From Methylococcales bacterium (lineage in GTDB: Bacteria; Pseudomonadota; Gammaproteobacteria; Methylococcales; Methylomonadaceae), in assembly GCA_030949405.1 (NCBI GenBank), contig JAUZSN010000002.1, positions 2,590,553 to 2,654,552 on the forward strand: 64,000 bases of DNA, given 5' to 3'. The translations under genes and the position numbers were made by a program. How positions within the stretch are numbered: position 1 is the first letter of the stretch; each line of letters opens with the position of its first letter. The notes under the pieces were generated by a model that searched no databases, was not told the DNA's origin, and saw only the letters and a list, made by a program, of their open reading frames with translations. Positions 1 to 64,000 of this stretch are shown here, piece by piece.

Positions 1-1169
1 AAAATAGAGAGCATTAAACGATTTGCCCCTAAAAAATTGTGTTGGGCAAAATCATCACGCTTAGGATTATCTCTCGGACGACTGGCAATCGCAACGCCAT
101 CTGCTCGCTCCATATGACATTGCTGACAGCTTTTTGTTTGTGCAAAATCACTGTTTAGCCATTCACTATAGACCATTTGTTCAGGAAACTCATCTGCAAC
201 TGTCTGACTTAAAATAGTTCCATTTTCATCAGCATAAGGGGTGGTTAAATCATGGCAACTCGCACATAACTCCGAGGTTTTTATATGCTCACTATAGACA
301 GGGGTAAAATTAGCCATATTCCGCATTGGCATCGTATTAACATTTTGATACGGACCATAAATAAGTCTCTCGGTACTCGTTGGATAGCTATCAATAGCAA
401 AATGTCCTGAATAACCTGCGTCCGTACCAAAAGGCGCGTTCGGAGAAATTTGATGACATAAGGAACAACTCACGCCATTAGTTGATAAATCAAAATAAGG
501 ATTATCTTTATTCAAAATACCCTCACCAAATACCGCTTGGATAGGATCATGTTGCTTTCTTGCTTCTTCATTTGCCATGGGAGCATGGCAGCGTGTACAT
601 TTATCTTGAATCGTACTCTTTAATTGCGGGGTTCTATTTATCTCACTTTTAACTTTTGCCTGCCAAAATGGATCACGGGTTGAATTTGCCATCATACTGG
701 TTTGCCATGATGAAACAATAGACACATCTTTACCCGTATCATCCTCCAATTCGTTGTGACATTGAGCGCAAATTCCCGAGCCACTAAAATGTTGTGAGGT
801 AAAAATAGTTCGCCCAAGAGGGGTATTGCTTACTTTTAATAAATTATTGACTTGAAATAAATTATCGCCTAAATATCGCAGATCAGCAGCATAGTTTTCC
901 GTACCGACAGTAATATTTGAAAGATGAAGGTTTAAATTTATACCCGTAGGTACAAGTGCAGCATTAGCAACTGTATTAATATGAGGGATCGCACGATTTA
1001 ATCTAAGTTTATTAGGGGATAAAAGCGTTAAATCAGCTTCGTAAAGCTGTTCTTGGTACTGAATAAAAGGAATAGTCAGCCGATTAGTTTCTAAATCAAA
1101 ACTAGCATCGGCTAAACAATTTCCCATGAAAAAGCTTAAACTCATGAATCTTAAAATTTGTATTTTCAT
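1..1169 (-). CDS. Secreted multihaem c-type cytochrome (3' end beyond the window)
   Basis: Partial gene; translation from the complement of 1167-1169 is open to the window edge (389 residues visible). A Sec-type signal (about residues 1-21) is followed by five CxxCH haem sites: CAQCH 134, CTRCH 191, CSLCH 235, CASCH 302 and CQQCH 348, with many other His residues that could be distal ligands. It is therefore a periplasmic or surface electron carrier; the five-haem spacing recalls the cytochrome c554 / hydroxylamine-oxidoreductase superfamily and the surface cytochromes of methanotrophs, but the exact family is not recognised. The N-terminal module (about 30-45, PFIQYQEQLYEADL) resembles one in the discoidin-like gene just upstream on the same strand, which suggests a shared surface complex. 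Likely co-transcribed with that gene across a 7-bp repeat tract. Confidence 0.85.
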   Translation of the reverse strand, partial: MKIQILRFMSLSFFMGNCLADASFDLETNRLTIPFIQYQEQLYEADLTLLSPNKLRLNRAIPHINTVANAALVPTGINLNLHLSNITVGTENYAADLRYLGDNLFQVNNLLKVSNTPLGRTIFTSQHFSGSGICAQCHNELEDDTGKDVSIVSSWQTSMMANSTRDPFWQAKVKSEINRTPQLKSTIQDKCTRCHAPMANEEARKQHDPIQAVFGEGILNKDNPYFDLSTNGVSCSLCHQISPNAPFGTDAGYSGHFAIDSYPTSTERLIYGPYQNVNTMPMRNMANFTPVYSEHIKTSELCASCHDLTTPYADENGTILSQTVADEFPEQMVYSEWLNSDFAQTKSCQQCHMERADGVAIASRPRDNPKRDDFAQHNFLGANRLMLSI

Positions 1170-1225
1170 TAAACCCAACATATAAGTAAATTATAAAATT
1201 AAACTATTCATCAATATTCTGAAAG

Positions 1226-1288
1226 ATTTCACATTTCACATTTCACATTTCACATTTCACATTTCACATTTCACATTTCACATTTCAC
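1226..1288. repeat. Nine tandem copies of ATTTCAC (7-bp VNTR)
   Basis: Nine perfect head-to-tail copies of ATTTCAC (GTGAAAT on the coding strand) overlap the last codons and stop of the discoidin-like gene and fill half of the gap to the cytochrome start. The stop codon (complement of 1278-1280) lies inside the repeat. Every reading frame of the repeat meets TGA within about 18 bases, so copy-number change would alter only the last residues of the upstream protein but would change the spacing to the cytochrome gene. Confidence 0.95.
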
Positions 1289-2285
1289 TTGTTCTACTCG
1301 GAGAAACTTCATAGGCTTTAATTTCAATTAACCCTGTATTTCCGCCCGTACTAGAAACGACATCTAAGCGAATAGAGCTTGTTTGACGATTAAGAGGAAA
1401 TTGATGCGCTTGGGTTGTGTTGGGTAAATTAAACGATAATACCTCACCGCTATCTGTTGTAATCGTAAACGTTAAAATTTTTGCGGTGTCATCACCCATT
1501 GAACGAGAAAAAACTTCGATCGTTTCAATTTGTTTTGATTCTGCTAACGTTATTTCAATAAACGCATTATCGCCATCATTATTTGATGACCACGCTGTAG
1601 AATTAGATCCATCAATAGCACTATTTGCCCCCCACGTTTCATTATTAGCCGCCCCTGAAAAATTACTACTGACGGCTGTGATTGTTGCGCCATTATTAAG
1701 TGAAAGTAAATTATTATCCGTAATTGTTCTCCCTGTTGTTTTAAATGTTGCCGCCGGTGACCAATATATTTTTCCTGTCGCATCTGTCCCTTGAACACGG
1801 TAGTAATAAAGTGTATTTTCTTCTAGTTTACTTAATATCGGGTTATGGTCAATAATTACGCCCCCATTCATACTAGGGTCGATTGCAATTTTACCAAAAT
1901 CAAGGGTTTTTCCATACACGACTGAACAGGCAAGTGGAATACTACTGACAAACGTTAATCGTGCATCGGTTGCCGTAATATCAACAATACTCGGTGCGGC
2001 CCCTTCAGTAACTAACGTTAAATTTGATAATGACGGAGGAATATCATTTTCTGATAAAACCCCATAATCACTCACTGTAAAGCCAATCGCGTTATCCTTT
2101 GTATTTTGATACTCAAAATCAGCCCAAATATACTGTAATTGTTCTTGATTTTGAAAATGAATAACGGGAACGTGTAATTTTAATTCTTTTGAAAGCGTAA
2201 CAGGGTCTGCACTTAATGGCGGTGTAATCAAGCCAAGCGAAGTAATAATAAACAGCGAAGTTTTTAAAAGCGAGTGAGGTGTCAT
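1278..2285 (-). CDS. Secreted protein with FN3-like and discoidin (F5/8 type C)-like domains
   Basis: A 335-residue exported protein. A signal peptide (about 1-26) is followed by a short module (37-57) resembling the N terminus of the neighbouring cytochrome, an Ig/FN3-like segment (about 98-185, ending YYYRVQGTDATGKIYWSP) and a C-terminal beta-sandwich (about 190-328) with the pattern of discoidin-like domains (SAIDGSNSTAWSS, then FIEITLAESKQIETIEVFS). Such domains bind glycans or surface ligands; no catalytic motif is seen. RBS AGGAAAA precedes the ATG. It lies upstream of the multihaem cytochrome and is probably in its operon. Function beyond surface binding or scaffolding is unknown. Confidence 0.8.
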   Translation of the reverse strand: MTPHSLLKTSLFIITSLGLITPPLSADPVTLSKELKLHVPVIHFQNQEQLQYIWADFEYQNTKDNAIGFTVSDYGVLSENDIPPSLSNLTLVTEGAAPSIVDITATDARLTFVSSIPLACSVVYGKTLDFGKIAIDPSMNGGVIIDHNPILSKLEENTLYYYRVQGTDATGKIYWSPAATFKTTGRTITDNNLLSLNNGATITAVSSNFSGAANNETWGANSAIDGSNSTAWSSNNDGDNAFIEITLAESKQIETIEVFSRSMGDDTAKILTFTITTDSGEVLSFNLPNTTQAHQFPLNRQTSSIRLDVVSSTGGNTGLIEIKAYEVSPSRTSEM

Positions 2286-2318
2286 TTTATTTTCCTAGAA
2301 ATATTAAGCGAAGAATTA

Positions 2319-2341
2319 CCCCCCTTCTCTAAAGAAAGGGG
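2319..2341 (-). terminator. Possible weak terminator hairpin
   Basis: A CCCCTT/AAGGGG stem with a 9-base loop lies between the CorA-like gene and the discoidin-like gene, read on the minus strand. There is no good T-run after it, so it could equally be a processing or spacing hairpin. Confidence 0.3.
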
Positions 2342-2512
2342 ATCCCTATTAACATTGTGAGTGTAAAAATATCGCTACTTTCACTAGTTCCTGCTACTGA
2401 CAACATTAGCGTATTATTCACTTCACAGGCTAACCCCGTCTATCCAACGGTTATCTTTACTTTTTACTTTTTAATTGTTTTTTCGAGGTTTCACGCTATA
2501 AGTAATAAATTA

Positions 2513-3277
2513 TTATTTAGGTGTAGTAGCAGGCGTAGTAGCAGGCGTATGTCCCGCGTGTTTTCCAGGTTCAGCAGGTTTTTCACCAGCAGGTTTTTCA
2601 CCATGCATATGAGACGTTGTAAATTTTGCACGATACCCATGTAAGCCATTATAACAAGCATCCGTTTCTGCACAATAAATGGCATTAACCCCACCAATAT
2701 TAACTGAATACTGCCCCGCAGGTAATTTAGCACGATACGTAATGGTTGTTTCACCTAATTTTGAGTATTCTACCGCTTTAAATTCAAGTGTTGACCAAAA
2801 ATTACCGCCTGGGTTAAAACTTCCTTTTTCTTTTTCAGTGGTAGAATCCCACCCAGTATAAACAGAAAGAGCGGGGTATAACTCTGCCCCTGCGGTTACA
2901 TAGCTTTGACTATTATCAGTATCATCAACCTTCATTTCATAAAAGCCCCCTTGACGAGAAACTTTAATTTCTAAAACAGCATCAGCAGCTAATTCAACCG
3001 CAACCCAATCAGAGGTATGCGTCCAACCAAAGTCTGGTGCTTGAAACTGAGGTTCAAATGAACTTTTACCGCCCACGCTACCAAGAATTTCAACAGAACC
3101 ATGACGAGGCATTCTTACCGTCCACTCATAACCAATTCCTGTTCCATCTGGATCACCATATACAACGTTGGATACCTTGGTCGCAGCCATTTCATTAAGA
3201 TTCGCTGCATCTCCTGCTAGTAGGTTAGCTGAAAAAGCAAATGCACTGGTTGCTAAAATTATTGCAAATTTATTCAT
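2513..3277 (-). CDS. Secreted CorA/MopE-like candidate copper-binding protein
   Basis: A 254-residue protein with a clear signal peptide (about 1-21, cut near LLAGD). The body is beta-rich with W85-T-H87 in the segment FGWTHTSDW. MopE of Methylococcus and CorA of Methylomicrobium album are surface copper proteins in which a Trp (oxidised to kynurenine) and a His two residues later help hold Cu(I); the W-x-H here, the size and the secretion recall them, but the family call is inference. The second His ligand is not obvious (His59 and His213 are candidates). Cys202 and Cys208 may form a disulfide. The tail (222-254) is low complexity with HMHG, two GEKPA and TTPA units and extra His. The gene is divergent from a copper-type TonB receptor 0.5 kb away, which supports a copper role. 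Confidence 0.6.
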   Translation of the reverse strand: MNKFAIILATSAFAFSANLLAGDAANLNEMAATKVSNVVYGDPDGTGIGYEWTVRMPRHGSVEILGSVGGKSSFEPQFQAPDFGWTHTSDWVAVELAADAVLEIKVSRQGGFYEMKVDDTDNSQSYVTAGAELYPALSVYTGWDSTTEKEKGSFNPGGNFWSTLEFKAVEYSKLGETTITYRAKLPAGQYSVNIGGVNAIYCAETDACYNGLHGYRAKFTTSHMHGEKPAGEKPAEPGKHAGHTPATTPATTPK

Positions 3278-3400
3278 TTTGATTAATTCCTATTAAATTA
3301 TGAAAATCAAAACTAAATAAAGCAAATATTGTTCCAAATTTAGTTAAGAGTGATTATTAGAACCTTGTTTGAGAGAAGTAAATTTTTAAAACAATAAAAC

Positions 3401-3416
3401 TGTGTTAAATAACACA
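3401..3416. promoter_or_regulatory. Palindromic operator-like site
   Basis: TGTGTTA-AA-TAACACA has perfect 7-bp arms and lies about 125 bp upstream of the CorA-like start, in the region divergent to the TonB receptor. It has the form of a dimeric regulator site. The rest of 3278-3584 is AT-rich with no other clear element. The regulator is unknown. Confidence 0.35.
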
Positions 3417-3584
3417 AAAATAAGTCTTTTGACCTGTTTTATTAAAATACTTAGCTTACCTAAATTATTGTAATTTTCTCCACATCGCTATATTTACTAA
3501 AATCTAGAGGAAATATTACTAACGGTCTATTTATTGCTTATTAACCTTAGTATTTATAATAAATATATTTGCCTTTTAAAATTT

Positions 3585-3774
3585 ATGAGCAACATTAGAT
3601 TCAAATTTATTTTCTTTATTAGTCTGTTAAGCATATTAATTAATTTTTTTCCGACAATTACCTCTGTCGAAACGCTCGCTGAACAAATTGCCAAAGGAAA
3701 AGATTTATTTAGCAGAAGCCGTAACACTTAAACTTCAAGCAAATGATTTATTATTAGCCTCGCCCAGCAATTAA
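3585..3774 (+). pseudogene. Small secreted protein gene, apparently frameshifted
   Basis: From the ATG at 3585 an N-terminal hydrophobic signal-like segment is followed by SVETLAEQIAKGKDLF, then SRSRNT and a stop at 3731. One base later in phase (from 3712) the reading continues AEAVTLKLQANDLLLASPSN to a stop at 3774. Joined, the two halves give a plausible exported helical protein of about 62 residues, so a single extra base near 3711 probably broke it (or is a sequencing error). A TTG at 3534 would extend the N terminus by 17 residues. It sits 50 bp ahead of the TonB receptor. Family not recognised. Confidence 0.4.
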
Positions 3775-3824
3775 AAAATATCTATTAATCATTAATTTTA
3801 CCAGTCTCATTACACATTTACTCT

Positions 3825-5867
3825 ATGAATAAACATCCTAATATTTTAATTTTAACGCTTATCTTATCTACAAGCTTTGCTCATACGGTTTACGCTGAAG
3901 AACTTGAAAAAAATACCGAAGAAAATAGTGATTCAGATTTAACCTTAGATTCAATGACGATTTACGCAACTCCTGATAAGCCTTTTGAAAAAACCGATTA
4001 TATTAAAGAAAAACTTGGAATGGCGACTGACGGGGCCGATCTTTTAAAACAAACGCCAGGGATTTCAGTTATCCGACAAGGGGGAACCGCCAGTGATCCA
4101 CTTTTAAGAGGACTGGGGGGAACACGTTTAAATATATCCATTGATGGGGTACCGTTTGCAGGGGCCTGTAATCATCGTATGGATCCTGCAACCGCGTATG
4201 TCACCCCAGGGTCTTTTGACAGTTTAACCGTTTTGAAAGGGCCTCAATCGGTTCGTAATGGTAATTCTATTGTGGGAACCGTTAATTTTGAGCGTGAACC
4301 CATTAAGTATGATGAATTAGGTTTTCGTACTTACAGTAGTTATTTATATGGAAGTTTTAATCAACAAAATGTAACCACGAATAGCTCACTAGGATTTGAG
4401 GACGGTTATCTTTCTTATAGCCACAATAATTCTCGGGGAAGTAATTATGTCGATGGGAATGGCAACGAAATTGATTTAACGTTTTACGATACGCGAAATG
4501 ATCGTATTGCAATTGGCTATACCCCTGATGAAAATACGTTATTAGAACTTCATGGCTTGTTAAGTGAAGGCCAAATGGGTAATGCGACCATTCACATGGA
4601 TGTTACTCGTTTAGATAGATCAAGTTATGGGGTTCATTTTGAGAAATCTGAAATTAACTCATGGTTAAAAAATATAGATCTTCGCTATGACTTTACCCAT
4701 GTCAATCATGCGATGGATAACTTTACTTTAAGAGAATTAGAGCCTTTTCATGATTTTATTCTGATGGGACAATATTGGGATCGTCATTATGCTAAAGCCG
4801 AATCAACCATCGAAATAACCCCCGAAGTTGAATTAATTACAGGGGCTGAATATCGTCATGATAGTTATGATGCCAATGCCGCAGGGGGCCTAAGAGAATT
4901 TGTTGATACGCCCGAAAATATTTCACAAGAAGATCGAAATCATATTTTAGATTTTGATAATTTCGCGCTCTATACGGAATTAAGTTATCAAGCAAATGAT
5001 AATTTACGCTGGGTTGCAGGAATGCGAGGCGATAGCTTAGGCACGCGTACAGGAACAATGCACGGAGCGGGAGAAACAAGTTCGATTGAACTATCAGGCT
5101 CTAACAAACATCGTCGTCAATTATTATTAGCCAGTTTTTTAAGAATGGAATATAACTTTGATGACGTGCCTATGATGCTGTCCGTGGGTTATGGTCATGC
5201 CGAAAGAGCTTCAGATTACTGGGAAGTTTATAGTATGGATGGCTTTGACTTGAGTGCGGAAGAAAATAATGAAGTCGATGGGGTTCTATCGTATCAAGGG
5301 GACGATTTAAGAGCCGAAATTTCAGGATTTTATAGCCATATTAATAATTTTATCTTAGTTCATCGGGGGGATTCTGCGGCAAATATTGTCGCTCACCGTA
5401 TGGGCGGTGAATTTAGTGCCGCTTATGATTTACATGAATATGTCACCTTACAAGGCAATGTTTCCTATGTTTATGGAAAAAACCTCACTCAAAATGTTGC
5501 CTTAGCTCAAACGCCGCCTTTAGAGGCGATGGTCGGTCTTAATATTCATTATGAAAATTTTAGTGCCACCATTAATACCCGCTTTGTTGATAAGCAAAAA
5601 CGTATTCATGAAGGCTACGGTAATGTATTAGCCCTTGATACAACCCCTACAATAGGCTTTATTACTAGTTCATTAAAACTTGCTTATAAACCACATTCTG
5701 CTATAGAATTCAAATTTGGTGTTGATAATATTTTTGATAAGGCTTATACCGAACATTTAAATCGTAATGCCTCAGCCAGTGCAGGCGGCCCTTCCGTCTT
5801 AAAGCTTAATGAACCGGGTCGTTCTTTTTGGGGACGAATTTCTATTGATTTTGATTACCCCAGTTAA
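3825..5867 (+). CDS. TonB-dependent outer-membrane receptor, OprC/NosA copper type
   Basis: A 680-residue outer-membrane receptor: signal peptide (about 1-24), plug domain (about 45-160, with LRGLGGTRLNISIDGVP and LTVLKGPQSVRNG), then a 22-strand-type barrel ending in an aromatic C-terminal region. C115-N-H-R-M119 fits the CxxxM motif and H295-A-M297 the HxM motif that bind copper in Pseudomonas OprC; MDPATAY directly after the first motif also matches the OprC/NosA family. I infer energised uptake of copper or a copper complex. The gene is divergent from the CorA/MopE-like gene and 52 bp ahead of a secreted protein, giving a small copper-handling cluster. Confidence 0.85.
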   Translation: MNKHPNILILTLILSTSFAHTVYAEELEKNTEENSDSDLTLDSMTIYATPDKPFEKTDYIKEKLGMATDGADLLKQTPGISVIRQGGTASDPLLRGLGGTRLNISIDGVPFAGACNHRMDPATAYVTPGSFDSLTVLKGPQSVRNGNSIVGTVNFEREPIKYDELGFRTYSSYLYGSFNQQNVTTNSSLGFEDGYLSYSHNNSRGSNYVDGNGNEIDLTFYDTRNDRIAIGYTPDENTLLELHGLLSEGQMGNATIHMDVTRLDRSSYGVHFEKSEINSWLKNIDLRYDFTHVNHAMDNFTLRELEPFHDFILMGQYWDRHYAKAESTIEITPEVELITGAEYRHDSYDANAAGGLREFVDTPENISQEDRNHILDFDNFALYTELSYQANDNLRWVAGMRGDSLGTRTGTMHGAGETSSIELSGSNKHRRQLLLASFLRMEYNFDDVPMMLSVGYGHAERASDYWEVYSMDGFDLSAEENNEVDGVLSYQGDDLRAEISGFYSHINNFILVHRGDSAANIVAHRMGGEFSAAYDLHEYVTLQGNVSYVYGKNLTQNVALAQTPPLEAMVGLNIHYENFSATINTRFVDKQKRIHEGYGNVLALDTTPTIGFITSSLKLAYKPHSAIEFKFGVDNIFDKAYTEHLNRNASASAGGPSVLKLNEPGRSFWGRISIDFDYPS

Positions 5868-5919
5868 AGCATTAAAAAATTTATTGATACTCTTTAGTCG
5901 TTAATTTTCAGGAAACAAA

Positions 5920-6771
5920 ATGATAAATAAACAAATAAAAGCCATGACTTATGGCGTAATATCTTCATTACTCATACTTTCTTCTGCCAATGTTTCAGCT
6001 TCTTTTGACGGAACTCAAATGAATGTTAGATGGGAAATTTGGGATAAAGTAAACCCTGGTAAGGGGGGATCTGTCTTAGGGGTGACCGATGAAATTGATA
6101 TTGTTGCCAGTAATACCACTAGCCCCGATATTAAAGATTTTCATAAGAGCCGTGGAACCTTTGAGCTTTGGGACATAGATTTTACTACCCAAGGCATTGA
6201 TCTTACTTATACCAGCATTAATGTACGAGATGTTAATCATCAATATATGTATATGTCAGCGATGGGGTTTCATTTTGAAGATACTGAAAATAATTTACCT
6301 GACATTGTCAGTGTAACCGTGGCCAGTGAATTTACTCCCTTTGGCTTTAACCCTAATTTATTAACCTTTGATGCCAATAATATTTATGTCGATTTAACGG
6401 GGTCTATGTGTCATGTCGATGGGATGGCGAGTATGCCTTCGTGTACAAATATATCAAGCCCAACAGGCTATGATAATCAAATAAAACTCACCATTGTATT
6501 TGCTGATAATGGCGAAGTTAAAGTCCCTAGTACGAATACGGATAATGCACGTATTGATAGTTTATACGCTTGGGCAGAACAAAAATACCCTCAATTTTTC
6601 TCTTCCTCACAACAATCAACCGATATACAAGGTTATTACGCACGTCACTACCCTGAGAATGATATTTACTTAGGTTCAAAAGAGGGTCGTCTCTATGTAG
6701 TCGGTGCGCCCTTTGGTGGATTACTTGATTTAGGCGATTTAGAGAAATGGTATACTGATTTATCTTTATAA
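5920..6771 (+). CDS. Secreted protein of unknown function with a Met/Cys/His-rich patch
   Basis: A 283-residue protein with a signal peptide (about 1-28). The N-terminal part (30-200) is beta-rich and contains SMCHVDGMASMPSC (162-175) and HQYMYMSAMGFHF (107-119), both dense in possible copper ligands. The C-terminal 75 residues (from IDSLYAWAEQKYPQFF) match a module often found at the end of exported proteins in this kind of bacterium, with YYARHYPENDIYLG and a final LGDLEKWY. It follows the OprC-like receptor by 52 bp and ends at a terminator, so the two are likely co-transcribed and this may be its periplasmic or surface partner. The metal role is inference. Confidence 0.7.
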   Translation: MINKQIKAMTYGVISSLLILSSANVSASFDGTQMNVRWEIWDKVNPGKGGSVLGVTDEIDIVASNTTSPDIKDFHKSRGTFELWDIDFTTQGIDLTYTSINVRDVNHQYMYMSAMGFHFEDTENNLPDIVSVTVASEFTPFGFNPNLLTFDANNIYVDLTGSMCHVDGMASMPSCTNISSPTGYDNQIKLTIVFADNGEVKVPSTNTDNARIDSLYAWAEQKYPQFFSSSQQSTDIQGYYARHYPENDIYLGSKEGRLYVVGAPFGGLLDLGDLEKWYTDLSL

Positions 6772-6783
6772 ATCTTTAAAATT

Positions 6784-6809
6784 AGGTGGGCCTATTTGTC
6801 CACCTTTTA
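6784..6809 (+). terminator. Rho-independent terminator
   Basis: AGGTGG and CCACCT form a perfect 6-bp stem with a 10-base loop, followed on the plus strand by TTTTA. It closes the TonB receptor operon just before the convergent cbiB gene. Confidence 0.65.
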
Positions 6810-6810
6810 C

Positions 6811-7728
6811 CTAAACCAAAAATAATGCCCCCAACAGTAACAAACCTCCCCATAAAACTAAGGTTAAATCAATTAAATGATTAGCCCGCTCAATATCTTT
6901 ATTCTCAGGTAGTCGCTCGCTACCAAACAACGGTTTGTCTTTATACACCCCCTGATAAAAAGCCCCGCCCCCTAATTGAACATTTAAACTGCCTGCCCCC
7001 GCTGTCATCACAACGCCGCCATTAGGACTTTCTAATAATTTAGCTTGAGTTTTCCAACATTGCCACCCTAACTTTTTTTGTCCCCATAAAATATAACTTA
7101 ATGCCGTTAATCGAGCAGGAATAAAATTCAAACCATCATCTAATCGTGCCGCTGCCCAGCCAAAATACACATAACGGGCATTTTTATAGCCCCACATTGC
7201 ATCTAAGGTATTACAAATGCGATAGATAACAACCCCCGCAGCCCCGCCTATCATAAACCAAAATAAAGGCGCAAATATAGCATCCGCGCCATTTTCCAAT
7301 ACCGATTCAAGGGTTGCTCGTCTCACGGCTAATTCATCCATTTGGCTACAGTCTCGACTAACGATCATCGCTACTTTTTTTCGAGCTAAGTTTAAATCCC
7401 CCTGATCCAAAGCCTGTAAAACATCAACGGCATGTTGCTTTAAACTGTTCGCTGCAATACAAAAATATAAAATAATTGGCGCAACAAGCCCATTAAATAA
7501 ACTAAATTGTTGTAAATAATAAAGAGGAAGGCTAAATACCGTTAAAAGGAGTATTAAAGCCACAATTCCCATTATTTTTTGCCCTGTCCCTGAAAATTTG
7601 ACCTTAAGAAAATGATGTTCAATAACGCTAGCCAAGCGTCCAAAAAAAATTAAAGGGTGCCAACGTTTAGGCTCTCCTAAGTATAAATCTAACCCTACTG
7701 CAATAAAAATACTGGTTATCCATTCCAT
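6811..7728 (-). CDS. cbiB: Adenosylcobinamide-phosphate synthase (CbiB/CobD)
   Basis: A 305-residue polytopic membrane enzyme that joins aminopropanol (phosphate) to adenosylcobyric acid in cobalamin synthesis. The family start pattern DLYLGEPKRWHPLIFFGRL, the central VSRDCSQMDELAVRRATLESVLENG and the WAAARLDDGLNFIPARLTAL segment are all present. I chose the ATG at 7728 (MEWITS), which fits the family N terminus; an upstream ATG at 7770 would add 14 residues. No other cobalamin gene lies nearby. It converges on the TonB receptor operon and is divergent from the TMEM43-like gene. Confidence 0.9.
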   Translation of the reverse strand: MEWITSIFIAVGLDLYLGEPKRWHPLIFFGRLASVIEHHFLKVKFSGTGQKIMGIVALILLLTVFSLPLYYLQQFSLFNGLVAPIILYFCIAANSLKQHAVDVLQALDQGDLNLARKKVAMIVSRDCSQMDELAVRRATLESVLENGADAIFAPLFWFMIGGAAGVVIYRICNTLDAMWGYKNARYVYFGWAAARLDDGLNFIPARLTALSYILWGQKKLGWQCWKTQAKLLESPNGGVVMTAGAGSLNVQLGGGAFYQGVYKDKPLFGSERLPENKDIERANHLIDLTLVLWGGLLLLGALFLV

Positions 7729-7840
7729 ATTAATCCTGATTGATAATAACGAAAGGGGTAAGTCCCCCATTTAAGGCGTTGTCTTTGTTAATCGGCAACT
7801 GTTATCATGATTTTTTATTGATAATTATAAAAAAGGGTTC

Positions 7841-9001
7841 ATGATGAGTAATGACTTTTTTAGCAGAATGACAACTGAAAATAGGTCTGGTGGCTTAGGC
7901 GGCTCTATTAAAGGCATACTTTTGGGTATTTTTTTATTTATCGTATCTTTTCCACTACTTTGGTGGAATGAAGGTCGCTCTGTTGAACTTTACAATAGCT
8001 TGGTCGAAGGGCAAAAATTAGTTATTTCTGTCTCATCTCAAACCATTAAACCCGCTAATAATGGTCAATTAGTTCATACTCAAGGCTTGGCAATGACCGA
8101 GGAGGTTTTACAGGATGAACCCTTTAATGTCTTTGCAACAGCCATTAAATTATCTCGCCATGTCACCATGTATCAATGGCAAGAAAATAAAACAACCGAA
8201 ACAACGGAAAAAAGGGGCGGAAGTAGGGAAACTAAAATTACCTACACTTACAGTCAAGAATGGCACGATACATACATTGATTCTAAAAAATTCAACAACA
8301 CGGAATATCACAACCCGCCTATAATCTATCCGAATAAAACGCTGCAAGCGACCCAAGTAAAATTGGGGGCTTATCAGTTAAATACCCAGCAGATTAAAAA
8401 AATTAACCAAAAAATTCCTTTGAGTCTTCACAATAGTCATCCCCCTGCCCTGCTCGCCAATAAAAAACTCACTTTAGTAGGAAATGAACTTTATTTAGGC
8501 TTTGATACCAATAATCCTGAAATTGGGGACATGCGAATTAACTTTCAAGTTGTTAACGCCACAACGATTAGCTTAATTGCCCAACAACAAGATAATCATT
8601 TTTTAGCCTATCAAACCGAGGCGGGAAGCCCTATCGACTTATTAAAATTAGGCTTAATGGATGCAACCGCCCTATTCAACGCAGAGCATAGAGAAAATAC
8701 AGTAATCACGTGGGCCGTTCGTTTCGGGGGCGCATTCATCATGTGGTGGGGCTTGGTCATCATTTTTAAACCCGCGGCTGTTTTGGGACGTATTATCCCC
8801 ATTTTAGGCGATTTAATTTCAATGGGGACCAAAGTATTCGCTTTTTTAATCACACTCCCCTGCGCGATGTTAACAATTGCATTAGCGTGGGTAGCTTATC
8901 GCCCCTTATTAGCAATGGGGTTAATCACCATCGCCGTTCTAGCTATTATCGCTATTAAACTTATCTCCGATAAAAAATTTCGTGGAATCTCTACCCAGTA
9001 A
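7841..9001 (+). CDS. TMEM43 (LUMA) family membrane protein
   Basis: A 386-residue protein: one N-terminal membrane helix (about 25-42, followed by WWNEGRSVE, a signature of the family), a large extracytoplasmic domain (about 45-275) and three or four C-terminal helices (about 283-378). This layout and the RSVE motif match the TMEM43/DUF1625 family, whose bacterial role is not established. It is a single gene with a convergent neighbour, and a terminator-like hairpin follows. No enzymatic motif is seen. Confidence 0.8.
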   Translation: MMSNDFFSRMTTENRSGGLGGSIKGILLGIFLFIVSFPLLWWNEGRSVELYNSLVEGQKLVISVSSQTIKPANNGQLVHTQGLAMTEEVLQDEPFNVFATAIKLSRHVTMYQWQENKTTETTEKRGGSRETKITYTYSQEWHDTYIDSKKFNNTEYHNPPIIYPNKTLQATQVKLGAYQLNTQQIKKINQKIPLSLHNSHPPALLANKKLTLVGNELYLGFDTNNPEIGDMRINFQVVNATTISLIAQQQDNHFLAYQTEAGSPIDLLKLGLMDATALFNAEHRENTVITWAVRFGGAFIMWWGLVIIFKPAAVLGRIIPILGDLISMGTKVFAFLITLPCAMLTIALAWVAYRPLLAMGLITIAVLAIIAIKLISDKKFRGISTQ

Positions 9002-9010
9002 AAAGGCTAT

Positions 9011-9046
9011 CAGTGGGGATCAATAAACTATTATTAATCGCCCACT
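9011..9046. terminator. Hairpin between convergent genes, possible bidirectional terminator
   Basis: CAGTGGG (9011) pairs with CCCACTG (9040). A second, AT-only stem (AAAAATAAAA at 9053 with TTTTATTTTT at 9070) follows. Both lie between the convergent TMEM43-like and rhomboid genes and could serve as terminators for each. Confidence 0.45.
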
Positions 9047-9090
9047 GAATTTAAAAATAAAAAATCGAGTTTTATTTTTAGTTGAAAATT

Positions 9091-9792
9091 TTATTCATAG
9101 CTCGGTTGTACAAAATCATCACGTAGAAATAAACGGTATAAAACCGCCCCTGCTACAAACCCACTGATATGCGCCCACCAAGCAACCCCCGAACTTTCAC
9201 CTTCAAAAAAAATAGAAGTGGTCGCTTCTTGTATTTGTAAGATCATCCAAAAACCTAAAAAAGCAATTGCAGGGATTTCCACAAAAATAGGTAATAATAA
9301 AATAGGAATCCAAACAACCACCCGTGCATAAGGAAACAAGAAGAAATACGCCCCTAAAACACCCGCAATAGCCCCTGATGCCCCAACGACTGGAATCGCT
9401 AATTCAGATGAAAAAAACCATTGAGTTAACATTGAAATAACCCCACATGCCAAGTAAAAGGCTAGAAATTTCCAATGCCCCATACTATCTTCTATATTTT
9501 TAGCAAAAATCCAAATAAACCAACTATTAATAATTAAATGTAACCAACCGCCATGTAAAAATAAACCACTTAAAAATGAAAGCCCATAATCTCTAGGAAA
9601 TCCAAAATTTACAGCCCATTGAGGATCATAATAACGTAACGGCACCATCCCATAAAAATACAAAATAAAATGCTGTTGTTGTAAGTCCATTAAAAACTTC
9701 ATACTCAAAAAAACAACAATGCAACTCGCCATTAACACCCAACTAATGTACGGGCGCGTGCGACTAGGAATGGAATCTCTAATAGGTATCAT
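9091..9792 (-). CDS. Rhomboid-family intramembrane serine protease
   Basis: A 233-residue six-helix membrane protein. The HGGWLHLIINSWFIWIF segment, the catalytic serine in GASGAIAGVLGAYF and the catalytic His in WWAHISGFVAG are all present, so an active Ser/His dyad is expected. The size matches the short bacterial rhomboids that cleave membrane substrates. It is the last gene of a likely three-gene unit (MFS/SpeE fusion, lpxD, rhomboid), 30 bp after lpxD. Substrate unknown. Confidence 0.9.
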   Translation of the reverse strand: MIPIRDSIPSRTRPYISWVLMASCIVVFLSMKFLMDLQQQHFILYFYGMVPLRYYDPQWAVNFGFPRDYGLSFLSGLFLHGGWLHLIINSWFIWIFAKNIEDSMGHWKFLAFYLACGVISMLTQWFFSSELAIPVVGASGAIAGVLGAYFFLFPYARVVVWIPILLLPIFVEIPAIAFLGFWMILQIQEATTSIFFEGESSGVAWWAHISGFVAGAVLYRLFLRDDFVQPSYE

Positions 9793-9822
9793 TTAGCTCA
9801 CCTCAAGAAAGAGCAATAAAAA

Positions 9823-10857
9823 TTATTTTTCTAAGTGGTCTACTCGACTTTCTAAATTTTTAAACTTTTTTAATAACAAAGGCAGTTTTGTTAAGGCCGC
9901 CAATTCTCGCCATGCTATTTTTCTATCTTTTGCAGGAAATCCAAACACCTGAGAACCTGCTTTTATATCTTGTGAAACCCCACTTCTGGCCATAACAACC
10001 GCTTGTTGTCCAATAGTCACATGATCTGCAATGCCCGAACTCCCCGCTAAGATGGCCCCATCTTCAATAACACACGAACCTGAAATTCCTGATTGTCCGC
10101 AAATAATAACATTTCGTCCCACTTTATTGTTATGGCCTAATTGGACTAAGTTATCAACTTTACTGCCCGCGCCTATCCTAGTAGAGCCTAATGCCCCTCT
10201 ATCAACACACGTATTTGCTCCAATTTCGACATCATTTTCAATCACCACATTACCGACATGAGGAACTTTGATATGCTGATTATCACGATATTTATAACCA
10301 AAGCCGTCCGCGCCAATGACGGTTCCTGAGTGAATAATAACATTATCGCCAATTCGGGTATCATCATAAATTACGACTTGCGGATAAATTCGACAGTTTT
10401 TACCTATTTTTACATTCGAGCCTATTTGTACATTCGCTAAAATATGCGTGTTATCCCCTATTTCACTCTTTTCATCTATACTGGTAAATGCGCCAATATG
10501 AAGGGCTTCCCCCAAAACAACATCCTTTGCTATCACCGTTTGTGAGGCTATTTTAGCAACTCTTTTTTTGGATGGATGAAGTGCCGTCACCGCCTTTAAA
10601 AAACTTATTTCAGGATCGGCACAGATTAATAACGCCATTCCTTCAGGTGCATCGTCTAGCAAAAACTTATCTGAAACAAAACACGCGGAAGCCTTATTTT
10701 TTTTTAAATATTTAGCGTACTTGGGACTGCTTAAAACCGTGACCTGATTTTCTGTAGCCTCCATAATATCTGCGGCGGCGGTAATCTGGGTATCAGGGTT
10801 TCCATTACTCAGCTGCGCTTGACACAACTTACTCAGTGTTTCGATAGTCAACGTCAT
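9823..10857 (-). CDS. lpxD: UDP-3-O-acylglucosamine N-acyltransferase (LpxD)
   Basis: A 344-residue enzyme of lipid A synthesis that transfers the second 3-hydroxyacyl chain from ACP to UDP-3-O-acyl-glucosamine. The N-terminal UDP-binding domain (about 1-100) is followed by a left-handed beta-helix of hexapeptide repeats (about 105-310, for example IGDNVIIHSGTVIGADGFGY) carrying the conserved His of QLGHNNKVG, and a C-terminal helix. The start lies one base after the stop of the upstream MFS/SpeE fusion, so the two are almost certainly co-transcribed. It is not next to lpxA or fabZ, where lpxD usually sits, so it may be a second copy. Confidence 0.93.
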   Translation of the reverse strand: MTLTIETLSKLCQAQLSNGNPDTQITAAADIMEATENQVTVLSSPKYAKYLKKNKASACFVSDKFLLDDAPEGMALLICADPEISFLKAVTALHPSKKRVAKIASQTVIAKDVVLGEALHIGAFTSIDEKSEIGDNTHILANVQIGSNVKIGKNCRIYPQVVIYDDTRIGDNVIIHSGTVIGADGFGYKYRDNQHIKVPHVGNVVIENDVEIGANTCVDRGALGSTRIGAGSKVDNLVQLGHNNKVGRNVIICGQSGISGSCVIEDGAILAGSSGIADHVTIGQQAVVMARSGVSQDIKAGSQVFGFPAKDRKIAWRELAALTKLPLLLKKFKNLESRVDHLEK

Positions 10858-10858
10858 A

Positions 10859-13120
10859 TTATTTCCAAATATCTAAAATGTTGGTGAAATCATCAGTCCA
10901 TGGTTTCATATTAAAATACAGTGGGAGTTTCTGCCAATGACCAAGCCCATTTTTATCTAAACGTGCTAGGGTTTTAGGGTCTTTAGCCATAACCACCCAG
11001 TCTGTTGCGACCACTAAAGGCGCAGGATTTTTAGGTTTAAACTCTTGAATTAAGGCCGCTAATTTTAGCTGCTTTGCATGATCGGCAATTACTTTTTTAA
11101 TCTCTAAATGACGATTAGTAATATGAAAGGCTAGAATTCCTGTCGGTTTTAATTTATCAAAATAAAGCCCCATCGCTTCCTGAGTCAGCAAATGAATAGG
11201 AACCGAATCTGAACTAAAGGCATCTAAAATTAATAAATCAAATTTTTCGGCGGGTTCATTTTTTAACGATAACCGCGCATCCCCAATACGCATCGTTGCA
11301 TTTTTTGCACACAAGGATAAATAATCAAAATACTTGGGATTCTTTGCAATATCAACCACCAAAGGATCAATTTCATAAAAAGTCCAATTTTGTTGCGGCT
11401 TTGCATAGCAGGCTAATGCGCCCGCCCCTAATCCTACGGAACCAATGACCCATTGATTATTATCCGTGTCAAAAGCTTTAAACAACTGCCCCATCGGTCC
11501 TGGACGGCTATAATAGGTTAAAGGAATTTGTTTTAAATGAGAGGGCAATCGTTGTGCGCCATGCTTAGTGGTTCCATGAAATAATTCATGATATTTTTCA
11601 GGTTGATTGGTTTCATTTCTAAGTACCGCTTCTCGAACTGAAAAAACACCAAAAAAGCTACGTTTTTGATAAAGGGTATGAGACAGTGAGCTGTGCAACC
11701 CAATACTAAAAAATAACAACGTCCCCGTTAATAATGCCAAGGTCACCGCTTGTTTTCTAAAAGCGTACGTTAAGCCTGCAAATAAAATTAACCCACCGCC
11801 AATACTGTCTAAGTAGTTTGGAAAATCATCAACAAACGTATAAATGCTTAACCCCACGATAAACACTAAAAGAGGAAAAACCCCTTGTAAGGCCACTCGT
11901 TTTAATCGCTCTACATTTAAGTTATCACTGGCTAACACACCAGGGCGAAGGAGTAAGGCCGCCACAATCATAATCGGGTATTCATAAACCGCATTGAATA
12001 TAAAAGGCGCAATAAAGGTATTAAACATACCGCCCAACATCCCTGCAAATGACATAATCAAATAGAAGGTGGTTAGATGGGCCGTAGAGGGCCGTGATTT
12101 TGCTAATTCCCCATGACAAACCATCACGGCTAAGAAAAAAGCCAGTAAATGTAACAATAAATCGAGCCAATACGGTAATAGGGCAGGATTAATAAAGGAG
12201 TACGCAATAAAAGGCAATAAAACCACAGGTTGAAAACTCACCATTAATGGATGAATTTTATCCGCCCATGATGAAAAAACCAACACAAAGGTTAATAAAA
12301 ATAAGGTTAAAGGAATAATCCATAATAATGGAACGGATGCTATATCTGTACTGATAAAGTTGGTTAACCCCAATAACAAACTTGACGGTACAAAAGCAAG
12401 CAGTCCCCAATGAATCTGCCTATAAAGTGTTAATGTTTCCGTTTCCACTTCTATTTTAGGTTCTAATGGCTCAATTGTTTCAGTAACGGGTTCTTGCTTC
12501 GAGGACTGCCATAACAACGCCGCACACGCTAGAATCAAGAGACATAAAAAGACATACCCCCCACTCCAAACTATTTTTTGAGTCGCTAAACCAATCGTCG
12601 GTTCAATCAAAAAAGGGTAACTCAATAACGCTAATAAACTCCCTGAATTACTCGCTGCATACAAATAGTAAGGATCATGACTGGTATCATGTCCCATATT
12701 CGCGAACCATTTTTGCAATAAAGTTGACGTGGTCGAGACCACAAAAAAAGGCAAGCCAATGGCTAATAATAAAACCCACATTAACCAACCTGTCGGGTTA
12801 CTTTCGGTCGGAGGAATAATATTTTCAGGCAACGCAACGGGCAAGGCCAAAAAACTTATCATAATGACCGCAGCATGAATTTGAATTTGTCGATGTTGTT
12901 TTGTCTGTGAGGTCAGCGTATGAGCATACAAATAGCCTAAAAACAAAATGGTTTGATAAAAAACCATGCAGGTATTCCAAACTGCGGGGGAGCCACCTAA
13001 TAAAGGGAGTAATGTTTTTCCAAACATCGGCTGAACAACAAACATCAACGATGCACTGATGAATAAAGTAAAGGCAAATAAAAGAATTAAAGAGAAATTA
13101 CGTTGAGAATTTGGATTCAT
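10859..13120 (-). CDS. Fused membrane transporter-like / spermidine-synthase-like protein
   Basis: A 753-residue fusion. The N-terminal part (about 1-490) has some 12-14 hydrophobic helices and early motifs (SASLMFVVQPMFGKTLLPLLGG) of the fused MFS/spermidine synthase family. The C-terminal part (about 545-745) is a class I methyltransferase fold with GSVGLGAGALACYAK, the acidic YEIDP, the RIGDAR loop and LLILDAFSSDSVPIHLLT of the PABS domain. Substrate is unknown; a polyamine or another aminopropyl/methyl acceptor is possible. It heads the likely operon with lpxD and rhomboid, which hints at an envelope role. Confidence 0.85.
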   Translation of the reverse strand: MNPNSQRNFSLILLFAFTLFISASLMFVVQPMFGKTLLPLLGGSPAVWNTCMVFYQTILFLGYLYAHTLTSQTKQHRQIQIHAAVIMISFLALPVALPENIIPPTESNPTGWLMWVLLLAIGLPFFVVSTTSTLLQKWFANMGHDTSHDPYYLYAASNSGSLLALLSYPFLIEPTIGLATQKIVWSGGYVFLCLLILACAALLWQSSKQEPVTETIEPLEPKIEVETETLTLYRQIHWGLLAFVPSSLLLGLTNFISTDIASVPLLWIIPLTLFLLTFVLVFSSWADKIHPLMVSFQPVVLLPFIAYSFINPALLPYWLDLLLHLLAFFLAVMVCHGELAKSRPSTAHLTTFYLIMSFAGMLGGMFNTFIAPFIFNAVYEYPIMIVAALLLRPGVLASDNLNVERLKRVALQGVFPLLVFIVGLSIYTFVDDFPNYLDSIGGGLILFAGLTYAFRKQAVTLALLTGTLLFFSIGLHSSLSHTLYQKRSFFGVFSVREAVLRNETNQPEKYHELFHGTTKHGAQRLPSHLKQIPLTYYSRPGPMGQLFKAFDTDNNQWVIGSVGLGAGALACYAKPQQNWTFYEIDPLVVDIAKNPKYFDYLSLCAKNATMRIGDARLSLKNEPAEKFDLLILDAFSSDSVPIHLLTQEAMGLYFDKLKPTGILAFHITNRHLEIKKVIADHAKQLKLAALIQEFKPKNPAPLVVATDWVVMAKDPKTLARLDKNGLGHWQKLPLYFNMKPWTDDFTNILDIWK

Positions 13121-13152
13121 GGTTCAATTAAAATATATTTATTATTTTTTGG

Positions 13153-13258
13153 CTACCAACTTAAGACGAGATACTATGGAGCGAGGCTTAACCGTTCGTC
13201 CTGAGTCCAGTCGAAGGGCGGACGGTTAAGCCCAACGTGTCCCATCTTAAGTTGGTAG
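13153..13258. repeat. Long palindromic repeat (MITE/REP-like), about 106 bp
   Basis: CTACCAACTTAAGA and its inverse form the outer arms, with imperfect pairing continuing inward. Nested inside, GGCTTAACCGT at 13184 pairs with the inverse at 13221, around a core with TCCTGAGTCCAGTCGAAGG, a sequence typical of dispersed bacterial palindromes. It fills the gap upstream of the MFS/SpeE fusion. No protein is encoded and no clean target duplication is seen. Confidence 0.7.
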
Positions 13259-13295
13259 TCTATTTTTGTGATACTTAAGACATCTAATTTATAAT

Positions 13296-13401
13296 CCTAA
13301 GGAACGTGCATGAAATAGCGTAGGCAACTTAATTCAAAAACGTTGATAACTCAAGGCTTATAAATTTAAGTTGCATGACTTAATTCGTGCTTATTCCTAA
13401 G
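13296..13401. repeat. Second imperfect hairpin repeat, about 106 bp
   Basis: Left arm: CCTAAGGAACGTGCATGAA ... GGCAACTTAA. Right arm, in inverse: CTTAGGAATAAGCACGAATTAA ... GCAACTTAA. The arms match imperfectly over about 35 bases. With the previous repeat it accounts for most of the 331-bp gene-free stretch 13121-13451. Confidence 0.5.
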
Positions 13402-13451
13402 CAGGGCGTTTTAATAACTTAATGCGGTTCATTTTCTATTTCTTATCGCGA

Positions 13452-14246
13452 CTACTTATTCAAAATAACTTCCAAAACCAATTTACTCCCAAAATACGCT
13501 AAGAGTAAAAGTAAAAAACCGACCAGCGTAAAACGTACCGCTGTTTGTCCTCGCCAACCATAGTTTAATCGCCCCGTTAACAGTGCGGAAAAGATCAGCC
13601 ACGCAACAATGGATAAGACGGTTTTATGAACTAAATGTTGTGCAAATAAATCCTCTATAAATAAAACCCCTGTCAATAATGAGGTCGATAAAAAGATTAA
13701 ACCGATCGTAATCATTTGAAACAAAAGGGATTCCATCGTTTGTAACGCAGGTAAATTTAAAATAAATTTTCGAGGCGGGTGACAGCGTAATTGTTTTTCT
13801 TGAATCGCTAAAAATAAAGCCTGTAGGGCTGCAATACTTAACAAACTAAACGCTATAATTGAGCTAAAAATATGCGCATTCATTTGCCAACTATAAGATT
13901 GAAAACTTGAATACTTATCAGGAAAAATAACATCTAACGCTAATAATAGAGCTGTAAAGGGAAAAATAACGAGACCTAATTTTTCAACAGGTTTCGTTAG
14001 ACTGGCTAAAAGCAATAATAAAACAACTAACGCTGAAATCAAAGAGGCGGTATTAAATAAACTAAAATTGAAATAGTTCATCTGTAAAAAAACCACACCA
14101 AGATAAATAAAATGTACGATAACCGCTAACCAGGCTGAATAAATGGCTATAAATCGTTTTGGTTGTTGGCAAAAACCTTTAATTAAACAAGCACTACCCC
14201 CCAAATAAGCACAAATAGAAAGCAGAGCAAGTAGATTAACATTCAT
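13452..14246 (-). CDS. ypjD: CcsA-like cytochrome c assembly family inner-membrane protein (YpjD)
   Basis: A 264-residue protein with about eight hydrophobic helices. The C-terminal LTGRLNYGWRGQTAVRFTLVGFLLLLLAY and the WQMNAHIFSSIIAFSLL segment match the YpjD/CcsA-like family of the cytochrome c assembly superfamily. In many gammaproteobacteria ypjD stands divergent next to ffh, exactly as here, which supports the call. The haem-handling role of this branch is not proven. Confidence 0.85.
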   Translation of the reverse strand: MNVNLLALLSICAYLGGSACLIKGFCQQPKRFIAIYSAWLAVIVHFIYLGVVFLQMNYFNFSLFNTASLISALVVLLLLLASLTKPVEKLGLVIFPFTALLLALDVIFPDKYSSFQSYSWQMNAHIFSSIIAFSLLSIAALQALFLAIQEKQLRCHPPRKFILNLPALQTMESLLFQMITIGLIFLSTSLLTGVLFIEDLFAQHLVHKTVLSIVAWLIFSALLTGRLNYGWRGQTAVRFTLVGFLLLLLAYFGSKLVLEVILNK

Positions 14247-14401
14247 GATAAAGACTCGTTTAAATTAAGTAAACTAATAAGGGCTTAGGGGTAGGGTATG
14301 GTAATATATTCAGCCTGTTTGTCCTAATGCTCATCATTTCTGATAGATTGATTTTAGCTAAGGATGCGTATTTAAATTGATAAAGACTTAAAAATATAAC
14401 T

Positions 14402-15757
14402 ATGTTTGATAATTTAACCGACCGTTTAAGTGGTACCCTTAAAAAAATAAAAGGTCAGGGCAGACTGACTGATAACAATATAAAAGAAACCTTACGCGAA
14501 GTAAGAATGGCTTTATTAGAAGCCGATGTTGCCTTGCCTGTTGTGACTGATTTTATTGAACGCGTAAAAAACAGAGCCTTAGGTCAAACCGTACAAACAA
14601 GCCTTTCACCTGGACAAGCGTTAGTCAAAGTTGTTCAAGATGAGCTCATCATGGTGATGGGTGAGGCCAATGAAGAACTGGATTTAAAAACCAATCCCCC
14701 CGCCATTATCTTAATGGCCGGTTTACAAGGCGCGGGTAAAACAACCACCGTTGCTAAATTAGGCCTTTGGTTACAAAAAAATAAAAAGAAAAAAGTAGGG
14801 GTTGTTAGTGCCGATGTTTATCGCCCCGCAGCGATCAAACAATTAGAAACTTTAGCGAATGATTTAGACTTAACTTTTTTTGACAGTGATATTAGTCAAA
14901 AACCTGTTGATATCGCCACCAACGCCATAGCCGCCGCTAAAAAGCAGTTTCTTGACGTAGTGATTGTTGATACCGCAGGACGTTTACATATTGATGACGA
15001 AATGATGGGCGAAATCAAAGCCCTTCATGCGGCCATAACCCCTGTTGAAACCTTGTTTGTTGTCGATAGTATGACAGGGCAAGATGCCGCTAACACGGCA
15101 AAAGCATTTAACGATGCCCTCCCTTTAACAGGGGTTGTATTAACCAAAGCTGATGGGGATGCCCGTGGTGGAGCGGCCTTATCGGTTCGGCATATTACAG
15201 GGAAGCCGATTAAATTTATCGGGATGGGTGAAAAAGCGGAGGCTCTTGAACCTTTTTATCCTGAACGTATCGCCTCTCGTATTTTGGGCATGGGGGATAT
15301 GTTATCCCTGATTGAGGAAATAGAGCAAAAAGCGGATAAGAAAAAAGCGGATAAATTAGCCTTAAAAGTCATGAAGGGTAAAGGTTTTGACCTAGAGGAT
15401 TTTCGTGAGCAATTAGAACAAATGCACAACATGGGCGGGGTAAAATCAATGATGGATAAATTACCTGGAATCAATGACGTTCCCGCGCATTTAAAAGATC
15501 AAGTCAATGACAAAGCGTTATCTCGACAAATTGGGGTTATTAATTCAATGACGATGCAAGAACGCCGCACCCCTGATTTAATAAAAGGAAGTCGTAAACG
15601 TCGTATTGCAGAAGGGGCTGGCCAAGAACTACAAGATGTCAATAGAATTTTAAAGCAGTATAAAATGATGCAAAAAATGATGAAACGAATGAAAAAAGGG
15701 AATTTAACCAATATGATGCGCGGCATGAAAAGTAGCCTACGTGGAATGCGTCCTTAA
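14402..15757 (+). CDS. ffh: Signal recognition particle protein Ffh (SRP54)
   Basis: A 451-residue GTPase that binds 4.5S RNA and targets nascent membrane proteins to FtsY. The N domain (1-90) is followed by the G domain with P-loop GLQGAGKTTT (about 107), DTAGR, TKADGDARGG and the closing GMGEKAEALEPF; the Met-rich M domain (about 300-451) carries the SRRRIA-type RNA-binding helix (here GSRKRRIAEGAG) and a run of MMQKMMKRMKKG. Full length and normal. The usual downstream rpsP is absent; a metallohydrolase follows. Confidence 0.98.
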   Translation: MFDNLTDRLSGTLKKIKGQGRLTDNNIKETLREVRMALLEADVALPVVTDFIERVKNRALGQTVQTSLSPGQALVKVVQDELIMVMGEANEELDLKTNPPAIILMAGLQGAGKTTTVAKLGLWLQKNKKKKVGVVSADVYRPAAIKQLETLANDLDLTFFDSDISQKPVDIATNAIAAAKKQFLDVVIVDTAGRLHIDDEMMGEIKALHAAITPVETLFVVDSMTGQDAANTAKAFNDALPLTGVVLTKADGDARGGAALSVRHITGKPIKFIGMGEKAEALEPFYPERIASRILGMGDMLSLIEEIEQKADKKKADKLALKVMKGKGFDLEDFREQLEQMHNMGGVKSMMDKLPGINDVPAHLKDQVNDKALSRQIGVINSMTMQERRTPDLIKGSRKRRIAEGAGQELQDVNRILKQYKMMQKMMKRMKKGNLTNMMRGMKSSLRGMRP

Positions 15758-15775
15758 CCGAATTGAAATTTTAAG

Positions 15776-15813
15776 AGAGCCGCCACTCCTGAATGCTTAA
15801 GATCAACGGCTCT
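15776..15813 (+). terminator. Possible terminator after ffh
   Basis: AGAGCCG and CGGCTCT form a 7-bp stem around a 24-base loop, followed by TTTACT. The loop is long, so the call is tentative, but the position between ffh and the next gene is right. Confidence 0.35.
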
Positions 15814-15841
15814 TTACTATTGACTAACAAAAGAGTCCTTT

Positions 15842-16756
15842 ATGAAACTGTTAAGAATTATTGCTTTATTAGTGATAAGTCAACAAGCGAACGCACTAGA
15901 GGCGTTAACTGTTAACGAAGTCTCTCAAGGTATTTATGTTCATTTTGGAAAGCACCAAGTACCCGATACCAAAAATCATGGGGCTATTGCAAACATAGGG
16001 TTTATTGTCGGTAAAAAATGTGTTGCGGTCATTGATTCAGGCGGTAATCCGACGCAAGGGGCCGCCTTAAAAAAAGCCATTACCCAAACGACTAGCACGC
16101 CTGTTTGTTATGTCATTAATACCCATGTTCACCCCGATCATATTTATGGCAACCGTGCGTTTAAAACCGCTGGGGTTGAATTTGTAGGTCATCATAAATT
16201 AGCCAGAGCTATGGCTGTTCGTCGTGATTATTATTTAGATAAAGCGGCTGAATCACTGGCCATCAACCTAAACATTCATGACATTATCCCCCCAACAATT
16301 AATGTAGAAGACCATTTGACACTTGATCTAGGCGGACGTAAATTAGAGTTAACCGCCCACCCAACCGCTCACACCGATAATGATCTCAGCATTTATGACA
16401 AACAGACCCAAACTCTCTGGTTATCTGATTTATTATTTCGGGAACATATCCCTGTCCTAGATGGGAGCATCAATGGCTGGTTAGCTGAATTAGCACGTTT
16501 AGAAAAGCAATCGTATGACTATGTGATTCCAGGGCATGGTGCGCTTGTGACCGATTGGAAACATAGCTTACAACCTCAAAAACGTTATTTAACCTTATTG
16601 CGTGATGAAATTCGAGTGATGATAAAACAGGGTAAATTCTTGGAAGAGGCGGTTGAATCCGTCGCCTATTCTGAAAAAAACCGCTGGAAATTATTTGAAC
16701 AGTTTCATCGTAAAAATATCACAGCCGCCTTTGCAGAATTAGAATGGGAAGACTAA
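15842..16756 (+). CDS. Exported metallo-beta-lactamase-fold hydrolase, quinoprotein-relay (SoxH-like) type
   Basis: A 304-residue protein with a short signal peptide (about 1-18) and an MBL fold: the zinc motif THVHPDH (about 97-103), a second-site His in HPTAHTDNDLSIY, and the later PGHG His. Family resemblance is to the quinoprotein relay system zinc metallohydrolases found beside PQQ-dependent dehydrogenases; this fits a methanotroph, where methanol dehydrogenase uses PQQ, but no quinoprotein gene is next to it here. The substrate is unknown. Its stop overlaps the convergent slyX stop by three bases. Confidence 0.75.
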   Translation: MKLLRIIALLVISQQANALEALTVNEVSQGIYVHFGKHQVPDTKNHGAIANIGFIVGKKCVAVIDSGGNPTQGAALKKAITQTTSTPVCYVINTHVHPDHIYGNRAFKTAGVEFVGHHKLARAMAVRRDYYLDKAAESLAINLNIHDIIPPTINVEDHLTLDLGGRKLELTAHPTAHTDNDLSIYDKQTQTLWLSDLLFREHIPVLDGSINGWLAELARLEKQSYDYVIPGHGALVTDWKHSLQPQKRYLTLLRDEIRVMIKQGKFLEEAVESVAYSEKNRWKLFEQFHRKNITAAFAELEWED

Positions 16757-16962
16757 TAATGAGGCGGGGGCTGGTTATCATCCGACGAGGTTGATTCCAT
16801 ATTATCCGCCAGTGTTTGCTGGCGTTGATGCAACAGTGTTAATGAATTTTCTAAACGATAAAGTTGTTTTTGTTGGTCACTAATAATATCATTCAGTGAA
16901 TGCAGCAAATCTTCTTGGTACGCTACTTTAATTTCCAGCTCAATTATTCGCGTTTCACTCAT
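16753..16962 (-). CDS. slyX: SlyX family protein
   Basis: A 69-residue coiled-coil protein (MSETRIIELEIKVAYQEDLL...) ending in an acidic, Pro-rich tail (PPPHY), the standard SlyX pattern. Function unknown. The ATG at 16962 was chosen because AAGGAG lies just before it; a longer reading from 17007 would run into the upstream terminator. It overlaps the convergent hydrolase at the stop codons. Confidence 0.88.
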   Translation of the reverse strand: MSETRIIELEIKVAYQEDLLHSLNDIISDQQKQLYRLENSLTLLHQRQQTLADNMESTSSDDNQPPPHY

Positions 16963-16989
16963 AATTTTTTCAGACTCCTTAAAAATAAA

Positions 16990-17015
16990 AAACCCCGATA
17001 AAATCATCGAGGCTT
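16990..17015 (-). terminator. Rho-independent terminator of the Fae-like gene
   Basis: On the minus strand CCTCGAT pairs with ATCGGGG around GATTTT, followed by a run of T. It lies about 30 bp after the stop of the Fae-family gene and just before slyX. Confidence 0.75.
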
Positions 17016-17041
17016 TAAAAAAATACCTTTAAAAACGGAAA

Positions 17042-17590
17042 TTAAATTTTACCGTCTAATCCCATTTGAAAATATTTATGGGTAATAGAATCTTGATTTT
17101 CTAACAACCAATCAATACTCGGTTCATTATTCATGGCTTTTTTAATCGCCAATGCCGTCGCTTTACGATGAATATCAAATAAAATTTGATGATCTAAATT
17201 ATCATCGGTTGCCACACTAGGGTTTAACCAAACCGAACAAATAATCCCTAAATCATTGGCTTTTTCTTTAGGAATATCGCCTGCACGTACCGCATCTAAA
17301 ACGCCATTCGCAATAGCCGCTTGTACCGTTCCCATTAAAATATTCGTATAACGATTATTATTTACCGTTACTTTACTCACCATTAACGTAACAGGGCGAA
17401 CTTGAATATCCGTATTTAAAATAGCAAATACTTTTGAGTGACCTTTCGCTTGATCCCCTGTTAAGGTAGCTAATGCAGTCCCAACAGGTCCATCTAATTC
17501 ACCAATGACAATCTCAGGTTCTGCCGCTGTTCCTCGGGGTCCACCTGCAACTAATGCCTCACCTGTACGCAATACGATTCTATCACTCAT
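17042..17590 (-). CDS. Formaldehyde-activating enzyme family protein (Fae paralogue)
   Basis: A 182-residue member of the Fae family, whose canonical member condenses formaldehyde with H4MPT. Family features: TGEALVAGG near the start, PVTLMVSKVTVNN and the QAAIANGVLDAVRAGDIPKEKANDLGIICSVWLNPSV segment. By eye, the position of the conserved catalytic His near the N terminus of Fae (His17 in the Methylorubrum enzyme) is occupied by Glu24 in AAEPEIVIG. It therefore looks like one of the Fae-like paralogues rather than Fae proper, and may bind or sense a pterin or formaldehyde without the same catalysis. RBS GGAG; single gene with its own terminator, divergent from a radical SAM gene. Confidence 0.85.
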   Translation of the reverse strand: MSDRIVLRTGEALVAGGPRGTAAEPEIVIGELDGPVGTALATLTGDQAKGHSKVFAILNTDIQVRPVTLMVSKVTVNNNRYTNILMGTVQAAIANGVLDAVRAGDIPKEKANDLGIICSVWLNPSVATDDNLDHQILFDIHRKATALAIKKAMNNEPSIDWLLENQDSITHKYFQMGLDGKI

Positions 17591-17668
17591 TTTTTGACTC
17601 CAAAGTATTTATAAAATAGATTTAATTAGATAGAATACCATGATTCCCCTCTATTTTTAACCTTTAAG

Positions 17669-18520
17669 ATGCCACAAAAACTAACCAGTATCGACCACGA
17701 CCGTTATGTTGTGGGCTTAACCTATGTCTATCCTGTGATTTCAAGACGTGCAGGGGGATTATCAATAGGCATTAATTTTAATCCCAATAACGCCTGTAAT
17801 TGGCGTTGTATTTATTGCCAAGTCCCCGATTTAAAAAAAGGCGCGGCTCCTAATATAGAGTTTAAAACCTTAGAACATGAATTAAATAATTTTTTAGCCG
17901 ATGTTTTAGAGGGGGATTTTTATCAACGGTTTAATGTTCCCGACGCTCAACGTGTTATTAAAGATATTGCTATCTCGGGTAATGGTGAGCCGACGAGTGT
18001 TAAAGAATTTGCAAAAGCCATTACGGTTATCGGTGAATGCGCAACAAAATGGAGCGTTTTACCGCAAGCAAATTTTGTCCTCATTACGAATGGGAGTTTC
18101 ATCCATCGTCAAGACGTGCAACACGGGCTAAAACGACTGAAGGATTATCAAGGTGAAATTTGGTTTAAAGTGGACAGCGCAACGTCAGAAGGTATTTCAT
18201 TGATTAATAACAGTTCAATGTCACCTCAAGCACAGTTTTCAAAATTGATAACCGCCACTCATTTATGCCAAACTAAACTACAAACCTGTTTCGTTAATTA
18301 TCAACATCAAGGGCTTTTAGACTCTGAAAAACAGGCTTATTTAACCCTTATTCAGCGTTTAAAACCGCTCAATTTAATCAACGAAATTATGTTGTACACG
18401 ATTGAACGCCAATCATTTCAAAAAGAAGCGGTTGATTTAGAAAAAATGCCATTTGAGACCCTAGAGTCGTTGGCTAATGAGATTAGAGAACTAGGTTTTC
18501 ACGTTTCGGTTTCAGGATAA
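17669..18520 (+). CDS. Radical SAM protein of unknown substrate
   Basis: A 283-residue radical SAM enzyme. The 4Fe-4S/SAM motif CNWRCIYC (CxxxCxxC) is at about 43-50, preceded by RRAGGLSIGINFNPNN and followed by the glycine motif ISGNGEPTS. It resembles the COG0731-type branch. No auxiliary cluster Cys motif is obvious at the C terminus. It is divergent from the Fae paralogue, so a C1- or cofactor-linked task is possible but unproven. It converges on dtd with an 8-bp gap. Confidence 0.85.
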   Translation: MPQKLTSIDHDRYVVGLTYVYPVISRRAGGLSIGINFNPNNACNWRCIYCQVPDLKKGAAPNIEFKTLEHELNNFLADVLEGDFYQRFNVPDAQRVIKDIAISGNGEPTSVKEFAKAITVIGECATKWSVLPQANFVLITNGSFIHRQDVQHGLKRLKDYQGEIWFKVDSATSEGISLINNSSMSPQAQFSKLITATHLCQTKLQTCFVNYQHQGLLDSEKQAYLTLIQRLKPLNLINEIMLYTIERQSFQKEAVDLEKMPFETLESLANEIRELGFHVSVSG

Positions 18521-18527
18521 ATACAAA

Positions 18528-18977
18528 CTATTTGGATCGTTTGGTTTTTAAGGTAAAGGTGACAGGCCCATCATTCACTAAACTCACCTGCATATTGGCA
18601 CCAAATTCTCCAAATTGCACCCGTGGGTAAATTTCTTTAGCATGATGTTGTAAATAATTAAACAGCAAACGACCTTGCTCAGGTGAGGCGGCGCGATGAA
18701 AACTAGGACGATTACCCTTTTCTGTATCCGCGGCAAGGGTAAATTGAGGAACTATTAATAAGCCGCCCTTAATATCGCTTAAACTACGATTCATTTTTTC
18801 ATCCTGATCGGCAAAAATGCGATAATTTAAAATTCGCGCCAACATCTGAATCCCTTCTTTTTCAGTGTCGTCTTTTTCAACCGCCATTAAGGCCATAATA
18901 CCCTGTGGAATAGAGCCTATCACTCGCGTATTCACACTCACGCTGGCCTCAGTTACGCGCTGGATAATTGAAATCAT
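18528..18977 (-). CDS. dtd: D-aminoacyl-tRNA deacylase
   Basis: A 149-residue enzyme that hydrolyses D-aminoacyl-tRNA (for example D-Tyr-tRNA). The N-terminal MISIIQRVTEASV, the VPQFTLAADT motif with the catalytic Thr, and the C-terminal NDGPVTFTL with the cross-subunit Gly-Pro pair are all present. Normal length. It follows the Uma2-like gene by 18 bp on the same strand. Confidence 0.96.
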   Translation of the reverse strand: MISIIQRVTEASVSVNTRVIGSIPQGIMALMAVEKDDTEKEGIQMLARILNYRIFADQDEKMNRSLSDIKGGLLIVPQFTLAADTEKGNRPSFHRAASPEQGRLLFNYLQHHAKEIYPRVQFGEFGANMQVSLVNDGPVTFTLKTKRSK

Positions 18978-18995
18978 ATTTTTTATTTTGAATAA

Positions 18996-19406
18996 TTAAC
19001 GGTTAACCTTAGAACAATACATCATCCCTTTGTCAGTGAGAATACATGAGCCATCGATAACGGTATCTCCATCACCCCCATCAATAATTTCATCACTGTT
19101 TAAATCATAATTTTTATACGAATGAGGCTGTGAAACCTTAATTAAATCCCCTTTACCTTTAGGAATAACAGGGCAATGACGATAAGCACAGACATCAGGT
19201 TTAAACTCACCGTTAGCCCCCAGATCGTATTCGCTCAAATCATATTGACTAATATCTAAGCTTAATTCGTTCATAACGGCCCGTTGTTGATCGCATTTAA
19301 ATTTCAGTAATCCGCCTAAATTAGCGTGTATCATACTGTGATTCAATGATCCGATTTCATCTTCACCCTCAATCGCATTATTTTCAAACGCATCATTATC
19401 ACTCAT
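18996..19406 (-). CDS. Uma2-like N-terminal domain protein with an unusual C terminus
   Basis: A 136-residue protein. The first 80 residues (GSLNHSMIHANLGGLL, ELSLDISQYDLSEYD, KPDVCAY) match the start of Uma2-family proteins of the PD-(D/E)XK nuclease superfamily, with the Asp of KPDV as the first active-site acid. The expected following block with the second acid and Lys/Gln is missing; after IKVSQ the protein changes to PHSYKNYDLNSDEIIDGGDG, an acidic Ca-binding-loop-like stretch, then CSKVNR. It may be a truncated, inactive relic or a chimera. It lies between thiC and dtd on the same strand. Confidence 0.5.
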   Translation of the reverse strand: MSDNDAFENNAIEGEDEIGSLNHSMIHANLGGLLKFKCDQQRAVMNELSLDISQYDLSEYDLGANGEFKPDVCAYRHCPVIPKGKGDLIKVSQPHSYKNYDLNSDEIIDGGDGDTVIDGSCILTDKGMMYCSKVNR

Positions 19407-19482
19407 CGCCTTGCCATAAATTATTAAAATATCGTATTGCCGTTATCTAAGTGCCTCAGTCAACTCGCCGAGACTTTATCAA

Positions 19483-19506
19483 AGTACCTGAAAGCTATCA
19501 GGTACT
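19483..19506 (-). terminator. Hairpin after thiC
   Basis: AGTACCTGA and TCAGGTACT form a perfect 9-bp stem with a 6-base loop, 25 bp beyond the thiC stop. The T-run on the minus strand is weak (TTTGATAAAG), so it may be an attenuator or a stabilising hairpin rather than a full terminator. Confidence 0.5.
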
Positions 19507-19530
19507 TATCCAATTCAGCTTATCCAACGT

Positions 19531-21420
<1,890 letters not shown>

Positions 21421-21439
21421 TTACAAAAAACTAAGGCGC

Positions 21440-21535
21440 AGAAAAACATGAGGGGCTTTCCTACGCTGGTATTATCCAGGCTCAGGTTCAAAGGGTTTTT
21501 CTCAGCTTTATCCTAAAATAAAACACCCCTAGCCT
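21440..21535 (-). promoter_or_regulatory. TPP riboswitch (THI element)
   Basis: On the minus strand the leader contains GGGGTG, then CTGAGA, ACCCTTTGAACCTGA, GGATAATACCAGCGTAGGAA and a closing CCCCTCATG, the conserved core of the thiamine pyrophosphate riboswitch. It lies directly upstream of thiC. The remaining sequence 21541-21747 holds the promoter region of the Pit transporter; no further element was recognised. Confidence 0.96.
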
Positions 21536-21747
21536 TTATAAGCAACCGTCTAAATTAAAGGATAACGGCTTGGATTGCAAGTTAAATTCTAAAGTCTATT
21601 TTAGCAAGTTATTATAAATCAAAAAGTTTTATCCCCCATTCGCGTAATTAGCTATTATTTAGTTCACTAAGTACGGTAAACGAGCTTATTTACGCTAAAA
21701 TGGCGTTTTTTATTATTGTTATCATTGAGTACTGTAGGGGAAACTGT

Positions 21748-23316
21748 ATGGATTTAAATAATATTAACCAACTCGAAAATGCGACTTCGTCAGCCAAAAC
21801 TGAGTTAGTTAGAATTTCCATTGCTTTGTTGTTTATGTTCGGGGTAATGATTTATGTCTTGGAAATGTCAGGGGGCATTGATAAGCATTTATTATTAGTA
21901 GCCGCTGCGGTTATTGGGGGGTATATGGCCTTAAATATTGGGGCTAATGATGTCGCCAATAATGTAGGCCCTGCGGTGGGCTCTAAAGCCTTAACAATGG
22001 GAGGCGCCATTTTAATTGCGGCGATTTTTGAAGCGATGGGGGCTATTGTTGCCGGCGGGGATGTGGTAAGTACCATTAAAAAAGGGATTATTAATCCTGA
22101 GATGATTGCCGATAGCGATACGTTCATTTGGTTAATGATGGCGGCTCTTTTTGCCGCCGCTATTTGGCTCAATATTGCCACGTTTGTAGGTTCACCTGTT
22201 TCAACAACTCATTCAATTGTTGGCGGTGTTTTAGGCGCGGGAATTGCAGCGGGTGGATTTGGAATTGCAGATTGGGCTGTTTTTGGAAAAATTGCGGCGA
22301 GTTGGGTTATTTCACCGTTATTTGGCGGGGTAATTGCCGCTAGCTTCCTTTATTTAATTAAGCGTACGATTACTTATCAAGAAGAAATGCTTAAAGCGGC
22401 TCAGAAAGTCGTTCCTATTTTAGTGGCGTTAATGGTGTGGGCTTTTTCAACCTATCTTATCTTAAAAGGGCTGAAGAAGATTTGGAAGGTAGAGTTTAGT
22501 TCCGCATTAATGATTGGTTTAACCATAGCGGTGACTATTTTTATTTTATGTCGCCCTTTAATTAAAGCGGCGGCTAAAAAAATGAGTAATACCAAAGAAA
22601 GTGTCAACGGATTATTCACCTTACCGCTTATTATTTCTGCCGCCTTACTTAGTTTTGCGCACGGGGCCAATGATGTCGCAAATGCAGTTGGTCCATTGGC
22701 GGCCATTAATGATGCTATTTTTAGTGGCGGGGTCGTTTCTAAAGCAACCATTCCATTATGGGTTATGTTAGTGGGTGCCATAGGAATTGCGGTGGGTTTA
22801 GCCCTTTATGGGCCTAAATTAATTCGTACCGTGGGCAGTGAAATTACTGAGCTTGATAAAATGCGGGCTTTTTGTGTCGCTATGGCCGCGTCAATTACGG
22901 TGATTATTGCCAGTCAGCTAGGATTGCCTGTCAGTTCTACTCATATAGCGGTAGGGGCTGTATTTGGAGTCGGTTTTTTGCGTGAATATTTAAAACGCAG
23001 TTACGCCGTTATGATTGAAGAAATTAAATTACATCATATCGATGATAACCCCGAAGCAGTTGAAGCCTATTTAATAGGGTTCAAATCGGCATCCATAAAA
23101 ATTAAAGGTGAAATGTTAATTGAATTAAAGGCCAATAAAACAGGTTTATCGTTAAGTAAAAAAGAGCGTAAAGGGTTAAAACGTATTTATAATCAAGAAA
23201 TAGTAAAACGCTCACACCTTTATAAAATTGCAGCGGCATGGGTTATTACTGTCCCTGTGTCCGCGTTATTAGCCGCTTTACTCTATTTTACCATTAGAGG
23301 TTTTATGTTGCCCTAA
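21748..23316 (+). CDS. pit: Inorganic phosphate transporter, Pit family
   Basis: A 522-residue membrane transporter with two inverted PHO4 halves, each with the signature GANDVANNVGPAVGSKALT (about 67) and GANDVANAVGPLAAIND (about 310), and the repeats SPVSTTHSIVGGVLGAG and LPVSSTHIAVGAVFG. A soluble loop at about 430-490 precedes the last helix. I chose ATG 21748 (MDLNNINQ) with GGGGA ahead of it; an ATG at 21700 would add 16 residues. Low-affinity cation-coupled phosphate uptake is the usual role. Confidence 0.93.
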   Translation: MDLNNINQLENATSSAKTELVRISIALLFMFGVMIYVLEMSGGIDKHLLLVAAAVIGGYMALNIGANDVANNVGPAVGSKALTMGGAILIAAIFEAMGAIVAGGDVVSTIKKGIINPEMIADSDTFIWLMMAALFAAAIWLNIATFVGSPVSTTHSIVGGVLGAGIAAGGFGIADWAVFGKIAASWVISPLFGGVIAASFLYLIKRTITYQEEMLKAAQKVVPILVALMVWAFSTYLILKGLKKIWKVEFSSALMIGLTIAVTIFILCRPLIKAAAKKMSNTKESVNGLFTLPLIISAALLSFAHGANDVANAVGPLAAINDAIFSGGVVSKATIPLWVMLVGAIGIAVGLALYGPKLIRTVGSEITELDKMRAFCVAMAASITVIIASQLGLPVSSTHIAVGAVFGVGFLREYLKRSYAVMIEEIKLHHIDDNPEAVEAYLIGFKSASIKIKGEMLIELKANKTGLSLSKKERKGLKRIYNQEIVKRSHLYKIAAAWVITVPVSALLAALLYFTIRGFMLP

Positions 23317-23399
23317 TCACATGCGCTAAAGGGATAAAGCGATTTTGAGTTTCTAACAGGATGATTTATACTATTTTTTTATAATCAACCTATTAAAAT

Positions 23400-23762
23400 A
23401 TGAAACTCAACAAACTTTTTTTCCCTTTTTTCCTCATCGGTTTAACCTCACTCTGCATCACCCATGTATCTGCGTCAGAAAAAGGGGTGGCTAGTTATTA
23501 TGCGGCTAAATTTCAGGGAAGAAAAACAGCCAGTGGCCAACGCTACGATAAAAGAAAATTAACGGCCGCTCATAATGGGCTTGCCTTTGGCAGTAAAGTT
23601 AAAGTGACTAATTTACGCAATCATCGCTCTGTTGTTGTCACGATTAATGACCGAGGGGCTTTTAGAAAACGATTGATTGATTTATCTTACGCGGCGGCTA
23701 AAAAATTGGGCTTTGTTAAAAAAGGACTTGCAAAGGTCAACGTGACCGTTTTAAAACCTTAA
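23400..23762 (+). CDS. RlpA-like double-psi beta-barrel protein
   Basis: A 120-residue exported protein: signal peptide (about 1-25), then a single RlpA-like domain with GVASYYAAKFQGRKTASGQRYD and VTINDRGAFRKRLIDLSYAAAKKLGF, including the Asp of the RlpA lytic transglycosylase core. It lacks the SPOR domain and lipobox of full-length RlpA, so it is a short periplasmic form, possibly acting on denuded glycan strands at the septum. Confidence 0.9.
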   Translation: MKLNKLFFPFFLIGLTSLCITHVSASEKGVASYYAAKFQGRKTASGQRYDKRKLTAAHNGLAFGSKVKVTNLRNHRSVVVTINDRGAFRKRLIDLSYAAAKKLGFVKKGLAKVNVTVLKP

Positions 23763-23778
23763 GCTCTCATTTCAGGTA

Positions 23779-23802
23779 AGAGACGCGATACACCGCGTCT
23801 CT
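23779..23802. repeat. GAGACGC-type palindromic repeat, copy 1
   Basis: AGAGACGCG and CGCGTCTCT form a perfect 9-bp stem with a 6-base loop between the convergent rlpA-like and DUF475 genes. A sister copy with the same AGAGACGC arms is at 35865. It may double as a terminator although no T-run follows. Confidence 0.75.
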
Positions 23803-23829
23803 ATCGTAGGACACGCAATCCCCGTATCT

Positions 23830-24855
23830 TTATTTATTATCTTTTATTTCTATTTCTGCCTCGGCTTTTCGATATTGTATAGAAGAATAAACCGACAAAC
23901 CAATAAAAGTCACCCCAATTAATCCCGTAAAGACTTCAGAAATATGAATTACCATACTGAGTAGCATAATCATCGCTAATGCCCCAATTGCATAATGTGC
24001 GCCATGTTCCAAAAAGATATAATCATCTAATGTACCTTTATCAACTAAAAAAATAGTTAATGAACGTACAAACATAGCACCAATGGCCAAACCTACCATA
24101 ATAATAACCACATCTTTAGTAATCGCAAACGCACCGATAACCCCATCAAATGAAAAGCTGGCATCTAAAAATTCTAAATAAACAAACGCCATAACCCCCG
24201 TTCGTTTTAAGGTTTTTCCCGTAATCGCATCTTCATTTTCGCCTTCGAGCAGTTCAATACTTGTAATCAAAACATAAAGGACAATCCCTCCTAACCCTGC
24301 GAGTAACGCCGATAACTTTTCTTCTTCGGGTAAAAAACTCTGCATAATTAATAAGGCAACAAGAGCAATAATAACTTCTGCAGAATCTAATTTTCCTACT
24401 TTAAACAGTTTTTTCTCAAGTTTTTCTAGCCACATGACTTCTTTTTCATGATCCAGAATAAAATATAAAAAAACTAACAGTAAAAAAGTTCCACCAAAAG
24501 CCGATATTTGAACATGGGCCGACGTTAAAAACGAGGCGTATAAATCAGGATCCGCAACGGCCATATAAGCGACTTTAAAAATCCCTAAGTCAGCGGCAAA
24601 GGCAACAATTACCACAGGAAAAACCAAACGCATTCCAAGGACCGCAATTAACATTCCCCAGGTTAAAAATCGGCGTTTCCAAAGTTCGTCCATATTTTTT
24701 AATACACTTGCGTTAACAACGGCATTATCAAAAGATAAACTAACTTCAAGGATAGCTAAAATACTCACAATGGCAACGGCTGCCCACCCTCCCCAAAGTA
24801 AAGCAATGAACAAGCCGATACCTGTAACTATAAATGAATATTTAAAATGCTGCAT
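23830..24855 (-). CDS. DUF475 / TerC-like integral membrane protein
   Basis: A 341-residue membrane protein with about nine helices. ILEVSLSFDNAVVNASVLKNM (about 36-56) and LEFLDASFSFDGVIGAFAIT (about 225-245) are the paired acidic motifs of the DUF475 family, related to TerC, which is linked to metal-ion handling in the membrane. No tellurite-resistance operon surrounds it. Role unknown, possibly metal export. Confidence 0.85.
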   Translation of the reverse strand: MQHFKYSFIVTGIGLFIALLWGGWAAVAIVSILAILEVSLSFDNAVVNASVLKNMDELWKRRFLTWGMLIAVLGMRLVFPVVIVAFAADLGIFKVAYMAVADPDLYASFLTSAHVQISAFGGTFLLLVFLYFILDHEKEVMWLEKLEKKLFKVGKLDSAEVIIALVALLIMQSFLPEEEKLSALLAGLGGIVLYVLITSIELLEGENEDAITGKTLKRTGVMAFVYLEFLDASFSFDGVIGAFAITKDVVIIMVGLAIGAMFVRSLTIFLVDKGTLDDYIFLEHGAHYAIGALAMIMLLSMVIHISEVFTGLIGVTFIGLSVYSSIQYRKAEAEIEIKDNK

Positions 24856-25186
24856 GATGAATCCTTAAAGATTTAATGTAAACCATAATAGTAGCAAGAA
24901 TTGGCTAACAAAGGGGTGAATTTTTATCCCAAGGTCTCAGTTTATCAACGAATCGACTTTTATCCATTTAATTTAATTTAATTTTAGATAGCGTTTATTA
25001 ATAGGGCTTTATAGTGATTCTATGTGAATAAAAATAACCTTTATTAGGGCATAAGGGATAGCTCGCAGGCAATACTTCCCTTGTGTTATAATGGCCCATT
25101 GCGTTCAAAAATGTCTATATACTTATTTGATAACAGCAAATGACGCATTCAATATATTTTTATTATCAATCACTCCTTTATAATCC
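24856..25186. other. Intergenic region with likely serA promoter
   Basis: 331 bp between divergent DUF475 and serA genes. AT-rich; TATAAT at 25087-25092 is a good -10 candidate for serA but no convincing -35 is spaced from it. No hairpin or small gene was recognised. Confidence 0.4.
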
Positions 25187-26770
25187 ATGAAAAAAATTCT
25201 TATTTCTGACAAATTAGCCGATGCTGGCATTAATTTTCTCAACGAGCAAGATGGTATTCAAATCCATATTGAAACGGGGCTAAATGAAACGCAGCTTTGT
25301 GAAATTATTGGTGACTATGATGCGTTATTAATTCGTAGTGGTTCGCAAGTCACTAAAAAAGTTTTAAAAGCCGCCACGAATTTAAAAGTTATCGGGCGAG
25401 CAGGTATTGGGGTTGATAATGTTGATGTCCCTGCGGCAACAGAGCAAGGTATTATTGTCATGAATACGCCTGATGCTAATGCAACCACCACCGCCGAATT
25501 GGCTTTAGCCCATTTATTTTCACTCAGCCGCTTATTACCCCGAGCAGATAGCTCTGTTCGTTCGGGTAAATGGGAAAAAGCTAAATTTATGGGATCCGAG
25601 GTTTCTCATAAAACGTTAGCCATTTTAGGATTTGGAACTATTGGTCGCATTGTTGCTCAACGGGGTGTTGGTTTAAAAATGCGTGTTATTGCTTATGACC
25701 CTTTTGTCGCGCCTGATGTTTTTGAACAAATGGGCGCGGAATCCGTAAGCCTAGACGAGTTAATCGCTCAAGCTGATTATTTAACGCTGCATTGCCCGAT
25801 GATTGAAAAAACACGGGGAATTATTGGTGAAAAAGAGTTTAAAGCCATGAAAAAATCAGCGATGTTGATTAACTGCGCACGCGGTGGACTGGTTGATGAA
25901 GCCGCACTTTATAATGCGTTAAAAGATAATGATATTGCCGCTGCTGCATTGGATGTTTATGAGCAAGAGCCTCCAAAAGAATCCCCTTTATTTGAATTAG
26001 ATAATATTACGTTTACCCCCCATTTAGGCGCATCAACACGCGAGGCTCAAGTCGCTGTCAGTGTTGAAATTGCTCGTCAAGCGGTTACGTTCTTAAAAAC
26101 AGGGGAAGCGATTAACGCCTTAAATTTACCGCGTTTATCGGCGGAAGAATTAAAAAAATCTCGCCAATTTATGAATTTAGCCAACATGCTAGGTAAGGTG
26201 TTAGTCAATTTAGCCAATAAACCCATTGAACGCTTAGAAGTTGCTGTCTTTGGAAAAGCGTCAGAGCTTGAAATTAGACCTATTTCAGTTGAAGCTTTGG
26301 TCGGAATGTTTACAGGACAGTTATCAACCCCTGTTAATCGTGTAAATGCTGAGAATATTGCCAAACGTCAAGGCGTTTCGCTGGTTGAAACAAAAAGTGA
26401 TGTTGCCGAAGGTTACTTATCATTAATCAAAATGGTCGGCCATTATGGCGATGAAAGTATTTCATTAGAAGGTACCTTATTAGGGGACTGTCATCCTCGT
26501 TTAGTGCGTATTAACCAATTTGAAGTTGAAGTGGTTCCTGAAGGCATTTTATTAGTCACCCGTCATGATGATAAACCCGGTGTGATTGCGGCCATTAGTA
26601 ATGTTTTAGGCACCGCTAATATTAATATTTCACGAATGGAAGTGAGTACGGGAAATGAGAGTGAGCAAGCAATGGCCATTATTAGTGTTTCTACGCCCTT
26701 AAATGATGATTTATTTGCAGGCTTACATGCGATTCCTGCGGTACACAGTGCGACTCAAATTTGTTTGTAA
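25187..26770 (+). CDS. serA: D-3-phosphoglycerate dehydrogenase, long form
   Basis: A 527-residue enzyme for the first step of serine synthesis (3-phosphoglycerate to 3-phosphohydroxypyruvate), also important to serine-linked C1 metabolism. The NAD-binding fold has GFGTIGRIVAQRG (about 148), catalytic Arg in NCARGGLVDE (about 232), Glu and His in HLGASTREAQ. It has the intervening ASB domain (about 320-450) and a C-terminal ACT domain (about 455-527, VTRHDDKPGVIAAISNVLG) of the type III long form, so serine feedback is possible. Confidence 0.97.
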   Translation: MKKILISDKLADAGINFLNEQDGIQIHIETGLNETQLCEIIGDYDALLIRSGSQVTKKVLKAATNLKVIGRAGIGVDNVDVPAATEQGIIVMNTPDANATTTAELALAHLFSLSRLLPRADSSVRSGKWEKAKFMGSEVSHKTLAILGFGTIGRIVAQRGVGLKMRVIAYDPFVAPDVFEQMGAESVSLDELIAQADYLTLHCPMIEKTRGIIGEKEFKAMKKSAMLINCARGGLVDEAALYNALKDNDIAAAALDVYEQEPPKESPLFELDNITFTPHLGASTREAQVAVSVEIARQAVTFLKTGEAINALNLPRLSAEELKKSRQFMNLANMLGKVLVNLANKPIERLEVAVFGKASELEIRPISVEALVGMFTGQLSTPVNRVNAENIAKRQGVSLVETKSDVAEGYLSLIKMVGHYGDESISLEGTLLGDCHPRLVRINQFEVEVVPEGILLVTRHDDKPGVIAAISNVLGTANINISRMEVSTGNESEQAMAIISVSTPLNDDLFAGLHAIPAVHSATQICL

Positions 26771-26825
26771 CTAACCTTTAAGAGTAAGCATTTATAGGTT
26801 ATAAAATAAAAAGAAAATTGGTAGA

Positions 26826-26866
26826 CTGGGTTAGCTTGTTTCGCTTGCGAAATAACGTAAACCCAG
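26826..26866. repeat. Nested palindromic repeat downstream of serA
   Basis: CTGGGTT/AACCCAG outer arms and TTTCGC/GCGAAA inner arms form a two-part hairpin between convergent serA and the TIGR04073 gene. This type of element (CTGGGTTA...TTTCGC...GCGAAA...AACCCAG) is typical of dispersed intergenic palindromes. Confidence 0.65.
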
Positions 26867-26907
26867 CCTTCATTCACTCCATTCGTTATCTTAGGTACTT
26901 AACGTCT

Positions 26908-27336
26908 CTACTCGTTAGTTTCTTTTTTCCTAACCGTGGTATCTAATCGAAACAAAGGTTTGTAAGACGTATCCGTATCAAAATCATCCCAAATATAGGC
27001 AGGTTCTGAAATAGGATAGGTTGGAATAGGCATGGTAATCACATCCACAAGCCCTGTTGATAGTCGCCCTAACATGTGAATAATCCCTTTAAACAACCCG
27101 CCCGTAACCCCATAAATAATATTACTATTATTGGTTGTATTGATGATATTTTTAGGTATTTCAAGCACGGCAGTCGTCATATTTGTTATTCCATTTAAGG
27201 CTTTACTCCCTACTTTTTCACCATAAGGGTATTCTGTATTTTGACTATTTTCATCCGCTTGAGCAATCGAAGATAGGGTTAATATGGCCGCTAATAACAA
27301 TGGACTCACTAACGATGGTGACTTTTTTTTCATCAT
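26908..27336 (-). CDS. Exosortase-system-associated protein, TIGR04073-like
   Basis: A 142-residue exported protein: signal peptide (about 1-27), then YGEKVGSKALNGITNM and a Gly-rich hydrophobic stretch (NIIYGVTGGLFKGIIHMLGRLSTGLVDVITMPIP), which is the pattern of the TIGR04073 family seen in bacteria with exosortase/PEP-CTERM systems. No exosortase or PEP-CTERM protein is in this window. Function unknown. Confidence 0.75.
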   Translation of the reverse strand: MMKKKSPSLVSPLLLAAILTLSSIAQADENSQNTEYPYGEKVGSKALNGITNMTTAVLEIPKNIINTTNNSNIIYGVTGGLFKGIIHMLGRLSTGLVDVITMPIPTYPISEPAYIWDDFDTDTSYKPLFRLDTTVRKKETNE

Positions 27337-27414
27337 AAATTCTCAAAAATTAAATTTGCTAGAAGTATAGCAGAGCTGAAAGAAATATTTTGACTCATAA
27401 TAAAGCAGTAAACG

Positions 27415-28263
27415 ATGGCATCTAAAAAGCAATCCTATAATAAAGGGGACAAATTATCAGCTTGGCGTGAATCGCTTAATGATATTATTTTTGGCGCAGA
27501 AACACGTTTAGGAAAAGGCTTTGATATTATCTTAATTATTATGATAATACTCAGTATTTTCATGGTGATGCTCGATAGTGTTGAATCCATACAGCGTCGT
27601 TATTATAAAATATTTTACATAAGCGAATGGTTTTTCACGCTCTTATTTACCATTGAATATTTAGCACGATTAATTTGTGTTCGCAAACCGTGGCTGTACG
27701 TTCGCAGTTTTTTTGGACTGGTCGATTTACTGTCTATTTTACCCACTTATATCGGGCTTTTAATTCCTGGGGTAAAATATATGCTGGTACTACGTGCCTT
27801 ACGTTTGTTGCGAATTTTTAGAATTTTAAAGCTCTCTGAATATATGCAAGAAGCGCATATACTTATGGATGCGTTAACCAGTAGTTTTCGTAAAATTGCC
27901 GTCTTTTTATATGTTGTGTTAACGTTAGTGGTGGTCTTTGGCTCACTAATGTATGTTGTTGAAGGCAGTCATGCTGGATTTACCAGTATCCCTAAATCAA
28001 TTTATTGGGCAATCGTCACCTTAACAACGGTCGGCTATGGCGATATTGCACCACAATCAACGTTAGGCCAAATCATAGCCTCGGCGATTATGATTATGGG
28101 TTATGGTATTATTGCAGTACCTACGGGCGTATACAGTGCTGAATTATTTAAGCATTATCAAGCCGATAAAATTACCAATGATGCTTGCCCTGATTGCGGC
28201 GCAACAGGACATGATTTTGATGCGCAATTTTGCAAATACTGTGGACATCCACTCGAACATTAA
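27415..28263 (+). CDS. Voltage-gated-type potassium channel with C-terminal zinc ribbon
   Basis: A 282-residue six-helix channel. S4 carries regularly spaced Arg (VLRALRLLRIFRILKL, 125-140), and the selectivity filter is TVGYGD (205-210), so K+ selectivity is expected. After the last helix a short linker leads to a zinc-ribbon-like tail with C258/C261 and C273/C276 (CPDC...CKYC). That tail is unusual for this channel family and could sense metal or redox state. Followed closely by gloA. Confidence 0.9.
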   Translation: MASKKQSYNKGDKLSAWRESLNDIIFGAETRLGKGFDIILIIMIILSIFMVMLDSVESIQRRYYKIFYISEWFFTLLFTIEYLARLICVRKPWLYVRSFFGLVDLLSILPTYIGLLIPGVKYMLVLRALRLLRIFRILKLSEYMQEAHILMDALTSSFRKIAVFLYVVLTLVVVFGSLMYVVEGSHAGFTSIPKSIYWAIVTLTTVGYGDIAPQSTLGQIIASAIMIMGYGIIAVPTGVYSAELFKHYQADKITNDACPDCGATGHDFDAQFCKYCGHPLEH

Positions 28264-28288
28264 ACTTTTAAACAAGGGGAATTTAAAC

Positions 28289-28729
28289 ATGCGCTATTTA
28301 CATGCGATGGTACGCGTTAAAAATCTTGACGATTCATTGGATTTTTATTGCCATAAACTAGGCTTAATGGAATCCCATCGAATTGAAAGTGAAGAAGGAC
28401 GTTTTTCACTCATCTATTTATACGCCCCTGAAGACAGTAAGCAGGCTAAAGCGAATGAAGCCCCCTTAATAGAATTAACCTATAATTGGGACAGTGAAAA
28501 CTATGACGCTGGACGTAATTTTGGACATTTAGCGTTTGAAGTTACTAATATCTATAGCGTTTGCCAATCATTAATCGATCAAGGGGTCATTATAAATCGA
28601 CCGCCACGCGATGGTTATATGGCCTTTCTTAAATCACCTGACAACATTTCTATTGAATTATTACAAAAAGGGCCTAAATTACCGTGTCAAGAACCGTGGC
28701 TTTCAATGGAAAATACGGGCCATTGGTAA
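28289..28729 (+). CDS. gloA: Lactoylglutathione lyase (glyoxalase I)
   Basis: A 146-residue VOC-fold metalloenzyme converting the methylglyoxal-glutathione hemithioacetal to S-lactoylglutathione. Ligand His near the N terminus (MRYLHAMVRVKNLDDSLDFY), the Glu of PLIELTYNW, the FGHLAFEV His and the terminal ISIELLQKG Glu are present. Start ATG 28289 follows AAGGGG; a longer frame from 28103 overlaps the channel gene and was rejected. Its 3' end overlaps the start of comF. Confidence 0.95.
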   Translation: MRYLHAMVRVKNLDDSLDFYCHKLGLMESHRIESEEGRFSLIYLYAPEDSKQAKANEAPLIELTYNWDSENYDAGRNFGHLAFEVTNIYSVCQSLIDQGVIINRPPRDGYMAFLKSPDNISIELLQKGPKLPCQEPWLSMENTGHW

Positions 28730-29409
28730 ATTATGCACGCAAAATTCTTAACCGTTCATCCATGTGTATTCTCTGTGATGACGATGGCATCGAGGGTAAA
28801 GATATTTGTAAGTTTTGTTTTCAGCAATTACTGCGAAATAAACAGAGCTGTTATCAATGTGGTTACCCCTTAAAATCAAAAAGGCTATCCCCTCTTTGTG
28901 GAACCTGTTTATCAAACCCACCTGATTTTAACACGACCCACGCGCCTTTTATCTATCAAGGGGCCATAGGATATTTAATTACACAACTTAAGTTTAATCA
29001 AACCTATAAAAATGCACGTTTATTAGGCCAGATTTTTGCAGATTCATTAACAAAGACCTCATTACCTCAATGTATTATCCCTGTTCCCCTCCATAAAAAA
29101 CGCTATCGCCAACGAGGTTTTAATCAATCATTAGAAATTGCTAAAACAGTGGGAAAACAGTTACATATTCCGATTGAATCTAAACTCTGTATTCGCCATC
29201 GAAATACGCCTCATCAAATAGGCTTACCCAAACACAAACGCCATGAAAATGTTAAAAATGCCTTCTCCCTTGTGAAACAAATCAACTATACCCATATTGC
29301 TATTTTAGATGATGTCATGACAACAGGCTCCACCTTACGAGAAATTACGCGTATTTTTAAAAAAGCAGGCGTTAGCACGATAGAATTATGGGTTTGTGCG
29401 CGTGCCTAA
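28684..29409 (+). CDS. comF: ComF family phosphoribosyltransferase-like protein
   Basis: A 241-residue protein: N-terminal double zinc finger (CILC, CKFC, CYQC, CGTC between about 28 and 80), then a type I PRTase domain with IIPVPLHKKRYRQRGFNQS and the PRPP motif VAILDDVMTTGSTL-like (here IAILDDVMTTGSTL). ComF is linked to DNA uptake in competent bacteria. The start is uncertain: ATG 28684 overlaps gloA by 46 bp; a TTG at about 28723 or ATG 28762 are alternatives. Confidence 0.88.
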   Translation: MSRTVAFNGKYGPLVNYARKILNRSSMCILCDDDGIEGKDICKFCFQQLLRNKQSCYQCGYPLKSKRLSPLCGTCLSNPPDFNTTHAPFIYQGAIGYLITQLKFNQTYKNARLLGQIFADSLTKTSLPQCIIPVPLHKKRYRQRGFNQSLEIAKTVGKQLHIPIESKLCIRHRNTPHQIGLPKHKRHENVKNAFSLVKQINYTHIAILDDVMTTGSTLREITRIFKKAGVSTIELWVCARA

Positions 29410-29450
29410 ATTAATGGTGCGTTTAACCAACACAACAAAAGGAAATTAAA

Positions 29451-29897
29451 ATGAAAATATGGGTAGATGCTGATGCGTGTCCCGTCGTTATTAAGGCTAT
29501 TTTATTTAAAGCCGCAGAACGGACAGGAACTTTCGTAACGTTAGTCGCTAATCATTCGTTACATATCCCCCCTTCCCGCACCATCCAATTTCTTCAGGTT
29601 TCATCAGGATTTGATGTGGCTGATAACGAAATTGTTAAACGACTTGTCCCTGGCGATTTAGTGATTACCGGTGATATTCCTTTGGCAGCGGAAGTTATCG
29701 AAAAAGGAGCTTACGCGCTTAATCCACGCGGCGAACTTTATACCACTGAGAATATTAAAGCCCGTTTAAACATGAGAGATTTTATGGATACCTTACGTTC
29801 CAGTGGTATTGATACGGGCGGACAAGCCCCCTTGAGTCACAGTGAACGTCAAGAATTTGCAAATCATTTAGATAAACTGTTGGCTAATGCGACTTAA
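29451..29897 (+). CDS. YaiI/YqxD family protein (DUF188)
   Basis: A 148-residue protein starting [22 protein letters not shown], with [37 protein letters not shown] and [14 protein letters not shown], all hallmarks of the YaiI/YqxD family, which has a PIN-like nuclease fold with conserved Asp residues. The biochemical role is not known. RBS AAGGAAA precedes the ATG. Confidence 0.93.
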
Positions 29898-29997
29898 AAA
29901 CCAACCCAACTCTGTGATAAGATTTACGGATTAATTGCACAAAAAAATTAAAAAGAAGCTACACTGAGCTGTTTTATTAATAATTAATGGAGGATTT

Positions 29998-30717
29998 ATG
30001 TGTTTTAGTGCGAATATGTCACTCGGATTAGGCGTTATCGGCATAGTGGCAGCAAGCATTACCTTTTTCGATAAAAAGGAGTCTTTTTGGGTTAGATTAG
30101 CCCGCTCTTATGCGATTCTTCATTTTGCACTCATGGAGTTTATTCAATATTTTGCCTACCCCGTTGTCGATCAATGTGGCTATGGAACCAACCTTTTTCT
30201 CAGTGAACTCTCAGCGTATCATATTTGCTTACAAGCCTTTGCAATTATGCCCGCATTAGCGACCTATTCATCCGATCCGAATGCGTTAAAGCGTGCAACT
30301 CAAATAGGCGGATCGTTAAGCGGTCTTTTTATTCTGTTTAAATTTTTCCCTCAACAATGGCAATTATTTAATATTGAACCTAATTTTATTGGTGATATGG
30401 TCTCGTGTTTATTTATGGGAAAATATCATGTCGGTTACCATATTGCGAGTGCCTACGGTTTATTAATCACCCATGGTTCGTTATTTGCCTTAGCCATAAG
30501 CGGGTTTTTATGGAAAAACAATATAAAAATAGCCAGTTTTCATTTTAGCATGGCGATGATGACGTTATTTTTTCCACAATGGGCATTTGGAGTCTCAACA
30601 GGTGAAGCCGCAGCGATGTATTGTTTTTACTCCATTCCTATTACCGCAAGTTTTATGCCTATGTTTACTAAATTTTTTAAAGCGGATAAACCAGAGAGTT
30701 TTCAAGAATTTGCTTAA
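29998..30717 (+). CDS. Polytopic membrane protein with N-terminal MCFSA motif, unknown function
   Basis: A 239-residue protein with about seven hydrophobic helices. It begins MCFSANMSLGLG, the N-terminal signature of a widespread family of uncharacterised membrane proteins; the body has AIMPALATYSS and a conserved HVGYHIASAYG segment. RBS GGAGG precedes the ATG. Its 3' end overlaps the convergent kinase gene by 41 bp. No function can be assigned. Confidence 0.75.
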   Translation: MCFSANMSLGLGVIGIVAASITFFDKKESFWVRLARSYAILHFALMEFIQYFAYPVVDQCGYGTNLFLSELSAYHICLQAFAIMPALATYSSDPNALKRATQIGGSLSGLFILFKFFPQQWQLFNIEPNFIGDMVSCLFMGKYHVGYHIASAYGLLITHGSLFALAISGFLWKNNIKIASFHFSMAMMTLFFPQWAFGVSTGEAAAMYCFYSIPITASFMPMFTKFFKADKPESFQEFA

Positions 30718-31297
30718 AATCACAGTGATCTAAAAAGTGATTGGCGTTGATAATTTGAATGTTAAAACAAGCCTCACTCACAAAAAATGAAAATTCGCGA
30801 TCAATAATTCCTTGATCTTCTAATTGACTCAATGATGCCAGACAAGGGATATTGATAGCTTTAATTATCGTTAGTTGACTGGCGTGCAGTTGTATTGCAA
30901 GCCAAGCGGCTAAACTATCTGACGTAACCCCCCAACTGGCCTTAATAGTCGCTTCATTGAGTTCGTCAATACAAGGCGACCAAATAATTTTGAAAGGGGC
31001 TTTTATTTTTATTTGTTTTTGAATATCGTTAACCAAATTTAGAACCTGAAAATTGGCCTGTAACCCCTGAAACAATAAAGCCATCTGTTGCATAGCTAAA
31101 ATTGCCATTTCATGTGCAATCACATCATTAAAGTGCCAACACTGCTGGGATTGACGAACATTATCTGCAAATAATCCCCCCCCTGGAACAATGATAACCA
31201 TCTCCTGACTCAGCGTTTCAATTTTATTTAAACAACCGATTAATTGCTTTGATTTTTCTAAACTCCCGCCAAGTTTAACCACATGAATTTTTGTCAC
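30677..31297 (-). CDS. Amino-acid-kinase-fold protein of methanopterin synthesis (MfnE-like)
   Basis: A 206-residue protein with the amino acid kinase fold: VVKLGGSLEKS (phosphate-binding Lys/Gly), VIIVPGGGLFADNVR, and WGVTSDSLAAWLA. In H4MPT-using bacteria and methanogens a kinase of this family (MfnE) phosphorylates the aminomethylfuran precursor, and bacterial homologues lie in H4MPT/methanofuran gene sets; assignment here rests on family resemblance. It is followed on the same strand... transcription order is GGDEF gene, glyoxalase-II-like gene, then this gene, with a 6-bp gap, suggesting one unit. Confidence 0.75.
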   Translation of the reverse strand: MTKIHVVKLGGSLEKSKQLIGCLNKIETLSQEMVIIVPGGGLFADNVRQSQQCWHFNDVIAHEMAILAMQQMALLFQGLQANFQVLNLVNDIQKQIKIKAPFKIIWSPCIDELNEATIKASWGVTSDSLAAWLAIQLHASQLTIIKAINIPCLASLSQLEDQGIIDREFSFFVSEACFNIQIINANHFLDHCDFKQILENSLVYPL

Positions 31298-31303
31298 AAT
31301 CCT

Positions 31304-31939
31304 CTAATTAATGTGAACAAAAGGATTATTTTCCATTTCTTCTGCAAAACTTGACATAGGCCCATGCCCTGAAATAAATGTAACCTTCCCACCTAAAGGC
31401 CAAAGTTTATTTTTAATTGAATCAATCAACGTATTAAAGTCCCCTTTTTCTAAATCGGTACGCCCGATAGAGCCTTTAAATAAAACATCCCCCACTAAGG
31501 CCCGTTGAGATGCAGCATGATACAAAACAATGTGACCGGGTGTATGACCAGGACAATGAATGACCTCTAATACTTCATTCCCTATTTCAACACGATCCCC
31601 TTCTTCAAGCCAGCGTGTCGGTTTAAAACTATCACAAGGTGGAAAACCAAAAGTCTGACACTGCGAAGGAATAGTTTCAATTAAAAACCGATCCTCATGA
31701 TGAGGCCCTTCAATCGGAATATTGTACATTGACGCTAACTCCGCCGTTGCCCCAACGTGATCTAAATGCCCATGCGTTAAGATAATGGATTCTAAAATAA
31801 CATCTTCTTTTTCAAGTACGTCTAATAATTGATCAACATCGCCACCGGGATCAACAAAGGCCGCTTTACCCGTGTTGTCACAAATGAGTAAGGAACAGTT
31901 TTGTTGAAAAGAAGTCACAGGAATTGTAATTATTTTCAT
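31304..31939 (-). CDS. Glyoxalase II-like metallo-beta-lactamase-fold hydrolase
   Basis: A 211-residue hydrolase with the zinc motif THGHLDHVG (about 55-63), later His in HCPGHTPGH, Asp in VGDVLFKGSIGRTD and a final SGHGP His. This is the YcbL-type glyoxalase II branch, which hydrolyses thioesters such as S-lactoylglutathione. With gloA elsewhere in the window a methylglyoxal or formaldehyde-thiol detoxification role is plausible. It stands between the GGDEF-like gene and the MfnE-like gene. Confidence 0.9.
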   Translation of the reverse strand: MKIITIPVTSFQQNCSLLICDNTGKAAFVDPGGDVDQLLDVLEKEDVILESIILTHGHLDHVGATAELASMYNIPIEGPHHEDRFLIETIPSQCQTFGFPPCDSFKPTRWLEEGDRVEIGNEVLEVIHCPGHTPGHIVLYHAASQRALVGDVLFKGSIGRTDLEKGDFNTLIDSIKNKLWPLGGKVTFISGHGPMSSFAEEMENNPFVHIN

Positions 31940-31974
31940 TAATAAACCTTTGGGGATTATGGATGCAGATGAAT

Positions 31975-33039
31975 TTAAGTTTGTTTTATTTTTTGCAAAT
32001 GAGTATCGGCCTCATCAATTAATTTCACAGCAATTTCCTGCTGAATTTGGGATGAGCTGTCCCGATCAAATTCGTAACTTGCATGACCTATCGCCGCAGA
32101 AAAAGAAATAGTTTGTCCTAAAAAAATTATTTTATGTTCTTTTAAGACCGCCTGTATTCGTTTAGACAACGCAACAACGACCTCATCAGAGACATTAACT
32201 AATAAGGCTGCAAATTTCTTACCTTCATAATAACTAAAAACATCTGAAACTCGAAGCTGTTGTTTTAATAATTCAGAAATAGATTCCAAAACATACTTTT
32301 CTAATTTTTGTGCATCGGTATTTTTACGTCCCTTTGAAAAAATAACATCAAAGATTAAACACGAAATATAATTAACACTACGCTGTCCTCGATCAAGTTC
32401 TTCAACAAGCCGTCTTTCAAAAAAATGGCGGTTATTAACGTGGGTGAGCGTTTCAATGAGTTTAACTTGCTTTAACGTCTCAAACTGCAAACTATTTTCA
32501 ATCGTCATCGCCAATAAAGCCACCAGTTGGGGCATTGAGTCATTAATAAAACTATTAAAAAAACAATCGGCCCGTTTACTGACAAGGTTTAATGAGCCTA
32601 AATAGTGCCCTTTACGAGTCAACGGCATAATGGCAATGGTTGCAGGTGTTTCTTCACGTAGGGGGAAAAAAACCTCATGCTTATAAGCCTCATAAGCCCC
32701 CATATACATCCCATTACTAAAATTATTCACCAGAATAATTTTATCTTCTAATAAAATTAAATTAGCATTTTTTTCGTAATCATAATCGTAACTCGCTAAG
32801 TAATTGCTGATTTCATTATCCTGATTAACCAATGATAGGCTTATATCATCTAAGTCAAAAACAACGACAAGCTCTTTTAAAATAAAATCAATTATTTCTG
32901 GAAGCGTTGTTAAATCAAGTAATTGCAGCTCAAAACTACGAAGTTTTTTAAGCATCAAATTATCCCCTTCGACCTTATTGACCATAGTGTCGAGGCAACT
33001 TTGCAATATCATTAAATCGGTGGTTATATCTTCTTCCAA
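31975..33039 (-). CDS. DUF484/GAF-GGDEF protein with degenerate active site
   Basis: A 354-residue cytosolic protein. An N-terminal coiled segment is followed by a GAF/DUF484-like sensor (about 35-185) and a GGDEF-fold domain beginning LTHVNNRHFFERRL (about 198). The GGDEF signature itself is replaced: residues 269-277 read SYYEGKKFA. Cyclic-di-GMP synthesis is therefore unlikely; it may be a binding or scaffold protein. First gene of a likely unit with the glyoxalase-II-like and MfnE-like genes. Confidence 0.85.
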   Translation of the reverse strand: MEEDITTDLMILQSCLDTMVNKVEGDNLMLKKLRSFELQLLDLTTLPEIIDFILKELVVVFDLDDISLSLVNQDNEISNYLASYDYDYEKNANLILLEDKIILVNNFSNGMYMGAYEAYKHEVFFPLREETPATIAIMPLTRKGHYLGSLNLVSKRADCFFNSFINDSMPQLVALLAMTIENSLQFETLKQVKLIETLTHVNNRHFFERRLVEELDRGQRSVNYISCLIFDVIFSKGRKNTDAQKLEKYVLESISELLKQQLRVSDVFSYYEGKKFAALLVNVSDEVVVALSKRIQAVLKEHKIIFLGQTISFSAAIGHASYEFDRDSSSQIQQEIAVKLIDEADTHLQKIKQT

Positions 33040-33349
33040 TGTTCTATTCTCTTAACGGTGAGTAACTTTCACTTTAAGGTTAGCAGTTTATTAAAAAACT
33101 GCGTAATAATTTAGCCTTATCGCGCTATTTTAGTGATTATTTTTTAAAAAATTATAACGCATAATTCTATCATTATCTGCAACGATGCCGTCGATTGTCT
33201 ACTTAAAACTGGTAGAATAAGCACTAATATAAGTTTCAAAAAAACTTAACTTACGCAATTTAGTTAAGGCAAAAGGTTATAAAAGAAAAGGCAGCATTAC
33301 CCTGTTATACCCTAAAAGTTATTAACTAAAAATACTTACTGGTTATTGA
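33040..33349. other. Divergent intergenic region
   Basis: 310 bp of AT-rich sequence between the GGDEF-like and MBOAT genes. It should hold both promoters. I looked for a cyclic-di-GMP riboswitch and saw none; no repeat, hairpin or small gene was recognised. Confidence 0.5.
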
Positions 33350-34819
33350 ATGATTTTTAACAGCTCTGAATTTTTATTTATATTTTTACCCCTTTCTTTT
33401 TTTATTTACTTTTATTTTCTACATAAACGCTTCATTATTGGTGCAAAAGCGTTTCTCGTTTTTGCCTCATTATTTTTTTATAGCTGGTGGGAAATTAGCT
33501 ATTTGCCCCTTATTTTATCCTCCATGCTGTTCAATTATGTCATTGGAAGTGCGTTAAATGAGAAAAAAAAGCGGTTACAGTTTCCTAAAAAATCACTGCT
33601 CATCACCGGAATTGTGGCTAATCTGGGGTTATTAGGCTATTTTAAATATTATGATTTTTTAATTCATAATTTTAACCTTGCTTTCGATGGCTCAGTTCCC
33701 CCACTAAACCTGTTATTACCGTTAGCTATTTCATTTTTTACCTTTCAACAAATTGCCTATTTAGTCGACTCTTATCGGCAAGAAACTTCAGAATATGATT
33801 TTTTAAATTACGCTCTTTTTGTCACCTTTTTTCCCCAGCTTATTGCCGGGCCTATTGTTCATCATGCCGAAATGATGCCGCAATTTGCCTCAAAATGGAA
33901 TTTAGTTAAGCGTTATCCCAATATTGCGACAGGATTATTTATTTTTGCTATTGGCTTAGCTAAAAAAGTAATGATTGCCGACACGTTTGCAGAATGGGCA
34001 ACCTTAGGATTTGATCAAGCCCCAACCCTTAATTTTTTTGAAGCCTGGGCCACGTCATTAGCTTATAGCTTTCAATTATATTTTGATTTTAGTGGTTATA
34101 CCGATATGGCGATTGGAGCGGCCTTATTATTTAACATAAAATTACCGATTAATTTTAACTCACCCTATAAAGCCTTAGATATTCAAGACTTTTGGCGACG
34201 ATGGCATATCACCTTATCTCGTTTTTTACGTAATTATATTTATATTCCCCTCGGTGGAAATCGTAAAGGTATGTTTAGAACGTATTTTAATTTATGGATC
34301 ACCTTTATTCTGGGCGGAATTTGGCATGGTGCGGGATGGACATTTATATTTTGGGGTGTTTTACATGGAACCGCCTTGGTCATCCATCGTTTGTGGTCAA
34401 GCGTTGGTTACAAATTACCTAAAATTTTAGCTTGGTTTTTAACCTTTAATTTTATTAATCTTTCTTGGGTCTTTTTTCGAGCCAAAGAATGGGACGATGC
34501 CCATAAAGTCATTGAAGGAATGTTAGGATTATCAGGGGTTGTAATTACAGATCGGCGTGAAAAATTATTTTCATTTTTATCCTCATTTGAAAATGTCTCT
34601 TTTGGCAAGGTGACCGAACATATTGGCGATGGCTCTAATGTTATGTATGCCCTTTTAGTGGGGTTTATCCTTTGTCTTTATTGTCAAAATTCATCTGAAA
34701 TGGTCGCTAAAAAAACATTTAAAAGTTATCACGCTGTTTTTATTGCATTAACCGTTTTAGTTTCCTATTTATTGTCAATAGAAACAGAATCGTCTCCTTT
34801 TTTATATTTTAATTTCTAG
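33350..34819 (+). CDS. MBOAT family membrane O-acyltransferase (AlgI-like)
   Basis: A 489-residue protein with about twelve helices. Family motifs: FFPQLIAGPIVHHAEMMPQF, LYFDFSGYTDMAIG, FWRRWHITLSRFLRNYIYIPLGG and the catalytic His in LGGIWHGAGWTFIFWG. It moves acyl (usually acetyl) groups across the membrane onto a polysaccharide or similar acceptor. No alginate or cellulose synthesis genes are present, so the acceptor is unknown. It is followed by an SGNH-like gene whose RBS overlaps its stop, a pairing typical of export-side acylation systems. Confidence 0.92.
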   Translation: MIFNSSEFLFIFLPLSFFIYFYFLHKRFIIGAKAFLVFASLFFYSWWEISYLPLILSSMLFNYVIGSALNEKKKRLQFPKKSLLITGIVANLGLLGYFKYYDFLIHNFNLAFDGSVPPLNLLLPLAISFFTFQQIAYLVDSYRQETSEYDFLNYALFVTFFPQLIAGPIVHHAEMMPQFASKWNLVKRYPNIATGLFIFAIGLAKKVMIADTFAEWATLGFDQAPTLNFFEAWATSLAYSFQLYFDFSGYTDMAIGAALLFNIKLPINFNSPYKALDIQDFWRRWHITLSRFLRNYIYIPLGGNRKGMFRTYFNLWITFILGGIWHGAGWTFIFWGVLHGTALVIHRLWSSVGYKLPKILAWFLTFNFINLSWVFFRAKEWDDAHKVIEGMLGLSGVVITDRREKLFSFLSSFENVSFGKVTEHIGDGSNVMYALLVGFILCLYCQNSSEMVAKKTFKSYHAVFIALTVLVSYLLSIETESSPFLYFNF

Positions 34820-34827
34820 GATTATCA

Positions 34828-35856
34828 GTGAGTCACGTAAAAAGATCAAAACTTTTTTTATTAATAACCGTCCTTTCTTTTATAATCCTTATCATTACCT
34901 ATACGGTTGGCTATTATTTAATGGCCACCCGAGAAATTTTAGTCAGTCATTCTTACAAACAATTTTTATTGAATCATACTCAAGGTCAACGACTTATTAT
35001 TGATAGTGGCTCTAATTCTTTTTTTGGGATTGATAGTCATTTACTTGAAAAAGAACTCAATATTTTAACCATCAATTTAGCGGATAATGCAGGGTACCCC
35101 TTACAAAGTAAATTACGGCGCATTGAAAAATATTCGCATCAAGGGGATATTGTATTACTCCCTCTTGAGTGGCAATATTATTCTTATGAGGCTATTCCTG
35201 ATATTTTTACGAATAATTTACTCGGAAGTTTACATTACTACCATCAAAGCACTCCCGTTCAAGATATAAAACAAATATGGAACACCCCTTTTTCAAGTTT
35301 TATGTATGATGTTAATCATTATAGAAAAGAATTTAAAAATAATAATCGTAATTTAAAGCAACATATTGAAAGATTTAACCATCAAGAAAGAGGTGATTTT
35401 ATACAAGAAGATTTTGTTTTAGAATTTGAGGAGGCCAGTAAAGTGACTCCTTGTGATGAATACGTTTTAGGAAATGCCTTGAAAAATGGATTTACACTTT
35501 CTTCGACGTTTAAAGAAAACTTAAAACTTATTCAGCAATTACAAAACCAAGGCATTCATATTGTTTTAACGTGGCCTGTCGTCGTCGGAAAAGACTGTTA
35601 TAGCTTAAAAAATACGCCAATGATTAAAGGTTTTACAAAATTAATTAAAAAGACACTTAATGAGCATAACATCTTAATTTTAGGCGATCCTTATGAAAGT
35701 CGATTTTCCCCTGAATTTATTCTGAATAGTTATTATCATATCAATGCAAAAGCGCGTGATATGCGTACAAGACGATTAATTAATCACCTTAAAAACCCAA
35801 TAAGTTACTCGTGGTTTAATCAAACTAAAGCCATCTCCTATGACTTAGATATTTAA
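34828..35856 (+). CDS. Membrane-anchored SGNH-like (DltD/AlgX-type) acylation partner
   Basis: A 342-residue protein with an N-terminal membrane anchor (about 9-32) and a periplasmic domain. IIDSGSNSFFGIDSHLLEKE (about 57-76) looks like the GDSL-type serine block with Ser as nucleophile, and YHINAKARDMRT near the C terminus supplies the His of the SGNH dyad. GTG start with TAGGA overlapping the MBOAT stop, so the two are translationally coupled. I infer that the MBOAT protein supplies acyl groups and this protein transfers them to the acceptor. Confidence 0.7.
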   Translation: MSHVKRSKLFLLITVLSFIILIITYTVGYYLMATREILVSHSYKQFLLNHTQGQRLIIDSGSNSFFGIDSHLLEKELNILTINLADNAGYPLQSKLRRIEKYSHQGDIVLLPLEWQYYSYEAIPDIFTNNLLGSLHYYHQSTPVQDIKQIWNTPFSSFMYDVNHYRKEFKNNNRNLKQHIERFNHQERGDFIQEDFVLEFEEASKVTPCDEYVLGNALKNGFTLSSTFKENLKLIQQLQNQGIHIVLTWPVVVGKDCYSLKNTPMIKGFTKLIKKTLNEHNILILGDPYESRFSPEFILNSYYHINAKARDMRTRRLINHLKNPISYSWFNQTKAISYDLDI

Positions 35857-35864
35857 CGACTAAT

Positions 35865-35894
35865 AGAGACGCAATGCCCATGCCTTGCGTCTCT
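35865..35894. repeat. GAGACGC-type palindromic repeat, copy 2
   Basis: AGAGACGCAA and TTGCGTCTCT form a perfect 10-bp stem with a 10-base loop, right after the SGNH-like gene and before the convergent TPR gene. Same family as the element at 23779. Confidence 0.75.
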
Positions 35895-35954
35895 AATGGT
35901 CATAGACTCAACCTATTTCTAGCCTATAAAACATCAAAATAAAAAATACGCCGT

Positions 35955-36776
35955 TTATGATTCCTTTTTTTCAGGCACAGTCTCATCTGTTTTTTCAGGC
36001 ACAATCTCAGGTTCAGGCTCATCTGTTTTTTCAGAAACAACGTCAACGACTGGGGTCTCATCCGCTTTAACACTCTCAGTCTTGCCAACATTAGTTGCCC
36101 CACCCGCTCTAAGTTTAGCCTCAGCTTTTGCTTTTTTCTTTTCAGCCGCCGCATTTTCAATCGCCGCTTGTTCAACTTTTATACCTTCCATAAATTCAAG
36201 AAACCAAGGCGTTTCGATGACATTTTTCATATCAGGGTCATTTAAAATATCGGCTTCATCGGGTAGATGAGCATATTCTTTCGCCTCTTTTAAAGAGGCA
36301 AGACAGGCTTCATGATTATTTTCAATACTATAAAGACACGCGAAATTAAAAGCACCGCTCCCTTTTTGAATGGTCCCTGCCTGCTTAAAACAGGCTTTAG
36401 CACGGTGATATAAAAGATCATCAGCGGCTGCCCCTTTAATACGAGCAATGTCCATATAAGCAACGCCCCCTTCAACGGCTGCCCCTAAATAATAAGGCTC
36501 GACCGTTAAACAAAAACTGTATTTATTAATCGCTTCCTCATAAAGCTCAATGGCTTGTTGTCCCTCTTTCGTTTTAGCTTGGTTTAATAACCCAAACCCC
36601 CAGTTATATAAGGCATCGGCCAACATTAAATTATCGCTAAGGACAAATTCAAAGCCCTCATAAGCACTTTTATAAAGTTGCTCAGCTTTACCCTTTTGGG
36701 CTTTTCGCGCCTTGCCAATTTGATTGGTTGCAGCACTTAGGGTCGTTTTTTTCTTAATAGCGGTAAAAAGTGACAT
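35955..36776 (-). CDS. TPR-like repeat protein with acidic/Pro-Glu-Lys tail
   Basis: A 273-residue soluble protein. From about 30 to 185 it is a helical repeat of the TPR kind (ADALYNWGFGLLNQA, QAIELYEEAINKYSFCL, AFNFACLYSI). Residues 205-225 are Ala/Lys-rich; the tail (about 235-273) is low complexity with three KTDE units. No signal peptide. It is probably a protein-interaction scaffold of unknown partner. Divergent from the DUF2288 gene. Confidence 0.8.
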   Translation of the reverse strand: MSLFTAIKKKTTLSAATNQIGKARKAQKGKAEQLYKSAYEGFEFVLSDNLMLADALYNWGFGLLNQAKTKEGQQAIELYEEAINKYSFCLTVEPYYLGAAVEGGVAYMDIARIKGAAADDLLYHRAKACFKQAGTIQKGSGAFNFACLYSIENNHEACLASLKEAKEYAHLPDEADILNDPDMKNVIETPWFLEFMEGIKVEQAAIENAAAEKKKAKAEAKLRAGGATNVGKTESVKADETPVVDVVSEKTDEPEPEIVPEKTDETVPEKKES

Positions 36777-36874
36777 AAATATTTTTCTCTTTTCTAGTGA
36801 TTAAGGGGTTAATTATTATAAAATAACCCCTTATTTTTACAGTATCTTCCCAATAAAGCTATTAGAATTTTTTT

Positions 36875-37177
36875 ATGACTCAAACAGATGATTTAATAAC
36901 CCGAAAAAAATTAAATTTAGAGACTTCTCGAATGCCTTGGCAGGAATTACAACGTTTTTTTGCAAAGGGCGACGCTATCTTTGTTAGCTCAGATTTAGAT
37001 TTAGTTGACGTGGCTTACCAGTTTTCACAAGATAATAAAACGCAGGTTAATACATGGATGATTAATCACAAAATTGGCAAGGTAACCGAGTCTCAAGCGC
37101 AGCAATGGATAAATAAGGACAGTTTAGTCTGGGCGGTTGTTATTAAGCCGTGGGTTCTCGTACAGGATAAAAATTAA
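36875..37177 (+). CDS. DUF2288 family protein
   Basis: A 100-residue protein matching the DUF2288 pattern: an N-terminal LNLETSRMPWQELQRFFAKG, VDVAYQFSQDN and a terminal LVWAVVIKPWVLVQ. Function unknown. Its stop is one base before the start of the aspartic protease gene, so the pair is co-transcribed. Confidence 0.85.
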   Translation: MTQTDDLITRKKLNLETSRMPWQELQRFFAKGDAIFVSSDLDLVDVAYQFSQDNKTQVNTWMINHKIGKVTESQAQQWINKDSLVWAVVIKPWVLVQDKN

Positions 37178-37178
37178 G

Positions 37179-37685
37179 ATGAGCCAAAAAATAGGGCAAG
37201 GGATGATTTATTTAGCTTGGTTTTTATTGTTAGCCTTATTAACTCTAGCGGCCAATACTTTATTAGAAAAACAAAATAATCCAAACCAAAATTTAGCCAG
37301 TGATGCCCTTAATAACCGCATGGCAGAAGTCATCTTAGAACAAAACCGCCAGGGTCATTATGTAGCAACAGGACGCATTAATACGAATAAAGTTACTTTT
37401 TTACTGGATACTGGAGCAACTCAGATAAGTATCCCTGAAAAAATTGCTGATCAGTTGCACTTAAAAAAAGGTTATCCCCTGCAAGTAATGACTGCAAATG
37501 GTTCAATCACGGTTTATTCAACTGATTTAAAGCAGGTGAGTTTAGGTTCAATTACCTTAAATAACCTCAAAGCACATATTAATCCCTATATGAACGGGGA
37601 TGAAATTTTATTAGGAATGAATTTTATGAGGCATTTAGAAATTATTCAGCGAAATCAGCAATTATCACTTCGACATTACAATTAA
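37179..37685 (+). CDS. Membrane-anchored retropepsin-like aspartic protease (TIGR02281-like)
   Basis: A 168-residue protein with one N-terminal helix (about 9-27) and a periplasmic retropepsin-like domain: FLLDTGATQISIP supplies the DTG active site, and the later ILLGMNFMRHLEI the family's closing motif. Acts as a dimer in this clan. ATG 37179 was chosen, directly after the DUF2288 stop; the ATG at 37137 lies inside that gene. Substrate unknown. Confidence 0.87.
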   Translation: MSQKIGQGMIYLAWFLLLALLTLAANTLLEKQNNPNQNLASDALNNRMAEVILEQNRQGHYVATGRINTNKVTFLLDTGATQISIPEKIADQLHLKKGYPLQVMTANGSITVYSTDLKQVSLGSITLNNLKAHINPYMNGDEILLGMNFMRHLEIIQRNQQLSLRHYN

Positions 37686-37700
37686 AGTAATCTAACCGCG

Positions 37701-37730
37701 ATTCAAGCTATCATTATTTATAGCTTGAAT
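37701..37730. terminator. Hairpin between convergent genes, possible bidirectional terminator
   Basis: ATTCAAGCTAT and ATAGCTTGAAT form a perfect 11-bp stem with an 8-base loop, 16 bp after the protease stop. There is no clear T-run, so the call is moderate. Confidence 0.5.
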
Positions 37731-37778
37731 TCACGTTCTTTCCTTGAGCGTTATAGTTATAAGAACTTAGCCGATGGC

Positions 37779-38711
37779 TTACGCAGTTTTTAGTTTAACT
37801 TTATAAACAATATAGCCTAAACAACCTGCCATCAAAAAACCAAGGAGATAAAAAATAGTATTTGTAGACTCAACTGACTCATTAACATCGGGAAACTTAA
37901 ATTTAGTTAAAACGCCTAAACCCGAATCCTGAACATCAATTGTAATCGAACGAGCCTTTAATTGACGCATTTGAACTTCACCATCATCAAAGGATTTATA
38001 GTTTCTTGATTTTAGCGTCACAAAATTTGGGTAAAGCGGAGTCGATGAAAACTGTGCCTGAGTCCCTATAGCCTCGGCAATTTCTTTTTCAATTACTTTT
38101 GTTGATTTATTGACTGTTTTAATTTCGATCGGTGGATTATTATCCAGCGTTATACGAATGATTCCTCCTGCCGCCCCTTTATTATTAGAACGTGAAAAAT
38201 TATCAATATACTCAACCGCTGCTGAATAAACAATATCGATGGCAACATCAATGGAAGTGGTATTAAAATCGCCATTAGGAATATCATAATGGAGTTTTTG
38301 ATTGCTATAATCGCGTGTCGTCACATAAGCTAAATCAAACCCCGCTCGATTACTCACTAAATAGGTTGGTTCTCCCTCAATAAAGCGAGCAATGGCTCCA
38401 CGCGCATGGGGCGCATCATAGTTTATTCCCGCGTTAAGCGATTTTGCTGCTTTTTTAGCCAACGTAATTGCAGAAGTCGGGTTTCTTGACGTAAAGCCAT
38501 TAATAAAAACTAGACCATTGGCTCGATGTTTTGTATCGCCCCCTTTTCGCCAAGAAACTAACGTTGAAAAGGCAGTATCCCCTTTTCTTTTTGATAAACC
38601 CGTTTCTATACGAAGTTGATTTTGTTCTGCGGGTAAAGCAAAAACAAAATTTGAGAAAATAATCGCGCTAGCAAATAAGCCCGTTAATTTTAAAAATTTA
38701 TTTTTTATCAT
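37779..38711 (-). CDS. Exported protein with C-terminal membrane anchor, unknown function
   Basis: A 310-residue protein: signal peptide (about 1-25), a large extracytoplasmic body, and a C-terminal helix (about 285-304, FYLLGFLMAGCLGYIVYKV) followed by Lys-rich residues, giving a type I membrane topology. The body contains the curious stretch GLVFINGFTSRNP and LNAGINYDAPHARGAIARF but no family I can name. Its promoter lies just beside the MITE at 38747. Predicted periplasmic. Confidence 0.7.
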   Translation of the reverse strand: MIKNKFLKLTGLFASAIIFSNFVFALPAEQNQLRIETGLSKRKGDTAFSTLVSWRKGGDTKHRANGLVFINGFTSRNPTSAITLAKKAAKSLNAGINYDAPHARGAIARFIEGEPTYLVSNRAGFDLAYVTTRDYSNQKLHYDIPNGDFNTTSIDVAIDIVYSAAVEYIDNFSRSNNKGAAGGIIRITLDNNPPIEIKTVNKSTKVIEKEIAEAIGTQAQFSSTPLYPNFVTLKSRNYKSFDDGEVQMRQLKARSITIDVQDSGLGVLTKFKFPDVNESVESTNTIFYLLGFLMAGCLGYIVYKVKLKTA

Positions 38712-38746
38712 TATCTATATCCTAAGAAATATCCATTCCACATTAC

Positions 38747-38894
38747 GGCATCCTTCATTTTTCGGTTTACAGTTTAAATCGGTGTCCAATAGTTTTAGCA
38801 GTTGGCAAGTCACGAAAATAGCTAAAGCTATTTTACTCCCCACTATTTTTTAAGAATAAAGTGTAAACTACTTTTAAGCTAAATGAAGGATGCC
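38747..38894. mobile_element. MITE, 148 bp, with 14-bp inverted ends and 8-bp target duplication
   Basis: GGCATCCTTCATTT at 38747-38760 is exactly inverted at 38881-38894, and similarity continues inward (GTTTACA-type blocks). CACATTAC is directly repeated outside both ends (38739-38746 and 38895-38902), a clean 8-bp target duplication. The interior has another palindrome (AAAATAGCT/AGCTATTTT) and no gene. This is a non-autonomous transposon; the mobilising transposase is not in the window. Confidence 0.88.
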
Positions 38895-38960
38895 CACATT
38901 ACCATACAATAATATCAATTTGGAATTCATATAAACATTTTCATTCTAACAATCACAAAA

Positions 38961-38992
38961 AAGCCCGATAGTGACCACTCACTATCGGGCTT
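38961..38992 (-). terminator. Strong rho-independent terminator of the atp operon
   Basis: AAGCCCGATAGTGA and its inverse form a perfect 14-bp stem with a 4-base loop, followed on the minus strand by TTTTTT. It lies 25 bp after the atpC stop. Confidence 0.95.
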
Positions 38993-39016
38993 CAAAATAA
39001 TTATTACTGAAAATAA

Positions 39017-39442
39017 TTACTGGCCAAGCTTTCTTAACCTATCCAAGGATTTTAATTGTTCCATCGCCTCTGCTAATTGCGCGGAAGCGGTTGAATAACT
39101 AATTGTTCCCGTTTGATCTGCTAATGCATCTTCAGCTTTTTTTTTTGCATCTAATGCGGCTGCTTCATCAATATCTTTCGCTCTAATCGCATCATCGGCC
39201 AAAATAGTCACAATATGAGGTTGAACTTCCAACATTCCCCCAGAAATATAAAAGGGTTGCGTTTCTTTATCGTTAATTTTAACCCGAACTTCACCCGGTC
39301 TTAATTTAGTAATTAAAGGCGCGTGACGTGGAGCAATTCCTAATTCCCCCATTTCAGCAGGGGCAAAAACCATTTCCGCAAGACCTGAAAAAACTTCTTG
39401 TCCTACGCTCACAATATCAACATGAATAGTCATTGTCATCAT
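39017..39442 (-). CDS. atpC: ATP synthase epsilon subunit
   Basis: A 141-residue epsilon subunit: N-terminal beta-sandwich (IHVDIVSVGQEVFSGLAEMVFAPAEMGELGIAPRHAPL) and C-terminal helical pair (AALDAKKKAEDAL ... LDRLRK). It couples the rotor to the catalytic F1 head and can inhibit hydrolysis. Three ATG codons stand near the start (39442, 39439, 39433); the first is given. Last gene of the operon. Confidence 0.97.
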   Translation of the reverse strand: MMTMTIHVDIVSVGQEVFSGLAEMVFAPAEMGELGIAPRHAPLITKLRPGEVRVKINDKETQPFYISGGMLEVQPHIVTILADDAIRAKDIDEAAALDAKKKAEDALADQTGTISYSTASAQLAEAMEQLKSLDRLRKLGQ

Positions 39443-39523
39443 ATTTACCTATAAGGTTGTTAAAAGTAGATAAATCAACAATTGAGATGTCTAGTCTCTA
39501 TCCTCTATTATCTACCTTTTAAA

Positions 39524-40933
<1,410 letters not shown>

Positions 40934-40959
40934 TTAAATTCTTCATAAGTGATTCGCGT

Positions 40960-41826
40960 TTAAACGGCTGCGGCTCCTGCAACAATTTCCGAAATTTCTT
41001 GCGTAATCGCGGCTTGTCGTGCTTTATTATAAACCAGTTGCAACTCATCAATAAGCGTACCTGCATTATCAGAAGCACTTTTCATTGCTACCATTCTTGC
41101 AGCTTGCTCACAGGCATTATTTTCAACTAAACCTTGATAAATAACGGATTCAATATAACGTGTCAATAAACTATCCAGCACTTCTTTGGCATCAGGCTCA
41201 TAGATATAATCCCAATGGCCTTTTAATTCTTCATCAATGTCACTCGCGACAATGGGAAGAATTTTTTCAAGTACTGGATTTTGGGTCATGGTGTTAACAA
41301 ACTCATTACTGACGACATAAAGCGCATCAATCGCTTGTTTATCATAATTATCCAGCATGATTTTAATCACCCCGACAATATCCTCTAAACTGGGACTATC
41401 GCCCAATTTAGCCGCTTGACCCAATAACTGACACTCGTTCAATCGCCCCATAAAAGCGGCGCCTTTTGAGCCAATCGTACAAACATCAACGTCAATATCT
41501 GCCTCGTCCCATTGTTTAAACTGGCTAACGACTTTTCTAAATAAATTAGAGTTTAAGCCACCACATAAACCTCTATCAGAACTAATGACAATTACACCAA
41601 TCCGTTTAGTTTCACGCTCAACTAAATAAGAATGCTTATATTCTGGATTCGCATGAGCCAAATGTTTAATAATTTGGCTAATCTTTTTTGCATACGGACG
41701 AGTTGCGCGCATTTTAGCTTGCGTTTTACGCATTTTACTCGCGGCAACCATTTCCATTGCGCGGGTGATTTTTTGAGTATTTTTAATACTACTAATCTTG
41801 GTGCGTATTTCTCTACCAACAGCCAT
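40960..41826 (-). CDS. atpG: ATP synthase gamma subunit
   Basis: A 288-residue rotor shaft of F1. The N-terminal helix [31 protein letters not shown] and C-terminal helix [18 protein letters not shown] form the coiled coil inside the alpha/beta ring; [11 protein letters not shown] is the Rossmann-like domain signature. 11 bp after atpA. Confidence 0.99.
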
Positions 41827-41837
41827 TTGACAACCCT

Positions 41838-43394
41838 TTACCAGCTATGTGTTTTAGTGAAAGTCTCAATCGCAGAACTTAAGCCTTGTTTTATGTCATC
41901 ATTAAAATCATCTGTGCTATTGATGGTATCCATTAATTCAGCTTGATCGCTACCCATATAATCTTGTAACGCTGATTCAAAGTCACGCACTTTATTAACC
42001 TCAATATCATCAAGAAAGCCTTCGTTAGCGGCAAATAATGAAACCGCCATTTGTGCAACTGACATCGGTGAATATTGATTTTGCTTCATTAATTCAGTCA
42101 CACGTTGACCCCGTTCAATTTGCTTGCGCGTGCTTTCGTCTAAATCGGAAGCAAACTGGGCAAAGGCCGCTAATTCACGATACTGGGCTAAATCTAAACG
42201 AATCCCGCCGCCTAATTTTTTAATAATCTTAGTTTGGGCAGCCCCTCCTACACGCGATACAGATAATCCCGCATTCACCGCAGGACGAATCCCTGAATTG
42301 AATAAGTCCGTTTCTAAGAAAATTTGTCCATCCGTAATCGAAATTACGTTCGTTGGAACAAAAGCCGACACATCGCCTGCTTGGGTTTCAATAATCGGTA
42401 ACGCAGTTAATGACCCTGTTTTACCTTTTACTTTCCCATTAGTCAGTTTTTCAACTTCTTTCGCATTAATACGTGCCGCACGTTCTAATAACCGTGAATG
42501 TAAATAGAAAACATCCCCAGGATAAGCTTCACGACCTGGTGGACGACGAAGTAATAAAGAGACCTGACGATACGCCCATGCTTGTTTGGTTAAATCATCA
42601 TAGATAATAAGCGCATCTTCGCCTTTATCTCTGAAATATTCACCCATAGAACACCCTGTGTAAGGGGCTACAAACTGGAGGGCCGCTGATTCAGACGCTG
42701 AGGCTGCAACAATAATCGTATGATCCATTGCGCCATGTTCTTCTAATTTGCGAACCACATTGGCAATAGAGGAGCGTTTTTGGCCAATCGCCACATAGAT
42801 ACATTTTATCCCTGTGCCTTTTTGGTTGATAATCGCATCAACTGCAATTGCTGTTTTACCAGTCTGGCGATCACCAATAATTAGCTCACGTTGTCCGCGA
42901 CCAACAGGAATCATGGAGTCAATTGATTTTAAACCTATTTGAACAGGCTCATCAACCGATTGACGCGCAATAACGCCTGGGGCAATTTTTTCAACAGGCG
43001 AGGTTTCCGTAGTTTTAATCGCACCTTTGCCATCAATGGGCTGACCTAGCGCATCAACAACACGTCCTAACAACGCTTCACCAACAGGGACTTCTAAGAT
43101 GTTACCCGTACATTTTACGGTATCACCTTCAGAGATATGTTCATAAGAGCCTAAGATCACAGCACCCACTGAGTCACGCTCAAGGTTTAATGCCATACCG
43201 TAGGTAGCCATACCATCGGGGTTTGGAGGAAATTCTAGCATTTCGCCCTGCATTGCTTTTGATAGCCCATGGATTCTAACGATACCGTCTGTCACACTGA
43301 CAACCGTACCTTCCGTATGCGCTTCTACACTCAGGTCGAAATTTTCGATCTTTTCTTTTATCAGATCACTTATTTCAGATGGGTTTAATTGCAT
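41838..43394 (-). CDS. atpA: ATP synthase alpha subunit
   Basis: A 518-residue non-catalytic nucleotide-binding subunit of F1. Walker [11 protein letters not shown] (about 174) and the arginine-finger region [13 protein letters not shown] are intact. I chose ATG 43394 (MQLNPSEIS), which matches the family start; the frame stays open to an ATG at 43463 but that would overlap atpH. Confidence 0.98.
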
Positions 43395-43410
43395 TTTGTT
43401 TTTCTCACTC

Positions 43411-43944
43411 TTATTGTAGAGTTTTTTGCATGATTTGAAGTTGACTTTTAACAGAGCCGTCAATAACTAAGTCACCTGCTTTGGCGATGAATCCACCAAT
43501 TAAAGATTTATCCACTTGAATCGTCATGTGAACAATTTTATTGAGTTCTTTTTCCAGCATCGCTAAAAATTTCTTCTCATCTTCTTTGGTAAAAGCATAC
43601 GCTGCGCTAACAGCTACCTCTATATAACCTTCTTTCTCAGCTTTTTGAGCTTCGTAAAGTTTATAAATGGTGTCTGCAAGCGTTAAACGATTATTTTGAA
43701 CCAGTAACTTTAAGAAGTTTTCACTTTCTGTTGTCGTCTGCTGTTTGCAAATATCCAGTAATAAGTCGATCAATCGTTGATCGCTTACTTTTGGATTATC
43801 TATAATCGCTGCAAATTTAATATCATTAACAACAGCGGCAACAAAGGCTAAGGTCGTTGACCATTGCTCTGTCGTCTCTGTTTCTAAGGCACGTTTAAAA
43901 ACGGCTTCGGCATAAGGTCTTGCTAAGGTTGATAACTCACTCAT
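43411..43944 (-). CDS. atpH: ATP synthase delta subunit
   Basis: A 177-residue stator subunit (F1 delta / OSCP). [14 protein letters not shown] at the N terminus and the C-terminal [26 protein letters not shown] block match the family. It joins the top of F1 to the b-subunit stalk. 8 bp after atpF. Confidence 0.97.
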
Positions 43945-43952
43945 AAGTGTCT

Positions 43953-44426
43953 TTACCCTAATTGGCTCGCTACTTTAGCGATTAAGGTTTTATGTTCTGC
44001 TTTGTTGATTTCTTTTTTCAAAATCTGTTCTGCAGCACTTAAAGCTAAGGTGGCAACTTCTTGGCGCAAACCTTCTTTAACTTGTTGTATTTCCTGCTCA
44101 ATTTGTGCTTTTGCAGCTGCAATCATTCGTTCGCCTTCTTTCTTAGCGTTTTCTTTTGATTGCTCAACTACTTCATTGGCACGTTTTTGGGCAAGACCGA
44201 CAATTTCAGAAGATTGCTCTCTAGCCCCTTTTAAAACGACTAAAGCACGTTTTTCTGCCAAATCCATTCTTTCTTGGCCTTTTTCGGCGGCAGCTAATCC
44301 ATCAGCAATTTTTTTTCTACGTTCTTCTAAAGCCTCTATTAACGGCGGCCAGATATACTTCATGGTAAACCATACCAGAAGTGTAAACGTAATCATCTGT
44401 CCGATCAGAGTAGCATTGATACTCAC
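43953..44426 (-). CDS. atpF: ATP synthase b subunit
   Basis: A 157-residue peripheral-stalk subunit: one N-terminal membrane helix (about 5-25) then a long charged coiled coil (about 30-150) with many Ala, Glu and Lys. Standard length, one copy only (no b-prime gene). Confidence 0.97.
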
Positions 44427-44469
44427 GATGCGTTCCTCAATTAATTATAAAGTATGAATGATTACACTA

Positions 44470-45579
<1,110 letters not shown>

Positions 45580-45592
45580 TCACTTGAAAAAG

Positions 45593-45958
45593 TTAGTCGC
45601 GGATAATTAACGCGAACCAAAAAACTGATAAAACTGCGACATACGTTGCCAGCAGCGGTAATAATTCTATGTCTGGAAGTTGGAAAACAATCATGAACAG
45701 CATCGCTGTTAAAATTAATTTCCCTGATTCCCCCGCATAAAAAGAACGGACTATTTTTTGGGCATCTTGCCCTGTCGTTCTTGCCATTCGTAATGCGAGA
45801 TATAAATTGGGTAAGAATGCAACAATCCCCCCTAATAAGGGCGATAGCACTTTAGAATGTCCTTCTATAAGATAAAATCCTAAGCATATTACAAGAATGA
45901 CTGTAATTTGTAGCCTTAAAATTTTACTGACAGTCGAAATTTTTTTTTTCGCCGCCAT
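45593..45958 (-). CDS. atpI: ATP synthase accessory protein AtpI
   Basis: A 121-residue four-helix membrane protein, first gene of the operon, thought to help c-ring assembly and Mg2+ uptake. Features: charged N terminus (AAKKK), GGIVAFLPNLYLALRM, and AGESGKLILTAMLF. ATG 45958 was chosen for the strong AGGAGGG before it. Confidence 0.88.
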   Translation of the reverse strand: MAAKKKISTVSKILRLQITVILVICLGFYLIEGHSKVLSPLLGGIVAFLPNLYLALRMARTTGQDAQKIVRSFYAGESGKLILTAMLFMIVFQLPDIELLPLLATYVAVLSVFWFALIIRD

Positions 45959-45984
45959 ATCTTCCCTCCTTTGCACAGCGAGGA

Positions 45985-46013
45985 ATTATAGCGACCAGAG
46001 GGGATTAAATCAA
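45985..46013 (-). promoter_or_regulatory. Sigma-70-type promoter of the atp operon
   Basis: On the minus strand TTGATT (complement of 46008-46013) and TATAAT (complement of 45985-45990) are separated by exactly 17 bp, and the -10 box lies about 30 bp before the atpI start. A small palindrome CACTGA-T-TCAGTG at 46021-46033 just upstream of the -35 box could be a regulator site. Confidence 0.8.
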
Positions 46014-46083
46014 CTGTTTTCACTGATTCAGTGATTAAGTTTAATCCATAAAACCCAGTAATTTCCCCTTAAACAAAAGAATC

Positions 46084-46749
46084 TTAATTAAAAACAATCT
46101 GTTCAGCTAATAACCTAAAATCAGATTCTTTAGAATAAGGTAATACCCCTAACAAAGGTATATCAACGCCCTGCTGTATTGTTTCTATATTTTCCTTTAT
46201 TTTTAACATTTCAGGATCAATACACATCGCCAACCAACCCGCACAAACAACCCCACTTGCTTTCATGGCCTGATAGGTTAAAAGCGCGTGATTAATACAG
46301 CCTAAACGAATCCCTACCACTAAAATAACAGGTAATTGAAGTGTTATAGCAAGAGTTTCAACCGTATCTCCCTGCTTATTTAAAGGAACTAACCAGCCCC
46401 CTACCCCTTCAACCAAGATAATATCAACGTGTGATTTCAACAATTGAAAGTCATTATCAATTTTGTCCAAACTAATCACCGTGTCACCCGCCGCCAAATG
46501 AGGTGACACAGGCTCTAAAAAACTATAGCAATTAATCTGTGAATAATCCACACTCATAGATGCTTGTTGTTGGAGTAACAAGGCATCATCATTCCTTAAA
46601 AACCCCTCAATGACCTCACAACCTGATGCAATAGGCTTCATTGCAATAACAGAGTGATTACGCGCTTTAAAATAGTGCATTAACGCGACAGTCGCCCATG
46701 TTTTTCCAACGCTGGTATCGGTTCCTGTGATAAAAAAACCTTGTTTCAT
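46084..46749 (-). CDS. bioD: Dethiobiotin synthase
   Basis: A 221-residue ATP-dependent enzyme that closes the ureido ring of dethiobiotin in biotin synthesis. P-loop GTDTSVGKTWA (about 8-18), KPIASGCE, and VEGVGGWLVPL are the family motifs. The other bio genes are not in the window; it follows tusC on the same strand. Confidence 0.95.
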   Translation of the reverse strand: MKQGFFITGTDTSVGKTWATVALMHYFKARNHSVIAMKPIASGCEVIEGFLRNDDALLLQQQASMSVDYSQINCYSFLEPVSPHLAAGDTVISLDKIDNDFQLLKSHVDIILVEGVGGWLVPLNKQGDTVETLAITLQLPVILVVGIRLGCINHALLTYQAMKASGVVCAGWLAMCIDPEMLKIKENIETIQQGVDIPLLGVLPYSKESDFRLLAEQIVFN

Positions 46750-46772
46750 AGTGATCCTTTCAGTTCAACAGT

Positions 46773-47129
46773 TTAGGCCGTAAAGACGACATCATAATTT
46801 TTCATTAAATGAGCTATTTCACCACGAGGCAACACCTTCACGGGCAACAATAAATCCTCAGTTTTCAATCCATAATCGTCTAATGATTCTATTTCAGTAT
46901 AAATTTCATTTACATCATAAATCTCAAGTGCTTTAAAAATCAGCCCTGTTTCTTTATAGCCATATTTTTCGGCCTGCTGATTATTTTTTAATTGAAAAAC
47001 AGCGTCATCCAGTAATAATAAACTAACCTGCTGATCGAAAGCCGCCGTGATTAAAATAATATCTAACATTTCCTGTACAGAGTTCCCTTGATGAGCGGCC
47101 TGTCGAAGTACAAATAAATATTTTTTCAT
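46773..47129 (-). CDS. tusC: Sulfur-relay protein TusC (DsrF-like)
   Basis: A 118-residue DsrE/F-fold protein (FVLRQAAHQGNSVQEMLDIIL). TusBCD carries sulfur from TusA to TusE for tRNA 2-thiouridine. It starts 3 bp after tusD; tusB is not found after it, bioD follows instead, so the heterotrimer would be incomplete from this locus. Confidence 0.85.
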   Translation of the reverse strand: MKKYLFVLRQAAHQGNSVQEMLDIILITAAFDQQVSLLLLDDAVFQLKNNQQAEKYGYKETGLIFKALEIYDVNEIYTEIESLDDYGLKTEDLLLPVKVLPRGEIAHLMKNYDVVFTA

Positions 47130-47132
47130 TTT

Positions 47133-47522
47133 TTATCCAAACACAATAAAACGTTCGGCTTTTAACGTTGCTTCAACCAATTGACCTAGCCCTGAAATAC
47201 GAAAACCTGCAGCCAAATCATCCCCCTGTTTTTGTTGTTTTACCGCTTCATCTTGATGCAATAAACCTCGCCGTTGTGCCGCAGAAATACAAACCACTAA
47301 ATCGACCGAATATTCCGCCGCCAACTCGCTCCATAATACCGTTAAATGGCGTTCATCATCAGGTGGACTGGCGTGATGTAACGCATGATAAATCCCCTCT
47401 TGATAAAAAAACACCCTAAACACCTCGTGCTTCATTAGGAGTGCTGTTTTTATAAATTGGTACGCATGATAGCCCGCATTGGACGCATAAGGACTGCTAT
47501 TAATTTGAATGGCATAATTCAT
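47133..47522 (-). CDS. tusD: Sulfur-relay protein TusD (DsrE-like)
   Basis: A 129-residue DsrE-fold protein. The sulfur-carrying Cys is in VDLVVCISAAQRRG (about 79), the standard TusD position, with SSPYASNAGYHAYQFIKTAL at the N terminus. It follows sufB by 12 bp and precedes tusC by 3 bp, placing Fe-S assembly and thiolation genes together. Confidence 0.9.
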   Translation of the reverse strand: MNYAIQINSSPYASNAGYHAYQFIKTALLMKHEVFRVFFYQEGIYHALHHASPPDDERHLTVLWSELAAEYSVDLVVCISAAQRRGLLHQDEAVKQQKQGDDLAAGFRISGLGQLVEATLKAERFIVFG

Positions 47523-47534
47523 CGTAACTATAGA

Positions 47535-48986
47535 CTACCCAACCGAGCCTTCTAAACTAATGCCTAACAAGGCTTGCGCTTCCACCGCAAATTCCATCGG
47601 TAACTCTTTAAAAACTTCTTTACAAAAACCATTAACAATTAACGAGACCGCATCTTCCGCCGCTAATCCTCGTTGCTGACAAAAAAACAATTGATCTTCA
47701 CTGATTTTAGAGGTCGTGGCTTCATGTTCAATTTGGGCGCTTGGCTGCTTAACTTCGATATACGGAAACGTATGCGCTCCACATCTATCTCCGACTAATA
47801 GCGAATCACATTGTGTATAATTTCGGGCATTTTCTGCATTTTTTAAAACTTTAACCAATCCACGGTAAGTATTTTGCGCTCGCCCTGCGGAAATACCTTT
47901 AGAAATAATCGTACTTGAGGTATTTTTACCAATATGGATCATTTTTGTCCCCGTATCAGCCTGTTGATAATTATTGGTTAAGGCAACCGAATAAAACTCC
48001 CCTATTGAATTATCGCCCGTCAACACACAACTGGGGTATTTCCATGTAATTGCCGAACCTGTTTCCACTTGAGTCCATGAAACTTTTGCATTGTCCCCAC
48101 GACAATCCGCCCGCTTCGTCACAAAGTTATAAATTCCACCTTTACCCTCTTTATCACCAGGGTACCAATTTTGTACGGTAGAATATTTAACCTCAGCCTC
48201 TTTTAAGATAATCAATTCAACCACGGCGGCATGAAGTTGATTTTCATCCCGTTGAGGCGCACTACAGCCTTCCAAATAAGACACATGTGAGCCTTCATCT
48301 GCAATAATTAGCGTTCGTTCAAATTGCCCCGTATTGCTGGCATTAATTCTAAAATACGTGGATAACTCCATCGGGCAACGAACCCCTTTAGGAATATAAA
48401 CAAAGGAGCCATCCGTAAATACCGCAGCATTTAACGCCGCAAAAAAATTATCACTGGTGGGAACAACAGAGCCTAAATACTGTTTAATTAATTCAGGATA
48501 ATCACGAATAGCTTCGGAAATAGGACAAAAAATAACCCCCGCATCCTGTAACTTTCCCTTAAACGTAGTCGCCACTGAAACACTGTCAAATACCGCATCT
48601 ACGGCAATTTCAACCCCAGCCAATTGTTTTTGTTCATCTAAAGGAATCCCTAATTTTTTATAGGTTTCCAATAATTCAGGATCAACCTCATCTAAACTCC
48701 CCAGCTTTTCTTTTTTCTTCGGTGCGGAGTAATAGCTAATGGCTTGATAATCAATCGGCTCAATATTTAACTGCGCCCAATTAGGACTTTCCATCGTTTG
48801 CCAATGACGAAAGGCTTTTAGACGATAATCGAGCATAAATTCAGGCTCATTTTTAACCTTGGAGAGCTTACGAATCACGTCTTCATCTAAGCCGACGGGA
48901 AACGTATCGGCTTCCAGTTCAGTTACAAAACCTTGCTTATAGTTTTGCCCAATGAGATTTTCTATTTCGGTGCTGGTTGCTGACAT
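47535..48986 (-). CDS. sufB: Fe-S cluster assembly protein SufB
   Basis: A 483-residue beta-helix scaffold of the SUF system. [16 protein letters not shown], the conserved Cys in [32 protein letters not shown] and [16 protein letters not shown] are intact. ATG 48986 (MSATSTE) fits the family; ATG 49043 would add 19 residues. Oddly it has no sufC, sufD or sufS on either side; tusD follows instead. Confidence 0.95.
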
Positions 48987-49188
48987 AATTTTTAAGTTTA
49001 ATTTTAGAGAGGATAAAAAATAAGCTCTTTCGCCATTAGCCATAGAACTAACTAAACCATTCTAGTCTTCTTTAATTTCAGAGTAAAGCACTAGGTTATT
49101 ATTTCCAATGCCGATTCTAAGATGAGAAATCCGCGCCTAATCGCTTACTTTATTACGATGAATGTAATTAATACAGGGCATTGCCTTA

Positions 49189-50328
49189 CTACAATAAAGG
49201 TTGACTGCTGACTTTACTCAGATCTTGTTTCAAGTTAAGCCTTAATAGTTTGGAAACCCAACGTGTATAAATTACCGCTACAGGTAAAAAAAGAAGGGTT
49301 ACCCAAAAAGTTATGGATAAAGTTTTATAACTGCTACTTGCATCCCAAAGTGATAACGAACTATTTAATGACATATTAGATGGCAGCATAAAAGGGAACA
49401 TAGATAAAGCCATTGTAACAATCATAAAAACTAGAGTAACCCCGCTACTTATAAACGCTAATTTTAATTTATTCTGAATAGACAAGCCTACCGTCAACCC
49501 GCAACTAATGAGCGCCATAATAGGAATAACGGCTAAAGCAGGAATATGTTCATAATTATCCATCCATAAGCCCTCGCCTCGTTTAACAAATTTGGCTAAA
49601 GGATTAGAAACGCCATTAAATAAGGTTTCTGATTCAATATGATAGCCTTCAAGCCGCATAACCCATAACCCTGTCAAAACAAACCCAATAACCGTTATAA
49701 TTGCCCCTAATTGTACTTTTTCTTTTGCCCGTCCCGCCATTTCCCCATCTGTTTTTAACTGAATATAAACTGCGCCATAGAGCATAAAGATGCCTAATGT
49801 TGTTATCATAGTTAGGAAGGTAAACGGGTTTAATAAGCTCCAAAAATCACCGTAATAAATAATTCGCATATCACTATCAAGGTGAAAAGGAACGCCTTTT
49901 AATAGATTTCCTATTGCAATTCCTAGCGCAAAAATGGGTATAAATCCTGTTAAAAATAACGCTTTATCACAATAAAAACGCTTTTTTTCAGATAACAGTT
50001 TATTTCGATAATAAACGATAAAGGGCCGTATAAATAAAGCAAGGCAGGCTAAGGATAAAATAGCATACATTCCTGAAAACAAGACCATATAGACCATCGG
50101 CCATGCTGTAAATAACACAAGGCCAATAGTGATAAACCAAAGTTGATGGCCATTCCATGTCACCCCCAGTGATTTTAAAAGGGTCTGGCGTTCTTCATCA
50201 GTTTTAGCTAAAAAAGGAAATAAAATACTCACCCCCAAATTATAGCCCCCTGACAAAGAAAAAATAATGACGATGAGCCATAATATTCCCCAACTGAGGC
50301 AACGTAATATTTCATAATCAACGTTCAT
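49189..50328 (-). CDS. cydB: Cytochrome bd oxidase subunit II (CydB), without cydA alongside
   Basis: A 379-residue subunit II with about eight to nine helices: the N-terminal Trp/Gly-rich block, WNGHQLWFITIGLVLFTAWPMVY, GNLLKGVPFHLD, the LNPFTFLTMITTLGIFMLYGAVYIQ segment and MFPFMLPSNMSLNSSLSLWDASS all match. It would pair with haem-carrying CydA for oxygen reduction at low O2. cydA normally lies just upstream, but the 400 bp before it hold no such gene, and no cydX follows. Confidence 0.92.
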   Translation of the reverse strand: MNVDYEILRCLSWGILWLIVIIFSLSGGYNLGVSILFPFLAKTDEERQTLLKSLGVTWNGHQLWFITIGLVLFTAWPMVYMVLFSGMYAILSLACLALFIRPFIVYYRNKLLSEKKRFYCDKALFLTGFIPIFALGIAIGNLLKGVPFHLDSDMRIIYYGDFWSLLNPFTFLTMITTLGIFMLYGAVYIQLKTDGEMAGRAKEKVQLGAIITVIGFVLTGLWVMRLEGYHIESETLFNGVSNPLAKFVKRGEGLWMDNYEHIPALAVIPIMALISCGLTVGLSIQNKLKLAFISSGVTLVFMIVTMALSMFPFMLPSNMSLNSSLSLWDASSSYKTLSITFWVTLLFLPVAVIYTRWVSKLLRLNLKQDLSKVSSQPLL

Positions 50329-50744
50329 AGACGGTTCACTTTGGTATCAATTAAGGAGTTATTTTGATCGGATCGTAGGAGGATAGGTTTCATGGTTTTT
50401 TTAGCAAGGTTAGAGCGAGGATGCTTTAGTATCCTAAATTAATGAAAACAATACCGAAAACGGGGAAAGTAAGCAAGGCAATTATTTTTCATTCTCAAGC
50501 TCCTGATTGGAAATTAGATACTCCACCTAACTTTTAAGTTATCTCGCTAACAAAATTAAGGTTTAAATTATTTATTGCCAATATTCTTTAATTAGTGTAT
50601 AAAAATACGGTCAATATATTATATTATTGTCTGTACACCCGCTTTCACTTCGTGATAGACAACAATCAAAATAAATTTCACTAAAAAAAGTTATTTTGAT
50701 TGTTTTGGGCTTATTTATGATAACAAGATTTGGTCAGTTATAAA
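50329..50744. other. Gene-poor junction upstream of cydB
   Basis: 416 bp with no convincing gene. A 31-codon ATG frame at 50442-50537 has no recognisable product. A perfect 14-bp inverted repeat (AACAATCAAAATAA at 50661 and its inverse at 50691) precedes the small membrane protein gene. This stretch marks the change from core genes to the accessory island and is where cydA would be expected. Confidence 0.5.
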
Positions 50745-50951
50745 ATGGAAAATACATCATTACTTATTTGGGGAATACTATTTGGAGCAATCGGTCTCGG
50801 ATTTTTTTCTTATGGTAAAAAGCAAAAGGCAATAATTCCACTATGCACAGGGGTTGCACTGTTTATATTTCCTTATTTTATATCGAACGTCTATATTCTT
50901 GTATTTGTCGGGGTTATTTTAGTCGCGCTGCCTTATTTTGTGAGAATATAA
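50745..50951 (+). CDS. Small two-helix membrane protein, unknown function
   Basis: A 68-residue protein of almost only two hydrophobic segments (about 5-22, LLIWGILFGAIGLGFFSYG, and 28-66), with a KKQKA loop between. The pattern is that of a widespread small proteobacterial membrane protein. ATG 50745 was preferred to a TTG at 50730. Function unknown. Confidence 0.7.
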   Translation: MENTSLLIWGILFGAIGLGFFSYGKKQKAIIPLCTGVALFIFPYFISNVYILVFVGVILVALPYFVRI

Positions 50952-51020
50952 GGTGAATTTTAAAATATGGAAAGTCTTGAAACAGGTTATTAAACAACCC
51001 TTTGTTTAGAAAATCAAGAG

Positions 51021-51091
51021 AAAATCAAGGGGTCAGCCAGCTTGAGAAAATCAAGTCAAAATCAAGGGGTCAGCAAAATCAAGGGGTCAGC
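51021..51091. repeat. Three copies of a 17-bp GGGGTCAG-containing repeat
   Basis: AAAATCAAGGGGTCAGC occurs at 51021, 51058 and 51075; the first and third extend with CAGCTTGA. The AGGGGTCAG core resembles AAAGGGTCAG at the left end of the RAYT element (53214, 53228), so these may be REP-type relics of the same family. Immediately after, a short open frame (DILDFCKQLNIATPF, stop at 51145) looks like the last codons of a lost gene upstream of the HEPN gene. Confidence 0.7.
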
Positions 51092-51156
51092 CAGCTTGAT
51101 ATTTTAGATTTTTGCAAGCAACTTAATATTGCAACCCCGTTTTAAGGAATTGTAAA

Positions 51157-51576
51157 ATGGATAACCAGCGACTCGATTTAACCGCCTTTAATAAAGCGAT
51201 TTCGTCATTGGGTGAGGCATTAAGAGAGTACGAAAAAGACAAAACCAACACCTTTGTCAGGGATTCTTGTATTCAACGATTTGAATACTGTTATGAGATG
51301 TCAAAAAAAATATTAACCCGCTATTTAAAAAGTATGTCTGACGATCCGATGGAAATCGACCGAGAAAAGTTATCTAATTTAATTCGGTACGCTTATAAAA
51401 TCGGCATCGTTAAGCATAGTTGGGATGAGTGGGATATTTACAGGGAAAATAGAAATAATACTTCTCATGGCTATAATGAGGATGTTGCTGTTGAAATTGT
51501 GGAACAGTTACCCGCGTTTTATCATGAGATTTTATTTTTAAGTGACCGTATTAATGCTAATAATGAAAATTACTAA
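51157..51576 (+). CDS. HEPN-domain protein (nucleotidyltransferase substrate-binding type, HI0074-like)
   Basis: A 139-residue all-helical protein of the HEPN class that pairs with minimal nucleotidyltransferases (MNT). Helix FVRDSCIQRFEYCYEMSKKI and the R99-N-N-T-S-H104 (Rx4H) motif of HEPN ribonucleases are present. In HEPN/MNT toxin-antitoxin pairs the HEPN partner is an RNase toxin silenced by MNT-mediated AMPylation, and the target Tyr-containing region lies near the Rx4H site. RBS AAGGAA; two bases before the MNT-HsdS start, so co-transcribed. Confidence 0.88.
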   Translation: MDNQRLDLTAFNKAISSLGEALREYEKDKTNTFVRDSCIQRFEYCYEMSKKILTRYLKSMSDDPMEIDREKLSNLIRYAYKIGIVKHSWDEWDIYRENRNNTSHGYNEDVAVEIVEQLPAFYHEILFLSDRINANNENY

Positions 51577-51578
51577 TA

Positions 51579-53087
51579 ATGAAAATTAAATTTGATGTGA
51601 CACCAAAAGAGTTAGTTATCGTTAGGGATATTTTAGCGAAGTATTTGCAAGAGGATTGCACGGTTTGGATTTTTGGTAGTCGTGCTAAAAGCAGCTCATT
51701 AGTGGGTTATGATTTGGATTTAGCCCTAGAATGCAAGACTAAGATAGCATTAAAATTATTGACTCAGCTTAAAATAGCCTTTGAAGATTCACGCCTGCCT
51801 TATCGTGTTGATATTGTTGATATGAAAGCCGTTAAGCCTTATTTTAAAGAAATTATTGATAAAGAGAAAATAGTGTTTCCATTGAAAGCCATTAATAAAA
51901 AAGTGCCTGTGTTGCGGTTTCCTGAGTTTTCGGGGGATTGGGAAGTTAAGAAATTGGGAACAGTTGCTGATTTTTCAAAAGGTAAAGGAATTTCAAAATC
52001 AGATATAGATCAAGATGGTATTTTGGAGTGTATTAGATATGGTGAACTATATACTCATTATGGCGAAACAATTAAAACTATAAAATCAAAAACAAATTTG
52101 AATAAAGATGTTTTAGTTTTAAGTAAATATAACGATGTCATAATTCCTGCTTCTGGTGAAACACAACTAGATATTGCAACCGCTTCATGTGTTTTAAAAA
52201 ATAACGTGGCTTTAAGTGGGGACTTAAATATTATAAGAACTAAGTTGAATGGGGTTTTTTTATCATATTATCTAAATAATAGAAAAAAACATGATATAGC
52301 TTCCTTGTCTCAAGGTGTTTCGGTTGTTCATTTATATGCAACACAATTAAAATCTTTAAGTTTAAATCTTCCATTAGATGATGAACAACAAAAAATCGCT
52401 GCTTTTTTAACCCAAATCGACCGTAAAATAGAGCAGTTAAGCCACAAAAAACAGCTTTTAGAACGCTATAAAAAAGGGGTGATGCAAAAGGTTTTTTCTC
52501 AAGCGTTGAGATTTAAAGACGACAACGGCAATGCTTACCCTGATTGGGAAGTTAAAAAGTTAGGGGAAGTAGCAACCTTTTATTCTGGAGGAACACCATT
52601 AACAACAAAAAAACAATATTACACTGGAAATATTCCTTTTATAAAATCAGGTGAAATAAGTAAATCAAAAACTGAGCAGTTTATTTCTAAAGAGGGGTTA
52701 AATAGTTCATCTGCAAGAATGGTAAATAAAGGCGATATTCTTTATGCTTTATATGGTGCGACAAGTGGAGAGGTTGCAGTTTCAAAAATAAATGGTGCAA
52801 TAAATCAAGCCGTATTATGTATAAAGTCTGAGTTTAACCACTATTTTATATATTATTGGTTAAGGCTTAAAAAAGAAGTTATTGTTTCGACTTTTATTCA
52901 AGGGGGGCAAGGTAATCTTTCTGCTAATATAGTTAAATCTCTAAAAATTAATCTTCCATCCCTTGAAGAACAAACTAAAATCGCCAACTTTCTAACCGAA
53001 CTTGACAATAAAATAAGCCTCGTAGAAAAACAACTAAACGGTACAAAGGAGTATAAAAAAGGACTGCTACAAAAGATGTTTGTTTAA
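51579..53087 (+). CDS. Fusion: MNT nucleotidyltransferase + type I restriction specificity subunit (HsdS)
   Basis: A 502-residue fusion. Residues 1-100 form a complete minimal nucleotidyltransferase: G33-S34-R-A with D45-L-D47 (GSRA...YDLDLALE) and a third acid in VDIVD (about 78-81). Residues about 108-502 form an HsdS subunit with two target-recognition domains, each opening with WEVKKLG (121 and about 325) and each followed by a coiled-coil spacer (DDEQQKIAAFLTQIDRKIEQL; LEEQTKIANFLTELDNKI). The junction (IVFPLKAINKKVPVLRFPEF) retains the natural HsdS N-terminal PxLRFPEFSG. A GTG near codon 98 with AAAGAG ahead could let HsdS be made alone. No hsdM or hsdR lies nearby. Confidence 0.9.
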   Translation: MKIKFDVTPKELVIVRDILAKYLQEDCTVWIFGSRAKSSSLVGYDLDLALECKTKIALKLLTQLKIAFEDSRLPYRVDIVDMKAVKPYFKEIIDKEKIVFPLKAINKKVPVLRFPEFSGDWEVKKLGTVADFSKGKGISKSDIDQDGILECIRYGELYTHYGETIKTIKSKTNLNKDVLVLSKYNDVIIPASGETQLDIATASCVLKNNVALSGDLNIIRTKLNGVFLSYYLNNRKKHDIASLSQGVSVVHLYATQLKSLSLNLPLDDEQQKIAAFLTQIDRKIEQLSHKKQLLERYKKGVMQKVFSQALRFKDDNGNAYPDWEVKKLGEVATFYSGGTPLTTKKQYYTGNIPFIKSGEISKSKTEQFISKEGLNSSSARMVNKGDILYALYGATSGEVAVSKINGAINQAVLCIKSEFNHYFIYYWLRLKKEVIVSTFIQGGQGNLSANIVKSLKINLPSLEEQTKIANFLTELDNKISLVEKQLNGTKEYKKGLLQKMFV

Positions 53088-53095
53088 CCTAATCG

Positions 53096-53209
53096 CTATT
53101 TTTTAGTTGCGTCACGATATTTGTCCATATCAACAATACGTTGTTTGACAATGCGGTCAATTTCTTTATTACGGTTCGATACTGTACCTTTCCAACCGTA
53201 ATGCGGGAA
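53096..53209 (-). pseudogene. C-terminal fragment of an unidentified gene, cut near the RAYT element
   Basis: On the minus strand the reading FPHYGWKGTVSNRNKEIDRI... DMDKYRDATKK ends in TAG (complement of 53096-53098). The coding pattern stops at the tandem AGAATAAAAGGGTC repeats that lead into the mobile element. No start is available, so this is a remnant. I cannot name the parent protein. Confidence 0.5.
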
Positions 53210-53228
53210 TAAAAGAATAAAAGGGTCA

Positions 53229-54032
53229 GAATAAAAGGGTCAGTGTTAATTAAATTACCAAAACAGGTTCTTTTACTGTAAAATTCAACTTTTTGCTAGT
53301 CATTAATAATATGCCTAGAAAACCTCGAATTAGTCCCATTGGTATTCCACAGCATGTCATTGTACGAGGCAACAATCGTCAAGTTTGCTTTACTAATGAA
53401 AACGACATGACTTTTTATCTCAATTGTTTAAAAAACTACTCCAAAAAACACGACTTGCAAATTCATGCTTGGGTATTGATGACCAACCATATACATCTGC
53501 TGTGTACTCCGATGAAAAAAAATGCTATAAGTAAGACCGTGCAAGATGTCGGTAGACTTTATGTGTGTTATTTTAATAGGACTTACCATAGAACAGGCAC
53601 ATTATGGGAAGGTCGCTACAAATCAAGTTTAGTGCAATCTGATTATTATTTGTTAGCCGTTTACCGATACATTGAGTTAAACCCTCTACGCGCCTCTATG
53701 GTTAATGATCCTGCGGATTATGCCTTTTCCAGTTATCAAATTAATGCGTTAGGTAAACCTTCTGATTTATGGATGCCACATAGTGAGTATTTGTTTTTGG
53801 GTAATGATGATAAAAATAGGCAACAAAACTATAGGTCATTATTCGAGCAACGACTTAATGATAAGCTAATTGATAACATTCGCAAAATCACGAATAAGGG
53901 CATGGCGATTGATAATGAGGATTTTATTGCACAGATTAAGGTGTTAACAGGTCATAATTTGGTTAGTGTAAACAGAGGGAGACCTGTTGGATGAAGAAAG
54001 AGAAAATATAATTAACACTGACCTCTTTATTC
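53229..54032. mobile_element. RAYT/IS200-like element with 24-bp inverted ends
   Basis: GAATAAAAGGGTCAGTGTTA (53229 onward to 53252) is inverted at 54009-54032 with two mismatches over 24 bp, and the pair brackets the single transposase gene. A 14-bp unit AGAATAAAAGGGTC is tandemly doubled at 53214-53241 on the left. A gene fragment lies on each side. Such REP-associated tyrosine transposases mobilise GTCAG-type palindromes. Confidence 0.75.
53311..53994 (+). CDS. REP-associated tyrosine transposase (Y1 HUH family)
   Basis: A 227-residue transposase. HUH motif in TNHIHLL (about 58-64), RTGTLWEGRYKSSLV and the catalytic-Tyr region YLLAVYRYIELNPLRA are intact; the start MPRKPRISP is typical, and ATG 53311 was chosen over an upstream start. 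It appears active. The C-terminal part (about 165-227) resembles the DnaA-like tail of longer RAYT proteins. Confidence 0.93.
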   Translation: MPRKPRISPIGIPQHVIVRGNNRQVCFTNENDMTFYLNCLKNYSKKHDLQIHAWVLMTNHIHLLCTPMKKNAISKTVQDVGRLYVCYFNRTYHRTGTLWEGRYKSSLVQSDYYLLAVYRYIELNPLRASMVNDPADYAFSSYQINALGKPSDLWMPHSEYLFLGNDDKNRQQNYRSLFEQRLNDKLIDNIRKITNKGMAIDNEDFIAQIKVLTGHNLVSVNRGRPVG

Positions 54033-54155
54033 CGCTTTATTCAATATGAAATAGAGCAACTTGAAAAAATTTGTACTACGACAGGGTTTAATAAAGTGGT
54101 TGCCGTTCGCCAAGCCTTAAAAGCGTATGCTAATAATCTAGCGATTGATTCATAA
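54033..54155 (+). pseudogene. C-terminal remnant of a ribbon-helix-helix antitoxin-like gene
   Basis: After the right end of the element an open frame reads FIQYEIEQLEKICTTTGF then NKVVAVRQALKAYANNLAIDS to a TAA at 54153. AVRQALKAYA is typical of CopG/RHH-like antitoxins. No start codon remains because the element replaced the 5' part. 25 bp later the SNF2 gene begins. Confidence 0.5.
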
Positions 54156-54179
54156 ATTTAATTTTCTTAGAGATACCAC

Positions 54180-57100
54180 ATGAAAGTCATACATGGAATT
54201 TGGATTCCAAATTCAAAAGCAGATTTTATTCAAACAGGTCAGTTTTATATTTGGATAGAAACAGATGAAGTTAAACCCAAAAAAAATAAAAATCTACACC
54301 CTCAACAATTACCTGAGGACGAAGGTTTAAAGTTTTTGAAATCAGCATTTTCTTATCATTTAATGCCAAATGATAAGCAGCCACAATTAGAAACCCTCTT
54401 TTTACCTACGGTGGCTAATAAGCCCTTACCTGCGCCTGAATTGGCAACGAGCGAAATAAGCGAGGAGATTTCATTAAACGCATGGCAGGTTCATGTTTTT
54501 CCACTCGTTAATCCCTTGCAAACCCTCGGTGATATTTATTTTTTAACGCATTATCAACTTGATGATGTGCGTATCAGTAGCGACTTTTTATTCTGGTATT
54601 ATTTTAGCCAATCCATTAAGCAGGTTCTGTATAAAGACCAGTATATCCCTGCGGTCGTGGCTGAAAAAATTAAAACCAAAGTCGGTGTTTATCGTTGCTG
54701 GAAAATCGTTTCACCTGCCTATGAAGCTTTAATTGAACAAACGGTTTCTTCAATGTCTTTGGCTTGTTCGCAACGTTATCAGCCTGAGTCTTTATTACGC
54801 CATTTTGCCGAAGTTTCGATTAATCAGATTTTAAATACAAGCATTGAAAAACTGCCTCAGGTGTTTACTAAAAAAGTACAGTATGATTTTTTAGAAACCA
54901 TTTTGTTAGACAGGCAAACGAATGAGCCGATGCGGACATTCTCGCAAGTTTCCACTGAATTTCAGCAATGGCATCAATGGCAACAAAAATTCTTGTCTGC
55001 TCATCAACAAAGTGCGCTGCAATTAGGTTTTCAGCTTTACGAAGCGGATGCTGGAAAAGTTGATAACTGGCAATTAAGCTTTTTACTCTGCTCGCATAAA
55101 GACCCGTCTTTTAAACTGGATGTTGCTGATTTCTGGGAGGATGGCGAGAGTTATGATGAGCTAATTACACAGCAATTTGGCAAGGGTATTGAGCAACAGT
55201 TATTAGTCAATTTAGCTCATGCTGCCCGAATTTACCCCAAACTTTGGCAGGGCATGGAAACCAGCGAACCTGCCAGTTTGATTTTAACGCTGGAAGAGGC
55301 GTTTGAATTTTTACGCGAATCCGCATGGGTTTTAGAAGATGCAGGCTTTAGGGTGGTTATTCCTGCAAAGCTAACGCCTAAAGGACGGCAGCGGACAAAA
55401 ATGCGTTTACGTTCAAGTGACAAGAAAAAAGGCGGTACTGCGGCGGCAAAATCCTATTTATCTATGGATTCTTTGACCGATTATTACTACGAACTTGCGA
55501 TTGGTGATGAGAAAGTATCGGTTGAAGAATGGCAGCAATTAGTGGATATGAAAACGCCATTAGTGCATTTTCGCGGTCAATGGATGGAATTAGACCGTGA
55601 AAAAATGCAGGAAATGTTGGCTTTCTGGCAGCAGCAAAAAGAGAACCCCGATAAATTATCAGTACACGAATTATTAAAAAAATTGGCTGAGGAAAGCGAC
55701 AGTCTGGAAGTTGATGCGGCGGACAGTTTGGCGCACATGTTAGCGAAGCTTAATGATAGCAGTCACTTAGATTTAATTGAAAATCCTGAAAAATTAAAGG
55801 CTCAGTTACGCGATTATCAAAAACGCGGGGTGTCGTGGTTGCGGTATCTGGAAACCTTGGGTTTGAATGGTTGTTTAGCCGATGACATGGGATTAGGGAA
55901 AACCATGCAAGTTATCGCCGCGCTGATATTAGAGAAAGAAGCGGATAAAACGGCACCGACTTTATTAATCGCCCCCACTTCGGTGATTGGCAACTGGCAA
56001 AAAGAAATTGAAAAATTTGCCCCACATTTAAAAACGCTTATTCATCATGGGTCTGGGCGTGAGAGTGATAAAAAAGCCTTCAACAAGCTGTGTTCAGAGC
56101 AGGATATGTTGATTACTTCTTATACTTTGGCGCGTAAAGATGCGCCCTTATTAACGGGAGTTAAATGGCATCGCGTAGTTTTAGATGAAGCACAAAATAT
56201 TAAAAACCCGAAAGCCGCGCAAACTAAGGCGATTTTAAAATTGAAAGCTCCGCACCGTTTAGCGTTGACAGGTACGCCTGTCGAAAATCGCTTAATGGAT
56301 TTATGGTCAATTTTTAACTTTTTGAATCCGAATTATTTAGGCAAGCAAGCCCAGTTTCGTAAAAACTATGAATTGCCGATACAACGCAATAATAACCGTG
56401 TGCAATCGGCGGTGTTAAAACAGTTGATTCAGCCCTTTATTTTGCGGCGTTTAAAAACCGATAAAAATATCATTAAGGATTTGCCTGATAAAATCGAAAA
56501 TAAACAATATTGTAATCTGAGTAAAGAACAGGCGGCGTTATATCAGGCAGTGGTGAAAGACGTTGAGAAAAAACTGGATGATAGTGAAGGCATAGAGCGT
56601 CAGGGTTTGATGTTATCGACGTTGATGAAACTCAAGCAAATCTGCAATCATCCTTCGCAGTTTTTGCAAGATGAAAGCCCTTTTACCGTTGAACGCTCAC
56701 ACAAATTAGAGCGCGTCTCAGAAATGCTGTCAGAAGCGATAGATGACGGTGACAGTTTGTTAATTTTCACTCAGTTTACTGAGATTGGCGACAAGCTGAT
56801 GCAGTATTTAAGCAAAGAAAAACATTATCCAACCCATTATTTGCATGGCGGTGTCAGTCGTAAAAAGCGCGAGCAAATGATAACGGATTTTCAAAACCCA
56901 GACAGTCCTCCGTCAGTTTTTGTTCTGTCATTAAAAGCGGGCGGTGTGGGGATTACTTTGACCCGCGCCAATCATGTGTTTCATTTTGATAGATGGTGGA
57001 ATCCTGCGGTAGAAAATCAAGCCACTGACCGTGCGTTTCGGATTGGGCAGAAAAAGAATGTGTTTGTGCATAAATTTATAACCTTAGGAACACTTGAAGA

Positions 57101-57242
57101 ACGTATCGACCAAATGATTGAAGATAAGCAAAAAATGGCGGATAGCATTGTCGGCAATGATGAAAGCTGGTTGACGAAACTGGATAATCAAGCCTTTAAA
57201 GAGCTGATTGCACTTAATAAAAACAGCGTGATGGAGGCTTAA
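54180..57242 (+). CDS. SNF2-family DEAD/DEAH helicase-like ATPase
   Basis: A 1020-residue protein. The N-terminal half (1-540) is SNF2-associated with no known catalytic motif. The ATPase core starts near 543 (LRDYQKRGVSWLRYLE), with Walker A DDMGLGKT (about 565-572), DEAQ box VVLDEAQNIKNP (about 667), GTPVENRLMDLWSIFNF, and the C-terminal lobe VLSLKAGGVGITLTRANHV and DRAFRIGQ (about 960). It likely translocates on DNA. The next gene starts one base after its stop, so the pair is translated together. Sits in a defence-like island; a phage-defence or repair role is possible. Confidence 0.95.
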   Translation: MKVIHGIWIPNSKADFIQTGQFYIWIETDEVKPKKNKNLHPQQLPEDEGLKFLKSAFSYHLMPNDKQPQLETLFLPTVANKPLPAPELATSEISEEISLNAWQVHVFPLVNPLQTLGDIYFLTHYQLDDVRISSDFLFWYYFSQSIKQVLYKDQYIPAVVAEKIKTKVGVYRCWKIVSPAYEALIEQTVSSMSLACSQRYQPESLLRHFAEVSINQILNTSIEKLPQVFTKKVQYDFLETILLDRQTNEPMRTFSQVSTEFQQWHQWQQKFLSAHQQSALQLGFQLYEADAGKVDNWQLSFLLCSHKDPSFKLDVADFWEDGESYDELITQQFGKGIEQQLLVNLAHAARIYPKLWQGMETSEPASLILTLEEAFEFLRESAWVLEDAGFRVVIPAKLTPKGRQRTKMRLRSSDKKKGGTAAAKSYLSMDSLTDYYYELAIGDEKVSVEEWQQLVDMKTPLVHFRGQWMELDREKMQEMLAFWQQQKENPDKLSVHELLKKLAEESDSLEVDAADSLAHMLAKLNDSSHLDLIENPEKLKAQLRDYQKRGVSWLRYLETLGLNGCLADDMGLGKTMQVIAALILEKEADKTAPTLLIAPTSVIGNWQKEIEKFAPHLKTLIHHGSGRESDKKAFNKLCSEQDMLITSYTLARKDAPLLTGVKWHRVVLDEAQNIKNPKAAQTKAILKLKAPHRLALTGTPVENRLMDLWSIFNFLNPNYLGKQAQFRKNYELPIQRNNNRVQSAVLKQLIQPFILRRLKTDKNIIKDLPDKIENKQYCNLSKEQAALYQAVVKDVEKKLDDSEGIERQGLMLSTLMKLKQICNHPSQFLQDESPFTVERSHKLERVSEMLSEAIDDGDSLLIFTQFTEIGDKLMQYLSKEKHYPTHYLHGGVSRKKREQMITDFQNPDSPPSVFVLSLKAGGVGITLTRANHVFHFDRWWNPAVENQATDRAFRIGQKKNVFVHKFITLGTLEERIDQMIEDKQKMADSIVGNDESWLTKLDNQAFKELIALNKNSVMEA

Positions 57243-57243
57243 A

Positions 57244-58077
57244 ATGAGTATGAAAACTAAAACATGGTGGGGCGAGCGTTTGCTGGATGCTTTGGAAAAA
57301 TTTACCGATAGTGGACGTTTACAACGCGGACGCGCTTATGCAAGTGATAATCGGGTTAAACAATGGACAATTAAAAAGGGAATGGTACAAGCCAAAATTC
57401 GCGGTAATAAAAATGCTTATTTTGGGGTTTATAAAGAACCGACTTATAAAACCGACGTGCAAATGACCCATCTTACAGCGGCACAATGGAAAAAGGTGAT
57501 TGCCCGATTAACGCAACGAGCTTCTTTTATTGCTAGGTTATTAGTGGATGAGATTCCAGAAAATATAGAAGAGGTTTTCGCTGAGTTTAAAACGCATTTA
57601 TTACCGAACAGTTATAAAGATTTTAAGGTTTCCTGTAATTGTCCTGATTACGCTGTGCCATGTAAGCATATTGCAGGGGTTTGTTATCGGTTGGCGACGG
57701 TTTTAGATACGAATCCGCTGTTATTATTTGAAATGCGCGGGCTTGCGCCTGAAAAATTACAGCAGGAGTTACTCAAGTCGCCATTGGGTAAAGTTTTGGT
57801 GAATGCTCAAGGTGCGGGGGCAAGTGAATTAATACCTGTGGCAAGTTTATATACTCGACCTGTGCTTCAAGCGATGCCTGAGTCTGTGTCGGTAAAACAG
57901 TTCTGGCAAGGGGCGACACCGTTACCTAAAGAGTTACCGACGTTGCAAGCGGCTAACATTCCTGCGGTATTGATTAAAAAAGGCGGTGATTATCCCTCTT
58001 TTTGGCATAAACAAGGTTCTTTTATTGAGGTTATGGAAGATTTTTATTTGAGGATGAGGAAAAATAATGGGGTTTGA
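57244..58077 (+). CDS. SWIM zinc-finger protein, partner of the SNF2 ATPase
   Basis: A 277-residue protein. The SWIM motif is C-N-C...C-K-H (FKVSCNCPDYAVPCKHIAGVCY, about 127-148). The C-terminal half (170-277) has no recognised domain. SWIM proteins next to SNF2 helicases are a recurring pair, and the one-base gap here suggests a stable complex, with SWIM binding DNA or protein. Ends 108 bp before the HEPN-like gene. Confidence 0.88.
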   Translation: MSMKTKTWWGERLLDALEKFTDSGRLQRGRAYASDNRVKQWTIKKGMVQAKIRGNKNAYFGVYKEPTYKTDVQMTHLTAAQWKKVIARLTQRASFIARLLVDEIPENIEEVFAEFKTHLLPNSYKDFKVSCNCPDYAVPCKHIAGVCYRLATVLDTNPLLLFEMRGLAPEKLQQELLKSPLGKVLVNAQGAGASELIPVASLYTRPVLQAMPESVSVKQFWQGATPLPKELPTLQAANIPAVLIKKGGDYPSFWHKQGSFIEVMEDFYLRMRKNNGV

Positions 58078-58184
58078 TAATGCTTTAGTTTTTAAGGACA
58101 TCAGGCTCTATTTACTCGCTAATACCGTGTTATTAGGGTAAAGTTGCCGCTTAATAAATTGTTAAGTGATAAGGGGGAAAATAA

Positions 58185-58991
58185 ATGTTTCTCATACCAA
58201 GAGATATAGAGACTCAATTTAGACATTCTCTGGGGGCTATTAGTCCCCTTATGTGTATAGCTGATATAGCATCACAAGAATTAACAAGTAACTTGAGTCA
58301 ATATAAAATTTCTAAACTTTCAAAAAAATACAAACATAAAAGATTAAACGCTAGAAGTATTAATATTGATGAAGTATCTCTGTATGTAAATTTAGCTCAC
58401 ATTGCCTATATCAATAGTAGAGCAGAGTCTTTTTGTGAGGATGTTGTTTGTTTCATCAAGAAAATAACAGGTAACACTGAAAGTTATAATGTTGACTCTG
58501 TAGACTTTCTTAGGAAAGCTATCTTTCAGGTTTATGTAAGAAAAAATAACCTTAAAAAAAGTCCAAAAAAACTTGATAAAAGTATATATATTGACTTTGC
58601 AGGTCAAGAAGAGTTGCTTATTATTGACTACTTCAGAAGAATGAGAAATGTTGAGTTTCACGGAGGAGTTGATACTGAAAAGGAGAATTTTTTTCTTTCG
58701 GAAAAAAGTAAAATAGGAATATCCTTGAAATTTAAACATTGCCCAAACAATTTTGATGATTTGAATATAAGAGACATTATTTTGTATTCTCAAGCTTGGC
58801 AGTCTGTAGCAAAAACCTTATGTAGTAAACTAATTGATATTGATGATAATTTTTTATCAAAAATCACTAAAAAGTATATAAATGATGATGAAAAGCGTAG
58901 AAATAACGCATTGAGACAAAAACTTAAGCAAGACTACTTGCAACCTGATTATATAATTGATATGCTGGAAACCAATGGCTGGGTAGCTTGA
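58185..58991 (+). CDS. Predicted HEPN-like protein of unknown family
   Basis: A 268-residue, mostly helical and AT-rich gene unlike its neighbours in base use, hinting at recent transfer. R154-N-V-E-F-H159 (RMRNVEFHGG) fits the HEPN ribonuclease motif Rx4H with the common following Gly, and the flanking helices fit a RiboL-PSP/MAE_18760-type HEPN. No second domain is recognised. RBS GGGGG (AAGGGGGAAAA before the ATG). Its last codons (NGWVA) overlap the 5' acceptor of the tRNA-shaped element. I infer a nuclease toxin or defence effector; no partner gene is obvious. Confidence 0.65.
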   Translation: MFLIPRDIETQFRHSLGAISPLMCIADIASQELTSNLSQYKISKLSKKYKHKRLNARSINIDEVSLYVNLAHIAYINSRAESFCEDVVCFIKKITGNTESYNVDSVDFLRKAIFQVYVRKNNLKKSPKKLDKSIYIDFAGQEELLIIDYFRRMRNVEFHGGVDTEKENFFLSEKSKIGISLKFKHCPNNFDDLNIRDIILYSQAWQSVAKTLCSKLIDIDDNFLSKITKKYINDDEKRRNNALRQKLKQDYLQPDYIIDMLETNGWVA

Positions 58992-59108
58992 GGCAAAAGC
59001 GACCCTGTCCTCTCGCTTTGCGGGGGGACACCCTTCGAATAAATTTATATATTTTTATCAAGTTTATTCGAAGGGTAAATTGGAGTTCAAATCTCCACCC
59101 AGCCACCA
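58977..59108 (+). ncRNA. tRNA-shaped element with a 65-nt insertion in the anticodon loop
   Basis: GGCTGGG (58977) pairs perfectly with CCCAGCC (59098), followed by A and an encoded CCA. Between them: TA, a D arm (GCTT-GAGGCAA-AAGC), G, a 5-bp stem ACCCT/AGGGT (59002 and 59072), a 4-base variable loop AAAT and a T arm TGGAG-TTCAAAT-CTCCA with the canonical TTCAAAT loop. The whole would be a normal tRNA but the anticodon loop is 65 nt and holds two perfect hairpins: a 10-bp stem with TTT loop (59007-59029) and a 14-bp stem ACCCTTCGAATAAA (59030-59076 region). ACCCT flanks the first hairpin as a direct repeat. No anticodon can be assigned. It could be a disrupted tRNA gene, an integration-site relic or a tRNA-mimic RNA. 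Confidence 0.6.
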
Positions 59109-59341
59109 TTTATTCCTACCCATATCCACAAAAAATCATTTAACAAGCATCTAGCCGACCGCAACCTGCATCATGATTTATTGTTGCTTATGCAACCGTG
59201 AATACTCTAATTCCCACTTTTTTCTCGCTCCCACACAACCAAACACAAGTCGTTCAACTACGCCTGTAGGTATTTCCACTTGAAAAGAGGCAACGAGAGC
59301 AACGCTAGATTCAATTATCTAAAAAACAGAGGTACAAAACA

Positions 59342-59510
59342 ATGAATGACATTCTAAACTATTCTTTGAAGCCTGTGAAACAGGAAAAGGTTGGGAAGGC
59401 TGCAAAACGTACTGTTATCCTGATGCAACATTCTCAGCGCAAACGGGAGTACTCGTCGATATAAAGACCCTTCAAGAATATACCGAATAGATGAAAAACC
59501 TACTTACGCC
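59342..59510 (+). pseudogene. Decayed SnoaL-like (NTF2-fold) gene
   Basis: After ATG 59342 (MNDILNY) a one-base shift gives FEACETGKGWEGCKTYCYP then DATFSAQTGVLVDIKTLQ and EYTE, a TAG stop, then MKNLLTPI. Related SnoaL-like proteins read EYT-x-W-M at that point, so TAG probably replaced TGG. At least one frameshift and one nonsense change, then the MITE-like element follows in the middle of the fold. The 230 bp before it (59109-59341) show no gene or element. Confidence 0.65.
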
Positions 59511-59514
59511 AATC

Positions 59515-59644
59515 AATACCTTCGCCAAACATATAGATTAAGTTGAAAATTCATTTTAAAAATTTGTAACTGGTTGATTTTATTACAACTAAAATATTAG
59601 GTGTTGGAATATTTTAGCTCAAAATTCAAATTGGCGAAGGTATT
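59515..59644. mobile_element. MITE-like element, 130 bp, 14-bp inverted ends
   Basis: AATACCTTCGCCAA at 59515-59528 is exactly inverted at 59631-59644; the AT-rich interior encodes nothing. It interrupts the SnoaL-like remnant. No clear target duplication was seen, so transposition is inferred from the ends alone. Confidence 0.6.
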
Positions 59645-59696
59645 AACCCTAACTTAACGTTTTAAATAGCATCCAACTGCGAGACAACGCCCTAAA

Positions 59697-60776
59697 TCAA
59701 TCATCCAAGCCTAACGGGTTATTTTTATCTATCCCAGCCATAAACGGAAGACGGCGATCCTGATTCGTTATTTGATACACCGTCCCTAACCAATTATTAA
59801 AAACCGATTTTGCCGTATCTCGCCAAGTATTATCAATATAAGCCAAAACCTCCGCTTCAGGAAATACAGGAAAAGACTGTTGCTGTTGTTTAGCGAACAT
59901 CACCTCCTCCTGATAACTATCAAATTTATGGGCAACCGCCTCACAAAAATAATTTTTCGGGAGCGGTGGATAACCATCCCGCTCATTTCTAAAATATAAC
60001 AATACCTCACGTTTATATTCTTTCAATAAACTAATATCATCATATTCAGGGTGTCCTTGAAAATAGACAATCCTAAACCCATCACAACTGACCGCTAAAT
60101 GAACCCCCGCCTCTTCACTCTTAACTAAAACCTTGATCCCATGATTAAGCATATCCACTTCAAAAACTTCATTAAAACGTGAATGCGGAACATCAAATCG
60201 GGTATTACTTTCTGCCATTAAAGGATGAATAGGATAGGTTCGATTAATCACTTTATGTGAAAAAACTCCCCAACGTTTACTCGGCAACGGAGTGCGCTTA
60301 ATTCCATGACAATATTGAATTAATGCATGAGTCGCTAAACAAGAACATAAGGTGGAAGTCACATTATTTTTTGCCCATTCAAACACCTCGGTTAAGGGTT
60401 GCCAAAACGCTTCCTCATCTAAATTAGCCTGTGTCACATTAGCCCCACTAATAATCAAGGCATCCAAACCCTCCCGCTTAATTTGAGTGAACGTTTCATA
60501 ATGCTGTTCAATATGCGCTTGCATTTCAACACTATGCACTAAACCGTCAATGGTAAATAAATGAATATGAAACTGAGCAATTTGATTACAAGCTCCAACT
60601 AGGCGCATAAATTGACGTTCTGTGGCTTCTAAAGCCCCATCAGGCATCATATTAAGAATTCCAATGTGTAATTCTCGAATATCTTGATGCCCTGCTCTAT
60701 CCGCAGGTAACACGTTTTCTCCTTCTTCGGCAAGACGCTTAAAGGTCGGTAACTCGGTATGCGCGACTAAAGGCAT
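59697..60776 (-). CDS. metA: Homoserine O-succinyltransferase (MetA family)
   Basis: A 359-residue acyltransferase that activates homoserine for methionine synthesis. Catalytic Cys in STLCSCLATHAL (about 140), His in FQGHPEYD (about 240) and the nearby Glu are present, and NMMPDGALEATERQFMRLVG is the family N-terminal block. Acetyl- versus succinyl-CoA preference cannot be told with certainty from sequence. The C-terminal extension (about 305-359) is longer than in E. coli MetA. 5 bp after the P-loop ATPase gene. Confidence 0.9.
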   Translation of the reverse strand: MPLVAHTELPTFKRLAEEGENVLPADRAGHQDIRELHIGILNMMPDGALEATERQFMRLVGACNQIAQFHIHLFTIDGLVHSVEMQAHIEQHYETFTQIKREGLDALIISGANVTQANLDEEAFWQPLTEVFEWAKNNVTSTLCSCLATHALIQYCHGIKRTPLPSKRWGVFSHKVINRTYPIHPLMAESNTRFDVPHSRFNEVFEVDMLNHGIKVLVKSEEAGVHLAVSCDGFRIVYFQGHPEYDDISLLKEYKREVLLYFRNERDGYPPLPKNYFCEAVAHKFDSYQEEVMFAKQQQQSFPVFPEAEVLAYIDNTWRDTAKSVFNNWLGTVYQITNQDRRLPFMAGIDKNNPLGLDD

Positions 60777-60781
60777 AAATT

Positions 60782-61630
60782 TTAACTCGTTTGCTGGGTG
60801 ATTGCCGTCGCAATCAAGTGAATAAAATCCGCTTCATTTGCAACCTTAGCCACCTCATCAGCGTCTAAGGTATAACCATATTGTTCAGCAATGGCTTCAT
60901 AACGGGGTAATCGTGATTTAAACAAACAAGGAAATACCCAAGTAACAAATTCATCAGGTGAAATTTGTTCAGAATCCGTATAGCCATGAATCGCCATGAA
61001 TTTTTCTAAATGGATGTCTAAAAAAGAGTCTCGATAATAGAGCGGTTTAGGATCACTTTTTGCCCGTTCAATAATGGTGTTTTCTAGGCTATCTGGAATT
61101 TTAATATAAATAATAAGACTATTTTCTGCCAACGTCTCTAAAACTTCAGTCGAATCTAGCTCACAAACACTCCCCCCCGCATCATTAAGAAAACAACGAT
61201 ACCCATAAATATCATTCGCCTTTTGAATAAATGCAGGGACATCTAACATCGCTTTAATTTCAGCGTCTAAATGCAATTTTTGTCGAGTCTTAAAATCGGC
61301 GAGCGGTAATCCTCCCTCGTGGGTATTCCCTAATTTTCCTAAGAAACACGAGACCGCCGCAAGGTTATCAACGGTAATATTATTGCGAATATAAATGGAA
61401 TCCGATAATAATAATTTCCGTAAAAAAGGAATATCCATCGCTTGGCGTTTAATATTATCTAAAATAAACTCACTTAAATAGTGCGTCCCAATGCGATAAT
61501 CCCCTGAATAATGAAACCATTTATCTTTAGGGAGTTTATTAGCCAGCGTGGTTTTCCCTGCGCCCGACATGGCTAATAACGTAATCCGCTTAGTTTCCCA
61601 GTTTAAAAATTTCTCGGCTGTCATCCGCAT
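60782..61630 (-). CDS. P-loop ATPase of unknown role
   Basis: A 282-residue cytosolic protein with a Walker A motif AMSGAGKTTLANKLP (about 19-33). Later motifs include LNDAGGSVCEL (a Walker B-like acidic stretch) and RAKSDPKPLYYRDSF. The domain layout recalls small kinase-like P-loop proteins. It is co-directional with the DUF6763-like gene (6 bp apart) and metA; shared function is unknown. Confidence 0.8.
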   Translation of the reverse strand: MRMTAEKFLNWETKRITLLAMSGAGKTTLANKLPKDKWFHYSGDYRIGTHYLSEFILDNIKRQAMDIPFLRKLLLSDSIYIRNNITVDNLAAVSCFLGKLGNTHEGGLPLADFKTRQKLHLDAEIKAMLDVPAFIQKANDIYGYRCFLNDAGGSVCELDSTEVLETLAENSLIIYIKIPDSLENTIIERAKSDPKPLYYRDSFLDIHLEKFMAIHGYTDSEQISPDEFVTWVFPCLFKSRLPRYEAIAEQYGYTLDADEVAKVANEADFIHLIATAITQQTS

Positions 61631-61636
61631 TCGTAA

Positions 61637-61948
61637 TTACCCCGTTCGATCTAACATGTCCGCAAGATTCATATCATCACTACTGGAATCAAAATGCGTA
61701 TCGGGGTCTGAATACCCTAAATCATCGGTTTCTAAATGACCATAAGGCGCACTCCAATCTTCTGGGGCTTCAATATAATCAAACGTTGACGTATACCAAC
61801 TTTCTTTATCATAGCTGCCAATTTCGCCATTTAAGTACTGAACATCAATACTGTCATTGTCCTTATCTATGGCCACTACGGTAAAATTTAAATTGTTTTC
61901 TACGTCTTTATACCAGTTTCCAATGACTGGGTCTGTAATCGTTGCCAT
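61637..61948 (-). CDS. DUF6763-like small acidic protein
   Basis: A 103-residue protein: PVIGNWYKDVENNLNFTVV, a beta-barrel-like core with VQYLNGEIGSYD, then APEDWSAPYGHLETDDLGYSD. This is the pattern of a small gammaproteobacterial family (DUF6763). Function unknown. First gene of the set with the P-loop ATPase and metA. Confidence 0.7.
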   Translation of the reverse strand: MATITDPVIGNWYKDVENNLNFTVVAIDKDNDSIDVQYLNGEIGSYDKESWYTSTFDYIEAPEDWSAPYGHLETDDLGYSDPDTHFDSSSDDMNLADMLDRTG

Positions 61949-62008
61949 TGCGACACCTTCTTAGTTGAGTTAATCTAACCTGACCAATTTATACAATTTG
62001 AGGAAGCT

Positions 62009-62890
62009 ATGGCAAGCATTAATCATAAATTTTTTTTATCGGTCTTATTCTTTATTATCAAGCTGGTGATTAAACATCCGTCGATGTTGTTGTTTTTTTT
62101 ACTTTTCCCCGCAGGATGGTACGGTTATGAAGTTTTTATTGCGCGTCCTGCCTTAAATTTTCAAGGCGTTCCACAGGCGCAAAGTTGGCTATCACCGTCC
62201 ACATGGTCACGCACGTTACGCAGTGATGCTTTTTTAGTCGGTTACTCCGATATTCAAGGGAATCCGCTCTGGGTTACTTATAAAATTAAAGCCCTTGATA
62301 AAAAAACTAAATCCCTAAAAAGACCCTCTCGATTTAAATCGGATTGGCGAGGTATTAAAACCGTCACTCATAAGGATTACACCCATAGCGGTTATGATCG
62401 TGGCCACATGGCTCCGAATAATGCCATTAGTAAGCTATACGGTAAAAATGCCCAGTTAGAAACCTTTATAATGACCAATATTACCCCGCAAAAACCTAAT
62501 TTAAACCGTAACCTTTGGCGACGATTAGAATCCACGGGCGTTAATTATTTTACTCAACTTTCCGATGGTGTTTGGGTTACCACAGGCCCCATTTTTAAAG
62601 ACTCTAAAACCTATTTAAACAACGCATCAACCGTTGTGATTCCTGATGCATTTTATAAAATATTTGCCATTCAATCAAAACAAGGAAACCCTAAGTTTCT
62701 AGCCTTTTTAGTCCCTCAAACCGTGAAAGGCAATGAACCCTTAACTCAATTTGTAGTCAGTATTGATACTATTGAGGCCGCAACAGGGTTAGATTTTTTT
62801 CATGAACTAGAGGATTCATTAGAAAATAAATTAGAAGCCGAAATTAACCGTAAAAACTGGCCGCTTACGCGTAATAAAAAAAATAATTAA
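62009..62890 (+). CDS. Membrane-anchored DNA/RNA non-specific endonuclease (NucA/NUC1 type)
   Basis: A 293-residue nuclease with an N-terminal membrane anchor (about 20-45) and a beta-beta-alpha-metal domain. The catalytic DRGHMAPNNA (about 130) supplies the general-base His, and NITPQKPNLNRNLWRRLE the Mg-binding Asn. Predicted to act in the periplasm on sugar-non-specific nucleic acid. RBS GAGGAAG precedes ATG. Confidence 0.93.
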   Translation: MASINHKFFLSVLFFIIKLVIKHPSMLLFFLLFPAGWYGYEVFIARPALNFQGVPQAQSWLSPSTWSRTLRSDAFLVGYSDIQGNPLWVTYKIKALDKKTKSLKRPSRFKSDWRGIKTVTHKDYTHSGYDRGHMAPNNAISKLYGKNAQLETFIMTNITPQKPNLNRNLWRRLESTGVNYFTQLSDGVWVTTGPIFKDSKTYLNNASTVVIPDAFYKIFAIQSKQGNPKFLAFLVPQTVKGNEPLTQFVVSIDTIEAATGLDFFHELEDSLENKLEAEINRKNWPLTRNKKNN

Positions 62891-62896
62891 ATAATC

Positions 62897-63592
62897 ATGA
62901 CTCAAAAAATCCCGCCTTTTTCAGCCCTTATTTTCGATTTGGATGGTTTAGTCCTTGATACCGAAAGGACTTACTTACTGGCATGGCAACAAGCGGCCAA
63001 GGCGATGGGCTATCAATTAGATGAACCGTTTTGTTTGTCTTTATCAGGATTAGCGGGAAATCAAGCTTACCAACGTTTAGCCGATTATTGGGGGCGGGAG
63101 TTTGATTTAAAATGCTTTCAAACTTTAAGTGGGGAGTATTGGTACGCGCATGTAAAACAAAACGGGATTGATAAAAAAGCGGGCTTATCGACCTTACTCA
63201 AAATCATTAAAAAACAGGCGATTCCCTATTGTATTGCAACCAACAGTCCTGAGTTCAATGCGCGTGAATGCCTTACGTTTGCAGGTCTCGATGGGGTCTT
63301 TACCACAATCATTGCGCGTGACCATGTCAATCGAGGCAAACCTGCCCCTGATCTTTTTCTCAAAGCCGCCGACTCGTTACAGCAACCGATTAATCAATGC
63401 TTAGTATTGGAAGATTCATTAATTGGCATTCAAGCGGCTTATGATGCAGGAGCATCTCCCCTGCTTATTCCTTCACAAACACTCTTAGCCAAAGACCTAT
63501 TAATACATTCTGACATTATTTTTGATAACCTAACGCAGGTTTCAAAAATTATCTTGGCAAATCTACCCAAAAATAAAAGCCTTACTGTATAA
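62897..63592 (+). CDS. HAD family hydrolase, beta-phosphoglucomutase-like
   Basis: A 231-residue HAD hydrolase. Motif I DLDGLVLDTERT (about 14), motif II IATNSPE (Thr/Asn), motif III Lys in RGKPAPDLFL and motif IV EDSLIGIQAA. It has the small C1 cap domain of phosphatase or mutase types. Substrate unknown. 6 bp after the nuclease and directly before the beta-RFAP synthase gene. Confidence 0.9.
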   Translation: MTQKIPPFSALIFDLDGLVLDTERTYLLAWQQAAKAMGYQLDEPFCLSLSGLAGNQAYQRLADYWGREFDLKCFQTLSGEYWYAHVKQNGIDKKAGLSTLLKIIKKQAIPYCIATNSPEFNARECLTFAGLDGVFTTIIARDHVNRGKPAPDLFLKAADSLQQPINQCLVLEDSLIGIQAAYDAGASPLLIPSQTLLAKDLLIHSDIIFDNLTQVSKIILANLPKNKSLTV

Positions 63593-63628
63593 TTTTTACT
63601 ACTTTCGTAACCCTATTTGGATGATCTC

Positions 63629-64000
63629 TTGATTAACAAAGTTTCTGTCATTGCACCCGCCCGCTTACACATGGGGTTCATGGATTTAAGCGGCTCATTA
63701 GGACGGCATTTTGGCAGCATTGGTGTCGCACTGAATGAAATCAATACGCATTTAACCCTGACGGCAGCGGAACAGTTCACTCTCAGTGGATGCGCGCCAC
63801 CCCGCAGTGAAAAGACGTTAAAACATTTTTGCAATGTCCTCAAGGTCTCCGATAAATTACACCTTAATTTTGAATCCTCCATCCCTGAACATGTGGGTTT
63901 AGGCTCAGGAACCCAACTTGCATTAGCCATCGGTTCGGCTTTAAACCATTTTTATACGCTAAACCTCAGTGTCCGTGATATTGCCACCTTAAGTGATCGC
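63629..64000 (+). CDS. Beta-ribofuranosylaminobenzene 5'-phosphate synthase (H4MPT synthesis), 5' part
   Basis: Partial; open to the window edge (124 residues visible). GHMP-kinase-fold start VSVIAPARLHMGFMDLSG and ATP-loop EHVGLGSGTQLALAIG, both typical of beta-RFAP synthase, which makes the first committed aryl riboside of methanopterin. Start is TTG 63629 (GGATGA ahead); an upstream TTG at 63617 is the alternative, and a stop at 63608 limits the frame. Strong marker of H4MPT-based C1 metabolism. Confidence 0.88.
   Translation, partial: MINKVSVIAPARLHMGFMDLSGSLGRHFGSIGVALNEINTHLTLTAAEQFTLSGCAPPRSEKTLKHFCNVLKVSDKLHLNFESSIPEHVGLGSGTQLALAIGSALNHFYTLNLSVRDIATLSDR

Follow-up and report, generated by a model that had tools for sequence, protein, structure and literature searches.

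The gene for a secreted CorA/MopE-like protein, which lies divergent from the genes for an OprC-type TonB-dependent receptor and a further secreted protein (P3), raises the question of whether a CorA/MopE homologue could work together with a copper importer at the cell surface. We examined this locus within a stretch of 64,000 nucleotides from a Methylococcales bacterium (contig JAUZSN010000002.1), hereafter the window. On balance we judge it probable, with modest confidence, that the window encodes a surface copper-acquisition module linking the CorA/MopE homologue to a copper importer. What the analysis observed is the gene content, the fold of the CorA-like protein, the alignment of copper residues, the co-occurrence of the genes, the deletion of corB and the loss of a histidine ligand.

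Gene content of the locus

The open reading frame listing confirmed the genes of the CorA-like protein, the receptor and P3 (Table 1). The compact three-gene cluster described in the earlier note holds as far as these three genes are concerned; as a unit it is incomplete, a MauG/CorB-like member being internally deleted here. Four features had been missed at that stage: the discoidin-like gene, the five-haem cytochrome gene, the deleted di-haem gene and the glycine at position 152 of the CorA-like protein. The divergent intergenic region is partially conserved in the sister genomes G004 and G005, and alignment with these sisters identified no regulator site within it. The multihaem cytochrome gene gave a tblastn match of 84% identity over 635 aa in a single frame and is uninterrupted in the genome beyond the window start; five CxxCH motifs are present in its L011 relative. 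A five-haem or similar gene occurs in the CorA-like clusters of L011, L038/L272, L039, L271, L279 and L280, a wider spread than that of the receptor, and the discoidin-like gene is found in the clusters of several relatives. From their sequences we interpret genes beside the L039 cluster as a CusBA-like efflux set, and a gene beside the L042 and L270 clusters as encoding an HMA domain.

Table 1 Positions of cluster genes and residues in the window
Feature	Position	Strand	Details
Multihaem c-type cytochrome gene, N-terminal part	<1-1169	-	tblastn; continues past window start
Discoidin (F5/8 type C)-like secreted protein gene	1278..2285	-	Pfam PF00754, E 5.6e-11
CorA/MopE-fold secreted protein gene	2513..3277	-	254 aa; ORF, AlphaFold model, remote profile
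His/Pro/Lys-rich C-terminal tail of CorA-like protein, residues 223-254	2516..2611	-	Alignment
CorA-like key residues	W85-x-H87 = 3017-3025; Gly152 = 2822-2824; His213 = 2639-2641	-	
Divergent intergenic region, CorA-like gene/corB remnant	3278..3584	no strand	Alignment
CorB/MauG-like di-haem cytochrome gene remnant	3585..3774	+	tblastn, junction
OprC-type TonB-dependent receptor gene	3825..5867	+	680 aa; C115xxxM119 = 4167-4181, H295xM297 = 4707-4715
P3 secreted partner gene	5920..6771	+	283 aa; YMYMSAMGFH = 6244-6273, GSMCHVDGMASMPSC = 6400-6444

Fold and copper residues of the encoded proteins

The plain sequence of the CorA-like protein had no match in Pfam, NCBIfam or the PDB at E up to 1. 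Its AlphaFold model (pLDDT 91.3) has the fold of CorA from Methylomicrobium album BG8 (4BZ4; Z 15.4 over 146 residues, Foldseek E 1.7e-6) and MopE from Methylococcus capsulatus (2VOV; Z 13.6), with the other matches listed at Z 10.1 or lower. A profile built from 42 CorA-like sequences matched 4BZ4 (E 0.0012), and hhalign related the family to classic CorA at a probability of 97.8. The fold and the remote profile bear out the relationship to CorA/MopE claimed in the earlier note, which plain sequence comparison does not show; a 7-sequence profile had given only a chance match, and the assignment needed both the fold and the 42-sequence profile. The protein shares a GWTHxSxW motif with CorA, and identity to 4BZ4 is 14%. 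The family extends to Nitrosomonas, Nitrospira and Verrucomicrobia. Two CorA/MopE-like proteins adjoining CorB-type genes in other genomes had no PDB match at E up to 0.01.

The W-x-H pair noticed earlier is present as W85-T-H87, which the 42-sequence profile aligned with GW62TH64 of 4BZ4, so that W85 and H87 fall on Kyn62 and His64 of CorA (numbering from the available part of PMC3912023). The pair occurs in all 42 sequences of the profile set (A3), a count biased because one search pattern contained the motif, and in all seven sequences of a set gathered by whole-protein search (A1). A3 consists of chosen sequences and excludes L057:9034, which has a masked stretch, as well as L047, several paralogues and the long verrucomicrobial proteins. 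The second copper histidine of CorA, His114, corresponds in the hhalign alignment to column 152, where 33 of the 42 sequences carry His and nine, including the window protein, carry Gly. A wider set of 68 sequences, preselected by the W-x-H pattern and left from 119 matches after removal of duplicates and of proteins above 420 aa, had 57 His, 10 Gly and 1 Asn in this column. Gly152 is shared with a methanotroph subclade, and His is kept in most relatives. Because the second histidine is replaced by Gly152, the window protein does not have the full CorA/MopE copper site. His213 or the His-rich tail might conceivably serve as a replacement ligand; the tail is missing from the aligned sister proteins of G004 and G005. 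The protein may bind copper, lie at the cell surface and form kynurenine, and its expression may be repressed by copper.

Both OprC-type copper motifs described for the receptor were confirmed, with C115-N-H-R-M119 and H295-A-M297 falling exactly on Cys143/Met147 and His323/Met325, the copper ligands of OprC according to the accessible text of PMC8610252. These four ligands are invariant among the six receptor sequences aligned (A6, from which the G001 receptor was excluded). The receptor matched Pseudomonas aeruginosa OprC (6FOK) at E 9.7e-102 in phmmer, and its plug and beta-barrel exceeded the cut-offs of PF07715 and PF00593. Against TIGR01778 it scored 461.9 bits, just under the cut-off of 472.45, which one of the eight receptors found in the order reached (G191, 472.5 with neighbours in frame). 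On its sequence, the receptor is of OprC type, sharing architecture and CxxxM-HxM positions with OprC/NosA; unlike them, it sits with a CorA-like protein, P3 and cytochromes and lies narrowly below the model's cut-off.

P3 is composed of an N-domain containing both of its motifs and a widespread C-terminal domain of about 75 aa. All seven aligned sequences, window included, carry the motifs YMY(x4)G and GSMCH(x3)M(x2)MP(x)C without variation, so that the Met/Cys/His patches noticed earlier are not due to chance. The N-domain was detected in 13 of 311 Methylococcales genomes, one of which (G272) has only partial tandem matches of up to 99 bits, and its model (pLDDT 73) returned no fold match at E up to 0.001.

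Linkage of the genes and deletion of the di-haem cytochrome

Among the same 311 genomes the receptor occurs in eight (E up to 1e-100), and P3 accompanies it in all eight and a strong CorA-like match (at least 230 bits) in seven, as raw counts that span four genera regardless of shared ancestry. The eighth genome, G001, has a completeness of 73%, and the contig concerned starts inside corB. Strong CorA-like matches were found in 17 genomes, ten of which lack the receptor, and any match at E up to 1e-6 in 56 of the 311; in a set of 61 genomes, CorA-like matches were found in seven, including two weak ones at E 0.001 and 0.07. In other genera the members are rearranged yet linked: corB is divergent from oprC-corA-corA in G190, adjoins oprC in L208, oprC adjoins P3 in L209, and L039 has all four members. 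The conserved synteny that the earlier note had proposed to look for thus exists in other methanotrophs, but in four genera only, and two of the six same-genus genomes searched (G002 and G003) lack all three. The search for a receptor came up empty in the classic CorA regions L184-L194, in the CorA-like loci of at least 6 kb from G012, G022, G071 and G149, and in the corresponding loci from Nitrosomonas, Nitrospira and Verrucomicrobia. Classic CorA had matches in 25 genomes, and the gene was recovered in 11 of the 12 regions examined. The link to an OprC-type receptor and P3 distinguishes the CorA-like cluster from the classic CorA regions examined.

Classic CorA has a di-haem gene (CorB/SACCP) in its locus, as do most relatives outside Verrucomicrobia, although the di-haem neighbour in the window's clade is of a different type. 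In relatives the corB-like gene lies between the CorA-like gene and the receptor; it is intact in G004, G005, L037, L039 and L271, and in G001, where it lies at a contig end, at least the 3' part survives. In the genome studied here this gene was lost by internal deletion. The remnant comprises the first 42 and the last 21 codons plus stop, about 410 middle codons being gone and the frame broken; its two pieces matched the G004 gene in tblastn (E 4.5e-17 and 1.2e-5), and it is the only match to a corB-like gene in the whole genome. Two CxxCH motifs are present in the L010 and L039 homologues of the deleted gene. The homologues scored 22.0 and 30.7 bits with TIGR04039 and, for L010, 18.2 bits with PF03150, all below cut-off, and the L039 homologue had no PDB match at E up to 0.001. 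Since the window protein lacks the second histidine of CorA and the genome lacks a corB-type enzyme, the classical Kyn/His/His site cannot form here as known.

A candidate import step and its alternatives

In the proposed module, the CorA/MopE-fold protein would gather copper outside the cell, P3 with its Met/Cys/His patch may help to bind copper or hand it on, and the OprC-type receptor would bring the ion in via its CxxxM-HxM site. The discoidin-like protein and the five-haem cytochrome would complete the cluster, the latter possibly reducing Cu(II), and in relatives the MauG/CorB-like enzyme would probably convert the conserved Trp to kynurenine by oxidation. Copper may be handed over to the receptor. 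In its most specific form, which we put forward only tentatively and consider unlikely, the CorA-fold protein and P3 would feed copper directly into the receptor and so provide the import step that has been missing from CorA/MopE-type systems; the Kyn/His/His site would have been traded for one His and Trp/Kyn, supplemented by His213 or the His-rich tail, and the relay would work without a di-haem maturase in this strain.

Alternatively, the module may be decaying, with the CorA-like protein left unmatured after the corB deletion, the cluster being lost and only the receptor still working. The broken remnant, as the genome's only corB match, and the second copper ligand already changed to Gly152 agree with this, as does a small rise in CorA-like dN/dS (0.139 and 0.148 for the two comparisons that involve the window, 0.096 for the sister pair that retains corB). 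Yet these values are still low, the genes for the CorA-like protein, P3, the discoidin-like protein and the multihaem cytochrome are intact at dN/dS 0.10-0.16, and all five intact genes range from 0.07 to 0.16 in pairwise comparison with sister genomes, although with dS near 1 such ratios would not register the effect of a deletion that happened recently. Furthermore, Gly152 is common to relatives that keep corB and is not a consequence of its loss, and a CorB-homologue mutant of M. alcaliphilum grew on methane, even faster, according to the available part of PMC3912023. We regard decay as unlikely. A surface redox module, in which the multihaem and di-haem cytochromes form the core, the CorA-like protein and P3 act as redox partners (for instance in the reduction of Cu(II) to Cu(I) or in outward electron transfer) and the receptor is an adjunct, would suit the presence of the multihaem gene in more CorA-like clusters than the receptor and the copper-responsive multihaem cytochromes of M. 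capsulatus reported in the accessible text of PMC4831470. It accounts neither for an importer of OprC type that has the complete set of four copper ligands nor for the receptor-P3 link in eight of eight genomes, and we consider it distinctly unlikely.

The copper label of the receptor comes from homology, and it might import another chelate, such as a haem-like compound, a siderophore or a lanthanide complex. In the G127 cluster, haem receptor models fit the diverged receptor better (155.8 and 151.5 bits) than the copper model does (139.3 bits), and methanotroph TonB receptors for lanthanides exist in the part of the literature consulted; against this, the window receptor aligns all four OprC ligands and its copper score of 461.9 bits compares with 108.5 for the next model, which makes this reading very improbable. 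Least credible of all is copper defence, with the secreted proteins sequestering excess extracellular copper. The CusBA-like set that we read beside the homologous L039 cluster would fit it, but the window cluster includes an importer, and in described cases CorA (PMC3912023) and OprC expression (PMC8610252) are copper-repressed, as far as the available text of these papers goes.

Two further known systems are close to the surface copper-acquisition module that we favor. MbnP/MbnH with MbnT-type receptors of alphaproteobacterial methanotrophs also combine a partner protein and a di-haem MauG-like enzyme near a TonB-dependent transporter (available part of PMC3621798), whereas the CorA-like protein has no NCBIfam or Pfam match at E up to 1 and the window receptor is of OprC type. 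CrtA-type receptors import copper, as proposed here, and form a sequence cluster distinct from OprC (PMC12914433, in its accessible portion). The earlier idea of an alternative to methanobactin is not new, since CorA/MopE is already a described non-methanobactin copper system; what is new is the physical link of a CorA/MopE homologue to an OprC-type importer, of which we found no description in the accessible text of the open-licence literature searched. The copper import step of the CorA/MopE system was called unknown in 2015, and the linkage over four genera provides a concrete candidate for import in this branch. Natural tests of the need for kynurenine and for the second histidine are available in the corB deletion and in the Gly152 clade. 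With family members in Nitrosomonas, Nitrospira and Verrucomicrobia, the fold may also serve copper handling in ammonia oxidisers.

Three proteins and their candidate copper ligands

The receptor of the cluster was assigned to the TonB-dependent receptors by PF07715 and PF00593 (Pfam), and its top NCBIfam model was TIGR01778 TonB-copper, at 461.9 bits, under the cut-off of 472.45. PDB matches at E up to 0.001 were OprC entries only (6 distinct sequences, best E 9.7e-102). In the PDB sequence alignment, C115/M119 align with C143/M147 of Pseudomonas aeruginosa OprC and H295/M297 with H323/M325, the residues that passages of PMC8610252 describe as the OprC copper ligands, with import of ionic copper via CxxxM-HxM. 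All four residues are identical in 6/6 aligned receptor orthologues, window included, and recur in 11/11 receptors of a wider alignment, a set chosen by similarity to the window receptor and including a second, unlinked receptor of the source genome. The second receptor (203.9 bits to TIGR01778) has transposase-like ORFs nearby, as read from the sequences.

The CorA-like protein alone gave no sequence match in Pfam, NCBIfam or PDB. Its AlphaFold model, built from 42 sequences (mean pLDDT 91.3), had as top fold match the Methylomicrobium album BG8 copper protein CorA (4BZ4; Foldseek E 1.7e-6, Z 15.4), with 146 residues superposed at rmsd 2.6 and 14% identity, followed by Methylococcus capsulatus MopE (2VOV, Z 13.6) and a next row at Z 10.1. 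The protein's profile also reached 4BZ4 by sequence (E 0.0012), placing GW85TH87TSDW on GW62TH64HSNW. Classic CorA homologues were located using part of the 4BZ4 sequence as query, with matches in 25/161 genomes; the gene was recovered from 11/12 regions fetched, and a di-haem gene of 708-755 aa adjoins it in 11/11 of these.

Profile-profile alignment of the CorA-like family with the 11 classic CorA sequences (probability 97.8) placed CorA His114 at column 152 of the window protein, in a stretch that spans gaps and where the placement leans on an adjacent H-x-[YF] pattern. This column holds His in 33/42 family members and Gly in nine, the window protein among them; in a wider set (n=68) there were 57 His, 10 Gly and 1 Asn, and the members with Gly are Methylococcales without exception. 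The copper ligands of CorA are Kyn62, His64 and His114, according to the site description in PMC3912023, and the window protein, with Gly at the aligned column, would have a changed ligand set. His213 (His in 33/42) might lie near the copper site. The W-x-H motif is invariant in 42/42, which is partly built in because one of the two patterns used for the family scan contained it.

The secreted partner P3 has two motifs, GSMCH(x3)M(x2)MP(x)C and YMY(x4)G, that do not vary among the 7/7 sequences aligned; structure search with its model (pLDDT 73) found no confident fold relative. Together with the OprC alignment and the match to 4BZ4/2VOV, this confirms the earlier note's observation of a CorA/MopE-like protein, an OprC-type receptor with CxxxM and HxM, and a Met/Cys/His partner. 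Two corB-type di-haem proteins elsewhere (L208, L269) contain a P3-matching stretch (phmmer E 1.8e-20 and 1.3e-20), which we read as the P3 C-terminal domain in a putative natural fusion of both.

Features of the cluster and of compared loci (window positions unless a locus is named)
Feature	Position	Strand	Remarks
Multihaem cytochrome gene	extends past window start		CorA-like side; uninterrupted
Short tandem units	about 1170-1277		between discoidin-like and multihaem genes; translate as NVKCEM-stop repeats
Discoidin-like gene	1278-2285		CorA-like side
CorA-like gene	2513-3277	-	254 aa
corB remnant	3585-3774	+	MauG/CorB-like di-haem gene
OprC-type receptor	3825-5867	+	680 aa
P3	5920-6771	+	283 aa
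CobD/CbiB gene (cobalamin biosynthesis)	6811-7770	opposite to P3	PF03186; ends just past P3
Second receptor	G000:C2:1337030-1338952 (L210 7025-9124)		CANAM and HRM on the four OprC ligand positions
corB-type proteins with P3-matching stretch	L208 5838-8171; L269 4897-7191
CorA/MopE-like proteins	L150 5303-6172; L138 4876-5718		upstream of CorB-type gene; GW(A/G)MH replacing GWTH
TonB receptors	L150 11029-13353; L138 11545-13809		~2.6 kb past CorB-type gene; CSNHM/HLM on OprC ligand positions

Linkage in Methylococcales and the deleted corB

Of 311 Methylococcales genomes searched, 8 had the receptor (a TIGR01778 match at E up to 1e-100), only 13 the P3 N-domain and 17 a strong CorA-like match (230 bits or more); the C-terminal ~75 aa of P3 are more widely distributed. 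Receptor genomes carry P3 in 8/8 and CorA-like in 7/8, the exception being G001 (73% complete). The chance of these co-occurrences is 6e-13 and 3e-9, uncorrected for kinship, and the independent evidence is much weaker because the 8 genomes represent 4 genera. CorA-like, receptor and P3 were all missing from 2/6 same-genus genomes searched (G002, 94% complete; G003, 83%).

Rearrangements that preserve gene pairs are more telling than co-occurrence counts. The gene corB is divergent from oprC-corA-corA in G190 (L269) and from oprC in L208, oprC and P3 face each other in L209, corA-corA-P3 occurs in L042, and L039 holds all four. The discoidin-like and multihaem genes both recur next to CorA-like in L011, L038/L272, L271 and L279, and stand on the receptor side in L039. 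The G127 cluster has another kind of TonB receptor, with CPNHM and HTM on the aligned positions, for which haem-receptor models outscore the copper model.

In the sister genomes G004 and G005, a di-haem c-type gene of 475-476 aa lies between CorA-like and receptor, and one G001 contig starts within corB, preserving its 3' part with receptor and P3 after it. In the source genome (2.98 Mb, 96% complete; window at G000:C2:2590553-2654552), all that is left of the gene is codons 1-42, fused out of frame to the last 21 codons at window positions 3709-3711. This remnant is the sole match to corB in that genome (E 0.17), which has three MauG-type genes above the PF03150 cut-off elsewhere. The deletion may be a strain or assembly variant; an assembly break is not obvious there, because the contig measures 2.97 Mb. 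By analogy, loss of corB need not have abolished function, because an M. alcaliphilum mutant of the CorB homologue retained growth on methane, as passages of PMC3912023 report.

Spread of the CorA-like family

A genome-contig scan found 63 CorA-like loci in Methylococcales, Nitrosomonas (e.g. L045, L046, L048), Nitrospira (e.g. L055, L066, L071, L079), one deltaproteobacterium and Verrucomicrobia (28 of the loci, numbered within L059-L097), so that the fold family extends to ammonia- and nitrite-oxidising bacteria and Verrucomicrobia. A di-haem gene was present somewhere in the locus in 32/35 outside Verrucomicrobia and 0/28 within it, counted by hand, with certain contigs short and certain loci sharing one genome. 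In many of the proteins from Nitrospira and Verrucomicrobia the C-terminus is a tail that we take to be PEP-CTERM-like, and several verrucomicrobial members are segments of larger proteins (at least 1000 aa). One contig (G012 C45; L012 and L013) has three CorA-like paralogues in ~9 kb, amid multihaem genes and two di-haem gene types.

Among the loci of at least 6 kb that were searched for a receptor of OprC kind, none was found in the CorA-like loci of G012, G022, G071 and G149. The CorA-like loci from Nitrosomonas, Nitrospira and Verrucomicrobia gave none either, nor did the classic CorA regions L184-L194. The receptor link is therefore a trait of this branch and no rule for CorA/MopE proteins.

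A possible route for copper

The copper reading of the earlier note holds in part: OprC-type ligands, the CorA/MopE fold and linkage in 4 genera speak for it, whereas Gly at the His114 column and the 10/17 strong CorA-like genomes without this receptor speak against it. The cluster joins a protein of CorA/MopE fold, whose ligand set would be changed, with an OprC-type importer and P3, the Met/Cys/His protein that has no confident fold match. Its host is probably a methanotroph, judging from kinship to the same-genus relatives G004 and G005. CorA and MopE are described in sections of PMC3912023 as copper-binding surface proteins repressed by copper, and other methanotrophs, in the account of PMC3621798, offer a parallel in MbnP/MbnH pairs near TonB transporters. 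In the simplest and most likely reading, the CorA-like protein and P3 would gather copper at the cell surface and hand it over to the receptor, which would bring it in, while cytochromes may assist reduction or Trp oxidation.
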